A DNA stretch of 64,000 nt from Aurantiochytrium sp. KH105 (lineage: Eukaryota; Sar; Bigyra; Thraustochytrida; Thraustochytriidae), in assembly GCA_003116975.1 (NCBI GenBank), contig BGKB01000156.1, positions 92,847 through 156,846 on the forward strand, read 5' to 3'. The translations under genes were made by a program, and so were the position numbers. Positions 1 through 64,000 of the stretch are shown in pieces. The notes under the pieces are model-generated. The model saw only the letters and a list, made by a program, of their open reading frames with translations. It was not told the DNA's origin and did no database searches. The first letter of the stretch is position 1. Each line of letters opens with the position of its first letter.

Positions 1-247
1 CGCCCTCGGCTGCGCTGGTCTCGCGGTCTTGAGCCAGGATTTCTTCGTGTATTGCCTGCGAGGCGGCTGCCTGTGCAGAAGCCTCGAACTGCGCCTCGCA
101 GAGCGCGCGTGCTTCGGCAGAGAGGTTCTCTTGCTCCGTCAGCTCTGCGAGGGCCTGTCTGAGCGCAGCGCCCGCCACATTCCAAGCAAAGGGTCCGGCT
201 TCTTCCGCCGAGACCGAGGTCTCGGGCTGCTGTTGCTGTTGCTGCAT
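1..247 (-). CDS. Partial protein-coding gene, N-terminal 82 residues, unidentified (helical, Gln-rich start)
   Basis: On the minus strand an ATG at 247 opens a frame that stays open to the window edge. The product starts with Met and six Gln, followed by a Glu/Ala-rich, amphipathic helical segment. A pattern like LRQALAEL...LSAEA...CEAQF loosely recalls the N-terminal helical part of the TFIIA small subunit, but the similarity is weak and the rest of that family is outside the window. No intron is visible in this piece. The gene is cut by the window end, so its length and function cannot be stated. Confidence 0.4.
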   Translation of the reverse strand, partial: MQQQQQQPETSVSAEEAGPFAWNVAGAALRQALAELTEQENLSAEARALCEAQFEASAQAAASQAIHEEILAQDRETSAAEG

Positions 248-1763
248 CTTTCGCACGTGACGTAACGTTCTTGCATCCAATCAAAACAACAGCTTTGCAA
301 GCGAGCGATTCGCGGCCGCGGCCGCTGCGCATGTGTGTCTGACTCGCCCGCCGTCTTCGTCCATCCATCATCAAGCTTGACCCTGAGAGAGCCACGCGGC
401 CCTATCTGTAACGGTAACCGACGCTTCAGCGACGTTACGGCTTCGTGCGGTTTCGCTCAAATCGAATCTAGTTGCACTTCCAAAATGCAGCAGCAGCGCA
501 CCACCACGGCAGCGGTGCGGCAGCTGCAGCTGCTGCAGAGGTCGGTCGGTGGCCCGGGCCAGCAGTCTAGGGTTGACGCAACGCGCGAGCACCACCCGCT
601 TCGCCTCGGCGGCCCCCGCCACGACCGTCTCGCTTTCAGCCAAGGCACTGCAGCCTGGCTCATTCGGGTCAGGTCCGCGCTGCATTTCGCTCGTGATATT
701 TTTTCCCAAGGCAGTTAGTTGGTCGCTGTCAGTCAGCAACAGCTGGCTGCTGCGGCCATGATTAGACCTTCCGTGCAGAGAATCTGGCACAAGGCAGCTG
801 CCTACAAAGCCCCCACCGTGCACGCAGCTGCAGCAGCTGCAGCTGGCAGCAGACACATTCCTTCTCGCGCCCAAGCCACAGCCAGCCAGCCAGCCATTCT
901 TTCTGCGGATTCGTCTGCAGACCAGGCGCCTCTTGTCACAATGGAGAGCAGCGCTGATAATTCTGCTGCCGAAAAGGTGCGCGCGACGGTGGGGTGACGC
1001 TGCCGCGCATCTCCGCCCGCACCGCACGGGACCCCGCACGCCGCGTCCGCCCGTGCGTCCGCGCGCCGCCGCGCGTGCGTGCATTCCTCGCCACCAGGCA
1101 TGCAAGCAGCTGCAGGCCGCAGGGCGTGCCGCAGGGCGAGCGGGCGGCCCCTCTCACAGCCTGCGCCGGGCTCGAGTCTCGACCGGACCAGGGCGACGAC
1201 ACGGACGGCCACGGGCGCGCTCACACCGCAGAAAGCAGCCGCCGCCGCCGCCAAGATGGTCGGTCCGCGCATTTGCTGCGCTGGCGGGCTCGCTTCGCCT
1301 GCCGACGCTGACCGCGGTGGGTCCCGTCTGGGCAGCGCGGGTCGAGCCGCGGCGTGTTTGTTTGTCGTAGGGCCCATCTTGGCTTGGGCCGTGCGTGCGT
1401 GCGTGCGTGCGAGGCGAGGGATGCCGCTGCGTGGGGGGGAGGGGGCGCGCCTAGCAAGTGGAGAATGGGGGCGGGCAAGTGGACAAACAGCCGGCGGAAA
1501 GGCAAACAAACAGCCAGGCAGGCAGCCTCCCCGACCATGCCGAATGCCAGGCAGCCGAGGCAGCCGGGCTGAGCGGGGCGGCAAACCAAGATTGCAGAGC
1601 CGCACGCACGCGCGCAGAGCGGGGCAGAGCGCGGCAGAGCGGGGCAGAGCGCGGCAGAGGCGCGCACGCTCCGGGTCGAGAGCGCCGGCGACAAGGGCGC
1701 GAGCGCGCGGCGAGGCGAGGCGAGGCGAGGCGAGGCGAGCTCGCGCGCACGCGGACAGGCACG
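248..1763. other. Gene-poor stretch between divergent starts
   Basis: Very GC-rich, with CAG/CTG-type clusters and a GAGGC pentanucleotide run just before the VTC gene (about 1708-1740). Several frames stay open by composition alone. Two short ATG frames read like organelle-type leaders: one at 485 (MQQQRTTTAAVRQLQLL) and one at 758 ending at a possible GT donor near 994. I found no downstream exon for either, so no gene is called. It probably holds the two divergent promoters and 5' leaders. Confidence 0.4.
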
Positions 1764-3968
1764 ATGAAGTTCGGGCAGTACCTGGAGGCGCAGCGCGTGG
1801 AGGGCTGGGAGGCGCACTACCTGGACTACCGCAAGCTCAAGTCCATGATCAAGGCGCTGGCAGAGGTGGAGTCTACCGGCATGGACGTGGACGTGGGCAA
1901 GTCCGGCTACGGCGAACGTGTGACCTCGCTGAGCACCGTCCCCAACCAGCAGGCGCACGGCAAGTTTGAGGGCAAGGACATCTCTGAAGCCGACTTCTTT
2001 ACGGAGCTCGAGGCGGAGATGAAAAAAATCGACGACTTCACCCACGGTGAGCTCCAGGGCATCAAGAAGAAGACCGACACGCTCGAGTCCCGCGTCGGCG
2101 TCGACTCAGACCTCTCGAAACTCAGCGATACTGACCGCAAGGAATGCCTCGAGCTGGCGCGCACCCTCGGTGACGACTTTTTGCGCATCGAAAAATTTGC
2201 TAACCTCAACTTCCTCGGCTTCCACAAGATCTTGAAAAAGCACGACAAGCAGCTGCCCACGCCGTGCCGGAGGTTCTACCTGACGCGCCTTCACAACCAG
2301 CGGTGGGTCAAGCACGATTACAGCAAGGTCTTTGTCTTTCTGAGCCAAATTCACGCGCGTCTGCGCGGAGACCAGTCCGGCAAGAACGAGGGCACCACGG
2401 CGCAGAACTTTGTTCGCAGCACCACAAAGTATTGGGTCCGCACGGAGGACATCTCCAAGGTTAAGCATATTGTCCTGCAGCACCTTCCCGTCTTCCAGCA
2501 CAACCTCGACGACCTCCAGGGTGACTCCCAGTTCTGCTCGTCCGTCTACTTTGACAACACGCAACTCGAGCTCTACCACGGCCGTCTCGACAAAACACCC
2601 AACGCCATTGCCATTCGCTTCCGCTGGTACGCGACCCCGGAGCCCGACCTCGTCTTTGTGGAGCGCAAGACCCACCGCGACTCGTGGACCGGCGATGTCT
2701 CCGTGAAGGAGCGCTTCACCTTGCGCGAGCACGAGGTCATGCCCTTTTTGCGTGGCGAGTTCACCGTCGACGACAAGATGGCCCAGATGCGCGCCAAGAA
2801 CTCTTCGGAGGCCGACATGGCGAATGTCCGCCGTCTCTTCACCGAAATCTACCAGCAGATCGACTCCAAGCAGCTGCGCCCTACCATGCGCACCGTCTAC
2901 AACCGTGTTGCCTACCAGATTCCCTTTGACGCCACGGTCCGCATCTCGCTCGACACGAACCTTACCATGATCAGCGAAAACCCCAAGGTGGGCCCTGACT
3001 GTGCCACCGAGAAGCGTTGGTACCGCAACCCCAACCTCGTGCTCCCGCCGACCGAGTACACTGTCTTCCCGCACTCTGTTCTCGAGGTCAAGCTGTCCCT
3101 CAAGGAGGGCGAGGAGGCACCCGCCTGGGTCTCGGACCTCATCGAGTCCGGTCTCTGCACCCGCGTTGCCAAGTTCTCCAAGTTCGTGCATGGTGTTGCC
3201 ACCCTTCTTTCCGAGGAGGTCCAAGCTGTGCCTTACTGGGTCGACGATGAGTCGATTCGCCCCTCCATGCTTCGTTCCCAGCCTGTGCAGAAGCGCCGCA
3301 GTCTGCTCGATGAGGGCCATGGCGGCTCCTCCTCGGCCAAGTACCCGTTCGCCTTTGGCCCGGCCGCGCCCATTCAGCTGATGGAGCGCAAGGCATCAGT
3401 CATCGGCAAGTCCCAAAAGGGCTATGGAACGCTCAACCCATCAGAACACCATCCTCTCAGCGGTCGTGGCGAGCCCGACGATGATTTCGTCTTTGTCCCG
3501 CACCGCCCGGATGGCTTCATTTCGTGGATCCTTAGCCCTTGCTTCGGCTCTTCGAACTCTGCGAATACGTCCAAGCCACGCAAGCTTCCCACCAAGGTTG
3601 AGCCCAAGGTCTTCTTTGCCAACGAACGCACCCTCCTCAACTGGCTCTCTATGGCTATTACTATGGGCTCGATTAGCGCTGCTCTTCTTGGCTTTGGAGG
3701 TGGTTCCACCTCGGCCCCGCCAGGCGCTGACACGAACTCGATTGGTCACGAAGGCTCTCGCATCATTGGCATGCTTCTCCTTCCTGTCGCTATCGTCTTC
3801 ATCGCCTACGCGCTCGCCACCTATTACTGGCGCGGCAAGAACCTGCATGCTCGCCAGGGTGAGTTCCACGACGAAGTTGGCCCGTTCCTTCTCGGCATTG
3901 TGCTCATGATTTCCCTCTCGACCATCTTCTTCCTTTACCTCTTTGAGGGGGCTACGATTCGCGTCTAA
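1764..3968 (+). CDS. VTC4: SPX-VTC polyphosphate polymerase (VTC4-type)
   Basis: A 734-residue protein that would make inorganic polyphosphate from ATP at the vacuole or acidocalcisome membrane. The start at 1764 gives the canonical SPX opening MKFGQYLE. The SPX domain (about 1-165) is the inositol-pyrophosphate sensor. The tunnel-fold polymerase core (about 205-505) keeps the basic phosphate-binding set: R285 and R287 in IRFRW, K302 in VERKTH, K315 in SVKERF, E441 in LEVKL, and K470/K473 in KFSKF. The spacing of the first four matches yeast Vtc4 as I remember it. Three C-terminal membrane helices (about 617-734, DUF202) follow a linker. In-frame sequence upstream of 1764 is GC-rich leader without homology. 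Catalytic activity is inferred from the motifs. Confidence 0.93.
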   Translation: MKFGQYLEAQRVEGWEAHYLDYRKLKSMIKALAEVESTGMDVDVGKSGYGERVTSLSTVPNQQAHGKFEGKDISEADFFTELEAEMKKIDDFTHGELQGIKKKTDTLESRVGVDSDLSKLSDTDRKECLELARTLGDDFLRIEKFANLNFLGFHKILKKHDKQLPTPCRRFYLTRLHNQRWVKHDYSKVFVFLSQIHARLRGDQSGKNEGTTAQNFVRSTTKYWVRTEDISKVKHIVLQHLPVFQHNLDDLQGDSQFCSSVYFDNTQLELYHGRLDKTPNAIAIRFRWYATPEPDLVFVERKTHRDSWTGDVSVKERFTLREHEVMPFLRGEFTVDDKMAQMRAKNSSEADMANVRRLFTEIYQQIDSKQLRPTMRTVYNRVAYQIPFDATVRISLDTNLTMISENPKVGPDCATEKRWYRNPNLVLPPTEYTVFPHSVLEVKLSLKEGEEAPAWVSDLIESGLCTRVAKFSKFVHGVATLLSEEVQAVPYWVDDESIRPSMLRSQPVQKRRSLLDEGHGGSSSAKYPFAFGPAAPIQLMERKASVIGKSQKGYGTLNPSEHHPLSGRGEPDDDFVFVPHRPDGFISWILSPCFGSSNSANTSKPRKLPTKVEPKVFFANERTLLNWLSMAITMGSISAALLGFGGGSTSAPPGADTNSIGHEGSRIIGMLLLPVAIVFIAYALATYYWRGKNLHARQGEFHDEVGPFLLGIVLMISLSTIFFLYLFEGATIRV

Positions 3969-4577
3969 TTCTAGGTTTCTCTTCTCCTTTCTTCTCGGAT
4001 CCTCTATCTGTCACGCCTGGGACTGACTGACACCGCACGAGACGAGTTTGTGTGAAGCGAAGGGCCGGGTCAAGCTCATCAAGGGTTGGGAGCGCGTGCA
4101 TAGGGTGCGCTGCCAACTTCAAGTCTATTTCCCTTTCGGCTATCCCGCTCGATCGTTCCAATGTTGTTAATGGACACACTGCCGACCTTCTCTTCTCACT
4201 TTCTCTCTCAAAGTACTCTGAGTTCGAAACATTGAGCCACATATCTTGGTTCGTGCTCACCATAACTAGTAGCGTTTTCACCATTTTCTCTCCATTGCCT
4301 ACTTTTTCTTCTTACCTGATGGTGAGTGCTGAGGTCCATGGTTGCAATCATTCGATCCACAGTGTGTTGTCTTGGTTCGCCTTGCAGAAGGCCTATCTGC
4401 GAGCCCAGCCTTGCAAATCAGTTGTCCGTTGGGTAGCGTAAAAAAAAATCTCCTGTCACACTAACAACTCGAACAGACAGAAGCGGTAGCCCCTTGCCCG
4501 GCCTTTGCACGAAGTAGCAGCCCCTTTCCTGCTCAAGCCCAAGCAAATCATCCGGGCGACTCGGGGCCCCCGAGGCC
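3969..4577. other. Intergenic, no gene seen
   Basis: The 3' flank of the VTC gene and 5' flank of the next plus-strand gene. It is pyrimidine-rich and lower in GC than its neighbours. A 129-codon frame at 4052 shows no domain and atypical composition. An A-run lies at 4441-4449. Confidence 0.5.
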
Positions 4578-7500
4578 ATGGCTGACGCCAAGGCAGATTC
4601 GTGCAAGGCGCAGCCAGCTGGGTCGGGTCTGTCTCCTCTAGCGACACGAGCCTCGTATCTGGTGCTTAAAAAGACGCACGTTATTCCCGTCGCTAAATGC
4701 GACGGCGGAGCGCCTTCGAACCAGTTCGAGGAGAAAGTCTCGGGCTTCTCAGGCTTGCCTGTACTTGTAGACCGTGTCCGAACGCCACGCGAAGCGAACG
4801 CGAGCTCTCCCCAAAAGAAATGGCAGAAAAGACAGCCCGGTCACGAGCTACAAGGCGCAATCCGAAGAGACTTGAGACGACTACGTGTGGCTCGTGCCCA
4901 AGCAGGGTTTTTGCGAGACCGTAGATTCCAGCGACAAAAAGATCGCGCGGCCATATGGCGCGATGCAAGCCGGAAGAAGTGGCCCGCCGTACAATTTCTC
5001 CACGAACTTCGCAGCGCACCAGAGCATCGTTTTGCGCCTCCGCTCGATGTCGCTTTCTCCAAAGCCATGCCGTATTTTCAGGTCAACATGCGGGTTCTAC
5101 GCAGTGCCTTTGTGGAGAACTTTGCCTTGGACAGAGAGCAACGTCAGCGGGCCGTCGAGGCCATCGAATTGTGTTTTTCAGCCCTCGACGATGATGGGGA
5201 CGCCCTTATCGACTGGCGCGAGCTTCTTTGCCACCTTGAAGTCCTCTACATGCCGCGGCGCCTTCTACGCGAGCGTTTCCGGGCCATGTTTCGCACCCTC
5301 ACCGACCACCGCCACTTGCTTTCGCTCGACCGACTTTGGTCTCTTCTGTGCACCTTTGCCTTGCCGCATCAACGCGAGCTCCTCGCTGGCACAAGCTGGC
5401 CAGTGATGGCCAGCTTTGTCAGATGCGAGGCGCCTGTTGTGGTCCTTGATGATGCCGATGCTTGTCGAATGCTCGATCTTTTGCGCATCCACCATCGCCG
5501 AGGCTGGGCACATCGTAAGGAGGATGCCCTCGATGTACGCGTGTACGCTGATGCGCTTGGGGCTCCCCAGGAAGACAATCAAGGTAATGTTGTTCCACGT
5601 ACAGCAAAAGATCACGAGTCAGATCTGGCCATTAACACAAATCGGCTCGTGTCAAAGCCCAACGCTGCGGAAAGAGCTTGGATTGAAACCGCTCTCGACG
5701 TTCAAGTTGATGAAGAGGCAGCCCTGCAGGCTGTGTTTGCAACCCCAAGAACCTTGAAGGCCTTGGGAGGCAGTAGTAGCAGCAGCATCGGTGGCGGCGG
5801 CGGCGGCGAGAATGGCGGCCGCAGTAGCAGCAACGTTAGCCGCGAACTCAGCGCAGAATCCTATACTCTTCGCGCTTTGCTGCAAAAATTGTCCTGGGAT
5901 CGTCTTGCGCCCGAAACGCGGGTTCGTATTCGTGCTGAGCGTGTCGACGAAACGTATGCTGCCTTCGAACGCATCAATACAAAGCTTCGCTGGGCGGAGG
6001 CACGGGACTTTTGGAAACGTGTTGTCTGCCCTCATGTGCTCCAGACGCGCTTCGAGAGATGGAGAGCCGTCGCCGTGCTCTCGATTCATAAAAAGCAAGG
6101 AGCGGCCTTTGCCATGTTCCGAAGGAAACGCATGGCGATGCAGCAACTTGGCATTCATGCCGAGCGCAGGAAATATCACAGATGGCGAAAAGCAGTTGCA
6201 GACCGCTTCTCGCGCCGCGTCCACTTGGGCGAGGCCATGCGGCTTTGGAAGGATGCACATTCGCGCGAGCTCCGTTTCCAAAAGATTCAGATCGCCAAGG
6301 CAAAGCGGCTCTACAGCAGCTGGCAGCTCGAACGCATCTTCCATGTTTGGCATCGTGAGGCCCACACGCGGCGGCGCTTTCGACGAATCCGAGGAATCTG
6401 GCAGCGTCGACTCGTGGCAAGAGTCTTTGGAACCTGGAGTGGCAACGTCCGCACGCTCGTGGAAAAGAGGCAGTTCGAAGAGGATCGCTCGCGCGTACGG
6501 CAGCAAATACTCGAGGATGAGTTTGCTGCAGTGGACCAAAAGATCGCTGAGTTGCGTGCGCAGGAGGCTGCAGAGGAAAAAGAGCGTCAAGAGGAGCTTG
6601 AACGCGAGCGTCTTGCTGCGATTGCAGAGGAGCAGCGCTGGGAGCGCGAGCGAGAGCGCGCCTTTGCCGGCTATGAGCGTAGAACAGTTCTTAAGCGCCA
6701 AGAGGATCGACGGGCATCCCACAAGATGTCAATTCTCCGTCGCGAGGAAAGAACCATTGAAAGAACCTTTGAGGCTGTCATGGAGAAGGCAATGGAGGAC
6801 GCAAAGCGCGAAGCAGAAACCTTTGCGCGGACGCACGCTGGCAAGGAGCAACTCATGCGTGATGCAGAGACGATTCAGAACGACGCCGACCGCCTCGCGC
6901 GCACAAAAGGCGGCGCTGCGGGAGCTCCCGAGAACGAAGATGGCGCAGAGTGGAAGAAAATGTACGATCCAGTCTTTCAATCTTACTTCTTTTACAATCC
7001 AGAGACGGGAGAAAAAGTGACAGCCTCAGCTCTTTCCATTGATGAGGCCATGAGCATTGCACGCACAAACTATGTCTCGACAATGGTCCAGGCCGCCAAG
7101 GAAGAGGTCGAGCGTCTCAAGGACGCTGAAATCCACCAAAAGCGTCTCATCTGGGCGGGCCGCAAGGTGCAGGCTGCTTGGCGAGTCCGAAAGGCGCGCA
7201 TGGCTGTGCACGATATGATCCGTGCAGTCTACATCAAGCGCGTCGATCCGTACACTGGCACCATGTACTACTACAACACGCAGACGCGCAAATCGGCATG
7301 GACGAAGCCACTCAATCTTGGGCCTAAAAAAGACTTGCGCCCACCAGAGTGGGTCGTTCGCTGTGATGGGGACGGCCAATGGAGCTACCAGAACAACGTC
7401 ACGCCCTGGACGAGCGGCGTTGAAAAGCCGGCAGGTTTTCTACCTTGTCTCACCTGTAGCCTGCAGCTCGCTACGATACGCTGCAACACATGCGAGCACC

Positions 7501-7763
7501 ACTTTTGTCTCGACTGTTTTGAGGCAGCACATCCGCTGCCCGTATCGCACGTCATTTTCCGCAAGCCGTACGCCCAGCTTGTCAAAGACCGTCCTGAGCA
7601 GTGCGTTATGTGCAAGAAGGCGGTGGCGAGCAAATTTTGCATCGAGTGCGGACTTCTTGACTTTTATTGCAAGCGATGCTACACGATGTCCCACGCCAAG
7701 AACCCGAAGCGTCCACACCAGCTCAGCGCAAAACAAAAGCATGCGCCGGCGTTAGACTTCTAA
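4578..7763 (+). CDS. Large EF-hand / IQ / WW / B-box multidomain protein
   Basis: 1061 residues in one exon. An EF-hand loop is visible at 204-215 (DDDGDALIDWRE, Ca2+ ligands at 1, 3, 5 and 12). Residues about 480-620 hold short Trp/Arg-rich repeats (FERWRAV, YHRWRKAV, FHVWHREA), like the centrin-binding repeats of Sfi1-type proteins. Then comes a highly charged coiled coil (about 625-770). A degenerate WW-like segment (about 790-815), an IQ-like helix (RKVQAAWRVRKARM, about 858-875) and a clear WW domain (DPYTGTMYYYN...AW, about 886-915) follow. The C-terminus has two Cys/His zinc clusters of B-box type (about 955-1045: CLTC...CNTCEHHFC and CVMC...CIEC). This suggests a Ca2+/centrin-linked cytoskeletal scaffold, perhaps basal body or flagellar. 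That role is inferred; I know no named orthologue. Confidence 0.85.
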   Translation: MADAKADSCKAQPAGSGLSPLATRASYLVLKKTHVIPVAKCDGGAPSNQFEEKVSGFSGLPVLVDRVRTPREANASSPQKKWQKRQPGHELQGAIRRDLRRLRVARAQAGFLRDRRFQRQKDRAAIWRDASRKKWPAVQFLHELRSAPEHRFAPPLDVAFSKAMPYFQVNMRVLRSAFVENFALDREQRQRAVEAIELCFSALDDDGDALIDWRELLCHLEVLYMPRRLLRERFRAMFRTLTDHRHLLSLDRLWSLLCTFALPHQRELLAGTSWPVMASFVRCEAPVVVLDDADACRMLDLLRIHHRRGWAHRKEDALDVRVYADALGAPQEDNQGNVVPRTAKDHESDLAINTNRLVSKPNAAERAWIETALDVQVDEEAALQAVFATPRTLKALGGSSSSSIGGGGGGENGGRSSSNVSRELSAESYTLRALLQKLSWDRLAPETRVRIRAERVDETYAAFERINTKLRWAEARDFWKRVVCPHVLQTRFERWRAVAVLSIHKKQGAAFAMFRRKRMAMQQLGIHAERRKYHRWRKAVADRFSRRVHLGEAMRLWKDAHSRELRFQKIQIAKAKRLYSSWQLERIFHVWHREAHTRRRFRRIRGIWQRRLVARVFGTWSGNVRTLVEKRQFEEDRSRVRQQILEDEFAAVDQKIAELRAQEAAEEKERQEELERERLAAIAEEQRWERERERAFAGYERRTVLKRQEDRRASHKMSILRREERTIERTFEAVMEKAMEDAKREAETFARTHAGKEQLMRDAETIQNDADRLARTKGGAAGAPENEDGAEWKKMYDPVFQSYFFYNPETGEKVTASALSIDEAMSIARTNYVSTMVQAAKEEVERLKDAEIHQKRLIWAGRKVQAAWRVRKARMAVHDMIRAVYIKRVDPYTGTMYYYNTQTRKSAWTKPLNLGPKKDLRPPEWVVRCDGDGQWSYQNNVTPWTSGVEKPAGFLPCLTCSLQLATIRCNTCEHHFCLDCFEAAHPLPVSHVIFRKPYAQLVKDRPEQCVMCKKAVASKFCIECGLLDFYCKRCYTMSHAKNPKRPHQLSAKQKHAPALDF

Positions 7764-7878
7764 CCAACTTCTGAGAAAGAAGCAATTGAATAGAGTATGT
7801 AAGACATTGGCAGACCACGCTTCACTCTTGCGACACGAAACCGCACGCTCTCTTTTTCAGGGCAAGCCAACCAACCCA

Positions 7879-8694
7879 TCATGGCTCGAGCCGAGAACGG
7901 ACCCAATCTGGAATCTTGGTCTCTTGCTTGTGATGTTTTGTCTCGCAAATTTCATACCACACACTCTTTTGCGCTGAAAGCTGTATTAGTGTGCGTTGCG
8001 GCGTTTTGACACGTTTTCGCGAAGACCGAGCGCTAATCACATCCGAAAGGCAAAGCTGAGGTGTCGTAAAGAGCAGATCCTGGTGTTCTTCACGTGGTCG
8101 CGCGTCGGGTATTTGAACCTGTCGTGGCAAGTTTTTCTTCTCCTTTTCCACTACCTTTATCTTTTTCTCCTCCTCCTCCTCCTCCGCCTCCTCCTTGCCT
8201 TCTGTTGCATGCAACTCCCCTTCCTCGTGTTGCTCACGTTTGGCCACCACGACGCTTTGAGCTTGCTCACGGATCTCCTCGAGAGCCCATGCTGCCCGCC
8301 TGCTCGCCTCGCGTTTTCGAGCCTTGTGTTGTTGTGCGACGAGGTCCAAGAGATGGATGCCCGTCTCCATTTCGCGCAAGCCACACTCCATTCTCTCAAA
8401 CCCTCGAGTTCCTGGCCACGCGCAGCAGCGCCGCCGTCTTTCTCCTGTTTGTTTGCTGGTTGCTCAAGGTTGCTCTTGTTTGCTTGCCTGCCTATACCTG
8501 GCTGAGCCGTTACGTCTTTGAGTGACTTGGGCTTGAGCCAGGCAGGCTATGACCGTCTGTCTTATCAGATGATCGAAAATCGTGTCAAGCAAGCGCCGTG
8601 TGATCTGTTTATTGAGGGCTTGGCCTCGAACTCGCGCTCCACGAGATCTTTTCATCATCATAAGCGAGAAATCTCCTCCATCTTTGCTCATCAT
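7879..8694 (-). CDS. Predicted two-exon coiled-coil protein, unknown function
   Basis: Exons are complement(8514..8694) and complement(7879..8444), with a 69-nt GT-AG intron at 8445-8513 (donor C|GTAACG, acceptor AAACAG|GAG). Splicing joins the frames exactly and gives 248 residues from the ATG at 8694. Residues about 80-165 are a charged heptad-like helix (REASRRAAWALEEIREQAQS and on), with a run of Glu followed by Lys. No domain is recognised. It is convergent with the preceding gene (115 bp between stops). The intron and start are my reading only. The C-terminal third is compositionally plain and could be altered by another intron. Confidence 0.42.
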
Positions 8695-8863
8695 CTTAAA
8701 CTTCTCACAGTGCACGCGACGCGAGATGACACCTCATAAATCACAAGGCAAGGCCTCATATGTAGGTAGGCCAGGCCTACATCGAGGAAATGCGATGATG
8801 ATGATAACGATGATGATGATGTATGAAACTTTAGAAAAGGAGAAAAAGTTGTTGGACAAGTTG

Positions 8864-9747
8864 TTACAGTTCGGCGTCGGCATCCTCGTCGTCATCGTCA
8901 ATGACGAATTGCTGCTTGGGTCGCGTCGACCCCCTGCCGCCGGGAGAAAGACCATTCTGGTAGCTTTGCCCAAGACTACCAGCACCGATTGGAGACTGCA
9001 CCGCTTCGTAGTCCGGGGCCTGGTGCTGGTGTCCACGCGAAGATACGCCTCGCAAGAGATCTTGTTTCCAAAAGATGACGAGACCTGTGAGAGCAAGGTG
9101 AACGAGGAAAAGCAAGGTTGTGATGACCGAGACAAATCGTTCCGATGCAGAACCGTCAATGATGCAAATGTTTCCATAAGACATTTGCAGACCATTCGCA
9201 AAGTCGCCCCAGAGCGCTGCCGTTTGCAATAGCAGCACATTCATCATGACGTTGACTCCCCCGAGAAAGTCCGCATGTCGAATGTCTTGACGATTCACAA
9301 GGTTTAACACGTACAACGTGTAAGCCTCGTGAATCATGGCCGTGAAGACGGCCTGGAACGAGGCGCCTGATCCCCACCTCGAGTCCAAAAACAGCGTGCC
9401 GATGAAGAACCCAAAGCCCAGCACCGCGTTAAAGAGCAGGATCACCTGAGCGTTTTATCCCGAGATGGCATGGATTGCGCGCGTGCGTGCGAGCGTGCGA
9501 GCGAGGGTGCGATAGCAAGACGATCGCCAATCCACCAATCAGTCAGTCAAGTTCATCAGCTCGTCCGTGCGCCAGCCAGCCAGCCAGCCTGCCAACCGCC
9601 ACGGGCGCCTTTGCGTCCCGCCCGCGAGCTCTCTCATGCTTGTCCACCACGTACCTTGAGTGTCAGCCACTTGTCGCTCTCCGACACAGACGCCAGCGCG
9701 TCGGCTGCCTCGCGCAGCGAAGTGGGCGCCGACGCCATGCTGGCCAT
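8864..9747 (-). CDS. Predicted four-helix membrane protein, two exons
   Basis: Exons are complement(9655..9747) and complement(8864..9445), intron 9446-9654 (GTACGT donor, AG acceptor, phase 0). The spliced protein has 224 residues. Exon 1 encodes a short soluble N-terminus ending SDKWLTLK, and exon 2 opens directly into a hydrophobic helix (VILLFNAVLGFGFFIG). Further membrane-type segments lie near residues 60-80, 93-115 and 135-158. The tail is hydrophilic and ends in an acidic cluster (DDDDEDADAEL). ATGs at 9747 and 9738 are both in frame. No family is recognised; the topology suggests a small endomembrane or plasma-membrane protein. Confidence 0.65.
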
Positions 9748-10537
9748 CCTCTGCGCTCCCGCTCGCGAGCAACTGGTCTCTCGCCGAGTCAACTTGAGCG
9801 ATCACGATCCAGATTTGCTCCAAGGGGGCCCAACCGAGCCCACCCAACCAGACCAGTGGTCGCGTTACTAGAATAGGAGCAGAGGCCGGGCTTTGCGTCT
9901 GCCACTGTTGACAATGAATACATCGTGCTTTGCATTTTGGCTGGCCTGGCGAAACGAAGCGTCCGAGGGCAGAATGCACGCTCGCGGACTGCTGTGCAAG
10001 ATGAGGCAGAGACGGGTCGTCTTCGGTCTCACGCGACGAGCGTGAAGAAGGTTGCTTCAGTTCACGTTGTCACGGAAGCCGTTTGGGCGACCGATTTTCA
10101 CATCCTACCTCTAGCAGTAGCGAGTAGGGTTATAGGTGGTCGCTTCGGAACATTGACTCGGGAGAGAGTCCTAAGAGACGCGCAAAATCGCCTTCGCTCG
10201 TGTCAGCTAGCCCTCCGTTTGCACGATGATGCATGCTTTACTCATTTTGACTCCTACCCGCGTGTCTGGGAGGCTATTCAACATTCACCACCCGCGGCTC
10301 CGGTGTGCGCCCAACTACATGTCCTCGTTATCCGTGAAAGCCGCTTGTGCTTGTCGCACACTGTGTCCCCACCATGGCCGTGGCCGAGGGCGGTACTACC
10401 GAGCGACGATCATCAATACACCAACGTAAGCGAGACGAACGAGTTGCCGAGGCCCACGCCGCTCAGGTGGGCCGCTCGCAACCTCCCGCGCTTGCCTCTC
10501 GCGGGTCTCCACGCAGAGTGAGCAAGCAAGCAAAGCA

Positions 10538-10568
<31 letters not shown>

Positions 10569-10616
10569 GGCCCTTCTCAACATTTGCGACGTACGTGCGG
10601 CACGTGCAGTACAAAC
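9748..10616. other. Divergent intergenic region
   Basis: Lies between the minus-strand membrane-protein gene and the plus-strand SPRY-LRR gene. From 10374 the reading frame of the next gene is already open, behind a strong start context (CCACCATGG). That stretch contains a (AGCA)n tetranucleotide run (about 10520-10566), so it may be either leader or a longer N-terminus. Confidence 0.45.
10520..10566. repeat. (AGCA)n tetranucleotide microsatellite
   Basis: About eleven near-perfect copies of a CAAG/AGCA unit directly upstream of the chosen start of the SPRY-LRR-NEL gene. It would encode SKQASKQ-type sequence if translation began at 10374. Confidence 0.85.
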
Positions 10617-13600
10617 ATGAGCAGCAAGGCCAACTCGCGACGGGCAAGTCGACGAGGTCTGTTGCTGTCGCGAAGCAGCATTCTCGCGGGGCTGGCGCGA
10701 TTGCTCAACGAGAGCAGGGCAGACGTCGCACGCGAAGACGCAGAGGACGACAACGAAGAGGACACCGACGAGCTTGCCGGCACCCAGGAGACATCTCTTC
10801 GACTCGAGACACTGCAACTCGTTGCCCGCGACGACGGTGGCGTGATCAAGAGCCCGGATGATCTTCTTTCGCAGGTGCTCCAAGATCGAGAGCTCTGGAA
10901 TATCCTTCGCCGGAATCGTTCGCTTGAAGCATTGCACCTCGCTCGTAGCGTGCTCTCTGCCAACGTGACCGCGCAACTGTCAAAAACGCTGCGCGCAAGC
11001 CGTGGACCCGCCTCTGTTAATCTGGAGGGAGCTCAGCTAACCAGTGTGCGCGCCCTGTCATCGCTACTGCAAGACGCCCAGCGCGGTGCTGCGTGCCAAA
11101 GTTTAAATCTCGCCTCGGTGTACACCTCTGCAGGTCAGGCTCCCTTCAAGGTACTGTCTGGACGCGCTTCAACCGTTTGCGTTGGACCCGGTCGAACCCG
11201 CATCAATTTTCATGGAGCTTTTACGACCGTGGCTCTCAAGGAGATGGCAACCCTGCGGACCGGAAACCGCAGCTTTTATTACGAGGTCAACCTTGCTGGT
11301 TGGCCCTCCGAAGCCTCTTGGGCTGATATTCGTATTGGTTGGACCGACACCTGGTGGGTAGCAACTACATTCGAGGATGCCACGCGGTCAAAAGGCGGCG
11401 CTGGCGTCGGTGACAACCTCTATAGCTGGGCGTTCGATCCCTTTCGAGCCCGCGCCGTTGTGGACAATACGGAGGCCAGCTTCGGGGCGCACTGCAAAAC
11501 TGGAGACGTAATTGGCTGCTATGTCGATCTTAGCGCCAAAGTCATCCGATTCAGTGTCAATGGCGTGTGGGATCTGCCGTTTGGCACCGCTTTCCAAGAC
11601 TTCTCGCTCTGGAAAGGCATCGTTCCCGCTCTCACGGTCGCCTCGGCACGTCACTATGCCTCTTCAGTGGAGGTCAACCTCGGCCCGAACTTTGCTTATC
11701 CTCCAGACCGCGCAGCCGCACCAATTGCTGAATGGTTGCAACGCCAAAAAGACAGTCTCCTGCGCAGCGCACTCCAAAAAATGGCAGAAAGACGCACAAA
11801 TAGGAGCCTGCACTCTTTGCTGCTTTCGGGTCTCTCGTTCTTGCAGAATCGTCAGCGTCCGCACAGTGTCCGATATCTCTGCCAGGCCTTCCAAGGACTT
11901 CGGCATCTGGATCTCTCAAATTGCAAGCTTGGCGACGGTGGATGCGCATCGCTCTGCCGAGAGCTTTCAGACGGGCTCCCTGGTCTCCTCACACTGGATC
12001 TTTCGTCCAACGAGTTAACCTACAAAGGAGCGAAGAAACTTTCGAGAGCACTCTTGCACAGCGGTATCAAGTATCTCGATTTGTGCAGCAATCAGCTCGC
12101 TTTCACCGGAGATCGCGCCCGAGCGCTCGAGCAGGGTCCAGCTGCAGATGCCTCGGAACTGGAGCTCGAGTGGACATCCATCGTGGGCCCAGGCACTCAA
12201 CTTGCTGTAATTGACCTGTCATGGGCCGAAATTGACGCCATCTCAGCCTGTGCTCTCATGTCGAAGCTCGCCACCAACGATACAATACTAGGCCTCCGTC
12301 TTGATGGAAATCCGCTCACGGGACAGGTTCTTTCGTCCCTGGCCCAGATGCTTCGGGGAAACCGTACCTTGCTTCATCTCAGTTTGGTTTCCGCCTCGAT
12401 CTCAGGCGATTGGAACTTGCTTTCCCAGCCACTCTTTGACATCTCAGAACCAACATGCAGCGTTCTGCAGGCTCTCGATCTTTCGGGCAACCCGATATGC
12501 GCCGATGTCTTTGCAGATGTCGACGCTTTTCTCTCGGGCCAAAGTGCTCTCAGACGTCTCAGTGTCGCCAAGGTCGCACGGGATCATGATTTGCAACGCC
12601 AAAGATCAGCCAAGAAGAAAGCCGAAGCCGCACAGCGCCTGGTGCGAGCTCTGGCAACTTCCTTGCCCACTGTACAGCTTTCGCTAAGCATTGAATCATT
12701 CTCGCAGGCGCAAAGCTTGGGAAGCGCGCTTGGGACCCAAGCGGGGCTCGCTGTTAAACAGCTCGAGCTTGCAGGTACGGTGCCGTTGCTAGATACCGTG
12801 CTTCAATCTATTGCCGAGGACGCGCCTGCGGCTCTTTGCAGGCTAGCTGTCCGCGTGCAAGCGAGCTCCAACGATGATTCGCTTCCTTGGAAAGGACTCT
12901 GCGATGTGCTCGAGGCACTGCAGCTCGACGTTCTCCGCATTGAGGGCAGTGGGGACCACGATAGCCTATCAAGCGTGAACGCGTCTCGAGATCTTTTTGT
13001 GGAGAGTCTCGCACGAAGTGACACGCTTCACATTTTCAGTATTGCAAAGGCCTCCTCGACTCTGCGCATCATTTGGGAAGCTTTGCTCGACGCTTTCGCC
13101 GCCAGTTCGAGCCTCAAGCATGTGCGAATCGAGAATTGCAGCCTTCGAGCAGGCTCCATGGCTTTGCTCGCGCGTCTTGTCCGAGGTACGACGCCAATTT
13201 CATCAATTAAATTTGCACGAGGAAACGAAGCGTCTCGTGCCGCGGAGAGCCTCATTCGTGACTTGCTGAAGGTCTCGACGAGAGCGCGCCCTCGCCGCTG
13301 CCGCGAGCTCCTCTTACACGGAAGATACCCGGATCTTGATGCTTTTAGACTTACAGACTTGGGGTTGGGTTTGGTCGCCCGTGATCTTCCTCTGCTTGGC
13401 GCCCTCCTGAGCTGGGTCAGACATGAGGTTCTCGGCCACAGTCGCGGTCCGCTCGAGATAACAAACACGCTTGTCTTGGACGGCTCCAACGCAGGGAGAG
13501 TGGAGCAAGATTCTGGTCGCCTCGATCTCGAGCAAAACACGATGGAAGAACCTCTGGTGCTTGGTGAAGATCTCGTCTTCCAAGGCCAACTGACTATTTC

Positions 13601-15920
13601 GAACTGGCGGAGCGACATCAGATTCGCTCCTCCGTTACAGGGTATGCGCCGCTCCTGGCGTGCCATTGGCCTCCATTTTATTGACTGTCCTCAGTTGACT
13701 AGTCTTCCACGTGGTCTCGAGGTCGCAAGCTTGGTCGTCCGAGGCTGCCCTGCGCTCACCACTCTGCCGGAAGATCTTCGCGTGTGGACGATGCTCGTTT
13801 TGGAGAATGTCCCAAAGCTCGAAAGGCTCCCTCTTCAGATTGACGTGGATCACCTCGAAGTTCGAAATTGCGAAGCTCTAGAAAGTGTCATTCACGTTCG
13901 CGTTCGCGATACTCTAGTCCTTTCCCAGTGCGACAAGCTGACGAGTTTGCCGGGAGGCATGCATCTGAACAAGCTTGAGATTACAGAATGCTGGAATTTG
14001 CGCTCGAACGTCGAGACCGCGCATGTCCAAAAGCAACTTTGCTTGCGCTCGCTGCCTGTGCGCTGTCTCTGTGAGGGTCTTGAGCTGCAAGACTGCTTGT
14101 TGGACGATTGTCCTCAGCTGGAGACCCTCCCTCCTGATCTGGAGGTCTACGGATCTTTCAAGTTGATTCGTTGTCCACTCGTGGAAGCCGTGCCAAGTGG
14201 CGTGCGCGCAGAAATTATTTCGCTCGAGTCTCTTACTGCGCTTACGGGAGTGCGTACCGGTGTCTCGGCACAGCATAAACTTCTTGTCGCAGACTGCCCT
14301 GCGTTGGGGTCGCTGCCTGAAACCATTTTGAGCGCAGGGCGGCAGCACGTGGAAATTCGAAGTTCGGGTCTCCAAGCCTTTCCCTGTGCGCCCGAGCTCT
14401 TGTCCTGTCACATAATGCAATGCGCCGAGTTGCTCGAGTTGCCGTCATCGTTACGAGTCAAATTTGAGCTTCGCCTCGAGCAGTGCGGTATTCTGCAATT
14501 GCCTGAGTCTCTTCAAGTTGGCAGTCTGCGCGTCTTTCAGTGCCTTAACTTGATGGAAATCCCTCCTCGTGCCTATTGCCGAGGTAACATGATCATCGAC
14601 TCGTGTCCGAGTGTGGAAGAGCTGCCGGACGTCCTCAATTTGCGCGGCTCATTGGGCCTTCGCAAGCTGCCTTCGTTGCGAAGTCTGCCCGACAATGTGC
14701 GCGCTCACGCCAGAATCGATATCCGGGATTGCACGCACCTGGAAAAACTTTCGGAGCGCATGCGTGCTGCTAGCCTCGTGCTTGAAGATAATCCCGAGCT
14801 ATGGCTCATTCCGGAATCCACGCGGATTGCGTCAAGCATTCAAACTCGAAACTGCAGCTCACTTCACAGCATCCCAGACAGTGTGCTGAGGAACGTTCAG
14901 CGCGTTGTCGTGGACGAGGCATCCCCGATCGGCCGCGATGCAGACTTGGAGTTCCTCGAGGCCCGATGCGCCGCATTGCAGACGAAGTTGTACATTAATG
15001 TGACTGACGATGAGGACGAGGATCGAGACACGGAACATGAGCGATTGGATGAGGCTGTGGCGTATTGGGAGACGCACGCTGGCGTGACACCCGAGCTCGA
15101 GCTGGAAAGCGAGCTGGACAGCTTTTACCACTCGTCCGTTCTTGGTTTTCTGAATCTGCTGCGTCGAAGCGCAGAGTTTCGACGGCCTGATCTTCGTGAG
15201 GGCCTAGCTCAGCGGGTCGTGGAGCTTTTGCGCATTCTCAATGAGAACCCTGATGGTGTCCGTGAAGACTTGCTGTCACGCATTTCGGATGCCATCGATT
15301 CATGTTCGGACAAGCCTATCTGGGCTCTCAATGACATGTATTTGATGACACTTATTATCAGGGCCCGAGGTAACCGGGACGCTCTTCGCTCGCTTGGGAA
15401 GCGCGTTATGCGACTGCAAATCGTACGCGATCAGGCAGCACAGCATCCTGGCGCCGATCAAGACGACGTGTGTGTATACCTTCGTTTTGAGATTTCGCTG
15501 CGCGAGTCGCTCGACTTGCCCGTGTCCTCGGTCGCTATGCTCTATCGTACCTTTGTGACGGTGACCCCTGAGGAGATTGAGAAGGCTCGCCAGGCAGCGC
15601 TTGGGGTGAGCCAAGCCGAATTCGAGACGTGGCTTGGTGCTTGGCCGGAGTGGGAGCGGCAATTGCGAGCAGAGGCAGCAGCGACAATTCGATACGAGAC
15701 CCTGGATGCGGAAGTCCTCTCCCGGCGCTCGAGTCTCCGAGCCTTTAGCGGCGAACCGATGGATCATCCCGTTATGGTGGCGCGACGCGGGCCTTGGGAA
15801 TTATCCGAGTTGCTCGATCGCTGGGTCGTGACAGGACTCGACTTTGCCAATGTGGCCCTGGAACCTTCTGAGTTTATCCGCAGCCTGCACCGTGCCTTGC
15901 CGTACGAAACCCGAAAATGA
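10617..15920 (+). CDS. SPRY-LRR protein with C-terminal NEL (IpaH/SspH-type) E3 ubiquitin-ligase domain
   Basis: 1767 residues in one exon from the ATG at 10617; an in-frame ATG at 10374 would add 81. A SPRY/B30.2 domain (about 195-355) shows FYYEVN, IRIGW, GDVIGCYVDL and FSVNGVW. RNase-inhibitor-type LRRs follow (about 420-600, e.g. LRHLDLSNCKLGDGG) and reappear further on. Residues about 1025-1430 are a long series of short LRRs with an LPxxL core (SLPRGLEV, TLPEDLRV), the subtype of bacterial IpaH/SspH/YopM proteins. The C-terminus (about 1450-1760) matches the NEL E3 fold: catalytic-type Cys1563 in the C-x-D motif CSDK followed by ALNDM, then ESLDLPVSSVAMLY, VTPEEIEKA and FETWLGAWPEWERQL. 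NEL enzymes take ubiquitin on Cys and pass it to substrate lysines; the LRRs choose the target. Function here is inferred. Acquisition of the C-terminal half from bacteria is likely, but codon use looks native. Confidence 0.85.
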   Translation: MSSKANSRRASRRGLLLSRSSILAGLARLLNESRADVAREDAEDDNEEDTDELAGTQETSLRLETLQLVARDDGGVIKSPDDLLSQVLQDRELWNILRRNRSLEALHLARSVLSANVTAQLSKTLRASRGPASVNLEGAQLTSVRALSSLLQDAQRGAACQSLNLASVYTSAGQAPFKVLSGRASTVCVGPGRTRINFHGAFTTVALKEMATLRTGNRSFYYEVNLAGWPSEASWADIRIGWTDTWWVATTFEDATRSKGGAGVGDNLYSWAFDPFRARAVVDNTEASFGAHCKTGDVIGCYVDLSAKVIRFSVNGVWDLPFGTAFQDFSLWKGIVPALTVASARHYASSVEVNLGPNFAYPPDRAAAPIAEWLQRQKDSLLRSALQKMAERRTNRSLHSLLLSGLSFLQNRQRPHSVRYLCQAFQGLRHLDLSNCKLGDGGCASLCRELSDGLPGLLTLDLSSNELTYKGAKKLSRALLHSGIKYLDLCSNQLAFTGDRARALEQGPAADASELELEWTSIVGPGTQLAVIDLSWAEIDAISACALMSKLATNDTILGLRLDGNPLTGQVLSSLAQMLRGNRTLLHLSLVSASISGDWNLLSQPLFDISEPTCSVLQALDLSGNPICADVFADVDAFLSGQSALRRLSVAKVARDHDLQRQRSAKKKAEAAQRLVRALATSLPTVQLSLSIESFSQAQSLGSALGTQAGLAVKQLELAGTVPLLDTVLQSIAEDAPAALCRLAVRVQASSNDDSLPWKGLCDVLEALQLDVLRIEGSGDHDSLSSVNASRDLFVESLARSDTLHIFSIAKASSTLRIIWEALLDAFAASSSLKHVRIENCSLRAGSMALLARLVRGTTPISSIKFARGNEASRAAESLIRDLLKVSTRARPRRCRELLLHGRYPDLDAFRLTDLGLGLVARDLPLLGALLSWVRHEVLGHSRGPLEITNTLVLDGSNAGRVEQDSGRLDLEQNTMEEPLVLGEDLVFQGQLTISNWRSDIRFAPPLQGMRRSWRAIGLHFIDCPQLTSLPRGLEVASLVVRGCPALTTLPEDLRVWTMLVLENVPKLERLPLQIDVDHLEVRNCEALESVIHVRVRDTLVLSQCDKLTSLPGGMHLNKLEITECWNLRSNVETAHVQKQLCLRSLPVRCLCEGLELQDCLLDDCPQLETLPPDLEVYGSFKLIRCPLVEAVPSGVRAEIISLESLTALTGVRTGVSAQHKLLVADCPALGSLPETILSAGRQHVEIRSSGLQAFPCAPELLSCHIMQCAELLELPSSLRVKFELRLEQCGILQLPESLQVGSLRVFQCLNLMEIPPRAYCRGNMIIDSCPSVEELPDVLNLRGSLGLRKLPSLRSLPDNVRAHARIDIRDCTHLEKLSERMRAASLVLEDNPELWLIPESTRIASSIQTRNCSSLHSIPDSVLRNVQRVVVDEASPIGRDADLEFLEARCAALQTKLYINVTDDEDEDRDTEHERLDEAVAYWETHAGVTPELELESELDSFYHSSVLGFLNLLRRSAEFRRPDLREGLAQRVVELLRILNENPDGVREDLLSRISDAIDSCSDKPIWALNDMYLMTLIIRARGNRDALRSLGKRVMRLQIVRDQAAQHPGADQDDVCVYLRFEISLRESLDLPVSSVAMLYRTFVTVTPEEIEKARQAALGVSQAEFETWLGAWPEWERQLRAEAAATIRYETLDAEVLSRRSSLRAFSGEPMDHPVMVARRGPWELSELLDRWVVTGLDFANVALEPSEFIRSLHRALPYETRK

Positions 15921-16428
15921 ATCTTATTGCCAAAAGAAGAAGAAGAAGAAGACAATATAAACGTAAAGAAAGAAACGAATCTCATGTTCTTTTTAGATGG
16001 CGATAAGTGACATGGTGCGCGCGCATACAACAAGATGAGTACTCGTGACTTGGCTGGTTGACGTAGACCCCAACTGTGTGTTGCATTGATAGCCAAAAGA
16101 CGTTGCGTCGAAAGAGAAAGATCTTTATTACTGAGGTTATTGACGTCTTTTGGCTTCAGCAAAATCAAACAAAGGCCCTTTGCATCATGGTACGGAGGAA
16201 AATCCGTTATATTTACGCCAGCCATTGCAGCAAATCGTCCGCCAGGAAGAACAAGATCCCTTTTAGGGTGCCGCAATCTTGGTATCGCAAAGGGGTGATG
16301 GTCTAAGTGCCCACTCTGAGAGCATTCTTGCGGCGATGAAAGATCAGACGCTCTCATGAGACCAATGGGACGCAAAATTTCCAAACCAGCTTGCCCTTGG
16401 CCTGATGCAAACCCACGCGCGATCATTT
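15921..16428. other. Convergent intergenic region, no gene called
   Basis: Between the stops of the NEL gene (+) and the PQ-loop gene (-). A GAA-type run lies at 15936-15952. A minus-strand frame through 16200-16300 stays open into the neighbouring gene but shows no recognisable domain, so I treat it as chance. Confidence 0.45.
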
Positions 16429-17940
16429 TCAAGAGTTGATATCGCGCAAGGATGTCCCCGAGAACGAACTCGAAACAGGACGGCTTCCCGCGGTGGAAGC
16501 CTGCTGCGAATCCCCATCAGAGGGGAGAACGCCAAGGGAGTTCGAGTCGTATAGACTGAGCGGTGGGGGCATGGAGGAGTGGCGGCTATGGCCAGGTTTC
16601 GCTCCAGAAGGCTTGAAAAACGGAGAGGTGTTCCATGCCTTGATGCCATAGAGGCCTCGCGCCGGGCTTTTTTGCAGGGCATCGAGAGCATGACGACGAT
16701 GGCCCCGGGCGCTCGCAGCCATGGCGCGCGCAGATGGGTCATGGCGGTCGGCAGCGTCCGTCGCGGCAACGAACATGGCGTCCGCCTCTTCGAGCTCGGC
16801 CATGGCCTCATCCTCGTCAGTAGGATGGTCGCTGTAGCACCAGAATTGGATGAGAATGAAAAAGTCGAGCGCAAGCGTGCCGAGGCTTCCGACGAGCCAA
16901 GGCAAGGCCTTGTGGATCGATTTCCATGACGAGTCGCGCAGCAGAACACCCATGCCATAAGTGGTGTTGCCCATTACGGCACAAAAGAACATGAGAAAGG
17001 AGAGTCCTTCAACGGACTTGCGGCGCCAGTTCTTGATAATTTGCGGCAGACGGCTGTTCAGATAGACGACCGCAGAGATCCAGCCAATGAGAGTGCCGAC
17101 CTCGTTGGCAAATTTGCTAACCTCGCTAGCGGGTGCGCCGCAATCTGGTAAGACGCCATGCGAACCAAAGATGTCCGAAACTGCCGGGTCAGATGCCATA
17201 AAGACTGGGTTACTGGACATGCCGGTGGTAAGTCCAAGTTTGCTCGTGGTCTGCATCTGAGTCTGAACGAGAGCAGCACTGTAAAGGGGGATTGCAAGAG
17301 CTGCGAGGCTGAGCACGCGGCTTGAGGTGCTGCTTGCATGGTTCCCCTCGCTTTCGAAGGCGCCTCCGTCTTCGCTGCTCTCCTCGAGTTCTTCACCCTC
17401 TTGAAGCACCGGGTAACGCGCTCCGCTTGACGACGCCCCCGCTCCATTACTCGTTCCATAGGACTGAGAGTTCTGCAAAAGTGCGGTCCGGAGACTGCCA
17501 TTTCCGTCCTCACTGCCTGCTGCATCGTCATCAGGGTCAGACGAACCCTGATCGTCACCCTCTTGGACACCGTAAATGGAGTAATAAGTGAGCTGGCTGA
17601 TCATGATGCAATCGTTGCAGATGAAAAGAAAGGCTGTAGCGAGCTGCGTGGGCAGCTGTTTGGTGAGCAGCGCACCGGTGAGATTGAGTGCGTCGCCCAA
17701 GAACCATTCGAGCAGAAACCACTTGGAGAGCGCGCTTGCGCTACGTTTTCTAATATTTTTGATGATCTGCGGCATCTGGCAGGCGATCCAGAACCCGATG
17801 GAGGAGAAGCCGACAATCACGGACGAGATTTCTGCGCCGCTATAAACGCATTCGCCGAGGTGATAGGCAATCCATTCGTTGAAATGTGCTCCATCTTTCA
17901 CGGCTGGGTAGCACGTGCATGTTGGGCCGTTGGCTGCCAT
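16429..17940 (-). CDS. PQ-loop repeat membrane transporter, lysosomal/vacuolar cationic amino-acid type
   Basis: 503 residues with ATG at 17940. Two PQ-loop repeats are visible. Repeat 1 (about residues 42-125) carries CQMPQIIKNIRKRSASALS, then EWFLGDALNL and FICNDCIMISQLTYY. Repeat 2 (about 280-375) has SRLPQIIKNWRRKSVEGLS with MGNTTYG. The two copies, separated by an acidic Ser/Gly-rich loop (about 130-200) and a membrane segment, give the seven-helix layout of the SLC66/PQLC2/Ypq/Stm1 group. That group exports cationic amino acids from lysosomes or vacuoles. The C-terminal tail (about 390-503) is hydrophilic and Ser-rich. Substrate and organelle are inferred from the family. Confidence 0.88.
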   Translation of the reverse strand: MAANGPTCTCYPAVKDGAHFNEWIAYHLGECVYSGAEISSVIVGFSSIGFWIACQMPQIIKNIRKRSASALSKWFLLEWFLGDALNLTGALLTKQLPTQLATAFLFICNDCIMISQLTYYSIYGVQEGDDQGSSDPDDDAAGSEDGNGSLRTALLQNSQSYGTSNGAGASSSGARYPVLQEGEELEESSEDGGAFESEGNHASSTSSRVLSLAALAIPLYSAALVQTQMQTTSKLGLTTGMSSNPVFMASDPAVSDIFGSHGVLPDCGAPASEVSKFANEVGTLIGWISAVVYLNSRLPQIIKNWRRKSVEGLSFLMFFCAVMGNTTYGMGVLLRDSSWKSIHKALPWLVGSLGTLALDFFILIQFWCYSDHPTDEDEAMAELEEADAMFVAATDAADRHDPSARAMAASARGHRRHALDALQKSPARGLYGIKAWNTSPFFKPSGAKPGHSRHSSMPPPLSLYDSNSLGVLPSDGDSQQASTAGSRPVSSSFSGTSLRDINS

Positions 17941-19049
17941 CCTGAGCTGCTACCGCAGGCACGGGCACGACTTCCAGGCGTGCGCGGTGCGTCTGCTCGC
18001 GGGGCGAGCGAGCGTGCCAGCGAGCGTACTTGCCTGCTTGCGTGCTTGCTTGTTTGCTCGCCAAGAAAGCTGCTGCGCCGCTGCAGAGACCCTTTTGTAT
18101 CGATGCGCGTTTACGAGCCCGCCTATGCCTGCCTATCTGGCAAGGCTTGGAGCTTCAAGTTGTCACCGCCAGCGAAGTGATGCCGGCGAGCTTGGCAAGC
18201 GACGTCCACGACGCCACCTCCCGAATGGGTAATTGCTCGCTGCTCTGCGGCCGCGAGCTAGCGTGGGGATGATCGCTCCGGCCTCACTGTCAAAGCTTCG
18301 GCCGAAAGAAAAACTCTTTTTGATTTTTCGCAGGGTGGAGTGCAATGCGAGAGTGCACACTCATTCTAGATCGATCGACGCCTAGTATCTTTGGAAAGGA
18401 GTGCTCGGAGCGTTGTGTACGACAGTCAGAGACCTCTTGTCTTTGATTGAGAAGCTCTGGAAGTCGTTCTCGCATCGCATCAAACTTGACGAAAAGTAGA
18501 TAATTGCCAACAGAGAAAAGAGAGAGCATAAGCAAAAAGGGAATGGCAAGAGCTCTTGCGCGTCGCGACGCTTTTTTTTTTCTTCGAAGCAGAGACAGCA
18601 ACGAATTGAATTGAACTGAACTAAACTGAGGAGTTCTATTGAAGGATGCTTTGGTACTCTCAGATGATGGATTGGAGGCGGAGACGGCTTTGTCAGTTTC
18701 TCAAAACAAGTTGAACAGCCTTAACAATCGCAACGTTATGAGGAATGAGCATAGCTTTGACCCGTAAAGTATCAAGCATGTATGATTCAGTCGATCAATC
18801 AATCAATCAATTATGGATAGACTACTTTGATAAAGCTAGGCTTGCCTCTACTTTTCGAGCCTCGCAGCTGGTCAAGGAAATTAAGAACGGCACAAGGGCC
18901 TTTTTGGCGTCAATCGATTATAGCATTGATCGTTAAAAAGTAGCCTAAAGTGGCAGGAAAAGGAAAAGGAGATATAAAATGGAGGGGGAAGAAGTAAGGA
19001 GAGATTGATGAAAAGGACGATTGTGATGAAGCACAGTGCCTCCTAGTAC
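17941..19049. other. Intergenic, no convincing gene
   Basis: GC-rich next to the PQ-loop start (CTTG-type repeats about 18028-18060), then markedly AT-richer from 18290 to 19049 as the 3' flank of the proteolipid gene. A minus-strand frame at 18290-18601 contains a hydrophobic stretch (ALAIPFLLMLSLFSVG) but lacks an upstream ATG and any homology. TCAA repeats lie at 18793-18810. Confidence 0.45.
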
Positions 19050-19544
19050 TCAAGTGGAGAGAATGAGAGCGACAATGAGACCGTAGAGCGCAACAGCCTC
19101 TGCGAAAATGAGAATCAGAATGAGGCCAACAAAGAGTCGCGACTCGAGGCCGACCATCTTGACGCCGAGATCACCGACCTCGCCAATGGCGTAACCCGCG
19201 CCAAGCCCGCTGACGCCGACCGCGAGGCCAGCGGCAAAGTTCTTGAAGCCAAGATCCCAGCCGTAGACATTGATTGCCACGCCGTCCTGCTCCACGGGCT
19301 GATCGATACCCGACGCCAGCAGGACGGACACGATGAGGCCGTAGATGCCAATGACACCGGCCATGACCACGGGGATAATGTTCTTCATGACCGCCTCGGG
19401 GCTCATGACACCCATGGCGGCCACACCGACACCGGCCTTGGCGGTGCCGTACGCGGCGCCCACGTTCGCCAGCACGAGCGCCATGCTCGCGCCGCCCATA
19501 CCGAAGAAGACCGGCATGGCCGTGCCCACGTCGAGCTCGGACAT
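19050..19544 (-). CDS. VMA3: V-type H+-ATPase 16-kDa proteolipid (subunit c)
   Basis: 164 residues from the ATG at 19544, the usual length for the family (about 155-166). Four hydrophobic helices form two related halves. Gly-rich helix faces ([20 protein letters not shown] and [16 protein letters not shown]) pack the rotor ring. The proton-carrying carboxylate is Glu149 in helix 4 ([14 protein letters not shown]). The protein forms the membrane ring of the V0 sector that acidifies vacuoles, endosomes and Golgi. In-frame sequence upstream of 19544 is Arg/Ala-rich leader without homology, so this ATG is preferred. The assignment is firm. Confidence 0.96.
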
Positions 19545-21235
19545 CTTCGCGCGCCCGCTTTCCGCTCGCTCGCCCGCCCGCTCGCCTGCTCGCCTGCTCT
19601 CTGCTCTCTGCCCGCTGGCCTCGCCGCGCCGCGCCTCTCTCCGCACGCTCTCCGCGCCGCCCGCTCGCTCGCTGCCGCCGCTGCGCTGCTCTGCTGCCTC
19701 CTCGCGAGGCGGCTCAAGCTGCCACTGCGCTGCCCTGCGCGACGCTGCCTCCACTCGGAGTGAAGCTGCTACTACTACTGTCAAGCAAGTTAGAACTTGG
19801 CGACTCGCCTCGCGCCTCTTCTGCGGCTGCTTCTTCTTCTCCGCCCTGCCTCTGCCCGGCCTCCCTCTCCCTCTGCGCCCTCTGCGGCCGCGCAGCCGCA
19901 CTTGCAGCCCACGGAGGCCACTTGCAGCCGCGGATACGCCACTTGCAGCCGCGACGCCGCAAGTCCAGCAAAGATGTCCCGGCCCGGGTCCCTCGAGGCC
20001 TCTGCTTCCCGGAAGGCGCAGTGGAGAGAGGGGGGAGAGGGAAGTGCAAAAGGTAATGTAGGAGGGGAGGTAGGGTAGAGAGAATGCGACTGGGGGTGTG
20101 GGTGTGAGACGGGGTTGGTAAAATGCGCAGTGGAGGCTGATGGAGAGCGTTTGTGTAGTGTGTGAGTATGCTTTACAAGCTCGGTCGAAAAATACACTTG
20201 TGCGTAGGATAGGCCTACACTACTACAGTAGTACTACTACGTAAACGCTGAGATGTCTTCCCTCGTCTTCTGACTCTGAGAATGTTCAAGTTGTCGCGGC
20301 AATGTGAGCAGCAGCAGCAGCAAAACTGGTCGCAGGAAAATGATTATACAGGCAGGTTGTCCTCGTTCGTTCACGAATCGCTGTTCTCCTTTGCAAAGGA
20401 ACCGCAGGCAATAATTAGCTTCCTGACTTCACGCTTCGGCGGAAGTGACAGAGCGAGTCCCATCTTCATCAACTCTGTTCGATTCGCCATGGTCGCAAGA
20501 CCTCATGCTTCGCGATTTGCAAGACCGTAACAAACGCGCTCTGGCTGGTCGGTTCTTGCCAGTCCCCAATGCTCAGGGAAGCGGAAGCCCTCTGTGACGA
20601 ACGAACGGCACTTGTGCACCGAGGCCCAACAGAAGTATCCGCCGCCCGCAAGTGAAGAATGGCGGCCGCACAGTGGCCAAAGTTCGCCCTGCCTGCGTCG
20701 GCGTATGGTTAGATAGATAGATAGATACGAAGGATCGATCGCTCGATCACTCGATCGATCGACCGATCCTCCAGAGAACAGAAGCACCCGCGCGCGAGGC
20801 GGGCAGGCAGACAGACACCGAGACAGCCAGACCCGCGCGCGAGAGCCGCGAGCCCCGCGCGGATCGGAGCAGAGCAGCGCAGCGCAGCGCAGCGCAGCGC
20901 AGAGCGGCGCCGGGCTCCCTCCCAGCCTGCCTGCCTGCCTGCCTGCCTGGCTGCCTGCCTGCGGCACGCACCGCCGGCTCCACGTGGACAGGCAGCGAGC
21001 GGCAAGAAGGCAGAGAGGCAAGGCGAGGCGAGGCCAGGCCGGCGGTTGAGCGAGCAGCGCGGCGGCGGCAGCGGCCTCGGGGCGCGGGGAGGAGGCGAGG
21101 CCGCGCGCGAGAGAGCGGCGAGCGCCGACCGAGCGCGCGGCGTAGATCCGGGCGCGAAGCCGGCGAGCGGCGAGAGCCGCGCGGGCGGATCAGGCGAGAA
21201 AAAAAGGGCAGAAAGAAAGAAAGAAAGAAAGAAAG
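19545..21235. other. Divergent intergenic region between V-ATPase c and delta-COP
   Basis: Dense simple sequence: GATA (20706-20728), GATC (about 20734-20766), GCAGC and CCTG runs (20876-20962), and a GAAA run ending at the delta-COP start. An 82-codon ATG frame at 20282-20530 has a Gln run but no other recognisable feature; I leave it uncalled. It probably contains both promoters and leaders. Confidence 0.45.
20706..20766. repeat. GATA and GATC tetranucleotide repeats
   Basis: Consecutive GATA units followed by palindromic ATCG units in the delta-COP upstream region. Confidence 0.8.
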
Positions 21236-22936
21236 ATGGTCGTCCTCTCCGTCGCCGTGCTCTCCAAGAGCGGCAAGGTGCTGGTCGCACGACAGTATGT
21301 GGACATGTCGCGCATCCGCATCGAGGGTATCCTGGCAGCCTTTCCCAAACTTGTCGAGTCTGGGCCCGAGGAGTTCGCATCCTCGAGTGGGAAACAGCAC
21401 ACCTACGTGGAGACGGGAAGCATACGCTACGTGTACCAGATGATCGAGAGCCTCTTCCTCGTGCTCGTGACGACGCGAGGAAGCAATATTGTGCTCGATC
21501 TCGACACCCTGCGCCTCTTGAGCAAGGTCGTGCCCGAGTACGCCACGCACGTTTCCGAGGAGGAAATTACGCGTAACGTCTTCGATCTTGTTTTTGCCTT
21601 TGACGAGGTCATCACGCTCGGCTACAAGGAAAATGTCACACTGGAAGGTATCAGGACCAACCTCGAGATGGACAGTCATAGCGAAAAGCTGGCAATGATG
21701 GTCGAAGAGGGCAAGATAAACGAGGCTCGCGACGAGGCCCGCCGCAAGGCCATTGCCATCAACGCCCAAAAGGCTACCAACACGATGTCCCGCATGCAAG
21801 GCATGGGCAACAACGCTCTCGGTGGCATGGGCGGCGGCATGGGCGGCGGCATGGGTGGCGGCATGGGCGGCGGCATGGGCGGCGGCATGGGTGGCGGCAT
21901 GGGCAGTGGCATGGGCGGTGGCATGGGCAGTGGCATGGGCAGCGACAGCATGGGTAGTGCGCCGTCGGGGTCCACATACGGACAGTCATCCTCCTCTACA
22001 TCAGCAGACTCTAGCGCACCGAGCAAGACGGGCGCCAAGCTGGGTAAGGGCCTCAAACTCGGCAACAAGGCTAGCAAACAGATGACCGATCTGGAGCAAA
22101 TGGCAAAGGAGGAGGGAACCTCACTCAAGGCCTTTGTGCAGCAGGAGTCGTCCAAGGCCAAGGTAGCGGCCCCTGGTGCTGTCGTTCGCACAGATCCCAT
22201 CGAGGTAAACCTCAGTGAGACCTTGTCGGTCCTCTTTGACAAAGACGGTGCTCTCCACAAACTCGAGGTCAAGGGCTCCATTCAGCTTCTCTGCCACGAG
22301 GCCGATACCAAGGTGCGCTTGCAGCTCGAGGACTATGGCGACACCTCCATGTTTACTTTCCAACCTCACCCGAACCTCTCCAAGCCTGACTTTTCAGGAA
22401 GCAAGCTTTTGCAGCTCAAGAACGCCGACAAGGCTTGGCCCAAAGAAAAGTCGCTCGGCATTCTCAAATGGCGCTACGCCGCCAAGGAAGACGAGTCTCA
22501 GCTTCCTCTCAAGGTCACCTGCTGGCCGCAGTCGAACGACGATGGTACTGTGACTGTGAACATGGAGCTCGAGCTTCTCAACGAGCACCTTTCGCTCACT
22601 GGAGTGGTTGTGACAATTCCGCTCAACACTTCCGAGGAGCCCGAGATCACGACGCTTGAGGGCGGCGAGACGCGTCACAACGCTCGTCGTCATTTTCTCG
22701 AGTGGGAAATTCCAGAGGTCAACAAGGAGACCAGCGACGCCCAGCTCGAATTTGTTGTCGCCTCGAACAACGAGGACGACTTTTTCCCTGTCCAGGTCAC
22801 CTTTTCGTCCGAGGACACCATTTGCCCTGTGCACGTGGCTTCGGTCACTGACAACCAGACCAACGAGCCAGCCAAGTTCGGATTGTATCGCCAGCTCCAG
22901 ACTGAGCGCTACGAAATCGCTGCCCAGGTAGAGTAA
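21236..22936 (+). CDS. ARCN1: Coatomer subunit delta (delta-COP)
   Basis: 566 residues starting MVVLSVAVLSKSGKVLVARQ, a classic longin-type opening of delta-COP (about 1-140). A basic helical linker (MVEEGKINEARDEARRKA) follows. Residues about 197-240 are a run of GMGGG repeats, longer than usual for this hinge. The C-terminal mu-homology domain (about 310-566) shows VRTDPIEVNLSETLSVLFDKDG and, near the end, a two-layer beta pattern. In the COPI coat this subunit pairs with beta-COP and binds cargo and Dsl1-type tethers during Golgi-to-ER retrieval. The ATG sits directly after a GAAA repeat. Confidence 0.95.
   Translation: MVVLSVAVLSKSGKVLVARQYVDMSRIRIEGILAAFPKLVESGPEEFASSSGKQHTYVETGSIRYVYQMIESLFLVLVTTRGSNIVLDLDTLRLLSKVVPEYATHVSEEEITRNVFDLVFAFDEVITLGYKENVTLEGIRTNLEMDSHSEKLAMMVEEGKINEARDEARRKAIAINAQKATNTMSRMQGMGNNALGGMGGGMGGGMGGGMGGGMGGGMGGGMGSGMGGGMGSGMGSDSMGSAPSGSTYGQSSSSTSADSSAPSKTGAKLGKGLKLGNKASKQMTDLEQMAKEEGTSLKAFVQQESSKAKVAAPGAVVRTDPIEVNLSETLSVLFDKDGALHKLEVKGSIQLLCHEADTKVRLQLEDYGDTSMFTFQPHPNLSKPDFSGSKLLQLKNADKAWPKEKSLGILKWRYAAKEDESQLPLKVTCWPQSNDDGTVTVNMELELLNEHLSLTGVVVTIPLNTSEEPEITTLEGGETRHNARRHFLEWEIPEVNKETSDAQLEFVVASNNEDDFFPVQVTFSSEDTICPVHVASVTDNQTNEPAKFGLYRQLQTERYEIAAQVE
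21815..21960 (+). repeat. In-frame (GGCATGGGCGGC)n repeat in delta-COP hinge
   Basis: About ten copies of a 12-nt unit encode GGMG/GSGMG repeats between the longin and mu-homology halves. Length polymorphism is likely, and the linker is probably disordered. Confidence 0.9.
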
Positions 22937-23540
22937 GTAGGCAATGCAATGCAATGCAATGCAGTGCAATGCAATGCCAAAAAAGCAGGTAAAAAAATAA
23001 GTAAGGCGACCTCGTGACTTATTATGCACACCTCATGAGGCTTTTGATTCCATTCTTCGTTACATTCCATCTATCTGTAGTTGCTACTTGCATTACTTGC
23101 AGTATGTCAGCTTTTTCCCCAGCTTTTTGCTGATGTTTCCGCCAAAGCAGACGACTATGAATCTGCTTTACCCCCGCCCCTTGCGGCAGACAAGAGAGGT
23201 TACTTTCAAGCTAAATGTCTGGCACCCTGTCTTTTCGGGCAGCCTGTTCTGGTATTTTCTTGATGTATTCGCCAAAAAATAATTCTTTGACATGTGAATC
23301 TGGTTCGAGAAATTTGCACAAAAATATAGGGCCTACAAGAATGCAATGCTTGGGTCCAGATGTACTTGATAGCTACATCACTGTTCTGCCACAATCTGAG
23401 GAAAAAGCTGAGGAATGAATGAATGACTGAATGAACGAACGAGCCGTTTCCAGAAGGACGAACGGACCGACACTTCTACTGAAACGAGAAAGAAGCATGC
23501 AAGAAAAAGGGTAAATTAGTTCATAACGATGGAGCTATCT
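22937..23540. other. Convergent intergenic region
   Basis: 3' flanks of delta-COP (+) and thiolase (-). A (GCAAT)n pentanucleotide run lies right after the delta-COP stop (about 22941-22977). The rest is AT-richer unique sequence with no gene seen. Confidence 0.55.
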
Positions 23541-24746
23541 TCAAGCGCAGTTCTCGAGAATGATGGCAATGCCCTGGCCGCCGCCAATGCAGGCGCTGCC
23601 AATGGCGTACTTCTTGCCCGGGTTGCGGGCCAGGTCGTAGGCGAGGGTGCCCATGATACGCGAGCCCGAGGCACCGGTCGGGTGACCCTGGGCGATGGCA
23701 CCACCCTTGGACTGGACGCCCTCCTTCTCGAGGTCAAAGCCAAGGTCCTTCTGGCAGGCAAGGAACTGCGAAGCGAATGCCTCGTTGATCTCCAGAAAGT
23801 CCATGTCGTTGATCGAGAGGTTTGCGCGGCGAAGAGCCTCCTGGATGGCGGGGACGGGGCCAATGCCCATGATCTCAGGGGGCACACCAGCCACGGCGTA
23901 GGACACAATTCGCGCCATGGGCTTGAGGTTGTGCTTCTTGACAGCCTCGGCCGAGGCGACAATTACGGCGCCGGCACCGTCCGAGATACCGGAGGCGTTA
24001 CCAGCGGAGACAGAGCCACCCTTCTTGAAGAGAGGCTTGAGCTTCTGGAGCGACTCGATCGTGGTCTGCGGGCGCGGGTGCTCGTCGACCTCAAAGTCGA
24101 TCTCGCCCTTCTTGCGATCCTTGATCTTGATGGGGACAATCTCATCCTTGAAGAGACCGGCCTCCTGGGCGGCGGCCCACTTTTGCTGCGAGCGCAGCGC
24201 AAAGGCGTCGGCGTCCTCCTTGGAGATGTCGTACTTCTCGGCAAGGTTCTCGGCGGTGATGGCCATCGGGCAGCCCACATGCTTGTCCTGGAGGCCCTCC
24301 CAGAGGGAGTCGACCATGGGCGGGTTCACGCCCAGAGGGGAGCCGAAGCGGACGCCGTGCACCAGGTAAGGGGCCTGGGACATGCTCTCGGCACCGCCGG
24401 TGAGGACAACCTCGGCGTCGCCGACGAGAATGTCCTGCACGCCGTTGACGATGGACTGAAAACCGGATCCGCAGAGGCGGTTGACCGTCAGGGCGGGCAC
24501 GTCGATGGGGACGCCAGCCTTGAGCGCGACATGGCGAGCCAGGTAGGCAACGTCGGTCGTGGTCTGCTGGACATTACCCACGTGCACGGTGTCGATGATC
24601 TCCGCGCTCGGGAGCTGCGCGATGGCGCCCTTGGCGGCCTCCACGCCGAGCTGCACGGCGGAGAGGTGCTTAAGGCTTCCGCCGAAGGTGCCGAAAGCCG
24701 TCCGCTTGGCGGCGACGATGAAGATCTCCTTGCCCACGGCGCTCAT
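23541..24746 (-). CDS. ERG10: Acetyl-CoA C-acetyltransferase (biosynthetic thiolase)
   Basis: 401 residues from the ATG at 24746 (MSAVGKEIFIVAAKRTAFG). The enzyme condenses two acetyl-CoA to acetoacetyl-CoA, the entry step of the mevalonate pathway. All thiolase active-site elements are present: nucleophile Cys92 (NRLCGSGFQS), His355 (GHPTGASGSR) and Cys386 (CIGGGQG). Length matches type II thiolases of about 390-410 residues. No mitochondrial leader or peroxisomal SKL-type tail is seen (it ends ILENCA), so a cytosolic location is inferred. The frame upstream of 24746 has no ATG. Confidence 0.93.
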   Translation of the reverse strand: MSAVGKEIFIVAAKRTAFGTFGGSLKHLSAVQLGVEAAKGAIAQLPSAEIIDTVHVGNVQQTTTDVAYLARHVALKAGVPIDVPALTVNRLCGSGFQSIVNGVQDILVGDAEVVLTGGAESMSQAPYLVHGVRFGSPLGVNPPMVDSLWEGLQDKHVGCPMAITAENLAEKYDISKEDADAFALRSQQKWAAAQEAGLFKDEIVPIKIKDRKKGEIDFEVDEHPRPQTTIESLQKLKPLFKKGGSVSAGNASGISDGAGAVIVASAEAVKKHNLKPMARIVSYAVAGVPPEIMGIGPVPAIQEALRRANLSINDMDFLEINEAFASQFLACQKDLGFDLEKEGVQSKGGAIAQGHPTGASGSRIMGTLAYDLARNPGKKYAIGSACIGGGQGIAIILENCA

Positions 24747-25993
24747 CTTGCCTGACTTGGCGTGCTGTGTGCGTTTGCCTCCGCGGACTTTCGACCCTTT
24801 TGTGAAGATCAATCAACTGCCGCTCTGCTCCGGCTGCTCAAGAAACATGATGGATTCGCAGTCATGTCAACGAACGAACGAGCGATCGAACGAACGAACC
24901 GTCAGTCAAATCAATCCAGTCTGAAGAACAAGAACAACAACAACAAGAAGAACTCCCGCCGCTTCGTCCCGGTGCACCTGGCCGTGCCGTGCGAGGCGCG
25001 CGCGCTCAGCCTCTCCTCTCCGCCGGTCGATGCGCGTCTGTCTTTCCGTCTGTCTGCCTGCTGTCTGTCGGAGGGGAGGCGGGAGGGAGAGTCGCATCGA
25101 CTTACCTTGGATTGCGGTTTGCCGACGGGGTCGCGAGACATGCCCGCTGCTCTCTCCTCATGCCCGCTGCTCTCTCCTTCCCTCCTTCCTGCCCTTTCTT
25201 TCCCTCCTGCCTTGCTTCCTTTACCTTACCATGCCGCTTCCTTCTCTGCCTGCAGTGTCACCGCATTGCATTACACCGGCCGCGGGCCAGCAAGGTGGAT
25301 CGCACTGCCCTGCGCTGCACTGCGCTGCGCCGCGCTGCACTGCGCTGCGCTGCACCGCCTTGCACCGCGGCGCGTCGCAGCACATCGCATCGCATAGCGC
25401 TGCGCGACGTGAACAGAGCCTGCATCTCGGCCGGTACAGCGCGCGCGCGCGTGCGTGCCGAGGGCGGTACTCCTCGCTCGCCTCGACTCGCCGCTGCTGC
25501 TGCTCCAGCTCCTGCTCCCGCTGACAAACAGGCAGCCAGATGGACAGACAGCGACTGCAGTCTGAGGGTGAAATGGAAATCCCGCCACCACGGCACTGCA
25601 CTGCACCGCAATCCCATGCCAGGCCAGGGACTGCGATGCGCTGCAATCAATGCAAGGCGACCCCGTGCAATGCCACGCGGTAATGCAATGCAGCCATGCA
25701 ATGCGCGCTTCCCATTTCATTGCGCGCTCGTTGCTCCGCAGAGGCGCATTTCAGGCGGAGTCCGACCCTGGCCGGAGGGCTGGCACGTCCGGAACGTCTG
25801 GAGGCGCCAGGGCCGCGGGAAGCTCGGGAGCGTCTGGAAGCTCGGGAGCTCCGGGGAGGCTGGGAAGCGACGCAGCGAAGGCGTGGGCGGGAGAGCGCGA
25901 GGAAGACGCAGACGACCAACCGCGCGCGCGCGGCCGGGGACGCGGCGGCGGGCAGCGGCGAGCGCGGCGCGAGGGCGGGCGCAGAAGGGGAGC
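24747..25993. other. Divergent intergenic region
   Basis: Shared upstream region of thiolase (-) and the TFIIS-N gene (+). AACGA runs (24870-24900), CT-rich tracts (25140-25250), and a GCTGC/GCACTGC-rich tract (25300-25400, 25590-25710). Frames remain open by composition only. No gene seen. Confidence 0.5.
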
Positions 25994-27418
25994 ATGGCGC
26001 TGGAGCTGCTGGAGCGGAAGAAGGCGCTCGTGCGCGCCGTCGAGGCCGAGGAACGCGCCGGCAAGGAGCTCCTCTCAGCGCTGCGCGAGCTCCGCGCACA
26101 GGTGGAGGCCGCGCAGCAGCAGCAGCAGCAGCAGCACACGGGGGGAGGCGGGCACAATGACCACGTCGCCTTGGAGAGCCTGCTCGGCAGCCTTTTGAAT
26201 AACAAATTGGGCGCCGCCGCGCTGCGAGCCGACGTCCAGCACGAATGTAAAAAGGTGCTCGACGGGCTCAAAGCAGGCGCGTCAAAATCTCAGCCAGCTG
26301 ACACTGCTTCTGCGAGTGCCTCTGCGTCTGCTCCGTCTGCAGCTACTACTCCAGCGGGCCCCACTTCTTCCGGTGCCACGAAACCTCCGGTGAATGGTAC
26401 TGCAAATTCCGCCCAAGGAAGCAATGCTGCAGTCGTAAAGCAAGAAGAACCAGCCGTGAAACAAGAGGCAGCAACAAAGCAAGACTCGGCCGTGAAACAA
26501 GAGGCAGCAACAAACAAAGACCCAGTCGTGAAGCAAGAATCAGTCGTGAAACAAGAGCCTGCAGCAAAACGAGAGCCACGACCCCGCCTCACCGGCCTTG
26601 GAGTGAGCATGCTCAAGTTTGACGATTGTGTGCGCCAGCTCCAGGAAGAGGCCGCCGCCGAAGAGTTCCACAACATGATCGTCCTCATGTCACGCCTTCG
26701 CAACGTCAAGCGCATTACTATGGAGGACATGAAGCGGACCAATGCAGGAAAGATTCTCGGCAGGATCGCCAGAAAGTGTGCAGACGAGAAGACCCGCAAT
26801 GCCGCAAATGCTACTACAGAAATTGTAAGGAAGCGTTTGCAAGAGCAAATGAAGGCAGAAAAGGCAGAGTTTTCGAAAACGGCAAAGGCAGAAGCTGTGA
26901 AACCTACAAAGGAAGACGCAGAAAAACGCCTTTCTGCATCCGCGGCTCGCGCTGAGAAGCGAAAGCGCGAATTCCAAGAATCCAAAAAGGCAAATCAGCC
27001 CCGCCTGCTCAATCCCAATGAGCCTGGTATCCGCAAGCCGCTGCAAGGATCAAAGGCCACCGACGCAAGGTCCTCCTCGGGCTCCAATGCAGACAAGGAA
27101 CGCAAACGAAAGTCTGACCGAAGAGAAGCCAAAAAGGAAGCCAAAAAGGAGAAGAAAAAGAAAAAGAGCAAAAAGGAAAAGCGCCGACGAAACAGTGAGG
27201 ACGAGGATGAAAGCGAGGCGGAGAGCGATGACGACGACGATGATGGCCAAGACGACTTTGCCAGTTGGATGAAGGCGCGGCGCGCGCGTCTCTCCGAGGC
27301 ACGGGAGTACAGCGAGCGCGAGGAAAAGATTAGTGCAATGATTGGAGAAGAGGAGGATTTGGAAGCCGAGCTTGAGGAGCGAAGGGCGCGCCTCAAGAAG
27401 AAGAAGAAGGCTGCATGA
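25994..27418 (+). CDS. TFIIS N-terminal (LW)-domain nuclear protein
   Basis: 474 residues from the ATG at 25994. An N-terminal helical segment with a Gln run (about 42-48) is followed by an Ala/Ser/Pro-rich linker and a series of VKQE-type repeats (about 150-195). Residues about 205-290 fit the helical TFIIS N-terminal/LW fold (MIVLMSRLRNVKRITMEDMK, then TNAGKILGRIARKC), used by elongation factors to dock onto partner proteins. The C-terminal half is strongly basic (KKEKKKKKSKKEKRRR), then acidic, with a terminal coiled coil. This fits a chromatin or transcription-elongation factor (IWS1/TFIIS/LEDGF-like). No TFIIS zinc ribbon is present, so it is not TFIIS itself. Function is inferred from the domain. 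Confidence 0.75.
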   Translation: MALELLERKKALVRAVEAEERAGKELLSALRELRAQVEAAQQQQQQQHTGGGGHNDHVALESLLGSLLNNKLGAAALRADVQHECKKVLDGLKAGASKSQPADTASASASASAPSAATTPAGPTSSGATKPPVNGTANSAQGSNAAVVKQEEPAVKQEAATKQDSAVKQEAATNKDPVVKQESVVKQEPAAKREPRPRLTGLGVSMLKFDDCVRQLQEEAAAEEFHNMIVLMSRLRNVKRITMEDMKRTNAGKILGRIARKCADEKTRNAANATTEIVRKRLQEQMKAEKAEFSKTAKAEAVKPTKEDAEKRLSASAARAEKRKREFQESKKANQPRLLNPNEPGIRKPLQGSKATDARSSSGSNADKERKRKSDRREAKKEAKKEKKKKKSKKEKRRRNSEDEDESEAESDDDDDDGQDDFASWMKARRARLSEAREYSEREEKISAMIGEEEDLEAELEERRARLKKKKKAA

Positions 27419-27879
27419 CCGTCAGGTCTTTCCATCGTCAAAAACAACTTGCCCCTCATCGCGAGGAACCCCGTGTGCTCCCCGTTCTCCTCCATTCACG
27501 CTTTCCTTTCAATCTCATTCTCGGGAACGTCTGCAGAAACCAAACAAACACAGGAACTTGAAGTGCAACATACACCACCACGACGGCCACCATCAAGAAC
27601 CACAAGGCGGACCGCGTGACGCCATCCGCCAGCGGACCGCGCGGAAACAAGAACAAAAATCCTTATTTGCTAATCGTCGTAGAACGAACGGCCAAAGCAA
27701 CACTGAGTAAACGCACTCTTTGTAATTTCATGGTGTTGCCTACTTATATAGTTGATGCATGTTTTTTTCTTCTCATCTCTGCGCGCTGTTTCCCCCCACA
27801 AACGCACAGCCTTCACTTATGAGTTGTCTCAGTCATCTCGGGATCTCTTTTCGAACTCGCTCGACCTTGTCCTACTCGC
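27419..27879. other. Convergent intergenic region
   Basis: 3' flanks of the TFIIS-N gene (+) and Pumilio gene (-). Nothing recognisable was seen in it. Confidence 0.55.
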
Positions 27880-30800
27880 TTACGCAATGCGTCGTTTGGC
27901 GAGAAAGGAGAGAATGTGTCTCCCGTGCGCGTATTGCATGAGTACCTCGCTCTGCGCGTCGATGGCAGCCGCGATGCGAACACGATCAGACTTGCCCGAG
28001 ATCTCAAAGGCTCGCTGCAAAACAAAGTTTGCATAAGGATCCTTCATCAAATTGAGGAGGACCCAGTCCGGGGCATCGAGAATCTCGCGCACAATCTCGT
28101 TCGCTTGCGATGACGTGCCTGTCAGAAGACATTGCTCAACGAGGTGTGAGCCGAACTTGTGCTGCGCCAGATCAACGCACCGCGATGACACAAAGGACTG
28201 AATTCGGTCTGCTTGCGCCTGCTGACCAAATTGCAAAATGTGCTGCAAAATAAAATTCCCGTGCTGGTCCAACGCCAAGCGCTCATAGTCCTTTTCCACA
28301 GCGTCCACAATGGAGCGTACGCACGACGAGCGCTCGCGATCGCAATCAGCAAGTGCTCGTTGTACGAGCCTGCACGCGTTCGGATCCACCGTCATGCTTT
28401 CGACCTCGCTCTCGACTAGTTTCTCTACCGTATCAATCAACACTTGGCATCGCGCGCGCAGCTCGCTGCTTTCACTTCGAATCAGGGACGTGAGAATCTG
28501 CCCATGGTTGTTGCTACTAGCACTGCTGCTAGTGCTGTTGCCACTCGCACTGCTACCACTTGCGCTGAGAGCACCACCACTTGCGCTCTGCGCGTGCGAA
28601 CCTGTGCCCCTCTGGGGACTGCTTCGATGCATGCCCGTGCCTCGCGCCAGGGTTGCAGGTTTCGGCCCACGGCCAGGACGAAGCGTGAGATCTGGGCTCA
28701 GGTCATGTTGGAGGACGAGTAGCGCCTTTTGAAGAACATGCGAGGCATGCGAGTCGAGAGCCGCATCGCGGAGAATGTCCGAAGCCAGCATGATTTCCTC
28801 CATGAGTACGAGGCGATCCTCGGGGCTAGACAGTTCGAGGACACGCTGCACAACGCGGCAGCCGTGCGGGTGCTTGCTCAGCTCCAGGATGCTGCCTCGC
28901 ATCAATCTCGCAACCGTGTCTCGCTGGCTTTGTTCTGCATGTTTCAAAAAGACTTGGATGACATAGTTTCCAAAGAGATCCTGAGCAATCTCAAGGGCGT
29001 CAAGCATGAGCTCGTCCATGAGCGCCTTTTGGTCCTGCGCAAAGGACCGTGGCATGAGCTGCTGCAGGTACCTTGATCCGAGCGAGTCTTGCGCAAATTC
29101 GACCACGTGCGACTGAAGCTCGCGTACGGACGGGCGGGAGCTTTTTTGCCTGAAAGCCGAAAGCACCGCCGATGCAGGCGTTAAGCTCATTTCACGCGAG
29201 CCCTTGGCCGCAAAACCGCGGCGATTATCCCTGCTCGCACCCGTGTCGATGGCACTCGTGCTGCTGCTGCTGCTGGTACTGCTGCTGTTGCTGTTTGCGC
29301 TGGTGGGTGCACAGCCGGCCGAGTTGCCACGGGAACGAGATCCACTCTTTCGTCCCAAGGAGTCGCCACTTTCGCGACGTGAACGTCCTGACTGTGGAGG
29401 CTGAGAAAACTGCTGCTGCTGATATGATGCAGACACAGGAAAAGGGAAAGGCGGCATGGGCATGCCCATGGGCATCGAAAGTGGCATGCCATAGGCAGGT
29501 GGCATCATCGGGAAGCCCATCGGAGGCTGGCCCATATGCATGCCAGGAGCTGCTCCCGCATTTGCCGCCCCTGCAAGAGGGCCAGCACTATTCATGCCCC
29601 CCATGTTCATCCCCATATTGGCATTTGCAGCCAAAGCTGCTTGCTGTTGCAATAGCATCATCTGTTGCATGTACATTGCAAAGTGCTGCTGCATCGCCTG
29701 CTGCATCGCCTGCTGCTGATCCGACATCATCGGGACACCAAACGCATCCCAGGCGCCTTGCTGTGGCGACTCTGTGCCACAGGCTTGCGGCGCGCTGGTC
29801 GCCCCCGGCCCCTGGCCCGTATACGTGATGCCTGCAGAGTCTCTACCCATGCTTGAGGAAGGGTCTGGGTGATGGGACATCGACATCGGCGGCGGCAAAG
29901 GTGATGACGGCGTAGAACCCAAGTCGGACGAGAACCCAGGCGGAACAGGTGAGGAAGGCGAGAGCATCGGGGATGCGGAGTCGATGGACCCGATTTCGCT
30001 TGCATTCGACACCGCGCGGCCTCGGCGAAATTGCGCTGCAGAGGTGAGCATCTCAACTTCGCTTGAGGTATCGACCTCGAGGGTGGAGCCACAAAGGCTC
30101 TGGACAGCACCATCGTCTTTGGACTCTTCAGTTTCCCCTGGCTCGGGGGTGCGGCGGTCAAAGAGCATTTCGGGGAACGCGCGCCGAACGAGCGTCGCAG
30201 AGTTGACACGACGAAGACTCATTTCCTGGTGGTCCTCCCCAGAACCCGAAGCGCGCTCGGGTGAGCAGGGGCCACTCGCCCTGCCGTTCCTTCTCTTGCC
30301 TCGGAATGCTCCGCCACCCAGGCTTTCTGTACCCTCACCACAGTCCCTGAACTCGTCGACCTCCTCGTCATCGTCATCGTCTTCATCGTAGTTGTCAGCA
30401 ACCTCTCTCATGGCGGGAAGCGTCGTCCACTCTGGCGGGTGCTCGTATGCCCCAGCTTCCCGTCTGAGACGGAGATGATCAGGTCCGCCTCGGAGGGTGT
30501 TTCCTGAGAGCGAGTTTGGAAAGTTGGCAAAGGTGGCTCGACGAAAGAGTCTCTTTTTGTTGGCTTCGGACGGCGAGTGAGAATGATGCATACCCGATGC
30601 GCCAAGTGGGGCATCTAACGCGGTCTCGGTATTTCTGGCAGCTGCGACAATGGCCTCGGCAACGTCGTCATCCTGAAAGAAACTTGCCGATTTCTTGGGT
30701 AAGCGAGGGGTCTGTCCCGTGGTTGTCAGGAAGTCAAGCAGGGTGGACGATGCAAGCTCTTGCGGAATGTCATTACAAACGCTAGAAACGTTGTCGAACA

Positions 30801-30984
30801 TGTTATTGTTCCATGTACAGGCATCCCACGTCAGTGACTTGCAACGTTTAAGTTTGCTGATGTCCACATCGAGTGCGGGCGCATGGGCGTTTTGGTTTGC
30901 GGAATGGCCGCAATTCTCACGTTCCGCCCCGACTTGGCCCTGTGTATGGACCTGATCGTGATGCTGCAGATAATTTTGCGCCAT
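27880..30984 (-). CDS. Pumilio/PUF-family RNA-binding protein
   Basis: 1034 residues from the ATG at 30984. The first 600 are low-complexity (Ser-rich, then Gln/Met/Pro-rich near 425-530). Eight PUF repeats occupy about 605-1034, with recognition triplets readable as SRYLQ, NYVIQ, CRVVQ, SHVLQ, CRLVQ, NFILQ, SHLVE and NFVLQ. By the established PUF code (S/C-R..Q=A, N..Q=U, S..E=G, repeats 8 to 1) this predicts binding to UGUA-N-AUA, the classic Pumilio element. Repeat 4 has Ser instead of the usual Asn. A Ser/Gly-rich insertion of about 80 residues separates repeats 4 and 5. PUF proteins usually repress or destabilise target mRNAs in the cytoplasm. Confidence 0.94.
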   Translation of the reverse strand: MAQNYLQHHDQVHTQGQVGAERENCGHSANQNAHAPALDVDISKLKRCKSLTWDACTWNNNMFDNVSSVCNDIPQELASSTLLDFLTTTGQTPRLPKKSASFFQDDDVAEAIVAAARNTETALDAPLGASGMHHSHSPSEANKKRLFRRATFANFPNSLSGNTLRGGPDHLRLRREAGAYEHPPEWTTLPAMREVADNYDEDDDDDEEVDEFRDCGEGTESLGGGAFRGKRRNGRASGPCSPERASGSGEDHQEMSLRRVNSATLVRRAFPEMLFDRRTPEPGETEESKDDGAVQSLCGSTLEVDTSSEVEMLTSAAQFRRGRAVSNASEIGSIDSASPMLSPSSPVPPGFSSDLGSTPSSPLPPPMSMSHHPDPSSSMGRDSAGITYTGQGPGATSAPQACGTESPQQGAWDAFGVPMMSDQQQAMQQAMQQHFAMYMQQMMLLQQQAALAANANMGMNMGGMNSAGPLAGAANAGAAPGMHMGQPPMGFPMMPPAYGMPLSMPMGMPMPPFPFPVSASYQQQQFSQPPQSGRSRRESGDSLGRKSGSRSRGNSAGCAPTSANSNSSSTSSSSSTSAIDTGASRDNRRGFAAKGSREMSLTPASAVLSAFRQKSSRPSVRELQSHVVEFAQDSLGSRYLQQLMPRSFAQDQKALMDELMLDALEIAQDLFGNYVIQVFLKHAEQSQRDTVARLMRGSILELSKHPHGCRVVQRVLELSSPEDRLVLMEEIMLASDILRDAALDSHASHVLQKALLVLQHDLSPDLTLRPGRGPKPATLARGTGMHRSSPQRGTGSHAQSASGGALSASGSSASGNSTSSSASSNNHGQILTSLIRSESSELRARCQVLIDTVEKLVESEVESMTVDPNACRLVQRALADCDRERSSCVRSIVDAVEKDYERLALDQHGNFILQHILQFGQQAQADRIQSFVSSRCVDLAQHKFGSHLVEQCLLTGTSSQANEIVREILDAPDWVLLNLMKDPYANFVLQRAFEISGKSDRVRIAAAIDAQSEVLMQYAHGRHILSFLAKRRIA

Positions 30985-33227
30985 CGTCGCAACAAAAATG
31001 TAGGTATTCAGGGGTGAGACACCGAGCGTCTTTCCAATCTTCTGCTTCTTTGCGTCTTGGTTGGGTCGGGAGCGAGGGAAGGGGGGGGGGGGGGGGGGGG
31101 GGGAAGGGAAAGAAGGGGGTTCAAGACCAACTGAACGGGGAGCGAGCTTCGCTCCCGAATCCTTACTTCGAGATTTGCTGGTTGTCTAGCGAGGCGAACG
31201 TTCTGCTTTGTTTCAGCCTTGCTGCGAGCGAGCAAGTGCTTTGGTGTTTGGCCGAGATATGCGTGTCTTGCCTCTTTTCTCGTTTTCAGCTTCGCAGTGG
31301 AGTGTGCGGCAAAGCGCGTGAAGCGTGCGAAGGGTACGAAGGAGGAGTGGACTTTAGCAAACGTCAATCAAAAATGTATCAATCGCGATTGGACGCCCTC
31401 GAGCTCAAGCCAGGTCCCGCGCCGAGACAGACTACCAGTCAAGCAGGCAGGCAAAGAGCGACGACTCGCTGGCTGGCGCGAACTTTGCCGTGCTGTCTAG
31501 ATTTGTGTTGCTGTTCGGGTCTGCCCTCCCAGTGAGGTCAACGTGACACGGTCGCGTTGGCTGTAGTCTCGCCAAAGCAAAAGCGCGGAGCTCTGGACGT
31601 GTCCCAAACGGTCCCTTCGAGGGCGCCCGACGTTTTATGCTCGCCCAGCGGGCAGGCCTGGGACAGACGTGACGCTCGTCTTCGCCGCTCGTCTTCGCAG
31701 CCTCGTGCGCCGGGCTTCCCCGCGGGCGCAGGTCCGCTGGACGAGGTCTGAGCGCTGGGCAAATGGGACGAATGCTCGAACGGGTGCCGGCCACCTCACC
31801 CTGTCGGGCTTGGCGAGCTCTGGTCTGCAGCAGGCCTGTGGCTGCACGAGACGTGTCTCCTCCGTCGGCGCTCTGCGCGGGAGAGAGACGGAGAGCGAGA
31901 GAGAGAGAGAGAGAGAGAGGCAACGAGAAGTACTTGAGAAATTGAGAGAGAACGGATGACCGAATAGGCGTGAGCAGGCGAGCAACCTGAAGCGAGCGAG
32001 CAAGCTGCCTACTGGCACTTCTTCAAGTTGGCGAGGTGGGCTGGGCCCCCTCTCTCATATTCCCCCCCCCCTTTCCTCACCCCCCCTCCCTCTCTCCCTC
32101 CCTCCTTCTCTCTCGGGCGCTCTTTCGCGTGCTCTATCCCTCCCTCCCCACCCACCCTGCGAGGACTGATTGACCTCCCCTAGATGGACCATTTTGATGC
32201 GCGGCGCGCAACTGATGACCGCTCCACCTCAGGGCCTTGATGATGAACAGACATGCAGGCACGCAGGCATGCATGCACTGGTGGACGGATGGACAGGTCG
32301 GCGGGGCCGAGGATGATGTGAGATTTGGCTGAAGACCGATCGGACGTGACATGACAGACAAAGAGGAGCCATCAGGCATTCATTCTGGCATAGGCCTACT
32401 GGATGGACGGATGGATAGAAAAATGATTAATCTGCATGGCTGGGCGGGTGCGTAGCAGACACATATGAAAAAACTAATCGGCAGAGAAGGAGATTGGCTC
32501 AGAGCTTTGAATATGTCCTGACAAACGTCTTCGCGTCAACCAAGTCAAGGAAGATTTTGGCTAGCTCGTCTGGGATGCTTTAGCGCCCACCCGCTTCCCC
32601 CTCCTTTTCTCCCTCCATCCCTCCCTCTATCCCTCGCTCCCTCTATCCCTCCCTCAGCCCCCCTTTCCCTTCTTCACATCAGACTTCAACTTTGTTGCCA
32701 CCGGTCAAAGCCAGAACAGATGTCCAACTTGCCTGCTATGATTAATTTGTCTGTCACTAGCTGATCAGCACAAGCTACTGTAGGTATGTAGGTATGTAGT
32801 ATCTCGGTATCAATCAATACTTTGGCGGCAGCTACCGCTTGAGCCGTCGACGAAGCAAGCGCACCACGCAAAAAAACAAGTATAGGCCTAAATGACACAG
32901 AAAGAAAATCGTAACGGAATCTAACGGAACCTAACGGAATTTCGTCACAGGTCAATTTGCTACCTGCTACGTTTGTAGCCTGCAAACGAAGAGAAAGATG
33001 AAATCGATATTTATTCATAAGATTGAAGGGTATAAGTAGGGCCGCTCCCTGTGGGAGTTGCGGCCAAAGAATTGCTAACAGTATAGTAAGTGAATGGGAA
33101 AACGAGAAAAAAGAAAAAAAGGCCAAGGCGTTCCTTGCAATTTTATAATGTACGTTTTCGACAACGAGAAAGGTGAAAAGCAAAAAACGTTGCAAAAGAA
33201 ACAATTTGAACGAAGCTCGACACAGCG
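30985..33227. other. 2.2-kb intergenic region upstream of Pumilio
   Basis: Contains a 23-24 nt G run (31080-31103), a (GA)n run (31898-31920), C/T-rich tracts (32041-32150, 32585-32670), and AT-richer sequence beyond 32700. Open frames here have no ATG with support, no domains and composition-driven content. No gene called. Confidence 0.5.
31080..31103. repeat. Poly-G tract
   Basis: An uninterrupted run of about 23 G on the plus strand, 96 bp upstream of the Pumilio start. Exact length is unreliable in any assembly. Confidence 0.8.
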
Positions 33228-34958
33228 TCAAGTCCGTCTCTCATAGAGCAAAAGGTAGGGCTCCTGTGCTTGAACACGAGACCAGGGCGCATCCGATACC
33301 ACGTCGTCACTGATTTCCTCCCATGTTGACTTGGTGTCATCCTCGTGAAGCACGGCGCCGTTTCGAACAAACACGGTATAGTGGCCCGATCGACACGTGC
33401 GCCCATAATGAACAACGATTGCGCGTAGATCGTAATGTAGCCTTTTCTTGAATGCTAAAGTTTCCGGAAAGACGACTCCAGCGTCAATCTTGGCACCCGA
33501 ATTATCAAAGCGCTTCAAGTGCAGAACAAATATCCGTGGCATGCGCACAAAATCCGTAGTTTTGGTGGCATGCACTTTTGCAGCACAATTGTCGCAGGCA
33601 TAGGCATTTTCTCCTTGGAGCACTTCGGTTTCCGCGACGCGGTCCAACAAAGAAACAATGCTCGTGCCTGCTGGCTCATTTGCAATGGCAAGACTGACGT
33701 CGAGGATTGACTCTGCGCGTCCTGATACCGTCTTGCACCGTGAGCATCTGATGCTTGTCCGTACGCCAATATCAAAGATGCTCTCAACGCTCAAACTCGC
33801 CCCATCTGGGGACGACGCGGAATTCGAGTGCGCCAGATGCTTCTTGCTGCAGGCCATGAGTGCCTCAATAAAGCATCGGAGAAACTCGTGCGCGTCTTGC
33901 TGGTCCACGAGACGTCCGCGAGCGGAGACAGGCTCTAGACCCATGCATTGTAAGAATGCAAGGGGCGGATGCACGGGACCATGCGCTTTGTCGGAGGATA
34001 GCTCATGCAACAGAGCGCCCATTCCACAAAGATTGCAAAGATTCTCCTCGCATCGCGACCCCACGCCCTCTACGTCGTGACTTATCGCGTCACAAAAGCT
34101 GGGGCAATGGGCTAAGCTCTGTAGCACAGAATTCATGAAGCACAAGTTGTTCCCCGTATTCCACAAGCCTCGACTTTTAATTGGGCAGTCAACATGTTGT
34201 GCTTGCACGCGTGACGTACCGTCCTGCTGACTGTAGCGCGAGAGAGGCAAGCGTCTTGTGGGGGGCGGGTCCTGTAGTGGCGGCTGGACTTCGGACGGTG
34301 TGGATATCGTTCTCGGGGGTGAAGCGGGATGTCGTGCATCGGCACCGACAATTATATTTACATTCGCGTCCGCACGCGTGCAAGCAGAAGATGAGGACGA
34401 CGTTGTTTCCAATTCAGATCGCAGAGACGCACGCTGGCGAATTGCAGACGGATTGAACAAAGGTGGAGAACACGACGATGAGGCCCCATGATGTGGCTGA
34501 TTTGATGGCGGGCCAGGATGTTTTGTATTTGGGGGGCTTGTGGATATGGATAGACGACCATTTCGCTTTTTAGATCGGTTCAGACTCAGCTCAAGCTCCA
34601 ACTTTCGAGGCGATGGCCCTTGGACGGCACTGCGAGGCACTATTGGTATTTCGATCTTGCGAGACGCGACTGGCTGATTATTGACAGGATTAAATCCTGT
34701 GAGAGCGTGTGCAGGAAGAGAATATCGCGCTCGCTTCGAAGACGGCTCGCCGCTTGGCGCCGACGTCCACGTCACCAGTCCAACGGAGCGTAGCATGGTA
34801 CGAATCGCGCGGAGAGGCTTCGCGAGCCAAGAAGCGGACATTCCCCCGCTGTCATTTTGGCTCGAAACCTGGTTTGCTCTTCCCGTTGAGGACCACGATT
34901 TCCCTTCCCTCGGGGCCGGTTCTTCCCAGCCGCGCCGGCGCTTGACGCCGACCTGCAT
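33228..34958 (-). CDS. Ubiquitin-specific protease (USP/UBP family)
   Basis: 576 residues from the ATG at 34958, the first Met in this frame. The N-terminal 250 residues are basic, Ser/Pro-rich and probably disordered (GVKRRRGWEEP at the start). The catalytic domain (about 262-575) begins with the Cys box GLWNTGNNLCFMNSVLQSL, nucleophile Cys273. It ends with the His box YGRTCRSGHYTVFV, His526. A Cys-x2-Cys pair each at RCSRCK and YACDNCA forms the usual USP zinc ribbon. The compact catalytic domain resembles USP36/42/17 in order and spacing. It removes ubiquitin from proteins; the substrate is unknown. It is divergent from the ABC transporter. Confidence 0.92.
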   Translation of the reverse strand: MQVGVKRRRGWEEPAPREGKSWSSTGRANQVSSQNDSGGMSASWLAKPLRAIRTMLRSVGLVTWTSAPSGEPSSKRARYSLPAHALTGFNPVNNQPVASRKIEIPIVPRSAVQGPSPRKLELELSLNRSKKRNGRLSISTSPPNTKHPGPPSNQPHHGASSSCSPPLFNPSAIRQRASLRSELETTSSSSSACTRADANVNIIVGADARHPASPPRTISTPSEVQPPLQDPPPTRRLPLSRYSQQDGTSRVQAQHVDCPIKSRGLWNTGNNLCFMNSVLQSLAHCPSFCDAISHDVEGVGSRCEENLCNLCGMGALLHELSSDKAHGPVHPPLAFLQCMGLEPVSARGRLVDQQDAHEFLRCFIEALMACSKKHLAHSNSASSPDGASLSVESIFDIGVRTSIRCSRCKTVSGRAESILDVSLAIANEPAGTSIVSLLDRVAETEVLQGENAYACDNCAAKVHATKTTDFVRMPRIFVLHLKRFDNSGAKIDAGVVFPETLAFKKRLHYDLRAIVVHYGRTCRSGHYTVFVRNGAVLHEDDTKSTWEEISDDVVSDAPWSRVQAQEPYLLLYERRT

Positions 34959-35108
34959 GCGTCCACGCACGGGGGGTTGAGAGGACGGACGGCTTGGGTC
35001 AGGGTCTTTGAGCTCTCTCCCCGTTGGGCCAGGTAATCTCAATCTCGCCGGCGGGGGCGGCGGCCGGCCTCGCTCGCGCTGCCGCTCCGCTGCCCGAGAG
35101 TCTCTTTG

Positions 35109-35144
<36 letters not shown>

Positions 35145-35745
35145 CGCAGCTGCTCCTCGCCTGCCGGTCTGCTCGCCCGGGTTCGCGCTCCGTGCCCTGC
35201 TGCCGCTGCTGCTTCCTGCTGCTGCTGCTTGGCCTCTCCTGCTTCGTCTCTCTCTCTCTCCGAGGAACACGAACACGAACACGAACTCGAAGTCGGAGAC
35301 GGAGACGGAGACGGAGACGGAGACGACCCGGCCGGCGCCGCGGGCAGGCAGAGCGCGGGCGCGGGCGCGGCGGCGGGAGGCAGGCGGGCGGGCAGGCAGG
35401 CGGGCAGGCGCGGCCGCCGTCACCCCGCGGGCGGACCCGGCGCGAGGCGCGGCGAGCGCAGTGCAGCACGGCGGCCTGGGAAGTGCCGTTTCGAAGGCCT
35501 CGCTCCCAGCTCGCCTGCGCGGCCTGCAGACCGCGCGGCGAGCGACGTCGAGCTCCAAGCCGAGCCGCCAGAGAGGGCGTCTCTCTGGCGCGCGCGGACT
35601 GGTGGCGGGACGCGAGGCCGGGCTGGACGAGCTTCGCACCCGCGCGCAAGGAGGCCCCGGATAACGCGCCGAGAACTATCACAGAGCCACAAGAGAAGCT
35701 GCTGGCTGTCTGGCTGGCTGTACCCCCCAAAAGGAAAAGTACACG
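34959..35745. other. Divergent promoter region of USP and ABCG genes
   Basis: Compact 787-bp spacer. Contains a (CTGC)n run of about ten units (35107-35148), CGAACA units (35262-35290) and GGAGAC units (35294-35325). Long overlapping frames on both strands are compositional. Probably holds both promoters. Confidence 0.55.
35107..35148. repeat. (CTGC)n tetranucleotide microsatellite
   Basis: About ten perfect TGCC/CTGC units between two divergent gene starts. Confidence 0.9.
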
Positions 35746-38700
35746 ATGGGCGACTTCGATGGGTACACGATCGGCACGATCATCGTGCTGGCTGTGACCA
35801 TGGCCTTCCCCTTGGTGCTCTTTAGCTGGCTCTCGCGTCGCTTGTGCTGCGATCAGCAGCTCAAGCATTTCTTCGCAGCGCAACACGAAGAATTTAGTGG
35901 GAATGCACAAGAGCGCAGTGGGCAAGTGCCCAGCATCCGTCCGCCGCCACGGGTCCTGCTTTCGTTCCGTGATGTGAGATACTCGGTCCCGGTCGGCAAA
36001 AACGAGGAAAAGAAGATCCTCCGCGGCGTTGACGCCTACTTCGCACCAGGGACCATGACAGCCATCATGGGTCCGAGTGGATGCGGCAAATCGACTCTCT
36101 TGGACGTGCTCGCAGACCAAAAGGATTTTGGCACAATTTCCGGCGACATTCGTATCAACGGCCGGCTGCGTTCGCCCGTCTTTCGTAGAGCATCAGCGTA
36201 CGTGATGCAGTTCGATGTTCTATATCCGAACCTGACGCCGCGCGAGACCCTTTTCTTCGTCACGGAGCTTCGCTTGGGCGAGGAAGTGTCTGCAGAAGAA
36301 AAGTATCAACGCGTGGAGAAAACCCTCGAGGATCTCGATTTGCTCCACGTCGCTGATACGCGGATCGGCGATGGCGATGGCGGAGGTGGCCTCTCCGGGG
36401 GCCAAAAACGCCGCGTCACGGTGGCGATTGAGCTCGTGACGGGGCCAGGGCTGATTATGCTCGATGAGCCGACCTCGGGACTCGACGCCTTTGGCTCGCT
36501 GCGGCTCGTCAAGGTCCTCCGGGACCTTGCCAATGAGGGACGCACCATTGCTTGCACGATCCATCAGCCGCGCGCCGACATCTTCAAGCTCTTCGACAAC
36601 CTTTTACTCATGAAGCTCGGCATTGTCATGTACTTTGGTTCTATTGATGGAATTTTTCCGTACTTTGAGTCACTCGGGGTCGAAGTGGACTACAGCGTCA
36701 ATCCTGCCGACTTTATTGTGGATTTGACCAAGGAGAAGAGCCCCGAGGAAAGCGAAGAGGAGCGGCGCGTCCTGGAGAGAATCGCGCGTGCGCGCGAGCG
36801 TCGCAAGGCAGACCAGGCTTCCGTGCGCGCGACGGACGGGGACCTTGATGATGGTATGGATTCTACGAGCCAGAATCTGAGTCTGATGGCCAGTCTTGAG
36901 GAGTATGAGGAGGAAGAAGAAGCTGCCATGAAGGACAAGACGGAATCGGAATCGAATCTTGCATCAGCAGAAAAAGCGACTGGAGACGCGTCTGATGACT
37001 TGCGCGGCGCAAAGGACAACCGGCTCGAGGGTCCCGCCGCAGTTCAAAAGGGAGAGAAGGTTCTACGAGGAGACGCGGCCGAAAAGGAGGATAATGTCGC
37101 CGCGGCTGCACCGGCGGCACAAGAAATGGGTCGCGAAAAAGACGCGTCAGAAGAGCGAGATGGAGATGGTGATGGACACGTTGCGGTGCCTCCACCCGTC
37201 GGCGCGATGGAGCGCATCGCAGAGGAAACGTCGAGTATGGCGAGGCTGGATTCGGCCTCGTCCGCAAGCCAGGCCTCGTCGTCACATGTTCCAATCGAAG
37301 GAATGTCAGACGCAGACGTGGAATCGCCGCGCGGAGACCGCTCAAGTATCCCGATCGCAGGTCTGTCCATGATGCAGTCATCCATGTCCGACGGGGACTC
37401 TAAACCCGAGGAACAACCCAAGAATGGGATTCAAGGAAGCCCCGGCGTGACAAGTGATAGCGAAATGTTCAGGGTCGAGTCGATCGCAAAGCAACCTTCC
37501 GTGCGCGGGCCGGTCAAGGTGGACCTCGACATGGTGTGTGACGCATATCTCACGTCAAATGTGCAAAAGCAAACGCAGCGAACAATTTACAGCATTCGCA
37601 AGGGCATTTACCCGGGTCTTCCTCCGCCGCTTGAAGAAACGTACGGCGCGACCGAGGGAAGCGAGAATGATGCTTCGCAAGATAAGTACGCAAGTGGTTT
37701 CTGGAAACAAGTTCGGACGCTCGCACGGCGCGCGATCGTGAACGACATGCGAAACTCCTCGTATGTTTTCGGAAACTGGGTCATTGGCCCCATTATGATG
37801 CTCTTTTACGGCGCGCTTTACAGTAACGTGGATGCGCCGCTGAGCGTGAATCAGACGATCGTTGATGACCGGCTGAATGAACTTCAGGCTTGCAACTTGA
37901 ACGATGCGAGCCTGGCGCAGTTTGACCCATCGTTTACTGTGAATAGCAGCCTGCCTTCTCTGGAATACTGCGGAGAGGAGATTGCCAAGGATCAGCAGCT
38001 GGGTTTCGTGCGCGCTTCGCTCATTTACCAATTTTTGGCGGCGGCTTACTTTTCAGAAGGCCCATACGTGGCGCAGGTCTTTCTTGACAAGCGCATGTTC
38101 TTCCGCGAGCACGCGGCTCGCGCTTACAGCTCTGGGGCCTACCACGCAGCTTGGTACATTCGGACTTTTTTTGCCGCGTTTCTCAAGGGTCTGTTGTTCA
38201 CTCCGATTGGATACTTTGCAGCGCAGTTAGTTGCGAGTGCAGAGCCTTATTTCTTGTTTGCCATTTTTTTTGGTGGAATGAGTGCGTGCGGCTCGAGCAT
38301 GGCGGTGTTGTGCGCGAGTCTGTTTCCAGGCCTGCAAATCGCTTCTTCGGTGTTTGTCTTTGTCAACATTTTGGCGCAAAATCTGTGTGGGTATTGGCTG
38401 GTGAGTACCTTTATTCCCCCGTGGTTCATTTGGATTTACTACCTGAACTTTTTCCGCTACGCTTTTGAGGGCGCGGTGTCGGGTCAGCAGCTTCCGGAGG
38501 CGTCAGACATTCGGGCGCGGGCTTGGTTGTACACTTTGGTGGTCATTCTCTTTGCGGTGGGCTTCCAGTTGATCGCCTTTACTGCAACGTGGCTGGGCAA
38601 CCGAACGGTGTCCACGGATTCGGCTGCGCTTTGTCTCACGGATCCTGAGGAAGACGAGGAGTTTACGGACGAATCGTTTTTGGCGCAGAGTCGCGAGCGG

Positions 38701-38910
38701 CAGTCGGAGCTGCGGGGCGAGGGTTCTCGCCTGGATACTTCGCAAGCCCAAGGTGCGGGTACGAGCATGCGCGGCGTTTCACGTCGCAATATGCTCGATC
38801 GTTATCGCGAGGCTCAGCGTGCGTCCACTCGTCTTCATGATCTCCGCTCGCACCCGAGTAGCGTCAACACCGCGCTCGTCAATAATGGCGGCATCATTCA
38901 TTATGGATAA
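35746..38910 (+). CDS. ABCG-type half transporter with long acidic linker
   Basis: 1054 residues. A possible N-terminal membrane helix (about 9-30) precedes the nucleotide-binding domain (about 68-335): Walker A GPSGCGKST at 109-117, signature LSGGQKRR at 216-223, Walker B LIMLDEPTSGLD at 236-247, and an H-loop in TIHQPRAD. This NBD-first order is the ABCG/White layout. Residues about 340-620 are a hydrophilic Glu/Ser-rich linker, much longer than the roughly 50 residues usual in ABCG half transporters. The membrane domain (about 665-950) has six hydrophobic helices and ABCG2-type FREHAARAYSSGAYHAAW. A charged tail follows. It probably works as a dimer; substrate is unknown (sterol or lipid export are family precedents). 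Confidence 0.92.
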   Translation: MGDFDGYTIGTIIVLAVTMAFPLVLFSWLSRRLCCDQQLKHFFAAQHEEFSGNAQERSGQVPSIRPPPRVLLSFRDVRYSVPVGKNEEKKILRGVDAYFAPGTMTAIMGPSGCGKSTLLDVLADQKDFGTISGDIRINGRLRSPVFRRASAYVMQFDVLYPNLTPRETLFFVTELRLGEEVSAEEKYQRVEKTLEDLDLLHVADTRIGDGDGGGGLSGGQKRRVTVAIELVTGPGLIMLDEPTSGLDAFGSLRLVKVLRDLANEGRTIACTIHQPRADIFKLFDNLLLMKLGIVMYFGSIDGIFPYFESLGVEVDYSVNPADFIVDLTKEKSPEESEEERRVLERIARARERRKADQASVRATDGDLDDGMDSTSQNLSLMASLEEYEEEEEAAMKDKTESESNLASAEKATGDASDDLRGAKDNRLEGPAAVQKGEKVLRGDAAEKEDNVAAAAPAAQEMGREKDASEERDGDGDGHVAVPPPVGAMERIAEETSSMARLDSASSASQASSSHVPIEGMSDADVESPRGDRSSIPIAGLSMMQSSMSDGDSKPEEQPKNGIQGSPGVTSDSEMFRVESIAKQPSVRGPVKVDLDMVCDAYLTSNVQKQTQRTIYSIRKGIYPGLPPPLEETYGATEGSENDASQDKYASGFWKQVRTLARRAIVNDMRNSSYVFGNWVIGPIMMLFYGALYSNVDAPLSVNQTIVDDRLNELQACNLNDASLAQFDPSFTVNSSLPSLEYCGEEIAKDQQLGFVRASLIYQFLAAAYFSEGPYVAQVFLDKRMFFREHAARAYSSGAYHAAWYIRTFFAAFLKGLLFTPIGYFAAQLVASAEPYFLFAIFFGGMSACGSSMAVLCASLFPGLQIASSVFVFVNILAQNLCGYWLVSTFIPPWFIWIYYLNFFRYAFEGAVSGQQLPEASDIRARAWLYTLVVILFAVGFQLIAFTATWLGNRTVSTDSAALCLTDPEEDEEFTDESFLAQSRERQSELRGEGSRLDTSQAQGAGTSMRGVSRRNMLDRYREAQRASTRLHDLRSHPSSVNTALVNNGGIIHYG

Positions 38911-39600
38911 GATAGTCCTACCAATGGTACACTCCAGTAGACCTATACATACACCAACCAAACGTAGATTTCTCTCTCTCTCTCTCTGTCCCTCTTGTTA
39001 TTTTTATATCAAAACGATGCCCTGTGAAGGCAAGTTCGTTCTCTCTGACGCGTCGAGTCGACAAACTCCCTGCCGCCGCGGCAGCGCTCTCAGACTCTCT
39101 CTCTCATGTCTGTCACAGTCTGCCTGCAGTATAATAAATGAATGGGTGCCTGGGGCGTGGCGACGCGGCCGCGCAGCCGGTTCGCAGTGCGGGGCGGCAA
39201 GTGGACAATGTCCGTTTACTGCACTTGCGGGCGCGGCCTCCGCACTCAGCCGCAAAGTAGCAAGGCGCTGACTGGCAGTGCGCGGGCAGGCCGCTCTCAC
39301 AGCACACGTTGACACGAGTTTGCCTTCCTTCGGCTTTGGCTTCGACACGGCGAGTGGGCGATCGATCTACTGGCGCAGGCAGAGGCGAAGGGGCAGGCGG
39401 AGGGCGCGCGGCAGAGAGAGGGCGCGGACTCCGGCAGCGCGGCGCGGGCGGCGCGGCGCGGCGCGGCGGGCGCGGCGGGCGCGGCGGGCGCGGCGGGCGC
39501 GGCGGGGCGAGGCAGACGCGCNGAGGGCCTCTCGTCGGGCGGCTCGTCGCAGGAGCCGAGCCCGCTCCACTTTGAGTTCGCGCAGCGCGCGCTCGATATT
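38911..39600. other. Intergenic region and probable missing 5' exon of uS15m
   Basis: CT-rich run (38972-38990), then GC-rich DNA with a 10-nt GCGCGGCGGG array (about 39450-39512) and one undetermined base (39522). The frame of the uS15 gene remains open upstream to the TGA at 39310-39312 without any ATG. The start therefore probably lies in an upstream exon that I could not place. Confidence 0.5.
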
Positions 39601-39990
39601 ATGAACGGCAGCTTCGACGACAACGAGGCCCGCCGCCGGCGGCAACGCAAGAACGAGGTTCTGGCGAAGCGGCCGCAGCTGAAGCGGCACGAGCTGGACT
39701 GCGGGTCCTCGGAGGTCCAGATCGCGCACATGACGGGACGCATCCAATACCTGCAGGAGCACTTGGAGAAGCACACCAAGGATATCGGCTCGAGGCGGGG
39801 ACTGGATCGTTTGATCACGAAGCGGTACAAGCTCCTCGCGTACCTGCGAAAAACCAACGAGCCGCGCTTTCTCGAGACGATCAAGGCGCTGCGTATCACC
39901 ATGCCCTCGTCATTGGACACGACGCCAAAGTACGGCCGTCGCGCCAAGCACAAGCGTAAGAAGATGCGCGGTCGTGATGTCGACCAGTAA
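39601..39990 (+). CDS. MRPS15: Mitochondrial (bacterial-type) ribosomal protein uS15, 5' end uncertain
   Basis: From the first in-frame ATG the product has 129 residues. The uS15 core (about 35-105) is clear: DCGSSEVQIAHMTGRIQYLQ, then HLEKHTKD, SRRGLDRLITKRYKLLAYLR. It binds the central domain of small-subunit rRNA. The C-terminus is very basic (KYGRRAKHKRKKMRGR). Reading upstream in frame gives plausible protein (PLHFEFAQRALDI) and stays open to 39313 without a Met. The natural protein therefore probably starts in an upstream exon that supplies the organelle targeting leader. Mitochondrial rather than plastid placement is inferred. Confidence 0.85.
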   Translation: MNGSFDDNEARRRRQRKNEVLAKRPQLKRHELDCGSSEVQIAHMTGRIQYLQEHLEKHTKDIGSRRGLDRLITKRYKLLAYLRKTNEPRFLETIKALRITMPSSLDTTPKYGRRAKHKRKKMRGRDVDQ

Positions 39991-40847
39991 AGTGAAGAGA
40001 ATTTTTTGGACTTTGATCTTGCATGTCATGGGGAATAAGAATGAAAGAATTGATATGATGACGCTTGTGGCATCGTCGTGCCGAGGGTGCTACTGCACTC
40101 ACTTGCTAGGTATTCATTATCAAGACTAACGTTTGTCTCGTCGACTTGGAGTTGTGGTTTTCAAGGCTGAGACCCAAGAAATGCAACAATCGTTATCGAT
40201 TTTAAAATTCGTATTTGAACGTGACAGGCTCAGTTGGGAAGAATAGCAACGTTCGTCGATCATTATCCTCTTTCTCTGGCTTGACTGCGCGTAAATGAAA
40301 GGTGACCCCCTTCTAACCCCCCATCCCACTCTCCCCCCCCCCAAGAAAAAAAAAATATTCCGAAGAGTTGTGGATGATAAGACGTAGAAAAGGCTTCGCT
40401 CAGACTAAATGAGATGAGATGAGATGAGATGAGATGAAATGAGATGATTAAACGAGAAAGAGGTCATGGTTCTACATTGGACCGATCGATCGAGCGGCCA
40501 ACCGATCGATCGAAAGAGTGATGCTTTACGCAATACCAGGAGAAAGAGAAAAAGAAAAGGAGAATGGGATAGATAATCCTTGCGCCCAGACGATTTGATG
40601 AACTCCATCGTGTGCCATTGAAGCTCTGTGCGGGGCAAAAGAAGAGATATGCTGGCCATGAAGGGAGAAGGTATCCAGGGGCTCGCTGGCCATTACGCGA
40701 AGTTGCCGGATTTTGGCTCGAAAAGCTGATTTTCGAAGTAGCATTAGCTTTGGACACTCTTTTCTTGCTCTTACTTTTCTTTTCGTTTGGTTTTTCCTTT
40801 TCTGCTTTTCACATTAGCCAAAAAGCACGCAGAGGAGCTAGTGCTCA
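39991..40847. other. Convergent intergenic region
   Basis: 3' flanks of uS15m (+) and the kinase (-). Contains a (GAGAT)n pentanucleotide run (about 40407-40446) and an A-run near 40345. No gene seen. Confidence 0.55.
40407..40446. repeat. (GAGAT)n pentanucleotide repeat
   Basis: About eight units with one mismatch, in the intergenic DNA between convergent genes. Confidence 0.85.
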
Positions 40848-42242
40848 TTAGCTCGAGGTTTGGACGGGAGCGACGGCAGGCGCAGGCTCTGGCGCCGCAG
40901 CTGGGGTCGCGTCCGTGACGCCGTTTGCAGTTCCCTCAGAACCGATGGTTTTTCCCGAACCGTTTTCGTCCTTGGGGGCAGCAGTAGTCTCAACGTCGGG
41001 GGCAACGGGCGACGAGTTGCTGTTGTCGGAAGCATTCGCACCGGAACCCGCGCTGCCAAGCTTGGTGACCTTTTGCAAACGGTTGCCAAGAATAATGGCC
41101 TGAGCAGCGGCCTTGAACTTGCGCTTGGCCACCTCTTCCTTGAGCTTTTGCTGGGTGTCAGTGAGGTTGGTATCCTTGGCCTTGTCGACAAGCCAGGGGT
41201 GCTCGAGAAGCTGGTCGATGGTGAGACGCTTGGTGCGATCGACAATGAGGAGTTTGCTCACAAGGTCCTTGGCGCTGTTGGAGACCTCGCTCCAGTATTC
41301 TTCGTCAAACTTGAAGTTGGCACTGCGAATCTGGCGAAAGAGCTCGCGCTGGTTCTCGTGATGAAATGGTGGGTAGCCGCAAAGGAGAATGTAGATGATG
41401 ACGCCAAAGCTCCACATGTCAACCTCCTTGCCATACTTTTGGCCGTTGAGGATCTCGGGAGCCACGTAGCCAGGCGTACCGCAGGAAGTGGAGAGGGCAT
41501 CGTCGGATGAGGTATCGTACTGCTTGGCAAATCCAAAGTCGGCAATCTTGATGGAATCGTCGTCATCCTTGCTGGTGAGCAAGATATTCTCAGGCTTGAG
41601 ATCTCGGTGCACGACGCCACGATCGTGGCAGTACTTGATGGCATCGGCAATGGTGCGCACGAGCTTTTGGGCGTCAGCCTCGCTGTAGTACTCCTTTGCG
41701 ATGATACGATCGAAGAGCTCACCGCCGCCGACGAACTCCATGACAATGTAAAAGAGCTTTTCGTTGGGTTCGTGGTAGAATCCGAGGAGCTTGACAATAT
41801 GCGGACTATCAATACCCTTGAGGATGGTGGTTTCCACCTTGAGAGCCTCGCGATCTTCGTGCGTGAGAGAGCTTTCCTTGATGCATTTCACCGCGTAGAC
41901 GGTGCTGGGGTCGGTCTTGCGCGTGGCCTTTTTCACGACCGAGTAGTTGCCGCGGCCGAGGGTGTCGCCGAGATCATAGACGCTGTGAAAGGACTCTTTT
42001 TCGACGAGGTCCTTGATGTCCTGCTTTTCGGCGTTGAGGGCGTTGAGTCCGTTCACCCCTGTGGTGGTGACGACTGCGGCCGAGGCGCCATTGGCCAGTT
42101 TGGCGGGACTACCGTTCTTTTTTGCGGTGGAGGCTTGCTTTTGCTTTTGCTGTTGATGCTGCTGGCCAGGGACCTCGAACTGCTTGGATTCCCTACTCTG
42201 GGCACCAGCGGCGCCGTCCTCCTTGCTGTTCGTGCAACCCAT
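40848..42242 (-). CDS. CAMK-type Ser/Thr protein kinase with N-myristoylation motif
   Basis: 464 residues; the ATG at 42242 sits in a perfect GCCACCATGG context. The N-terminus MGCTNSK fits N-myristoylation at Gly2 and palmitoylation at Cys3, predicting a membrane-attached kinase. A Gln/Ala-rich linker leads to the kinase domain (about 89-350): GRGNYS loop, Lys119 in YAVK, HRDLKPEN with Asp214, DFG at 235-237, GTPGYVAPE and DMWSFGVIIY, all intact. A basic amphipathic segment (FKAAAQAIILGNRLQKV, about 375-395) lies where CaM kinases have their autoinhibitory/calmodulin-binding helix. No EF-hands follow, so it is not a CDPK. The Ala/Pro-rich tail is disordered. Confidence 0.93.
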   Translation of the reverse strand: MGCTNSKEDGAAGAQSRESKQFEVPGQQHQQQKQKQASTAKKNGSPAKLANGASAAVVTTTGVNGLNALNAEKQDIKDLVEKESFHSVYDLGDTLGRGNYSVVKKATRKTDPSTVYAVKCIKESSLTHEDREALKVETTILKGIDSPHIVKLLGFYHEPNEKLFYIVMEFVGGGELFDRIIAKEYYSEADAQKLVRTIADAIKYCHDRGVVHRDLKPENILLTSKDDDDSIKIADFGFAKQYDTSSDDALSTSCGTPGYVAPEILNGQKYGKEVDMWSFGVIIYILLCGYPPFHHENQRELFRQIRSANFKFDEEYWSEVSNSAKDLVSKLLIVDRTKRLTIDQLLEHPWLVDKAKDTNLTDTQQKLKEEVAKRKFKAAAQAIILGNRLQKVTKLGSAGSGANASDNSNSSPVAPDVETTAAPKDENGSGKTIGSEGTANGVTDATPAAAPEPAPAVAPVQTSS

Positions 42243-44166
42243 GGTGGCCTTCGTCTTGCTCAGCTCTCGGGTCCGCGGACCTGCGAGCGAGGGAGCGAGC
42301 GAGCGAGCGAGCGAGAGAGAGACGGGAAAGAGAGAGAGAGAGAGAGAGAGGGTTACGCGAGCTGCGACACTCGCGCGAGCACCTGCGAGGCCTGCCTGCC
42401 TGCTAGCTTGCTTGCTTGCCTGGTTAATAATCTGCCTGCCTGCCTGCCTGACTTGCTTGCGAGCCGGCCGGGCGTGGCCGGAACTGCCGGTCTCTGTCTT
42501 TTTTTTTCTTTCTCGACGCGACGCAGGGCGTGCGTGCGTGCGTGCGTGCGAGCGAGCGCGCGCGCGCAGGAGGGAGGGGGAGAGGGAGGGAGGGAGGGGA
42601 GGAGGGAGAAGGAGCAGAGGCGGGTGGAGCCTCGGTCTGCGCGTACGCGCGAGCGGCGCGGACAAGCGGTGTCGGCAATGGATCGATCGATCGATCGATC
42701 GATCGGCGCTCCGTCTTCTTCCGAGCGTTGCTTGATTGATCGCGTTCTGCCGTCGCCGGCTGCTTGATTTGCTCCTCTCGCGCGGGGCCGGCCACAGTCG
42801 AGAATAGAGGCGCCAAAGTCGGTTTTAGGCGCCGGGCCACTGCGATTTTCAGCCTGCCACTGGCAAGCCAATCTTGCGCAGGCAGCCAGCCAGTCTCAGT
42901 GACCATGGTGACAGTCGGTCGGTCGGTCAAAGAGACTGACAAGACACAACAAGACAACAAGGAGCAGCAGCAGCAGCAGCAGCAGCAGTGCAGACATGGC
43001 CCGCGCTGTGGACTCGGCCTGGGGGCGGTGCGTGCAAAGAAAGAAGCCGTCTTCGGAACAGAGGGAAGAAAAGATGCAGAGAACGGAAGTATCTGCCTTC
43101 CACGCGAGCGGGAGAGAGAGAGAGAGACTGCGCAAAGCTCGAGTTTCTCTCCTCTCGCTGCAGCTGCTGCTGCTGCTGCGAGAATCGACATCTCGCACGT
43201 GAAAACTTGCATGGCCCTCTAGTATACTATCCGGACGGACGGGCCGGTCTCTTTCTTTTCCTTGGCGCCTCTGTATCGCGGAACTCCCTCCCAGCTGGAG
43301 TGCTCGCGATGTACCACTTGCCGACTCAACACACTAGATTCAAAAAGCCCACACTCTCCCATACGTCCTCGAGGCTCACTATCATGTTATTCAGCCTACC
43401 CCTCTCGACCACTACCGCTCACCTCACAAAGACGGCCAGTGCAGAAAAATGAGGATCTCCGCTCATGACCACTGTGTCCTTTTCGCTTCGACTGTGGGGC
43501 GTGTTGGACTAATCCTAGCAGTATCTGCACTGCTGTCGCTCTGGCGCGAAGGCGTCATGCACCGTCGGTCGCCCGCACGCATGCCTTCCTTCTGTGGTGG
43601 TCGCGCGCCGCTCGCCCCCCCAATCACGGCGCGCCCTTCTTTCTTCGCTTGCCGAAGGTCCTAAAACTCGCGCAGCGCAGCACAGCCCTGCAGCTGCTGC
43701 TGCCGCTGCTCCGCGTCAGCCCCTCCTGGGCTCGGGCTCGCGGCCGCCCCCGCAACGGACATCTCGGGGAACGCGGGGCGCGCGGGGAACGCGGGGCGCC
43801 ACGGGCGGGAAAAAGCGCAGCGTGCAGAAGGAGGGAGGGAGGGAGGGAGGGACGGAGAAAGAGAGGCGAGGCTGAGTGCTTATAGGCGGAGCAGAGCAGA
43901 GCAGAGCCAGGCAGCAAGGCAGGCAGCTCCAAGGCCGGCACGCGGGCGCGACGCCGAGGCGGGCGGCGGGGCGGCAGCTGCCGCGTGCAGAGCGGCGGGC
44001 AGGCGCGAGGGCGGCGGCGGGCGGGCGGCGGCGCGGCGGGCGGCAGGAGGCAGCGGCGGCAGGCAGCGAGGCCTGGGCCAGCCTGCTCGCGGGCGCGGAT
44101 CGGGGTGGCCCCGCGAGGCGAGGCCCGGCCGGGTTCGTTGCCTGGCGCGTCGCGCGGGCAGGCGGG

Positions 44167-44198
<32 letters not shown>

Positions 44199-44547
44199 CA
44201 AAGCGCCAAGGGAGGCAGCCTCGGCGGGAGGGGCAGGAGCCGCGCGCGACAGAGAGGGAGGGAGAGGCAGAGAGAGGCAGCCTGCGCGCGGGCGTCGCGG
44301 CCGCTCGAGAGGACTCAGAGCCGCCGGGTCGCGTCGCTCGCTTGCTTGCTTGCTCGCTTGCTTGCTTGCTTGCGGGCGCGCGCGTGCTGACTGCGCGCCA
44401 GCAGCGCTTAGACAGACACGCTCGCGAGGGCGAGGGCGGCGGCTTGTGCCGCGCCGCGGCCATCGCAGCCCGACAGACCTCGAGCAGTGTCGCGCCTCGT
44501 GAGGCTGCTGCTGGTGGTGCTGCTGGTACTACTTCAAGGGAGCCGCC
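42243..44547. other. 2.3-kb divergent intergenic region
   Basis: Between the kinase (-) and SAP30-SGF29 gene (+). It holds many simple repeats: GAGC/GA runs (42290-42350), GATC (about 42677-42704), AGC (42965-42990), GGGA (43830-43855), CAGG (44160-44206) and CTTG (44334-44372). Long open frames on both strands follow this composition and show no domains. Confidence 0.5.
44160..44206. repeat. (CAGG)n tetranucleotide microsatellite
   Basis: About eleven GGCA/CAGG units in the leader-side region of the SAP30-SGF29 gene; a related (CTTG)n run follows at 44334-44372. Confidence 0.9.
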
Positions 44548-45345
44548 ATGAACGACTACCCGCGCAACCTGCACATTGACCTGAGCAAGCTCCGCGCGCA
44601 GACGCTCAAGCGATACGCGTGGTACTACCACCTTGACGCCAAGACGACGGCGCGCGCAGATCTGGCGTCAAAGTGCGCGCAGCACTTTCTGTGCCACTAC
44701 GAGGTGGACGAGGGGGAGGTGCTCAAGTCCTTTGTGAACTTTTGCCAGAACCCGAACGCGACCTCGGCGCGGGGGAAGAATGCAGCGCAGATCCCGGCAG
44801 GGCTTCAGAGCCGCGCTGCCTCGACGGCGTCTACGGGGCGGCCCATGAAACGCTCGGCGTCGAGCGTGGGCGCAGGCAGTGGATCTGCTAGCAACGGCAC
44901 GGTGTCAGCCGAGCCACCGTCGAAAAAGAGAAAGCAGCAAGTCGTTCCGGAGGGCAGGTTGGTGGCCGCCAAGATCAAAGACAACTGGATGTTGTGTCGC
45001 GTTGTCAAGTACACCAAACGTAAACGCGTCTACAAGGTTGAGGACGCAGACGAGATGGCCAAGGAAAAGGTCACTTTCGATGTTGCCCACGACGACCTTA
45101 TTGTGCTTCCGACAGAGGACGAGCTCGCGCAGGTGCGGCCTTTGAATAAAGGCACCCGTGTGCTTGCACGATTTCCCAAAACCTCCACATTTTACGACGC
45201 AACCGTGGTACGCAAGGTCGAAAAGAGCAAGCGTCTCATTGCCTATGGTTTGCGCTTTGACGGCGACGATCGCGACGAGAAAGGGGCAATTCGCGTCGTT
45301 GAGGTCAGCGCCGAGGAGGTTGTCTTGCCGGACGGCTCACGATGA
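44548..45345 (+). CDS. SAP30 Sin3-binding domain fused to SGF29 tandem Tudor domain
   Basis: 265 residues; GCCGCCATG start. Residues about 8-68 fit the SAP30 Sin3-binding domain (IDLSKLRAQTLKRYAWYYHL, then a Leu...His-Phe helix and VLKSF), which in animals and yeast docks SAP30 onto Sin3-HDAC. A basic Ser-rich linker with a nuclear-localisation-like KKRKQ follows. Residues about 130-262 fit the SGF29 double Tudor: GRLVAAKI...WMLCRVVKY, YKVEDADE, then GTRVLARFPKTSTFYDATVV and a closing VVLP. SGF29 reads H3K4me2/3 in SAGA. The two modules on one short chain suggest an H3K4me-reading subunit of a Sin3-type deacetylase complex. Domain calls are by motif; the combined role is inferred. Confidence 0.82.
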   Translation: MNDYPRNLHIDLSKLRAQTLKRYAWYYHLDAKTTARADLASKCAQHFLCHYEVDEGEVLKSFVNFCQNPNATSARGKNAAQIPAGLQSRAASTASTGRPMKRSASSVGAGSGSASNGTVSAEPPSKKRKQQVVPEGRLVAAKIKDNWMLCRVVKYTKRKRVYKVEDADEMAKEKVTFDVAHDDLIVLPTEDELAQVRPLNKGTRVLARFPKTSTFYDATVVRKVEKSKRLIAYGLRFDGDDRDEKGAIRVVEVSAEEVVLPDGSR

Positions 45346-45589
45346 CCGAAAACAGGGAAGCGAAGCAACGATGCGCAATGGTGAGAATGAAACAAAGTGG
45401 GAAAAGGAGATAGCGCGCGCCCGCGCGAGGGAGAGAGAGAGAGAGAGAGATCAAACGATTTGTCTTTCTTGCAATAGTCTATCCGTTTCGAATGCTTCGC
45501 TCTCGGTCATGGATCTTCACGCACATGAAGCAGAGAGTGCTGCACGCCTATACATGTAATAAGGACGCATTTTGAGATGGATAGTTTGA

Positions 45590-45827
45590 GTCAACGAAAT
45601 GTGCGAACTTTCCCGACGATGTTCTCCGTTCAGTTGCCATATTTCTTGTCGTTATGCTCAGGACAGAATGTATACACTTGCATATCTCTCTGTTGTCTCA
45701 TCGCATGGGTTGAGTTGAGTTAACGAAATGTGCAAAATCGACGATGTTCTCCGTTCAGTTGCCATACTTCTTTTCATCATGTTCTGGAAAAAGTGTATAC
45801 ACTTGCATATCTCTCTGTTGTCTCATC
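45590..45827. repeat. Tandem duplication, two diverged copies (about 125-129-bp period)
   Basis: Copy 1 (about 45590-45702) and copy 2 (about 45719-45827) share ACGAAATGTGC, CGACGATGTTCTCCGTTCAG and TATACACTTGCATATCTCTC in the same order, with a few substitutions and small indels between. It lies downstream of the SAP30-SGF29 gene. No coding content. Confidence 0.85.
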
Positions 45828-46182
45828 CATGGTGATGAAACCATGGCATTTTCCTTTCGTCGGTAAAGCATTGGCACATATTCAAACGAAGTCCACATTC
45901 AACCCGGGATTGTTCATGGTTATCATTCATGAACAAACAAATGCCAAATGACACCATTTCTGTTTGGCTTGCGTTCTCGTCAAAAAGACATGAGATAAGT
46001 TAGACGACGGCTTCATTTCCCTTGATGTTCAGGCACATATAACGGCGTCAAGACCGTCTGCCAAGGGGATAAATTCCAAGAAGTCACAATGGCGACGCAG
46101 CAGTTTGGCTGATGAAACCTTGGGTTATCGACCGGCACGGGCCTGCTTTGCCTACTCTCATCATTCACGGCAAGATTTCCTT

Positions 46183-46274
46183 CCCACTCTACAAGCCATC
46201 GCAGCGGTCGATACAGTGCTTATATGATCCCACTCTTCAAGCCATCGCAGCGGTCGATACAGTGCTTTTATGAT
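46183..46274. repeat. 46-bp tandem duplication
   Basis: Two adjacent 46-nt copies (46183-46228, 46229-46274), identical except for two positions, built around AGCCATCGCAGCGGTCGATA. A recent local duplication in intergenic DNA. Confidence 0.9.
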
Positions 46275-47171
46275 GCCTGCTCATCCTCGCTGCTTGCGGC
46301 GGCGGCCGCGGTAGCGACATCTTCGGGCTTTGACGCCGAGCTGATGAGCTGATGAGCTGACCTGCTGGCTGGCAGGCCGGTGGCCGATGGCAAGTTGGAT
46401 CATCCAAGTTGGCGTCCAGTTCATGAGTTTACCGGAGGGCCCAGGCCGCGGCCGCTGGCATGTATGTGGAGGAAGCGAATCCTTTGACATTGCTCTGTTT
46501 ACATGAGGCGGAAGCACGGCTCAACTCGAATGTGCCGGGCCCTTGGGAATGACTGATCCCTTGGAAATGTCGTCCCATCCGCAACACGGGGTGGCGCTCG
46601 TCCGGATGAGGATTTGCAGATCACCATACTCTTGCATCGATTTCGGCCTTTGCATCGGCCACGAACGCCGTCCTCGTGTCCGCGCGAGCAGCCTTTTGCG
46701 AGCTGTGCCTGCCGGGCGTGCTGGCGCGGCATTCTGTGTTCGTAGTAGTTCCAGCATGTTCGTCGATATCTTATTTCCTGTGAGTGCCCTCTCTCCTCGA
46801 CCAGTGAACTGTGAGTGTCACTTGCCCAAAGGTTCGTTCGTTCATTCCTGCCCGCATAGTGCATTCAATGCCCTCGAAGTCGCAGTCGCTTCTGTGGCAG
46901 GGCGATCGATGCACGCATGACCAGGCCACAGCCGCGCTACCGCACGCACGCTGCCGTGCCGCTCGCACCACTGCGACGTGACGGATGTTCGATCATCCGC
47001 CGAGACGAACGGCATTCGTCTCGGCGGCGCGCGTTCGAGAGCGAGGCGTTGCTCCGCGCTCATCATTCTCTCACGCGCGCGCAAGTCAGTGCGCTGCCTC
47101 ACGCGCCTGCCTGCCTACTGAGACATCATCCCGTGAGGTCAGCCAGCACCGCCTTGTCCGCCTGCAGCTCT

Positions 47172-47209
47172 AGCTAGCTAGCTAGCTAGCTAGCTAGCTA
47201 GTTAGCTAG
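47172..47209. repeat. (CTAG)n palindromic tetranucleotide repeat
   Basis: About nine GCTA/CTAG units; self-complementary, so able to form a hairpin. Confidence 0.85.
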
Positions 47210-48258
47210 CTGCCTGAGCGGGCGCCCCGCGAACTCGGGTCAGGTCAGGCAGGTCACGCGGCGAGGGGGCGAAGCGCGCTTCCCGCGTTGCGAGAACACC
47301 GCGCAGCGGTCGCGCCTTCGAGCCTCGGGTCGAGGCGGCGGTCGTCGCGAGCGCTGTCGCCGCGACCACGACGGCATCGCAAGGCTCGGTGTCGCAGGGA
47401 ACGAACGGCACGGCACGGTGGAGACGAGAGGCAGGGGACTCGAGAGGCGGCGGAGTCGAGAGGCAACGTCGAGGGGACGCCTTGCAACCTGCACTGGTGC
47501 TGGTGCTGCTGGTGCTGCTGGTGCTGCTGGCTGTCAGCGGCCACGCAGAGGGACGCAAAGAGCGCGAGAGCGCAAGAAGAACTCGAAGGCAAGCGCCGCG
47601 AGACGAGCGCTGACTGTGAGCGAGTCTCACAGCGAGGCCCCGAGTGAGGAATATAATAGCGAGGCGGGACGCGCCCGAGCAAGTGCTGCCGCTGACAGAC
47701 ATGACAGTGAGAGCGAGCTCTGTATGCTAGTAACCTTTTGACGCGTCGGAAGCGGAGTCAAGTCAGCAGCCCACCGCTCCGCGTCGCCCCTGCTTGCTCG
47801 CCGGCTTGCATGCTTGCTTGCTGCAGCTGGTCAGTGATCGCTTGGTGCGGCCTCTGTCTGCCTCGGCCAACGAGAAGCAGCTGCAGCTGCAGCTCCTGGC
47901 AGGTATAGATAGGCCTAGCCTCCGAAAAGATTCAGTCGCAGACACTACAGAGAGAGCTGCTGCTGCTGCTGTTGCTGGTGCTGGTGCCACTGCTGAGACA
48001 GACAGACCCGGCAGAGAAATCCAGTCGCAGGAGCCTAATGTTAAAAAGCACTACTAATAACTAGGCCTAGCTAGGGAAAGAAGGAGATAGAGGCAAGGAA
48101 AGATTGATCGAAGGGCCGAAGCGGAGGGCAAGCAGACCTGCAACGCCGCCCGCTCCGAACAAGACCGCCCGCAAAGACAGACGTGGACGCTCGCACGCTC
48201 GCACGCACGCTCGCACGCACGCACGCACGCACGCAAGTAAGCAAACAACAGCAGCAAG

Positions 48259-48939
48259 ATGCTCGCCCGTGCCTCGGCCGCCAAGACCCTCCTCGCCCGC
48301 GCGGGCACCCGGCAAATGTCGGCCGCCTCGCTCGCGGGCACCTTCAAGCTTCCGGACCTCGACTACGACTACGGCGCCCTCGAGCCCCATGTGAGCGCCA
48401 AGATCATGGAGGTGCACCACACCAAGCACCACCAGGCGTACGTGACGAACCTGAACGCGACCCTCGAAAAGTACGCCGAGGCCGAGGAGAAGGGCGACAT
48501 GGCCACCATGATTGCCCTCCAGACCCCGCTCAAGTTCAACGGCGGCGGCCACGTCAACCACTGCCTCTTCTGGGACAACCTCGCCCCCCCCAGCAGCGGC
48601 GGCGGCGGTGAGCCCTCGGGCGACATTGGCAGCGCCATCCAGAACAAGTGGGGTGGCTTCGAGGACTTCAAGAAGGAGTTCGCCGCCAAGGCTGTCGGCG
48701 TCCAGGGCTCCGGCTGGTGCTGGCTCGCCTGGGACCCCACGGAGAAGAGCGTCCGCATCGTCACGACCGCCAACCAGGACCCTTGCTCCACCACTGGCTG
48801 CAAGCCCCTCCTCGGTCTCGACGTCTGGGAGCACGCCTACTGGTGGGATGTCCAGAACCGCCGCCCCGAGTACATTGAGAACTCGTGGAACATCTACAAC
48901 TGGTCCAAGGTCGAGGAGCGCTTCAAGGCTGCCAAGTAA
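48259..48939 (+). CDS. SOD2: Mitochondrial Mn superoxide dismutase
   Basis: 226 residues. The first 25 or so are Arg/Ala/Ser-rich without acids (MLARASAAKTLLARAG), a mitochondrial leader; mature sequence begins near FKLPDLDYDYGALEPH. The enzyme dismutes superoxide in the matrix. Metal ligands are His53 (MEVHHTKHH), His in GGGHVNH, and Asp and His in the signature DVWEHAYW. Manganese type is indicated by FNGGGHVNH and GVQGSGW, where the active-site Gln comes from the second motif, unlike Fe-type SODs. Length is typical. A CACG-rich repeat precedes the start. Confidence 0.96.
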   Translation: MLARASAAKTLLARAGTRQMSAASLAGTFKLPDLDYDYGALEPHVSAKIMEVHHTKHHQAYVTNLNATLEKYAEAEEKGDMATMIALQTPLKFNGGGHVNHCLFWDNLAPPSSGGGGEPSGDIGSAIQNKWGGFEDFKKEFAAKAVGVQGSGWCWLAWDPTEKSVRIVTTANQDPCSTTGCKPLLGLDVWEHAYWWDVQNRRPEYIENSWNIYNWSKVEERFKAAK

Positions 48940-49773
48940 GCGATCAGTTCCTCCCTCCCCTTTTTACCTTTTTCCTTTTCCTTCTCTTTCCTGCGCCTTT
49001 TCGTCTCGATTTTGACGATTTCTAAGTGGTGAGAGGAATCTCGTACGTGCAAAGATTGAAAAAAAAATCCTTTCCTTCTTGAGCTTTGCTATACTGTTTG
49101 CGATATTTCGCGGGCGGGTAAATTGCATGTAAAGAGAGAGGGAGAGAGAGAGAAGTTCCTTTAGTACTGCTTGCGACAAATGATCACAAGGGCGGATACA
49201 TTGCGTGTGAGCTTGTTGCGTACGAAATCTCTGCTTCGCATCACAAGCGGATGGCCCCCAAAACAAAATCAGTCCCACACAGACGGCAACGTGTGTGTGG
49301 TATACTCTTGAAGAATCGTCAAGAGACTGAACCTTTTCTTTCTACAAAGATGAATCTTGATGGATTTTTGTTTTTTAGAAGAAGAAAAAAGATTCATCTA
49401 ACCTTGACAAAGATTCAAATGCTGTTTGTTGCTCATCTGATGCCTTGATTACTTTGTTTGCTTGTACACAGACGAACCACATTAAAAAAAATAGGAAACG
49501 AAGAAAGACAGCGGGTACGTAGCTAGCTGCCTCGGTGAGCGCCACAAAACGCAAAAGCGTCTCAAGTTTTTGAGTCATGCGACCGGTGATAAGGACTCGC
49601 GGGTCGATTTTGCAAGGCTTAGTACCTCCCAGAAGAGACTCTGAGGAAAAAAGGATCTAATCTAGCTAGCTGCTGCTTCAGCTTCCGCTGTAGCCGCAGA
49701 TCACCACTACCGCTGCCACCGCTGCCACTGTCGCCATTTGCATTTTCGCACGCATGCAAGACTGAGTGTGCGT
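48940..49773. other. Convergent intergenic region
   Basis: 3' flanks of SOD2 (+) and the desaturase (-). AT-richer with A-runs and a (GA)n run (49131-49152). No gene seen. Confidence 0.55.
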
Positions 49774-51399
49774 CTAGCCTCGGAGATGGAGGCTTTCCCA
49801 GATTGGACTCTCAAAAAAGCCAGCATCGCCAGAGTCGAGCTTGCGCGCCTCGACGGCCGTCTTTTGCAAGCAGCGAATGAGGTGCTTGTTGGACTCGATA
49901 AAGTCCATCTCAACGTAGTTAAGATTGTGCTTGGCGCAAAGCTCGATAAGAAGCTTGCGCGCCACGCGCAAGTTCCGCCGAGGAAGACGCGGCCACAAGT
50001 GGTGCTCAATCTGAAACTGCAGGCCACCATGAAACCAGTCCATGTAAAGCGGGCAGGTCACATCCTGGCTCGTGCGCAGCTGATGCTCAATCCAGTTGTC
50101 AGTGTTCTTGCCATGATAGGTTTCCATCATAAAGTGCGAGATGCAAATCTGCACATGCAAGATGCCAGCCACGGCGTAGGAAAGAACGACATAAGGAATG
50201 CGCTCGTTCGCAGGCAACGCCGAGACAAAGAACCCAAACCAGACCCAAAAGATGGCCAGCGCGATCATCTCCGAGTAACGAAAGTCGCAGCGCTCCTTGG
50301 ACAGAAGCGTGAGCCAACTCTGCACAATCAGGTTGAAGCGAGCCACCATCATGACCGGATAGTAAAGAATGTGCTGATAGCCCACAAAGAAGCGCGAGAA
50401 GAAGTCGGCTTCGAAGAAGCGGTCGTGAAAGGTGCTGTAAAAGCGCTTGAAAAGCTTGCTCGTGATGGCCAGAAAGGGCAGGTGCTGAATGTCCGGATCG
50501 TTCTCGACGCTGTTGGTGACACAGTGATGCGTGTTGTGCGAGAGCTTCCACCAGCTGAGCCCGACGCCGCCGAGCATGTCGCCAATAAATCCAGCCCAGA
50601 AAAGGTCAGTGTCGCGGTGGTGCGAGACAGCGTTGTGCCCGGCGTCGTGGCCGACAAAGGCCATCTGCTGCCAGAACATGGCCATGAAGACGGCGGAGAC
50701 CATGTGCGCCGAAAAGCTCGAGCAAAAGAGGACGCCGTAGAGCGCCGGCGCGAAGAGCGATCCAAACCAAATGTACTTGGCCATGTAATAGTCGCTGGTG
50801 TTCTCAAAAAAGCCCCGCGCCAGGAGTCCCTGGCGGATGGCACGAAAGTCGCGCACAAGCGGAGGGACAGGGGTCTCCTCGATGTCGCCAATGTAGTACT
50901 GCGGCAGCCATCGCTCGATGATGGAGGCCGGGTGGAACTCTGTAAAGGCGTCTGTCCCGTCCTTGCCGGTCGTGTGCACCATGGGCCGCCATCCGCCGGG
51001 ATGGCGCTCCACATAGGGGGTCACGTTGAAGACCTTGTTTTCGATGACGACCCAAAGGTCGTCGCGGGCGCAGTGCTGCTTGACCTCGTCCCAGGAGAAG
51101 ACCTTGTTGCTGAGTTCTTTGCGCTTGCGCGCGTACACGGGCGCCTCCTTGGGCTTGGCCACGGCCTTACCGCCCTCCTCGCGCCAGACCATGCCCTCGC
51201 CCGGCGAGACGGGTTCGCGCGCGGTGTACTCGGAGGGGGGCGTCTGGTTGTAGACGAACATTTGGCCTAGAAGCGACGCCACGAAGACCACGGCCATGAC
51301 GGCCACGGCCACGATGTGCGCCGCCTCCGCGGCCTCGGGGCCGGCCCCGGCGGCGGTGCCGTTTGTGACATTCGCCAGCGCCTCCATGGTGGCGGCCAT
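49774..51399 (-). CDS. Cytochrome b5-fusion front-end desaturase, sphingolipid Delta8-like
   Basis: 541 residues from the ATG at 51399; a second in-frame ATG at 51387 has the stronger GCCACCATGG context. A hydrophobic segment lies near residues 25-45. The cytochrome b5 domain (about 98-170) has heme-ligand His133 in RHPGGW, and a second His in FHPAS. The membrane desaturase follows, with three His boxes: HDAGHN from 251, HNTHH from 288, and QIEHH from 463. Gln in the third box is the front-end hallmark. The sequence around box 2 (WWKLSHNTHHCVTN, then NDPDIQHLPFLAI) resembles fungal and plant sphingolipid Delta8 desaturases more than the PUFA Delta4/Delta5 enzymes of thraustochytrids. ER location; electrons come from the fused b5. 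Substrate is inferred. Confidence 0.88.
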   Translation of the reverse strand: MAATMEALANVTNGTAAGAGPEAAEAAHIVAVAVMAVVFVASLLGQMFVYNQTPPSEYTAREPVSPGEGMVWREEGGKAVAKPKEAPVYARKRKELSNKVFSWDEVKQHCARDDLWVVIENKVFNVTPYVERHPGGWRPMVHTTGKDGTDAFTEFHPASIIERWLPQYYIGDIEETPVPPLVRDFRAIRQGLLARGFFENTSDYYMAKYIWFGSLFAPALYGVLFCSSFSAHMVSAVFMAMFWQQMAFVGHDAGHNAVSHHRDTDLFWAGFIGDMLGGVGLSWWKLSHNTHHCVTNSVENDPDIQHLPFLAITSKLFKRFYSTFHDRFFEADFFSRFFVGYQHILYYPVMMVARFNLIVQSWLTLLSKERCDFRYSEMIALAIFWVWFGFFVSALPANERIPYVVLSYAVAGILHVQICISHFMMETYHGKNTDNWIEHQLRTSQDVTCPLYMDWFHGGLQFQIEHHLWPRLPRRNLRVARKLLIELCAKHNLNYVEMDFIESNKHLIRCLQKTAVEARKLDSGDAGFFESPIWESLHLRG

Positions 51400-53871
51400 G
51401 CTGCGCTCGCTCGCCTCGGCTCTGCGGTTTATTGACGGGCCCGGCTGCTCGCTCCTCGCGGCGCTGCTGCTGCTGCTGCCGCTGCTCCTGCGCAGCTGGC
51501 GTGGCCGGGCGGCGCCGCAAAGCACAGTTTGCGCGCGACGGCGACGGCTTTGCTGGACTCGGAGCTCTCTCTCTCAGAGGGGACGGGCCAGGAAGGCAGA
51601 AAGCAGGCGGGAAAGAGGTGGCGGCAGGAGGCGCCGATGACGACGGCCGCGCGCCCTCCCTCCCTCTCCCGCCCGCCCTCCCTCCCTCCCTCCGAGGCGG
51701 TGGCGCGGAGCGAGGCAGGCAGGGAGAGAGGCAGGGAGAGAGACGACGGAGGCAGGCAGGGAGCCGAGCGCGGGCGGCGCGGAAGGCGAAGGCAGGCACA
51801 GGCGAGGCAGTGCGCTAGGGAGGTTACTCCCGGCTGCGACGAGCGTAGAAGGAGTAGAAGTAGGCTTGGGTGTATTTTGAGCGGCGGAGGCACGCGCGTC
51901 CCGCTGCGCTTAGCTCCCTACTGGAGTACTAACAGTAATAAGAGCGAGGAAGGAGGCGCGGGTGCACGGAGCACACGCAGACGCGCGAGGTGAGATTCGT
52001 AACCTTCGTGACGAGGGCGGCAAAAGGCACGCTGAGACTGCGAGATGCGACAGCGACCCTTTGGCGACTGCAAGACTTGCACCGACACGGATGCAGAGGA
52101 TATAAGGCGCAGCAGCTACAGCTGCAGCTACAGCTGGCCGGGCACGGACGCCTCCACCTGCACCAGCCAGCAAGATTACTTTTACTTACCGTGTGCTTTC
52201 TACACGCGCATCAAGGTAGGCTATAGCCAGAGCGGGCTAATCCAAATCCTCCTTGCCTGCGATGCACACTGCACAGGGGAGGATAACATCATTCACTGTC
52301 ACAATCAATCAATCAATCAATCAACCATGGCAATGGCAATCACTGTCAGTCCACGTGTGTTGAATGTCAAAAAATGAATGCATGAATGAACCAATGGTAA
52401 ATGAACGACCTTTGGCATCGCAGACACGCGCGCTGCTATGCATAGCTAGCAAAAGGCATAGCTAGCATTTCCTTCTGTCTGCCTGTCTGGCAGGTATGAG
52501 CAAAAGCCCGGTGTGCACTGACCGCGCGCGCGACACGGAGGAGACGCAGACGCGGCGCGCTCGCCACTGCCATCGATCGGCATGCAGCAGCTGGCTGGAT
52601 GTCCGCTTGGACTGGCAGGCCTGCAGCTGCTGGTCTCGGCCCGCTTATTTGGGCGCCAGTTCGTTGGTTGCTCATGTCTCTAGAAGGCAGAAACGGCCGA
52701 GCAATTGATCGAAATCGATCAATCGATCGACCCGCCGCCGGAAGGTATGATCAAAAAGCAGGCAAGGGGGGCCCCTGTCCATGAATCACAGTCATCAGCT
52801 GCAGCTTCTGCTGGCAGCGCGAGGGAGGCCTCCCTTCTGTTCAAGCTTCCCTCCTTCGCATCCTCTCGCGGCCGCTTCGTGACGCAGCCAGGCAGATTGA
52901 TGGATCGATCGATCGATCTGTGCCGTGTCGTGGTGGCCGAAGTGGATTGATTCTTGATCGATCAGCAGCAGCGGCAGAGACAACTAACTAACTCGATGAA
53001 TCGAATTGTTGACTTTCCCTCCCTCCCGAGTCCACTCCGGCTTGCGACCCGCCTCCCGAGCGGAGGGAGAGCAGAAGAGGACTCCCACGCGCACCGACCT
53101 CTGTCACTCACATCAACACAAGCCAAGCCAGGAGACCGACTGCGACTGTGACTCCAGCGCGAGAGAGGAGAGAGAGAGCGTTCTCTGCAGAGAGGCAGGC
53201 AAGCAGGCAGACAAGGAGACAGGCAGACACGCGCAGCCAGGCGCGCACCCCGCACGCACGCAGGCACGCACGCAGGCGGGCAGGCGGGCACGCACGCAGG
53301 CAGACAGCTAGCTTGGCTACGTCCGCGGGGCTCGCGCGGCCGCCTTGGTTGCTCGAGGCTTGTCGGCTGCGTCGGTCGGGGCAGGCAGGCGGGCATCGCG
53401 GGCGCACGGCACGCGCGGAAAACCCAGCAGGCAGGCACGTATAAATAAAGCAAGCAGCCTCTTGCATCCTCGACCTCTTTGCTTTCCTTCGCAGTTGCAG
53501 AAGCAAGCGGTCGGGAGCGGCGGCGCGAGTGCATCGAAAGGAAGCGGCGGAGCGGCGTGCGGGCAGCGCGCGGCGAACGACCGAGCGCGGCGAGCAAGCG
53601 TCTGCGAAGACCCCGCACACTCACTCATCTCATCCATTGTGTCGATCCGGTCCGATTCGATTCACAAGCAGGTACGACGAACGAGCGCGGCACGGAGAGC
53701 GTGTGCGAGGACTCGAACAAAGGACGCAGGGCTCGACATTGGAGTAGCGCTGCGAAGCAGCCGCTGTAGCTTTACCCGCTCGCCGACACCGCAGCTTCCT
53801 GCCAGACAGACAGACAGACAGACAGAGAGCGTTGCGTCCTGCGCACGCGTGTAGGTATCAATCAATCAACC
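51400..53871. other. 2.5-kb divergent intergenic region
   Basis: Between the desaturase (-) and Rho GTPase (+). Repeat-rich: GGGA/CCCT (51640-51700), TCAA (52305-52325), GATC (52900-52918), CACG/CAGG (53190-53310) and ACAG (53810-53826). One ATG frame at 52045-52377 encodes a Cys-rich 110-residue peptide whose first 57 codons end at a possible donor (AAG|GTAGGC at 52216). It is unsupported by homology, so I mention it only here. Confidence 0.45.
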
Positions 53872-54632
53872 ATGAACAACATTAAGTGCGTCGTTGTCGG
53901 CGATGGCGCCGTTGGCAAAACGTCCATGCTCATCGCTTACACAGAAGGAAGATTCCCGGCAGACTACGTGCCGACCGTCTTTGACAACTACGAGACAAAC
54001 CTTGTTGTCGATAACAAGGAAACCTACCTTGGGTAAGTTCATTCCATTCCTTCGCATACACGCACGCGCACAATCAACGACATGGCAACGCTAACGAATC
54101 GCTTGCGCTTACGCTACACGATATCACTCACCACAGACTCTGGGATACCGCAGGCCAGGAAGAGTACACGCGTTTACGTCCACTTTCATACCCGCAGACC
54201 CAAGTCTTTCTCGTCTGCTTTGCCATCAACTCACCAGTATCATTCAAGCATGTGGAGACCAAATGGAGGCCAGAAATCATGCACCACTCCCCCGGCGTCC
54301 CATTTATCATTGTTGGCACCAAGTGCGACATTCGCACCGACAGAAAGGTCGTCGAGGCCCTTGAGGCCAAGGGAAAGCCTCTCAAGTCCTTTGAGTATTA
54401 CTCTGAAGAGGCTACGCGCCTCGGTGCGCACACATACATGGAGTGCTCGGCGCTCAAGATGGCTGGCCTCGATGCACTCTTTCAGGAGGCTGTACGCGCA
54501 GCAACTCGCTCCAAGGTACACTCTGCTGCCGCCACTCGTTCCAGCACAAGACGAGGCATTAGCACGAGGTCTACTGGCTCAAAGTCCAAGGCCAGCACGT
54601 CCGGAGGTGGCGGGGGCTGTGTCCTCTTGTGA
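53872..54632 (+). CDS. Rho-family small GTPase (Rac/Cdc42-like), two exons
   Basis: join(53872..54032,54137..54632), 218 residues. The 104-nt intron (GTAAGT donor, CCACAG acceptor) interrupts the codon of Gly54, and splicing restores [10 protein letters not shown]. Numbering matches Rac1: P-loop GDGAVGKT (10-17, Gly12), effector loop [10 protein letters not shown] with Thr35, and Gln61. The Rho insert helix region is present ([12 protein letters not shown]). The NKxD element reads TKCDIR instead of the usual TKLDLR. The tail is Ser/Thr/Arg-rich and ends in the CaaX box CVLL, predicting geranylgeranylation. It switches actin, polarity or NADPH-oxidase pathways in other eukaryotes. Without phylogeny Rac and Cdc42 cannot be separated. 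Confidence 0.95.
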
Positions 54633-55934
54633 TCGATTCCTTCGAGTCACTTGCGTGCCTTTTTCCTGCTGCCACTTTTAACCTGCCCCTCTTTCTGGAT
54701 GTCCTTCGAATTCGTTCACAGACAGACAATCGTTCGAGCTGACGATTGAGCGAGCGATCAACCCATCCATCAATCAGCCAATCCATCAGCCAGTCGTCAT
54801 CTGACTAATGAAAACGGTCTCAGCCAAAGCCCATGGTAACCGACGAACGTCAGTCAGTCAGCTTTGGTCGTGAGTCGCCGACTTGGCTCGTGCTTGGCTG
54901 GCCCACCTACTTTCCAACTTCACACTCCATTCTACTACTACTAGAGCACCTTGAGTGGAGGATACGAAACCTCTCTCGCTCTCTCTCCATCTTCTCTTTG
55001 GCCTCTTCAATCTGCAAATGCGCATCTCCTTTTCCCATTCACACTGCTTCCTCGTGGTCAGCGAGCGATCTCCTTACTTCTGAACTGATGCCTCAGCTCA
55101 AGTGAACTTGCAGCAGCAAATCTAGATGAATGAATCATCGTCGCCCGTTATCTGCAAAACCATGCATGCCATGCTCGGAAACGTACACAAGTCGTCAAGC
55201 AGAAAACCCGAGCGGTGCTGGCAGGTGCTTTATCGCGTCCGGTCTGTGGAAAAAAATTATCTCATGTCGTATGGGTGGGAAGCTGGGTGGCTGGGTGGGC
55301 TTGTTCGATTGAATCTTTTTCTAAAATAAAAGGCATCCTCTCTTGTTTTGTATTGTCAATGTGCGTAGTCTCATTTCCTGATCAACCACTTACCAATCTG
55401 GAGCCACAGCTTCCATTCTTGAGGCCCCGAAAACAAAGGATCGTCTCTTGATTTTACATTTCTGAGCACGACGATACCAGCGACGGGTGCTTTGCTTCGC
55501 TCATTGCGTCGAAGTTCCTTCATCCTCAAGTGAAAAGTAAGTAGGCCTAGAGAGAGTCATGCATTGTTGATGGAAAGAAAACAAACCAGCATGCAACATC
55601 GCACTTCTCACTTCAATCGACCCACCCGTTTTCGTTCTTTCTCTTTGTGTAGAAAAGAGAGCGATAATGGAAAAGGATGACGCTCAAGGAGCGGGATGAG
55701 TGTTGGTGCGAGTGATAATTAGTGTTGAAGGGGTGATCAAGAAAAAGTAGTAACATGTTTCTTCTGCTTTGGTCGTGGTCTTGGTCTTGGTCTTAATTTT
55801 GGTCTTTTGTCTTGGTCTTGGTCTTTTGTCTTGGTCTTGGTCTTGGTCTTGGTCCTGATCTTGGTCTTGGTCTAAAGCTTGGCCGAGGAGACCTGGGCCT
55901 TCAGCTTTCGCCCCGGCATCCTCGGAAGGCCTGT
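54633..55934. other. Convergent intergenic region
   Basis: 3' flanks of the Rho gene (+) and the LRR-Roc-COR-TIR gene (-). Mostly unique AT-richer sequence with short TCAG/GTCA runs near 54850, ending in a TTGGTC hexanucleotide array. No gene seen. Confidence 0.5.
55770..55873. repeat. (TTGGTC)n hexanucleotide array
   Basis: About fifteen imperfect TTGGTC units, some with TTTT interruptions, ending about 60 bp from the stop of the minus-strand TIR gene. On that gene's strand it reads GACCAA. Confidence 0.88.
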
Positions 55935-58900
55935 CTAGGAACACCTCGCTGCGTCTTCCTGCGAGTCGAGAACTTTCTGGATCGCCCACACAAGATCGTC
56001 GACCTCTGACGAGGACTCAGCGCCATTCAACATTCGGACAAACAGCGGCTCGCCACTCCAGCCCGCACGGAACACACCCGTCCATGAAAGTGTCGAGTCC
56101 AGGCCGGGCTCCAGCACGCACGGAATCATGTTTGCCGGCCCGTGCGTGTGCAACGCGTGGTAAAACTCCGTGCGGCAATTGTCTCGTATCGTCCTCTCCT
56201 TGTTGACGTTGTCCATATACGTTTGTGTCACAAAGACGACAACCGCTTTAGACTGATCGATGCCATCAGCCATTGACTTGAGAACATCCAACCCAATATT
56301 CGACTCGTCGAGCCAGCACTTGATGCCGCGACCCTCGAGAGCGTCAGCCACGGCCTTCACTTTTCGATGCGTCTCATCATCTTCGCCCCAAGCATGCGAT
56401 AGGAAAACGTCAAACGGCCTGTTGGAGCTGAGCAAAAGCTTTGCCGCTTCGCTGCTCTCGATGAAGAGTGCAAACGATGTCAGGGGCAACGTTTTGAAGC
56501 CACGCGAAGTGACGTCGCTTGCGGCTTGGTCGATAGCTTGGTCGATTGCTCGCACCGACGCGCAAGCAGTCTCGCGATCTGTACCGTCGGAACTGACGAA
56601 AAGCTCTGGGTCGAGATTACCCTTCATGAAAGACGAATTGATGGACTCCAGACTCCGCTTGAGAATGCTGACGTGATTCGTCAGGCTTCTGTCTGCTGGT
56701 CTCACAAAGTAGAGCATCACCCGGTTGCCACTCGTCTCCAAAACCACGCCCACGCCATCGAACTCCATGCTTGCAAAGTCCGAAAAGACGCCATGCCGAC
56801 CAACAGCGATTGACACAGGGAGACTTTGCACAACGCTGGCAATGAGGCGCTGGAAAACGCCTTGCGGGAGAATCGCAAACTCAATGTAAGCCAAAGCGCG
56901 TCGGTCGCCCAGTCCACGAAGAGCCTCCTCTCGGGTAGCGTAATCGACTCCACGCAAGAGACTGGGTATCAGGAGCGCGCCTTCTTCATCCCCATTTCCG
57001 ATCCAGGGACTCGGACATGCCAGCAACATTGAGTTCATCAAAGCCATTAGGTAGTCAATCGGCTCACGCTGCCATAGCCATTTCAGCAGATCACGGCTTG
57101 CAACTCCACGGTCTGCCCACTCGTTGAGCGCATCCTCAAGCTCAACCGGAAATTCTCCCCCATTGCCATCGTTAGTGTGATACAGCAGTTTCTTCTTGTG
57201 CTCTCTCATATGGCCCACATCTGGATCGCAAATAACGCGCGAAAGCATGTCCAGCAACCACTGCGGGCGGATCACCACTATCTGGCGCAACGCATCATTC
57301 TGCCCCGTTGTCAGATGTACTAGCACGCCTAGCTCATGCATGTACTTGAGCATCTTATGCACATCGTCTCTTGGAATGTGGCAGTCATCTTCGGCAACTT
57401 TTTCCACCAAATTCAGCGACAAGTGATCCTCGTCTCGCGAAAGCAGGTGGTCCAGGCAGTAAGACCATCGCAACGGGACCCTGTCCTTGATAAAGGCCTT
57501 GTCTGCCACAACCTTTGACAAGGCCGTGCGGAGATCCGCAACACGTGCGCCAACATCATCCCTACCGGCGTTGTCGATCGAAGATGCACCACCCATTGCT
57601 CCTTCGTTCTGAACCATAGCTGGCCGGAAGCCAAGCTTTCTGAGAATTTTCGATTTGACAGAGTCCTTGCTCGCGCCGGCCGGTGTCGGCGCCGCGCTAA
57701 CATCGATCCGCTCAGTGTTGTCGATGGGGAAAAAGTGAAGCCGTGCCTTGCTATTCCGCACCACAGCTGGCTTCCCACCGAGGCCTTTCAGCACCGTGGC
57801 CATTAGCGTCTCGTGAATCACATCATGGTCGTTCGGGTCTGGAACCTGGTCCAAGTATGTCCCCACGAGCGCAACGTTGACGCTCGGCGCGTGTAGACGA
57901 ATAGAGTCAATCCAAAAATGAAGAGTGTTCATAGCATCTTCTTGGGAAGCGAGCTTCTCGAACTCCTCCTCATTGAGAACTTCCGCAAAACGATCCTTGC
58001 CAAGTACCTCGCGCATATCAAAAACGAGCACGTAAACGCCGTATTGCGTCAGAAACAAATGGTGCAAGGCATAAAAGACCTCCTGGCCGCCGTAGTCCCA
58101 GATCGTGAAGCTGACTTCCTCGTCTGACGTCCCTGCTTGCTTCTTCACTCGGAGACGAAGCGATGTGCGGTTTGCCTGGGCAATATTCTCCTCGTTGAAC
58201 CGCATCGATGCACGATGTTCAGCAGACTTTCGCGTCACAGGTTTCCGAGACCTAGACTTCCGAGACTCAGACACCCGAGACTCAAGCTCCGATATGCGTC
58301 GAGAGACACGGTTGACAGCGCTTTGCCTGCGATATTTGTATTTGGCAAACTGCTCGCCAAGATCGGCGTCACCAAGATGCATGCGCTCTTTCCAGTCCCG
58401 TGTGCGCATAAGAGTGAGCTGCACACCAATCGTCGAGTCATGACTCGGATTAAATGGCTGATTCAGAAGCGTCCGGATCGTCGACGTCTTGCCCGCAGCG
58501 GCCTTGCCCACGACCATGAGCTTGGCACGACCCCAGCGCACCTTTTCGTTTGCCTTGAGTGCTTCTTGTGCGGTTGCGTTGATATCGCGTACTTCGCTTT
58601 CCACAAGCGCGACCCGAGACTCAATGCGAGCCAGAATGTCAGAGGAGATTCCGTATCTGTCAAGTCTATTCGGTGATAGTCATGTCAGAGTTTGCCAATT
58701 ATACAATGCTCTAGTTTTGTGAGCTGTCGAAACGTACGAAAGCTCTCGAAGGATGTCGTTGGTCTCAAGTGCAGAGGCTAAAGCTTCTGCACCTATATTC
58801 CGGATAAAGTTGTCACGAATGCTTAGTTGTGGCATATTTCACGTCTGTAAGAACTCAATGGCGCCTTTCCGGCATCGGTCATTTTGTGACGGACGTACTC

Positions 58901-60780
58901 TAGCCTTTCTAGCCTGCAGGAGTTCTCCTTGAGCGCGCCAGCCAGCGCCTTGGCGCCATCTGAGCCGATAAAGTTCAAACGAAGACTGCGTTTGTCCAGC
59001 ACGGAGAATGCAGTGAACAACGAATGTGCACAGCAAAGATACATGAAAGAGACAAAAGCCAAATCGTTGCGACGCCGTGCATTGGTTTGATAGGATAAGT
59101 TCATTGCGAACTGATCAGTCTTTCGTGTTTGTTGCGCGCATCTCTTCTTTTCTCATCATGACTTACTTCAATTCCTGCAGCGACGAGTTCTCCTTGAGCG
59201 CGCAAGCCAGCGCCTTGGCGCCATCTGAGCCGATAGAGTTCAAACGAAGACTGCGCTTGTGCAGCACGGAGAATGCAGTGAACAACAAACGTGCGCAGCA
59301 GAGATACATAAAAGAGACAAAAGACGGAATCGTTGCGGCGCCGTGCATTGGTGAATTCATTGCGAACTGATCAGTCTTTCTTGTTTGTTGCGCGCATCTC
59401 TTCTTTTCTCACCATGACTTACTACAAATTCTGCAGCGACGAGTTCTCCTTGAGCGCGCTAGCCAGCGCCTTGGCGCCATCTGCGCCAATCTTGTTCTCG
59501 TCAAGACTGCGGTTGTGAGCACGGAGAATGTAGTGAACAACGAACGTGCGCAGCAGAAATACATGACAGAAACGAAAGACAAATTGTTGCAGCGCCGTGC
59601 ATTGGGTTCGTGAGATGGATTCATTGCGAACTGATCAGTCTTTCTTGTTTGTTGCCCGCATCTCTTCTTTTCTCACCATGACTTACTACAAATTCTGCAG
59701 CGACGAGTTCTCCTTGAGCGCGCCAGCCAGCGACTTGGCGCCATCTGGGCCGATCTCGTTTCTCCGAAGACTGCGCTCGTGCAGCACGGAGAATGCAGTG
59801 AACAACGAACGTGTGCAGCAGAGATACCCAAAAGAGACCAAAGACGAAATTGTTGCAACGCCGTGCATTTGTTTGGCAGAATAAGTTCATCGCGAAATGA
59901 TCAGTCTTTCTTGTTCATTGCGCGCATCTCTTCTTTTCTCACCATAACTTACTTCAAAACTTGCAGCGACGCGTTCTCCTTGAGCGCGCCAGCCAGTGCC
60001 TTGGCGCCATCTGGGCCAATCTCGTTTCTCCGAAGACTGCGCTCGCGCAGCACGGAGAATGCAGTGAACAACGAACGTGTGCAGCAGAGATACAAAAAAG
60101 AGAATCAAGACGAAATCATTGCAGCGCCGTGCATTGGTTTCGTGGGATGGATCCATTGCGATCTGATCAGTCTTTCTTGTTTGTTGCGCGCATCTCTTCT
60201 TTTCTCACCATGACTTACTTCAATTCCTGCAGCGACGAGTTCTCCTTGAGCGCGCCAGCCAGTGCCTTGGCGCCATCTGGGCCGATCTCGTTACCCGGGA
60301 GACTGCCCTTATGCAGCACGGATAATGCAGTGAACAACGAACGTGTGCAGCAAAGATACCCAAAAGAGACAAAAGACGAATTGTTGCAGCGCCGTGAATT
60401 TGTTTGGTAGAATAAGTTCATTGCGAACTGATCAGTCTTTCTTGTTTGTTGCTCAATTTCCTCCTTTTCTCACCATAACTTACAACAAATACTGCAGCGA
60501 CGAGTTCTCTTTGAGCGCGCCAGCCAGCGCCTTGGCGCCATCTGGGCCGATCTTGTTATTCCAGAGACTGCGCTTGTGCACCACGGAGAATGCCGTTGAT
60601 CGACAAGTTCCGCAATAAGGTTAGGGTCGCGTTTCGTTGGTATACATTGCATGCAGTCGTCAGTGTCAATCAGTGTTTCTCATTGTCTTGCGCATGTACC
60701 TACTTGATCCATCTTGCGCCCTCGGACATCGCCTTGACTGCGTCTGCGACTGGATCATGTTCTAATTCGAAGGTGGACAT
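55935..60780 (-). CDS. LRR-Roc-COR-TIR receptor-like protein, ten exons
   Basis: Hand-assembled exons on the minus strand: 60704-60780, 60484-60567, 60219-60302, 59953-60036, 59687-59770, 59423-59506, 59167-59250, 58899-58985, 58738-58821, 55935-58665. All nine introns are GT-AG and phase 2; the result is 1160 residues. Exon 1 gives 25 residues (MSTFELEHDP...). Exons 2-9 each encode one LRR of 28-29 residues of the ribonuclease-inhibitor/NLR type (NxIGxDGAKALAxALKENSSLxxL). The last exon has a Roc GTPase (P-loop GKAAAGKTS at 304-312, DYGGQ, VGTYLD), a COR region (to about 830), a linker, and a C-terminal TIR domain (about 999-1130: FDVFLSHAWG, WLDESNIG). The putative NADase Glu1084 sits in NCRTEF. 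Roco proteins dimerise through COR; TIR domains cleave NAD+ or signal. An innate-sensing role is inferred. Exon 9's acceptor (AACTAAG|C) is the least certain site. Confidence 0.85.
58899..60567 (-). repeat. Seven tandem copies of a ~265-bp LRR-exon plus intron unit
   Basis: The string GTTCTCCTTGAGCGCG (with few changes) starts at 58922, 59187, 59443, 59707, 59973, 60239 and 60504, so the period is 256-266 bp. Each unit holds an 84-nt LRR exon (87 nt in the copy at 58899) and most of a 172-182-nt intron. Intron sequence is also conserved between the internal copies (e.g. GAACTGATCAGTCTTTCTTG on the plus strand). This indicates duplication of whole genomic units rather than retroposition. Confidence 0.93.
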
Positions 60781-61223
60781 CGCCCTGGATGCTCTCTTCA
60801 GGCTTGTCTTCTTCGATGGCGGCAGAGTGGTCGGGCAAGATAGTTGAGATGGCCAGTATTTGGGCAAAGGACATCAAAGGCCAGATGGCCGGCGTTTGAC
60901 GAAGAGCACGCGCCGGGACGGACCTCGCACTGCTTTTTTCGCAAGTCCTCCGTGCGCAAGGCGTACGTTGCACCAAACAAGGCTCTTCGTACGGCAGTAC
61001 AGCAGGCACTGCAGGAGGCACGACAGGCAGACGGGACCACCTCGACGCCACCACGAGCGGACTGTCGCTTGATTCGAGGTTTGTCGATCGATCGATCGAT
61101 CGATCGATCTTCTCGCTGAGTCCTATTCTAACCCGCCACACACAGAAACTTTCTTTTCAATAGGGAGGCAAGGGGGCATAGAGAGCGTTGGCACGTGCCT
61201 ACACACACGCCCCGCCTTGTTTT
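60781..61223. other. Upstream region of the LRR-Roc-COR-TIR gene
   Basis: Probably promoter and leader. Contains a GATC tetranucleotide run (about 61083-61110). Open frames on both strands (e.g. 60844-61119 +) have no support. Confidence 0.5.
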
Positions 61224-61637
61224 TCAATAACGAAGGTTGATTGCGTAGTTTATACCAAGGTGCGGTAGTACTGCGAGAAACGTCGCATCGCCTTGGCAGT
61301 CACTGTCACAGGCAACATGTCGAAAACGAGATCGATGGGCAACTTGAGCAGCCAAGTCGATCACATGGGCTGAAGACGGCGCGAAGCAGCTTGCGTGCGC
61401 GATGCAGGACCCCAGCCGACACACGATGACTCGCTCAAGAGCGAGCAAGCTCTTTACCATATACCAGTGGCACATACCCCTGTTACAAAAAGGTCCTTCG
61501 CAAGCACGTAGACTGGGCAGCTCGCTGTCTGCAGCTAGCCTAGGCTGTCCAGCTTCAACACCTAACTCATTGATCTTCTCGCCACCGACGTCTTCCCCAA
61601 AAGGCGCAAAGACCAAGCGAACCTTTATTGCTGTCAT
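61224..61637 (-). CDS. Hypothetical 137-residue ORF
   Basis: An ATG at 61637 opens a frame of 137 codons ending INLRY. It contains two alternating hydrophobic/polar stretches (ERVIVCRLGSCIAHASCF and HVIDLAAQ) and ends HLGINYAI. The pattern faintly recalls the C-terminal part of family-61 glycosyltransferases, but the diagnostic HGAGL motif is missing. It could be a remnant of such a gene or a chance frame. Its start overlaps the decayed kinase copy on the other strand by about ten bases. Confidence 0.28.
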   Translation of the reverse strand: MTAIKVRLVFAPFGEDVGGEKINELGVEAGQPRLAADSELPSLRACEGPFCNRGMCHWYMVKSLLALERVIVCRLGSCIAHASCFAPSSAHVIDLAAQVAHRSRFRHVACDSDCQGDATFLAVLPHLGINYAINLRY

Positions 61638-63520
61638 GCATGCAAAGCAAAATTCGAGTGTCCTCGTTCATCTCGCTCGGCCCAAACTTTCCTTGTTCCT
61701 CCGCGCCCCCGTCATCTCTGTGTGCGACTCTGCGCCTGGCAGACGAGCCTCTAGACGCAGCAGACGCGCGCGAGGCCGTGCGCGTGGCCTCGCAGGGGAG
61801 CGACGGCCTCGTGCGGTTTGGGCGCACGAGTTTCAATGCCTGTGTCACCGCCGTCGACTGGAAAGTGACCATGTACGGCAAAGACAAGGATATCGACAAG
61901 GAGGCCTACATAAGAGACCAGCCCTTACATTAATGCCTTTAGCCTTCGCGCTGCCGCACGCCTCTACAAAGTGTGCAACCGAAACAGAGGTCTGTACACA
62001 AAATATGGGCAGGGTGTGGCCAGCATGAACCACGTCCTTCCTCAAGAAATTACCGATACCCTTGCGCCTCTCCAAGATTGTGCAAAGTCGATGAGCAGCG
62101 AGATGGCTCGTGAGACCGTAGCTGCTGAGCTCGGTCCCCTCGCCCTGGAAGATGTTTTTGCCAGCTTTGATCCCGAGACCATCGCGTCTGCTTCACTTGC
62201 CCAGGTCCATCGTACCGTGCTCAGAGAAACGGGCGAATCTGTTGGCGTCAACTTTGGTTCAATACCCGTATCTCAGAGAGCAGGCACGCGGCGACCTTGC
62301 GACCTTGCGCATGCTTACCGATTTTGTCGGGTACTGGTTCCATATTCGTGGCTCAACCCTGCGTTTGCTGATAACATGACCCTCGAGGTCGATTTTATCC
62401 AAGGTCGCTATAGCGAAAGTCTGGGCCAAATGTTCGCGAACCGTGCCGACGTATACGTGCCAAAGATCATTTGGAAGCACTCTTTGCGACGCATGCTGGA
62501 ATACGTTGGGGGCGTCAAAATCAGCAAAGTGGACGAATTGCTGCGCAAGGAATCCACCCCCTCGAGGTTGCAACCACGGTCTCGTCGCTCTTTGGTGACA
62601 TGTTTCACGTTCACGGCTTTGTGCACTGCGACCCGCACTCAGGCAATCTTTTCGTGCGCAAGGCACCCGAGCGCTCCGTGTGGTCCAACTTTGGTTTCGT
62701 CTCGACGGTCTCTTTGCTCGTTGCTGGCGCATCGACGTTGTATGTGGCGCCGCTTATCGGTCCCGCGGCGCCTCTTGCCGCTCTAGCCCTCACGTCTGCT
62801 TGGGGACTTTCGTCTCTGGTAGCCGCATACAAAGCTCAGCGCGTCAAAAGTTTTGGGGGCAAACAGGGCGTGCCGTATCAGGTTGTTGAATTGGACCATG
62901 GCATGTACAGGAGATTAGAACCTTTTTTCCGCAAAACTACTGCATGCTCTGGAGAGCGCTTCTGCTCCGCGACGCAAACCTTGGCCGCACTGCAGCCATG
63001 AACCTCGGCGTGTCCAAGGACGCCTACGACGTTCTCTCGCTCATCTTCACAGATCGATCGGCCCGTAGACTCGATGATCGAAACAGGGGCCCGCATCTCC
63101 AAGGAGGAGCGCGCTAAACTCTAGAACAAGTACAAGGATGTCAACGCCGGTGACATTAATAAGTTTCTAAAGAGCTTGCCTCGCGACTTGCTCGTTGTCA
63201 TGCGCCCCACAAACATTGTTCGTGACATCAATTTTGCGCTCGGGGGAACGAGTCGTCGTCGTTTCCGCATCATGGGCGAGTCCGCCGTACGCGGTCTCCT
63301 GGTGCAGGAGCCAGCCATCCAAGGCTCAATACGAGAAACGCATCCGTCAGGACACTGAAACGCCTCTCTTTGGTCCATTCGCCATCAATCTCCCCGTGGC
63401 CTCAGAGATTGTTGATACCGACGACATCACGTACCGCCAGAGCTTCGAAATGTGGCGTACCTCGAGCTCATCCACGCCTCATGGGGCATTCTCGCCACCC
63501 TTGTTCAGCACATGCCTTAG
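61628..63520 (+). pseudogene. ABC1/ADCK (aarF/UbiB)-family kinase, frameshifted copy
   Basis: Consecutive pieces of an ABC1-family atypical kinase are readable across all three plus frames. They are an N-terminal helical part (FGRTSFNACVTAVDWKVTMYG, about 61815-61880), the diagnostic K-x-G-Q region (GLYTKYGQGVAS, about 61988), ASLAQVHR, PYLREQARGDL, GFVHCDPHSGNLF (about 62618), VVELDHGMYRRLE, LGVSKDAYDVLSLIFTDR and a tail LIHASWGILATLVQ ending at 63518-63520. Frame changes fall near 61920, 62265, 62550, 62935, 63055 (a duplicated GATC) and 63450. An in-frame TAG interrupts at 63122-63124. The VAVK lysine region reads VGVN. Intact homologues regulate coenzyme Q or lipid metabolism in mitochondria. 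Some one-base losses could be sequencing errors, but the stop and the duplication argue for true decay. Confidence 0.8.
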
Positions 63521-64000
63521 CGCGCGTTTTCTTTTCTTTTTTTCCTTTTTCGGTGGTGGTCGTTTGGGGGCGAGAAATGAGAAAACGGGACGGGAGGCTT
63601 TCTTTCATGTCACGACGACGAGCTTGTGTTTGGCATGTCATGTGCTCAAACTTGGTGCTTTGGCGATGATGAAACCAAAGATGTGTTCATGGTTCCCGAT
63701 ATAGACAGACGCCTAGCTACGTATGTACCTCTGTCTATTTATTTATCTTATCATCAGATCATTTTCGAATGAACATCGATCGACGGATCGTTTCAAATTT
63801 TCAACTCAATCAAACGGAGGCACAGGACACCACCATTCCATCTATACAGTATCTCCAAAGCCTGAAATTTTGCTCAGAGTATCATTACAACAATCCTCAA
63901 GGATACATACATTCAGCCATATCTTCTTCACCTGATAAAGTCTGTTCTCGATAATATACTTTCGAAATTTGAAATCATGCTCATCGGAACAGCCCATCGT
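63521..64000. other. Window end, no gene seen
   Basis: AT-richer sequence with T-runs (63530-63550); nothing recognisable. Confidence 0.5.

Follow-up and report, generated by a model that had tools for sequence, protein, structure and literature searches.

NEL-domain genes with a predicted U-box-like tail: a candidate family of endogenous E3 ligases in the thraustochytrid Aurantiochytrium sp. KH105

The DNA analysed here (64,000 nucleotides of contig BGKB01000156.1 of Aurantiochytrium sp. KH105, referred to as the window) carries an uninterrupted open frame of 1767 residues, in which a SPRY domain, leucine-rich repeats, a further repeat array, a NEL catalytic domain and a C-terminal tail follow one another (Table 1). 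The start of the frame was supported by its counterpart on the other haplotype (L024), which opens only 32 codons before the first ATG, and also by the length of a public protein. The latter, named 'Ryanodine receptor [Hondaea fermentalgiana]' (a thraustochytrid), is 99.4% identical over the full length, and its name probably derives from the SPRY domain. The open frame, its length and the motifs quoted in the initial annotation of this DNA were all present. The range given there, 14950-15890, takes in the NEL domain together with the greater part of the tail; the NEL domain and the SPRY and LRR modules upstream of it had been recognized, but the conserved tail of about 60 residues had been missed.

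Table 1. Features of the NEL gene, in positions of the window.
Feature	Position	Strand	Basis or remark
SPRY-LRR-LRR-NEL-tail gene	10617..15920	+	uninterrupted open frame, 1767 aa
SPRY domain, residues 220-355	11274..11681	+	PF00622, E 2.1e-12, 47.6 bits (cut-off 26.3)
Leucine-rich repeats, residues 428-476	11898..12044	+	PF13516, 37 bits (cut-off 23.4); PF00560, 28.8 bits (cut-off 20.6)
LP-step repeat array, residues about 1027-1353	13695..14675	+	pattern-based, 20-21 residue period
NEL catalytic domain, residues 1507-1689 (Pfam boundaries)	15135..15683	+	PF14496; PDB sequence and fold matches
Predicted catalytic Cys1563, codon TGT	15303..15305	+	CxD motif
Asp1565 of CxD	15309-15311	+	two residues past Cys1563
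U-box-like C-terminal tail (tail-model residues 5-61)	15732..15902	+	beyond the end of the 42 bacterial NEL rows compared

The neighbours of the gene are of the SPX-VTC, WW/B-box, PQ-loop, AP-complex medium chain, Pumilio-type, ubiquitin hydrolase and ABC transporter kinds, and a Pfam family was found for seven of the nine neighbouring frames. The GC3 of the NEL gene was 0.59, compared with 0.60-0.78 in seven neighbours.

That the C-terminal part of the protein is a NEL domain had been proposed from the letters of the DNA, and both the profile and the predicted structure bore this out. PF14496 matched the protein with an E-value of 2.2e-26 (93.1 bits, cut-off 24). When the C-terminal 367 residues were compared with PDB sequences, 12 distinct matches were obtained at E<=1, all of them IpaH-type, SlrP, SspH1 or SspH2; the best had an E-value of 2.1e-10, and Cys1563 aligned with the Cys-x-Asp of the best IpaH chain. 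An AlphaFold2 model (pLDDT 83.6) gave IpaH3, SspH1, SlrP, SspH2 and IpaH as its top five Foldseek matches (E 1.9e-5 to 6e-4). In the reciprocal direction, an HMM built from the NELs of this genome found all the bacterial NEL loci examined (76/76, E<=1e-5), five of 81 loci (Salmonella, Edwardsiella) having been excluded beforehand. The NEL match is thus far beyond chance.

For comparison of the active sites, 24 eukaryotic-type rows (15 of the 16 loci of the genome described below, plus nine proteins) were aligned with 42 bacterial rows, chosen from 121 (24 of 81 loci, 11 of 15 and 7 of 25 proteins). Cys1563 and Asp1565 were present in every eukaryotic-type row (24/24), so that the predicted catalytic Cys is indeed kept in relatives, and in every bacterial row (42/42). 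R1549, D1616, L1600 and M1641 each represent the majority residue in both groups, and W1676 and W1679 are largely common to the two. The residue that follows CxD differs: it is K in 22/24 eukaryotic-type rows vs R in 35/42 bacterial ones.

The initial annotation spoke of a captured NEL gene. It is a nuclear NEL gene, but not a single one. A search of the genome (76 Mb, 367 contigs) revealed at least 32 NEL places, all over the PF14496 cut-off and free of stops within the match, which pair up as 16 loci on two haplotypes. Ten haplotype pairs showed 95.5-98.5% protein identity; five further pairs, from shorter pieces, were 96.5-100% identical to a locus already found, and the sixteenth (L136/L142), known only from shorter pieces, showed 98.4% identity over 307 residues. 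The loci sit on contigs of up to 1.1 Mb, and CxD is present in 16/16. Over the NEL plus tail, dN/dS between haplotypes was 0.03-0.19 in all ten pairs tested (of 16), with 0.06 for the window gene. Such purifying selection marks these as maintained proteins. The upstream parts vary. A SPRY domain was found in the window gene and in L011, and a SAM domain in L016; besides the window gene and L011, a Pfam LRR family exceeded its cut-off only in L025. By motif scan, LP-step units 19-23 residues apart occur in 10/15 loci (L032 being partial). Two NEL places lie inverted about 4 kb apart (C31:323992-324546 on the minus strand and C31:328652-329179 on the plus strand), and the same pair was seen on the other haplotype (C93:135042-135569, minus; C93:139789-140343, plus). 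This arrangement suggests a local inverted duplication.

The repeats that precede the NEL were examined by pattern. In the window protein the LP-step motif matched eight times, at spacings of 20, 21, 40, 60, 104, 20 and 41 residues; pairs spaced at 20/21 residues numbered four, vs at most two in 300 shuffles. The same count exceeded the shuffles in 9/9 bacterial NEL proteins (3-16 vs at most 2), while a stricter motif derived from the repeats of this genome gave only 0-1 matches in each of them. The window and bacterial repeats are therefore alike in layout and period, a pattern-based likeness rather than established homology. Since the period of 20-21 residues is common to all nine bacterial NEL proteins, the LP-step repeats may have accompanied the NEL instead of originating in the protist. 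It had been proposed that the domain was joined to the host's own SPRY and LRR modules; SPRY and LRR do lie upstream, but ownership of the LP-step repeats by the protist is put in doubt by this shared period.

A protein search, in which the 7986 best candidates by length and shared words were scored, yielded 14 proteins: the near-identical Hondaea protein, four more from Hondaea, eight unnamed metagenome proteins and P0015. SPRY together with NEL was found in P0003, P0004, P0005 and P0007 as well; in the tree the window gene was joined by P0003 and P0004, and L011 by P0007. If P0003, P0004 and P0007 come from other thraustochytrids, the SPRY-NEL layout reaches beyond one species. The source of P0015 names it after ipaH4.5; the protein matches 76% of the query at 28% identity and carries the same tail. 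It is a deeply diverged protein of 1533 aa on a 28 kb contig, possibly itself a contaminant; the naming style of its record presumably indicates a dinoflagellate source. Two public Hondaea proteins would add unusual fusions. The tubulin-NEL protein P0011 matched its genome frame (L009/L010) only over residues 1-910, and the kinase/TPR-NEL protein P0010 agreed with its own (L013/L014) only over 646-1641; the extra domains in both look like gene-model joins, and these fusions were set aside.

The tail of about 60 residues that follows the NEL was present in 24/24 eukaryotic-type rows and in 0/42 bacterial rows. A U-box-like fold is predicted for it, although the Pfam U-box model gives no match and no single test was significant. 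The closest fold matches include Prp19 U-boxes; as several RING domains also aligned with the tail, its fold class is better given as a predicted U-box/RING than as U-box alone. None of the 23 tails examined (one row with one mistyped letter) matched the Pfam U-box family, and the places of PF04564 in the genome lie elsewhere than the tails. At the loop-1 position L, F, V or I was found in 23/23 tails, and the loop-2 Pro in 0/23; we equate the former position with the first hydrophobic residue by which U-boxes contact the E2, and take the latter to be an E2-contact residue also. W35, T38, G39 and D41 were kept in 21-22/23 tails. With the U-boxes of Prp19, E4B and LubX the tails share the predicted fold and register; they differ from them in the missing Pfam match, in the absence of the loop-2 proline in 23/23, and in their place behind a Cys-type E3 core. 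One locus, L017 (C97/C200), has a degenerate tail, in which the motif's G and P are missing, its CxD being intact.

A NEL enzyme accepts ubiquitin from E2~Ub on its Cys and then passes it on; the bacterial enzymes engage E2-Ub through a C-terminal 'thumb' and the target through the LRR (available text of PMC12506513 and PMC9320238). On this basis we favour the reading, with a probability of about 0.62, that the genes encode an endogenous family of NEL-type E3 ligases, in which LRR-like or SPRY-LRR parts serve recognition and a U-box-like module acts as an accessory for the E2. The upstream modules (SPRY plus LRR in the window gene and one paralogue, SAM in another, LRR-like repeats in most) would bind the target. 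The NEL core would accept ubiquitin from E2~Ub on Cys1563, with Asp1565 helping, and would then transfer it to the target. The tail, placed directly after the NEL part that binds E2~Ub in bacterial enzymes, would most likely dock or orient the E2; alternatively it could serve in dimer formation, as the Prp19 U-box does. The genes, the family, the conserved active site, the purifying selection and the predicted folds of NEL and tail are what the present analysis established, and we infer from them that the proteins act as ligases, that the repeats or SPRY bind the target, and that the tail has a role.

A bolder form of this reading, which we offer tentatively and with the odds somewhat against it, is that a RING-class U-box and a NEL in one chain make up an independently assembled, RBR-like transthiolating E3 of thraustochytrids. 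The U-box would bring E2~Ub, the NEL Cys would take the ubiquitin, and repeated fusion to LRR, SPRY and SAM would have produced a receptor-like family. The likeness to RBR ligases lies in the concept alone, the union of a RING-like part with a catalytic Cys in a single chain (PMC9320238, available text); the window protein has no RBR domain by Pfam, and its catalytic core is NEL. The protein had been called an E3 unrelated to the RING, HECT and RBR types. For the whole protein 'unrelated to RING' is doubtful, because the conserved tail is predicted to have a U-box-like, RING-class fold. If the RBR-like arrangement were true, NEL would be a domain of eukaryotic biology and not just a bacterial weapon.

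The competing explanation that fared best, though we regard it as rather unlikely, keeps the NEL as an active Cys-type E3 and makes the tail a structural or dimerization cap with no role toward the E2. The missing loop-2 proline and the missing Pfam U-box match speak for it. Bacterial NELs, moreover, work without such a tail (none of the 42 compared reaches it), and among the closest fold matches are the Prp19 U-boxes, with entry 2bay titled a U-box dimer. The invariant loop-1 hydrophobic and the near-invariant W35, T38, G39 and D41, on the other hand, are as expected of a working surface.

A different question is that of the origin of the domain. In the tree, eukaryotic-type and bacterial NELs fell on opposite sides of one branch with support 100/98, and the same branch received 100/99 and 100/100 when the tree was rebuilt twice with the long rows removed. 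The comparison with bacterial NELs proposed at the outset thus gave a clean separation but no direction: the trees are unrooted, and all three runs warned of long branches meeting. A position of the eukaryotic-type NELs nested inside the bacterial ones may still hold. Likewise, of the earlier statement that a eukaryote captured the domain, the presence of a NEL within a eukaryotic nuclear gene stands, and capture itself is not what trees of this kind decide. Bacterial sources of NEL were rhizobia, Burkholderiales-type and enterobacterial genera. In the phylum of a Herbaspirillum, where up to the five best candidates per genome were scored, NEL matches occurred in 9/398 genomes, and 0/15 of these matches went past model position 232 of 306. 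Transfer from bacteria to the protist is the more likely direction, because NEL is spread over many bacterial genera. The reverse, in which NEL arose in eukaryotes and was acquired by bacteria as an effector domain, seems improbable to us. It would fit the single well-supported branch with neither group nested in the other, the deep divergence of the eukaryotic side, and the eukaryotic nature of ubiquitin, the substrate of known NELs (PMC9320238, available text). It has to be weighed against the breadth of the bacterial genera and against a eukaryotic side whose only named source here is Hondaea, the rest being P0015 and eight metagenome proteins that could not be placed; the unrooted tree and the partial bacterial sampling also give it little to build on. 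The NEL of record L043 (NZ_VCCH02000177.1, titled Mycobacterium sp. KBS0706) fell within the rhizobial clade, and this record is likely a mislabelled or mixed assembly.

It is quite improbable that the proteins are pseudo-ligases, retaining the NEL fold as a binding scaffold with no ubiquitin transfer. The activity of the window protein is a predicted one, and near the active site K1566 stands against R in 35/42 bacterial rows, A1583 against V in 28/42 and R1584 against E in 30/42. A scaffold would not, however, account readily for the Cys and Asp in 24/24 rows, for the shared majority residues R1549, D1616, L1600 and M1641, or for the purifying selection. Lower still we place the idea that the protist secretes these proteins as weapons directed at prey, hosts or competitors. 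Translocation into host cells is described for the bacterial NELs under review (PMC9320238, available text), but the window protein begins MSSKANSRRASRRG, where inspection by eye showed no obvious signal peptide. Bacterial contamination or an assembly artefact, which the treatment of NEL as bacterial in the literature found might suggest and which had already been judged unlikely, is excluded for practical purposes by the eukaryotic neighbours, the presence of the 16 loci on both haplotypes, within contigs of up to 1.1 Mb, the GC3 of 0.59 against 0.60-0.78 in seven neighbours and the near-identical protein in the public Hondaea record.

NEL ligases have been described as bacterial enzymes whose catalytic domain lacks structural homology to eukaryotic E3s (PMC12506513, available text). 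With the IpaH, SspH and SlrP effectors the present family shares the NEL profile, the CxD, the predicted helical fold and leucine-rich repeats N-terminal of the NEL. It differs from them in being encoded by eukaryotic nuclear genes, in having SPRY or SAM upstream in some members, and in the U-box-like tail. The IpaH_Shig model (NCBI) gave the window protein 34.9 bits, against a cut-off of 550; this score, and the place of the nuclear gene among eukaryotic genes, led us to reject a type III effector of the IpaH/SspH type made by a bacterium.

In the literature searched on eukaryotic and protist NELs, thraustochytrid E3s, PF14496 and the Hondaea genome, a search whose scope excluded most subscription papers, no report of a NEL family like this one was found among the matches listed; nor, among the matches listed for NEL with SPRY or U-box, was there a counterpart of the NEL with U-box-like arrangement. 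The only claim of a eukaryotic NEL among them concerned NLR-like genes of Klebsormidium (PMC7145615), the available texts of PMC7029713 (a profile query list) and PMC6557245 holding none. The Klebsormidium case resembles the present one in that a NEL-like segment had already been claimed for a eukaryote. According to the available text, that segment corresponds to a superfamily match of the LRR type (SSF52075), said there to be homologous to NEL, and no catalytic Cys is described. A conserved family of 16 NEL loci in a eukaryote would add a class of endogenous E3, and would offer mechanism work a source of NEL enzymes outside the bacterial effectors, as well as a natural test of the NEL encounter with E2~Ub. 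It also makes a case for asking which way NEL moved between bacteria and eukaryotes.

Other sequence collections were scanned as well. A scan of viral contigs with the NEL of the window gene as query produced 21 pattern matches, none of them confirmed as a relative, and a plasmid scan gave one record, from Serratia symbiotica. A control set of 14 genomes gave 0 for NEL and also 0 for U-box; the set is probably prokaryotic, and hence uninformative on other eukaryotes. Farther along the window, two long open frames on the plus strand (23529-24752 and 24989-27415; 408 and 809 aa) matched no Pfam family at E<=0.001, and a strong AT skew (0.269) was observed across positions 26001-28000.
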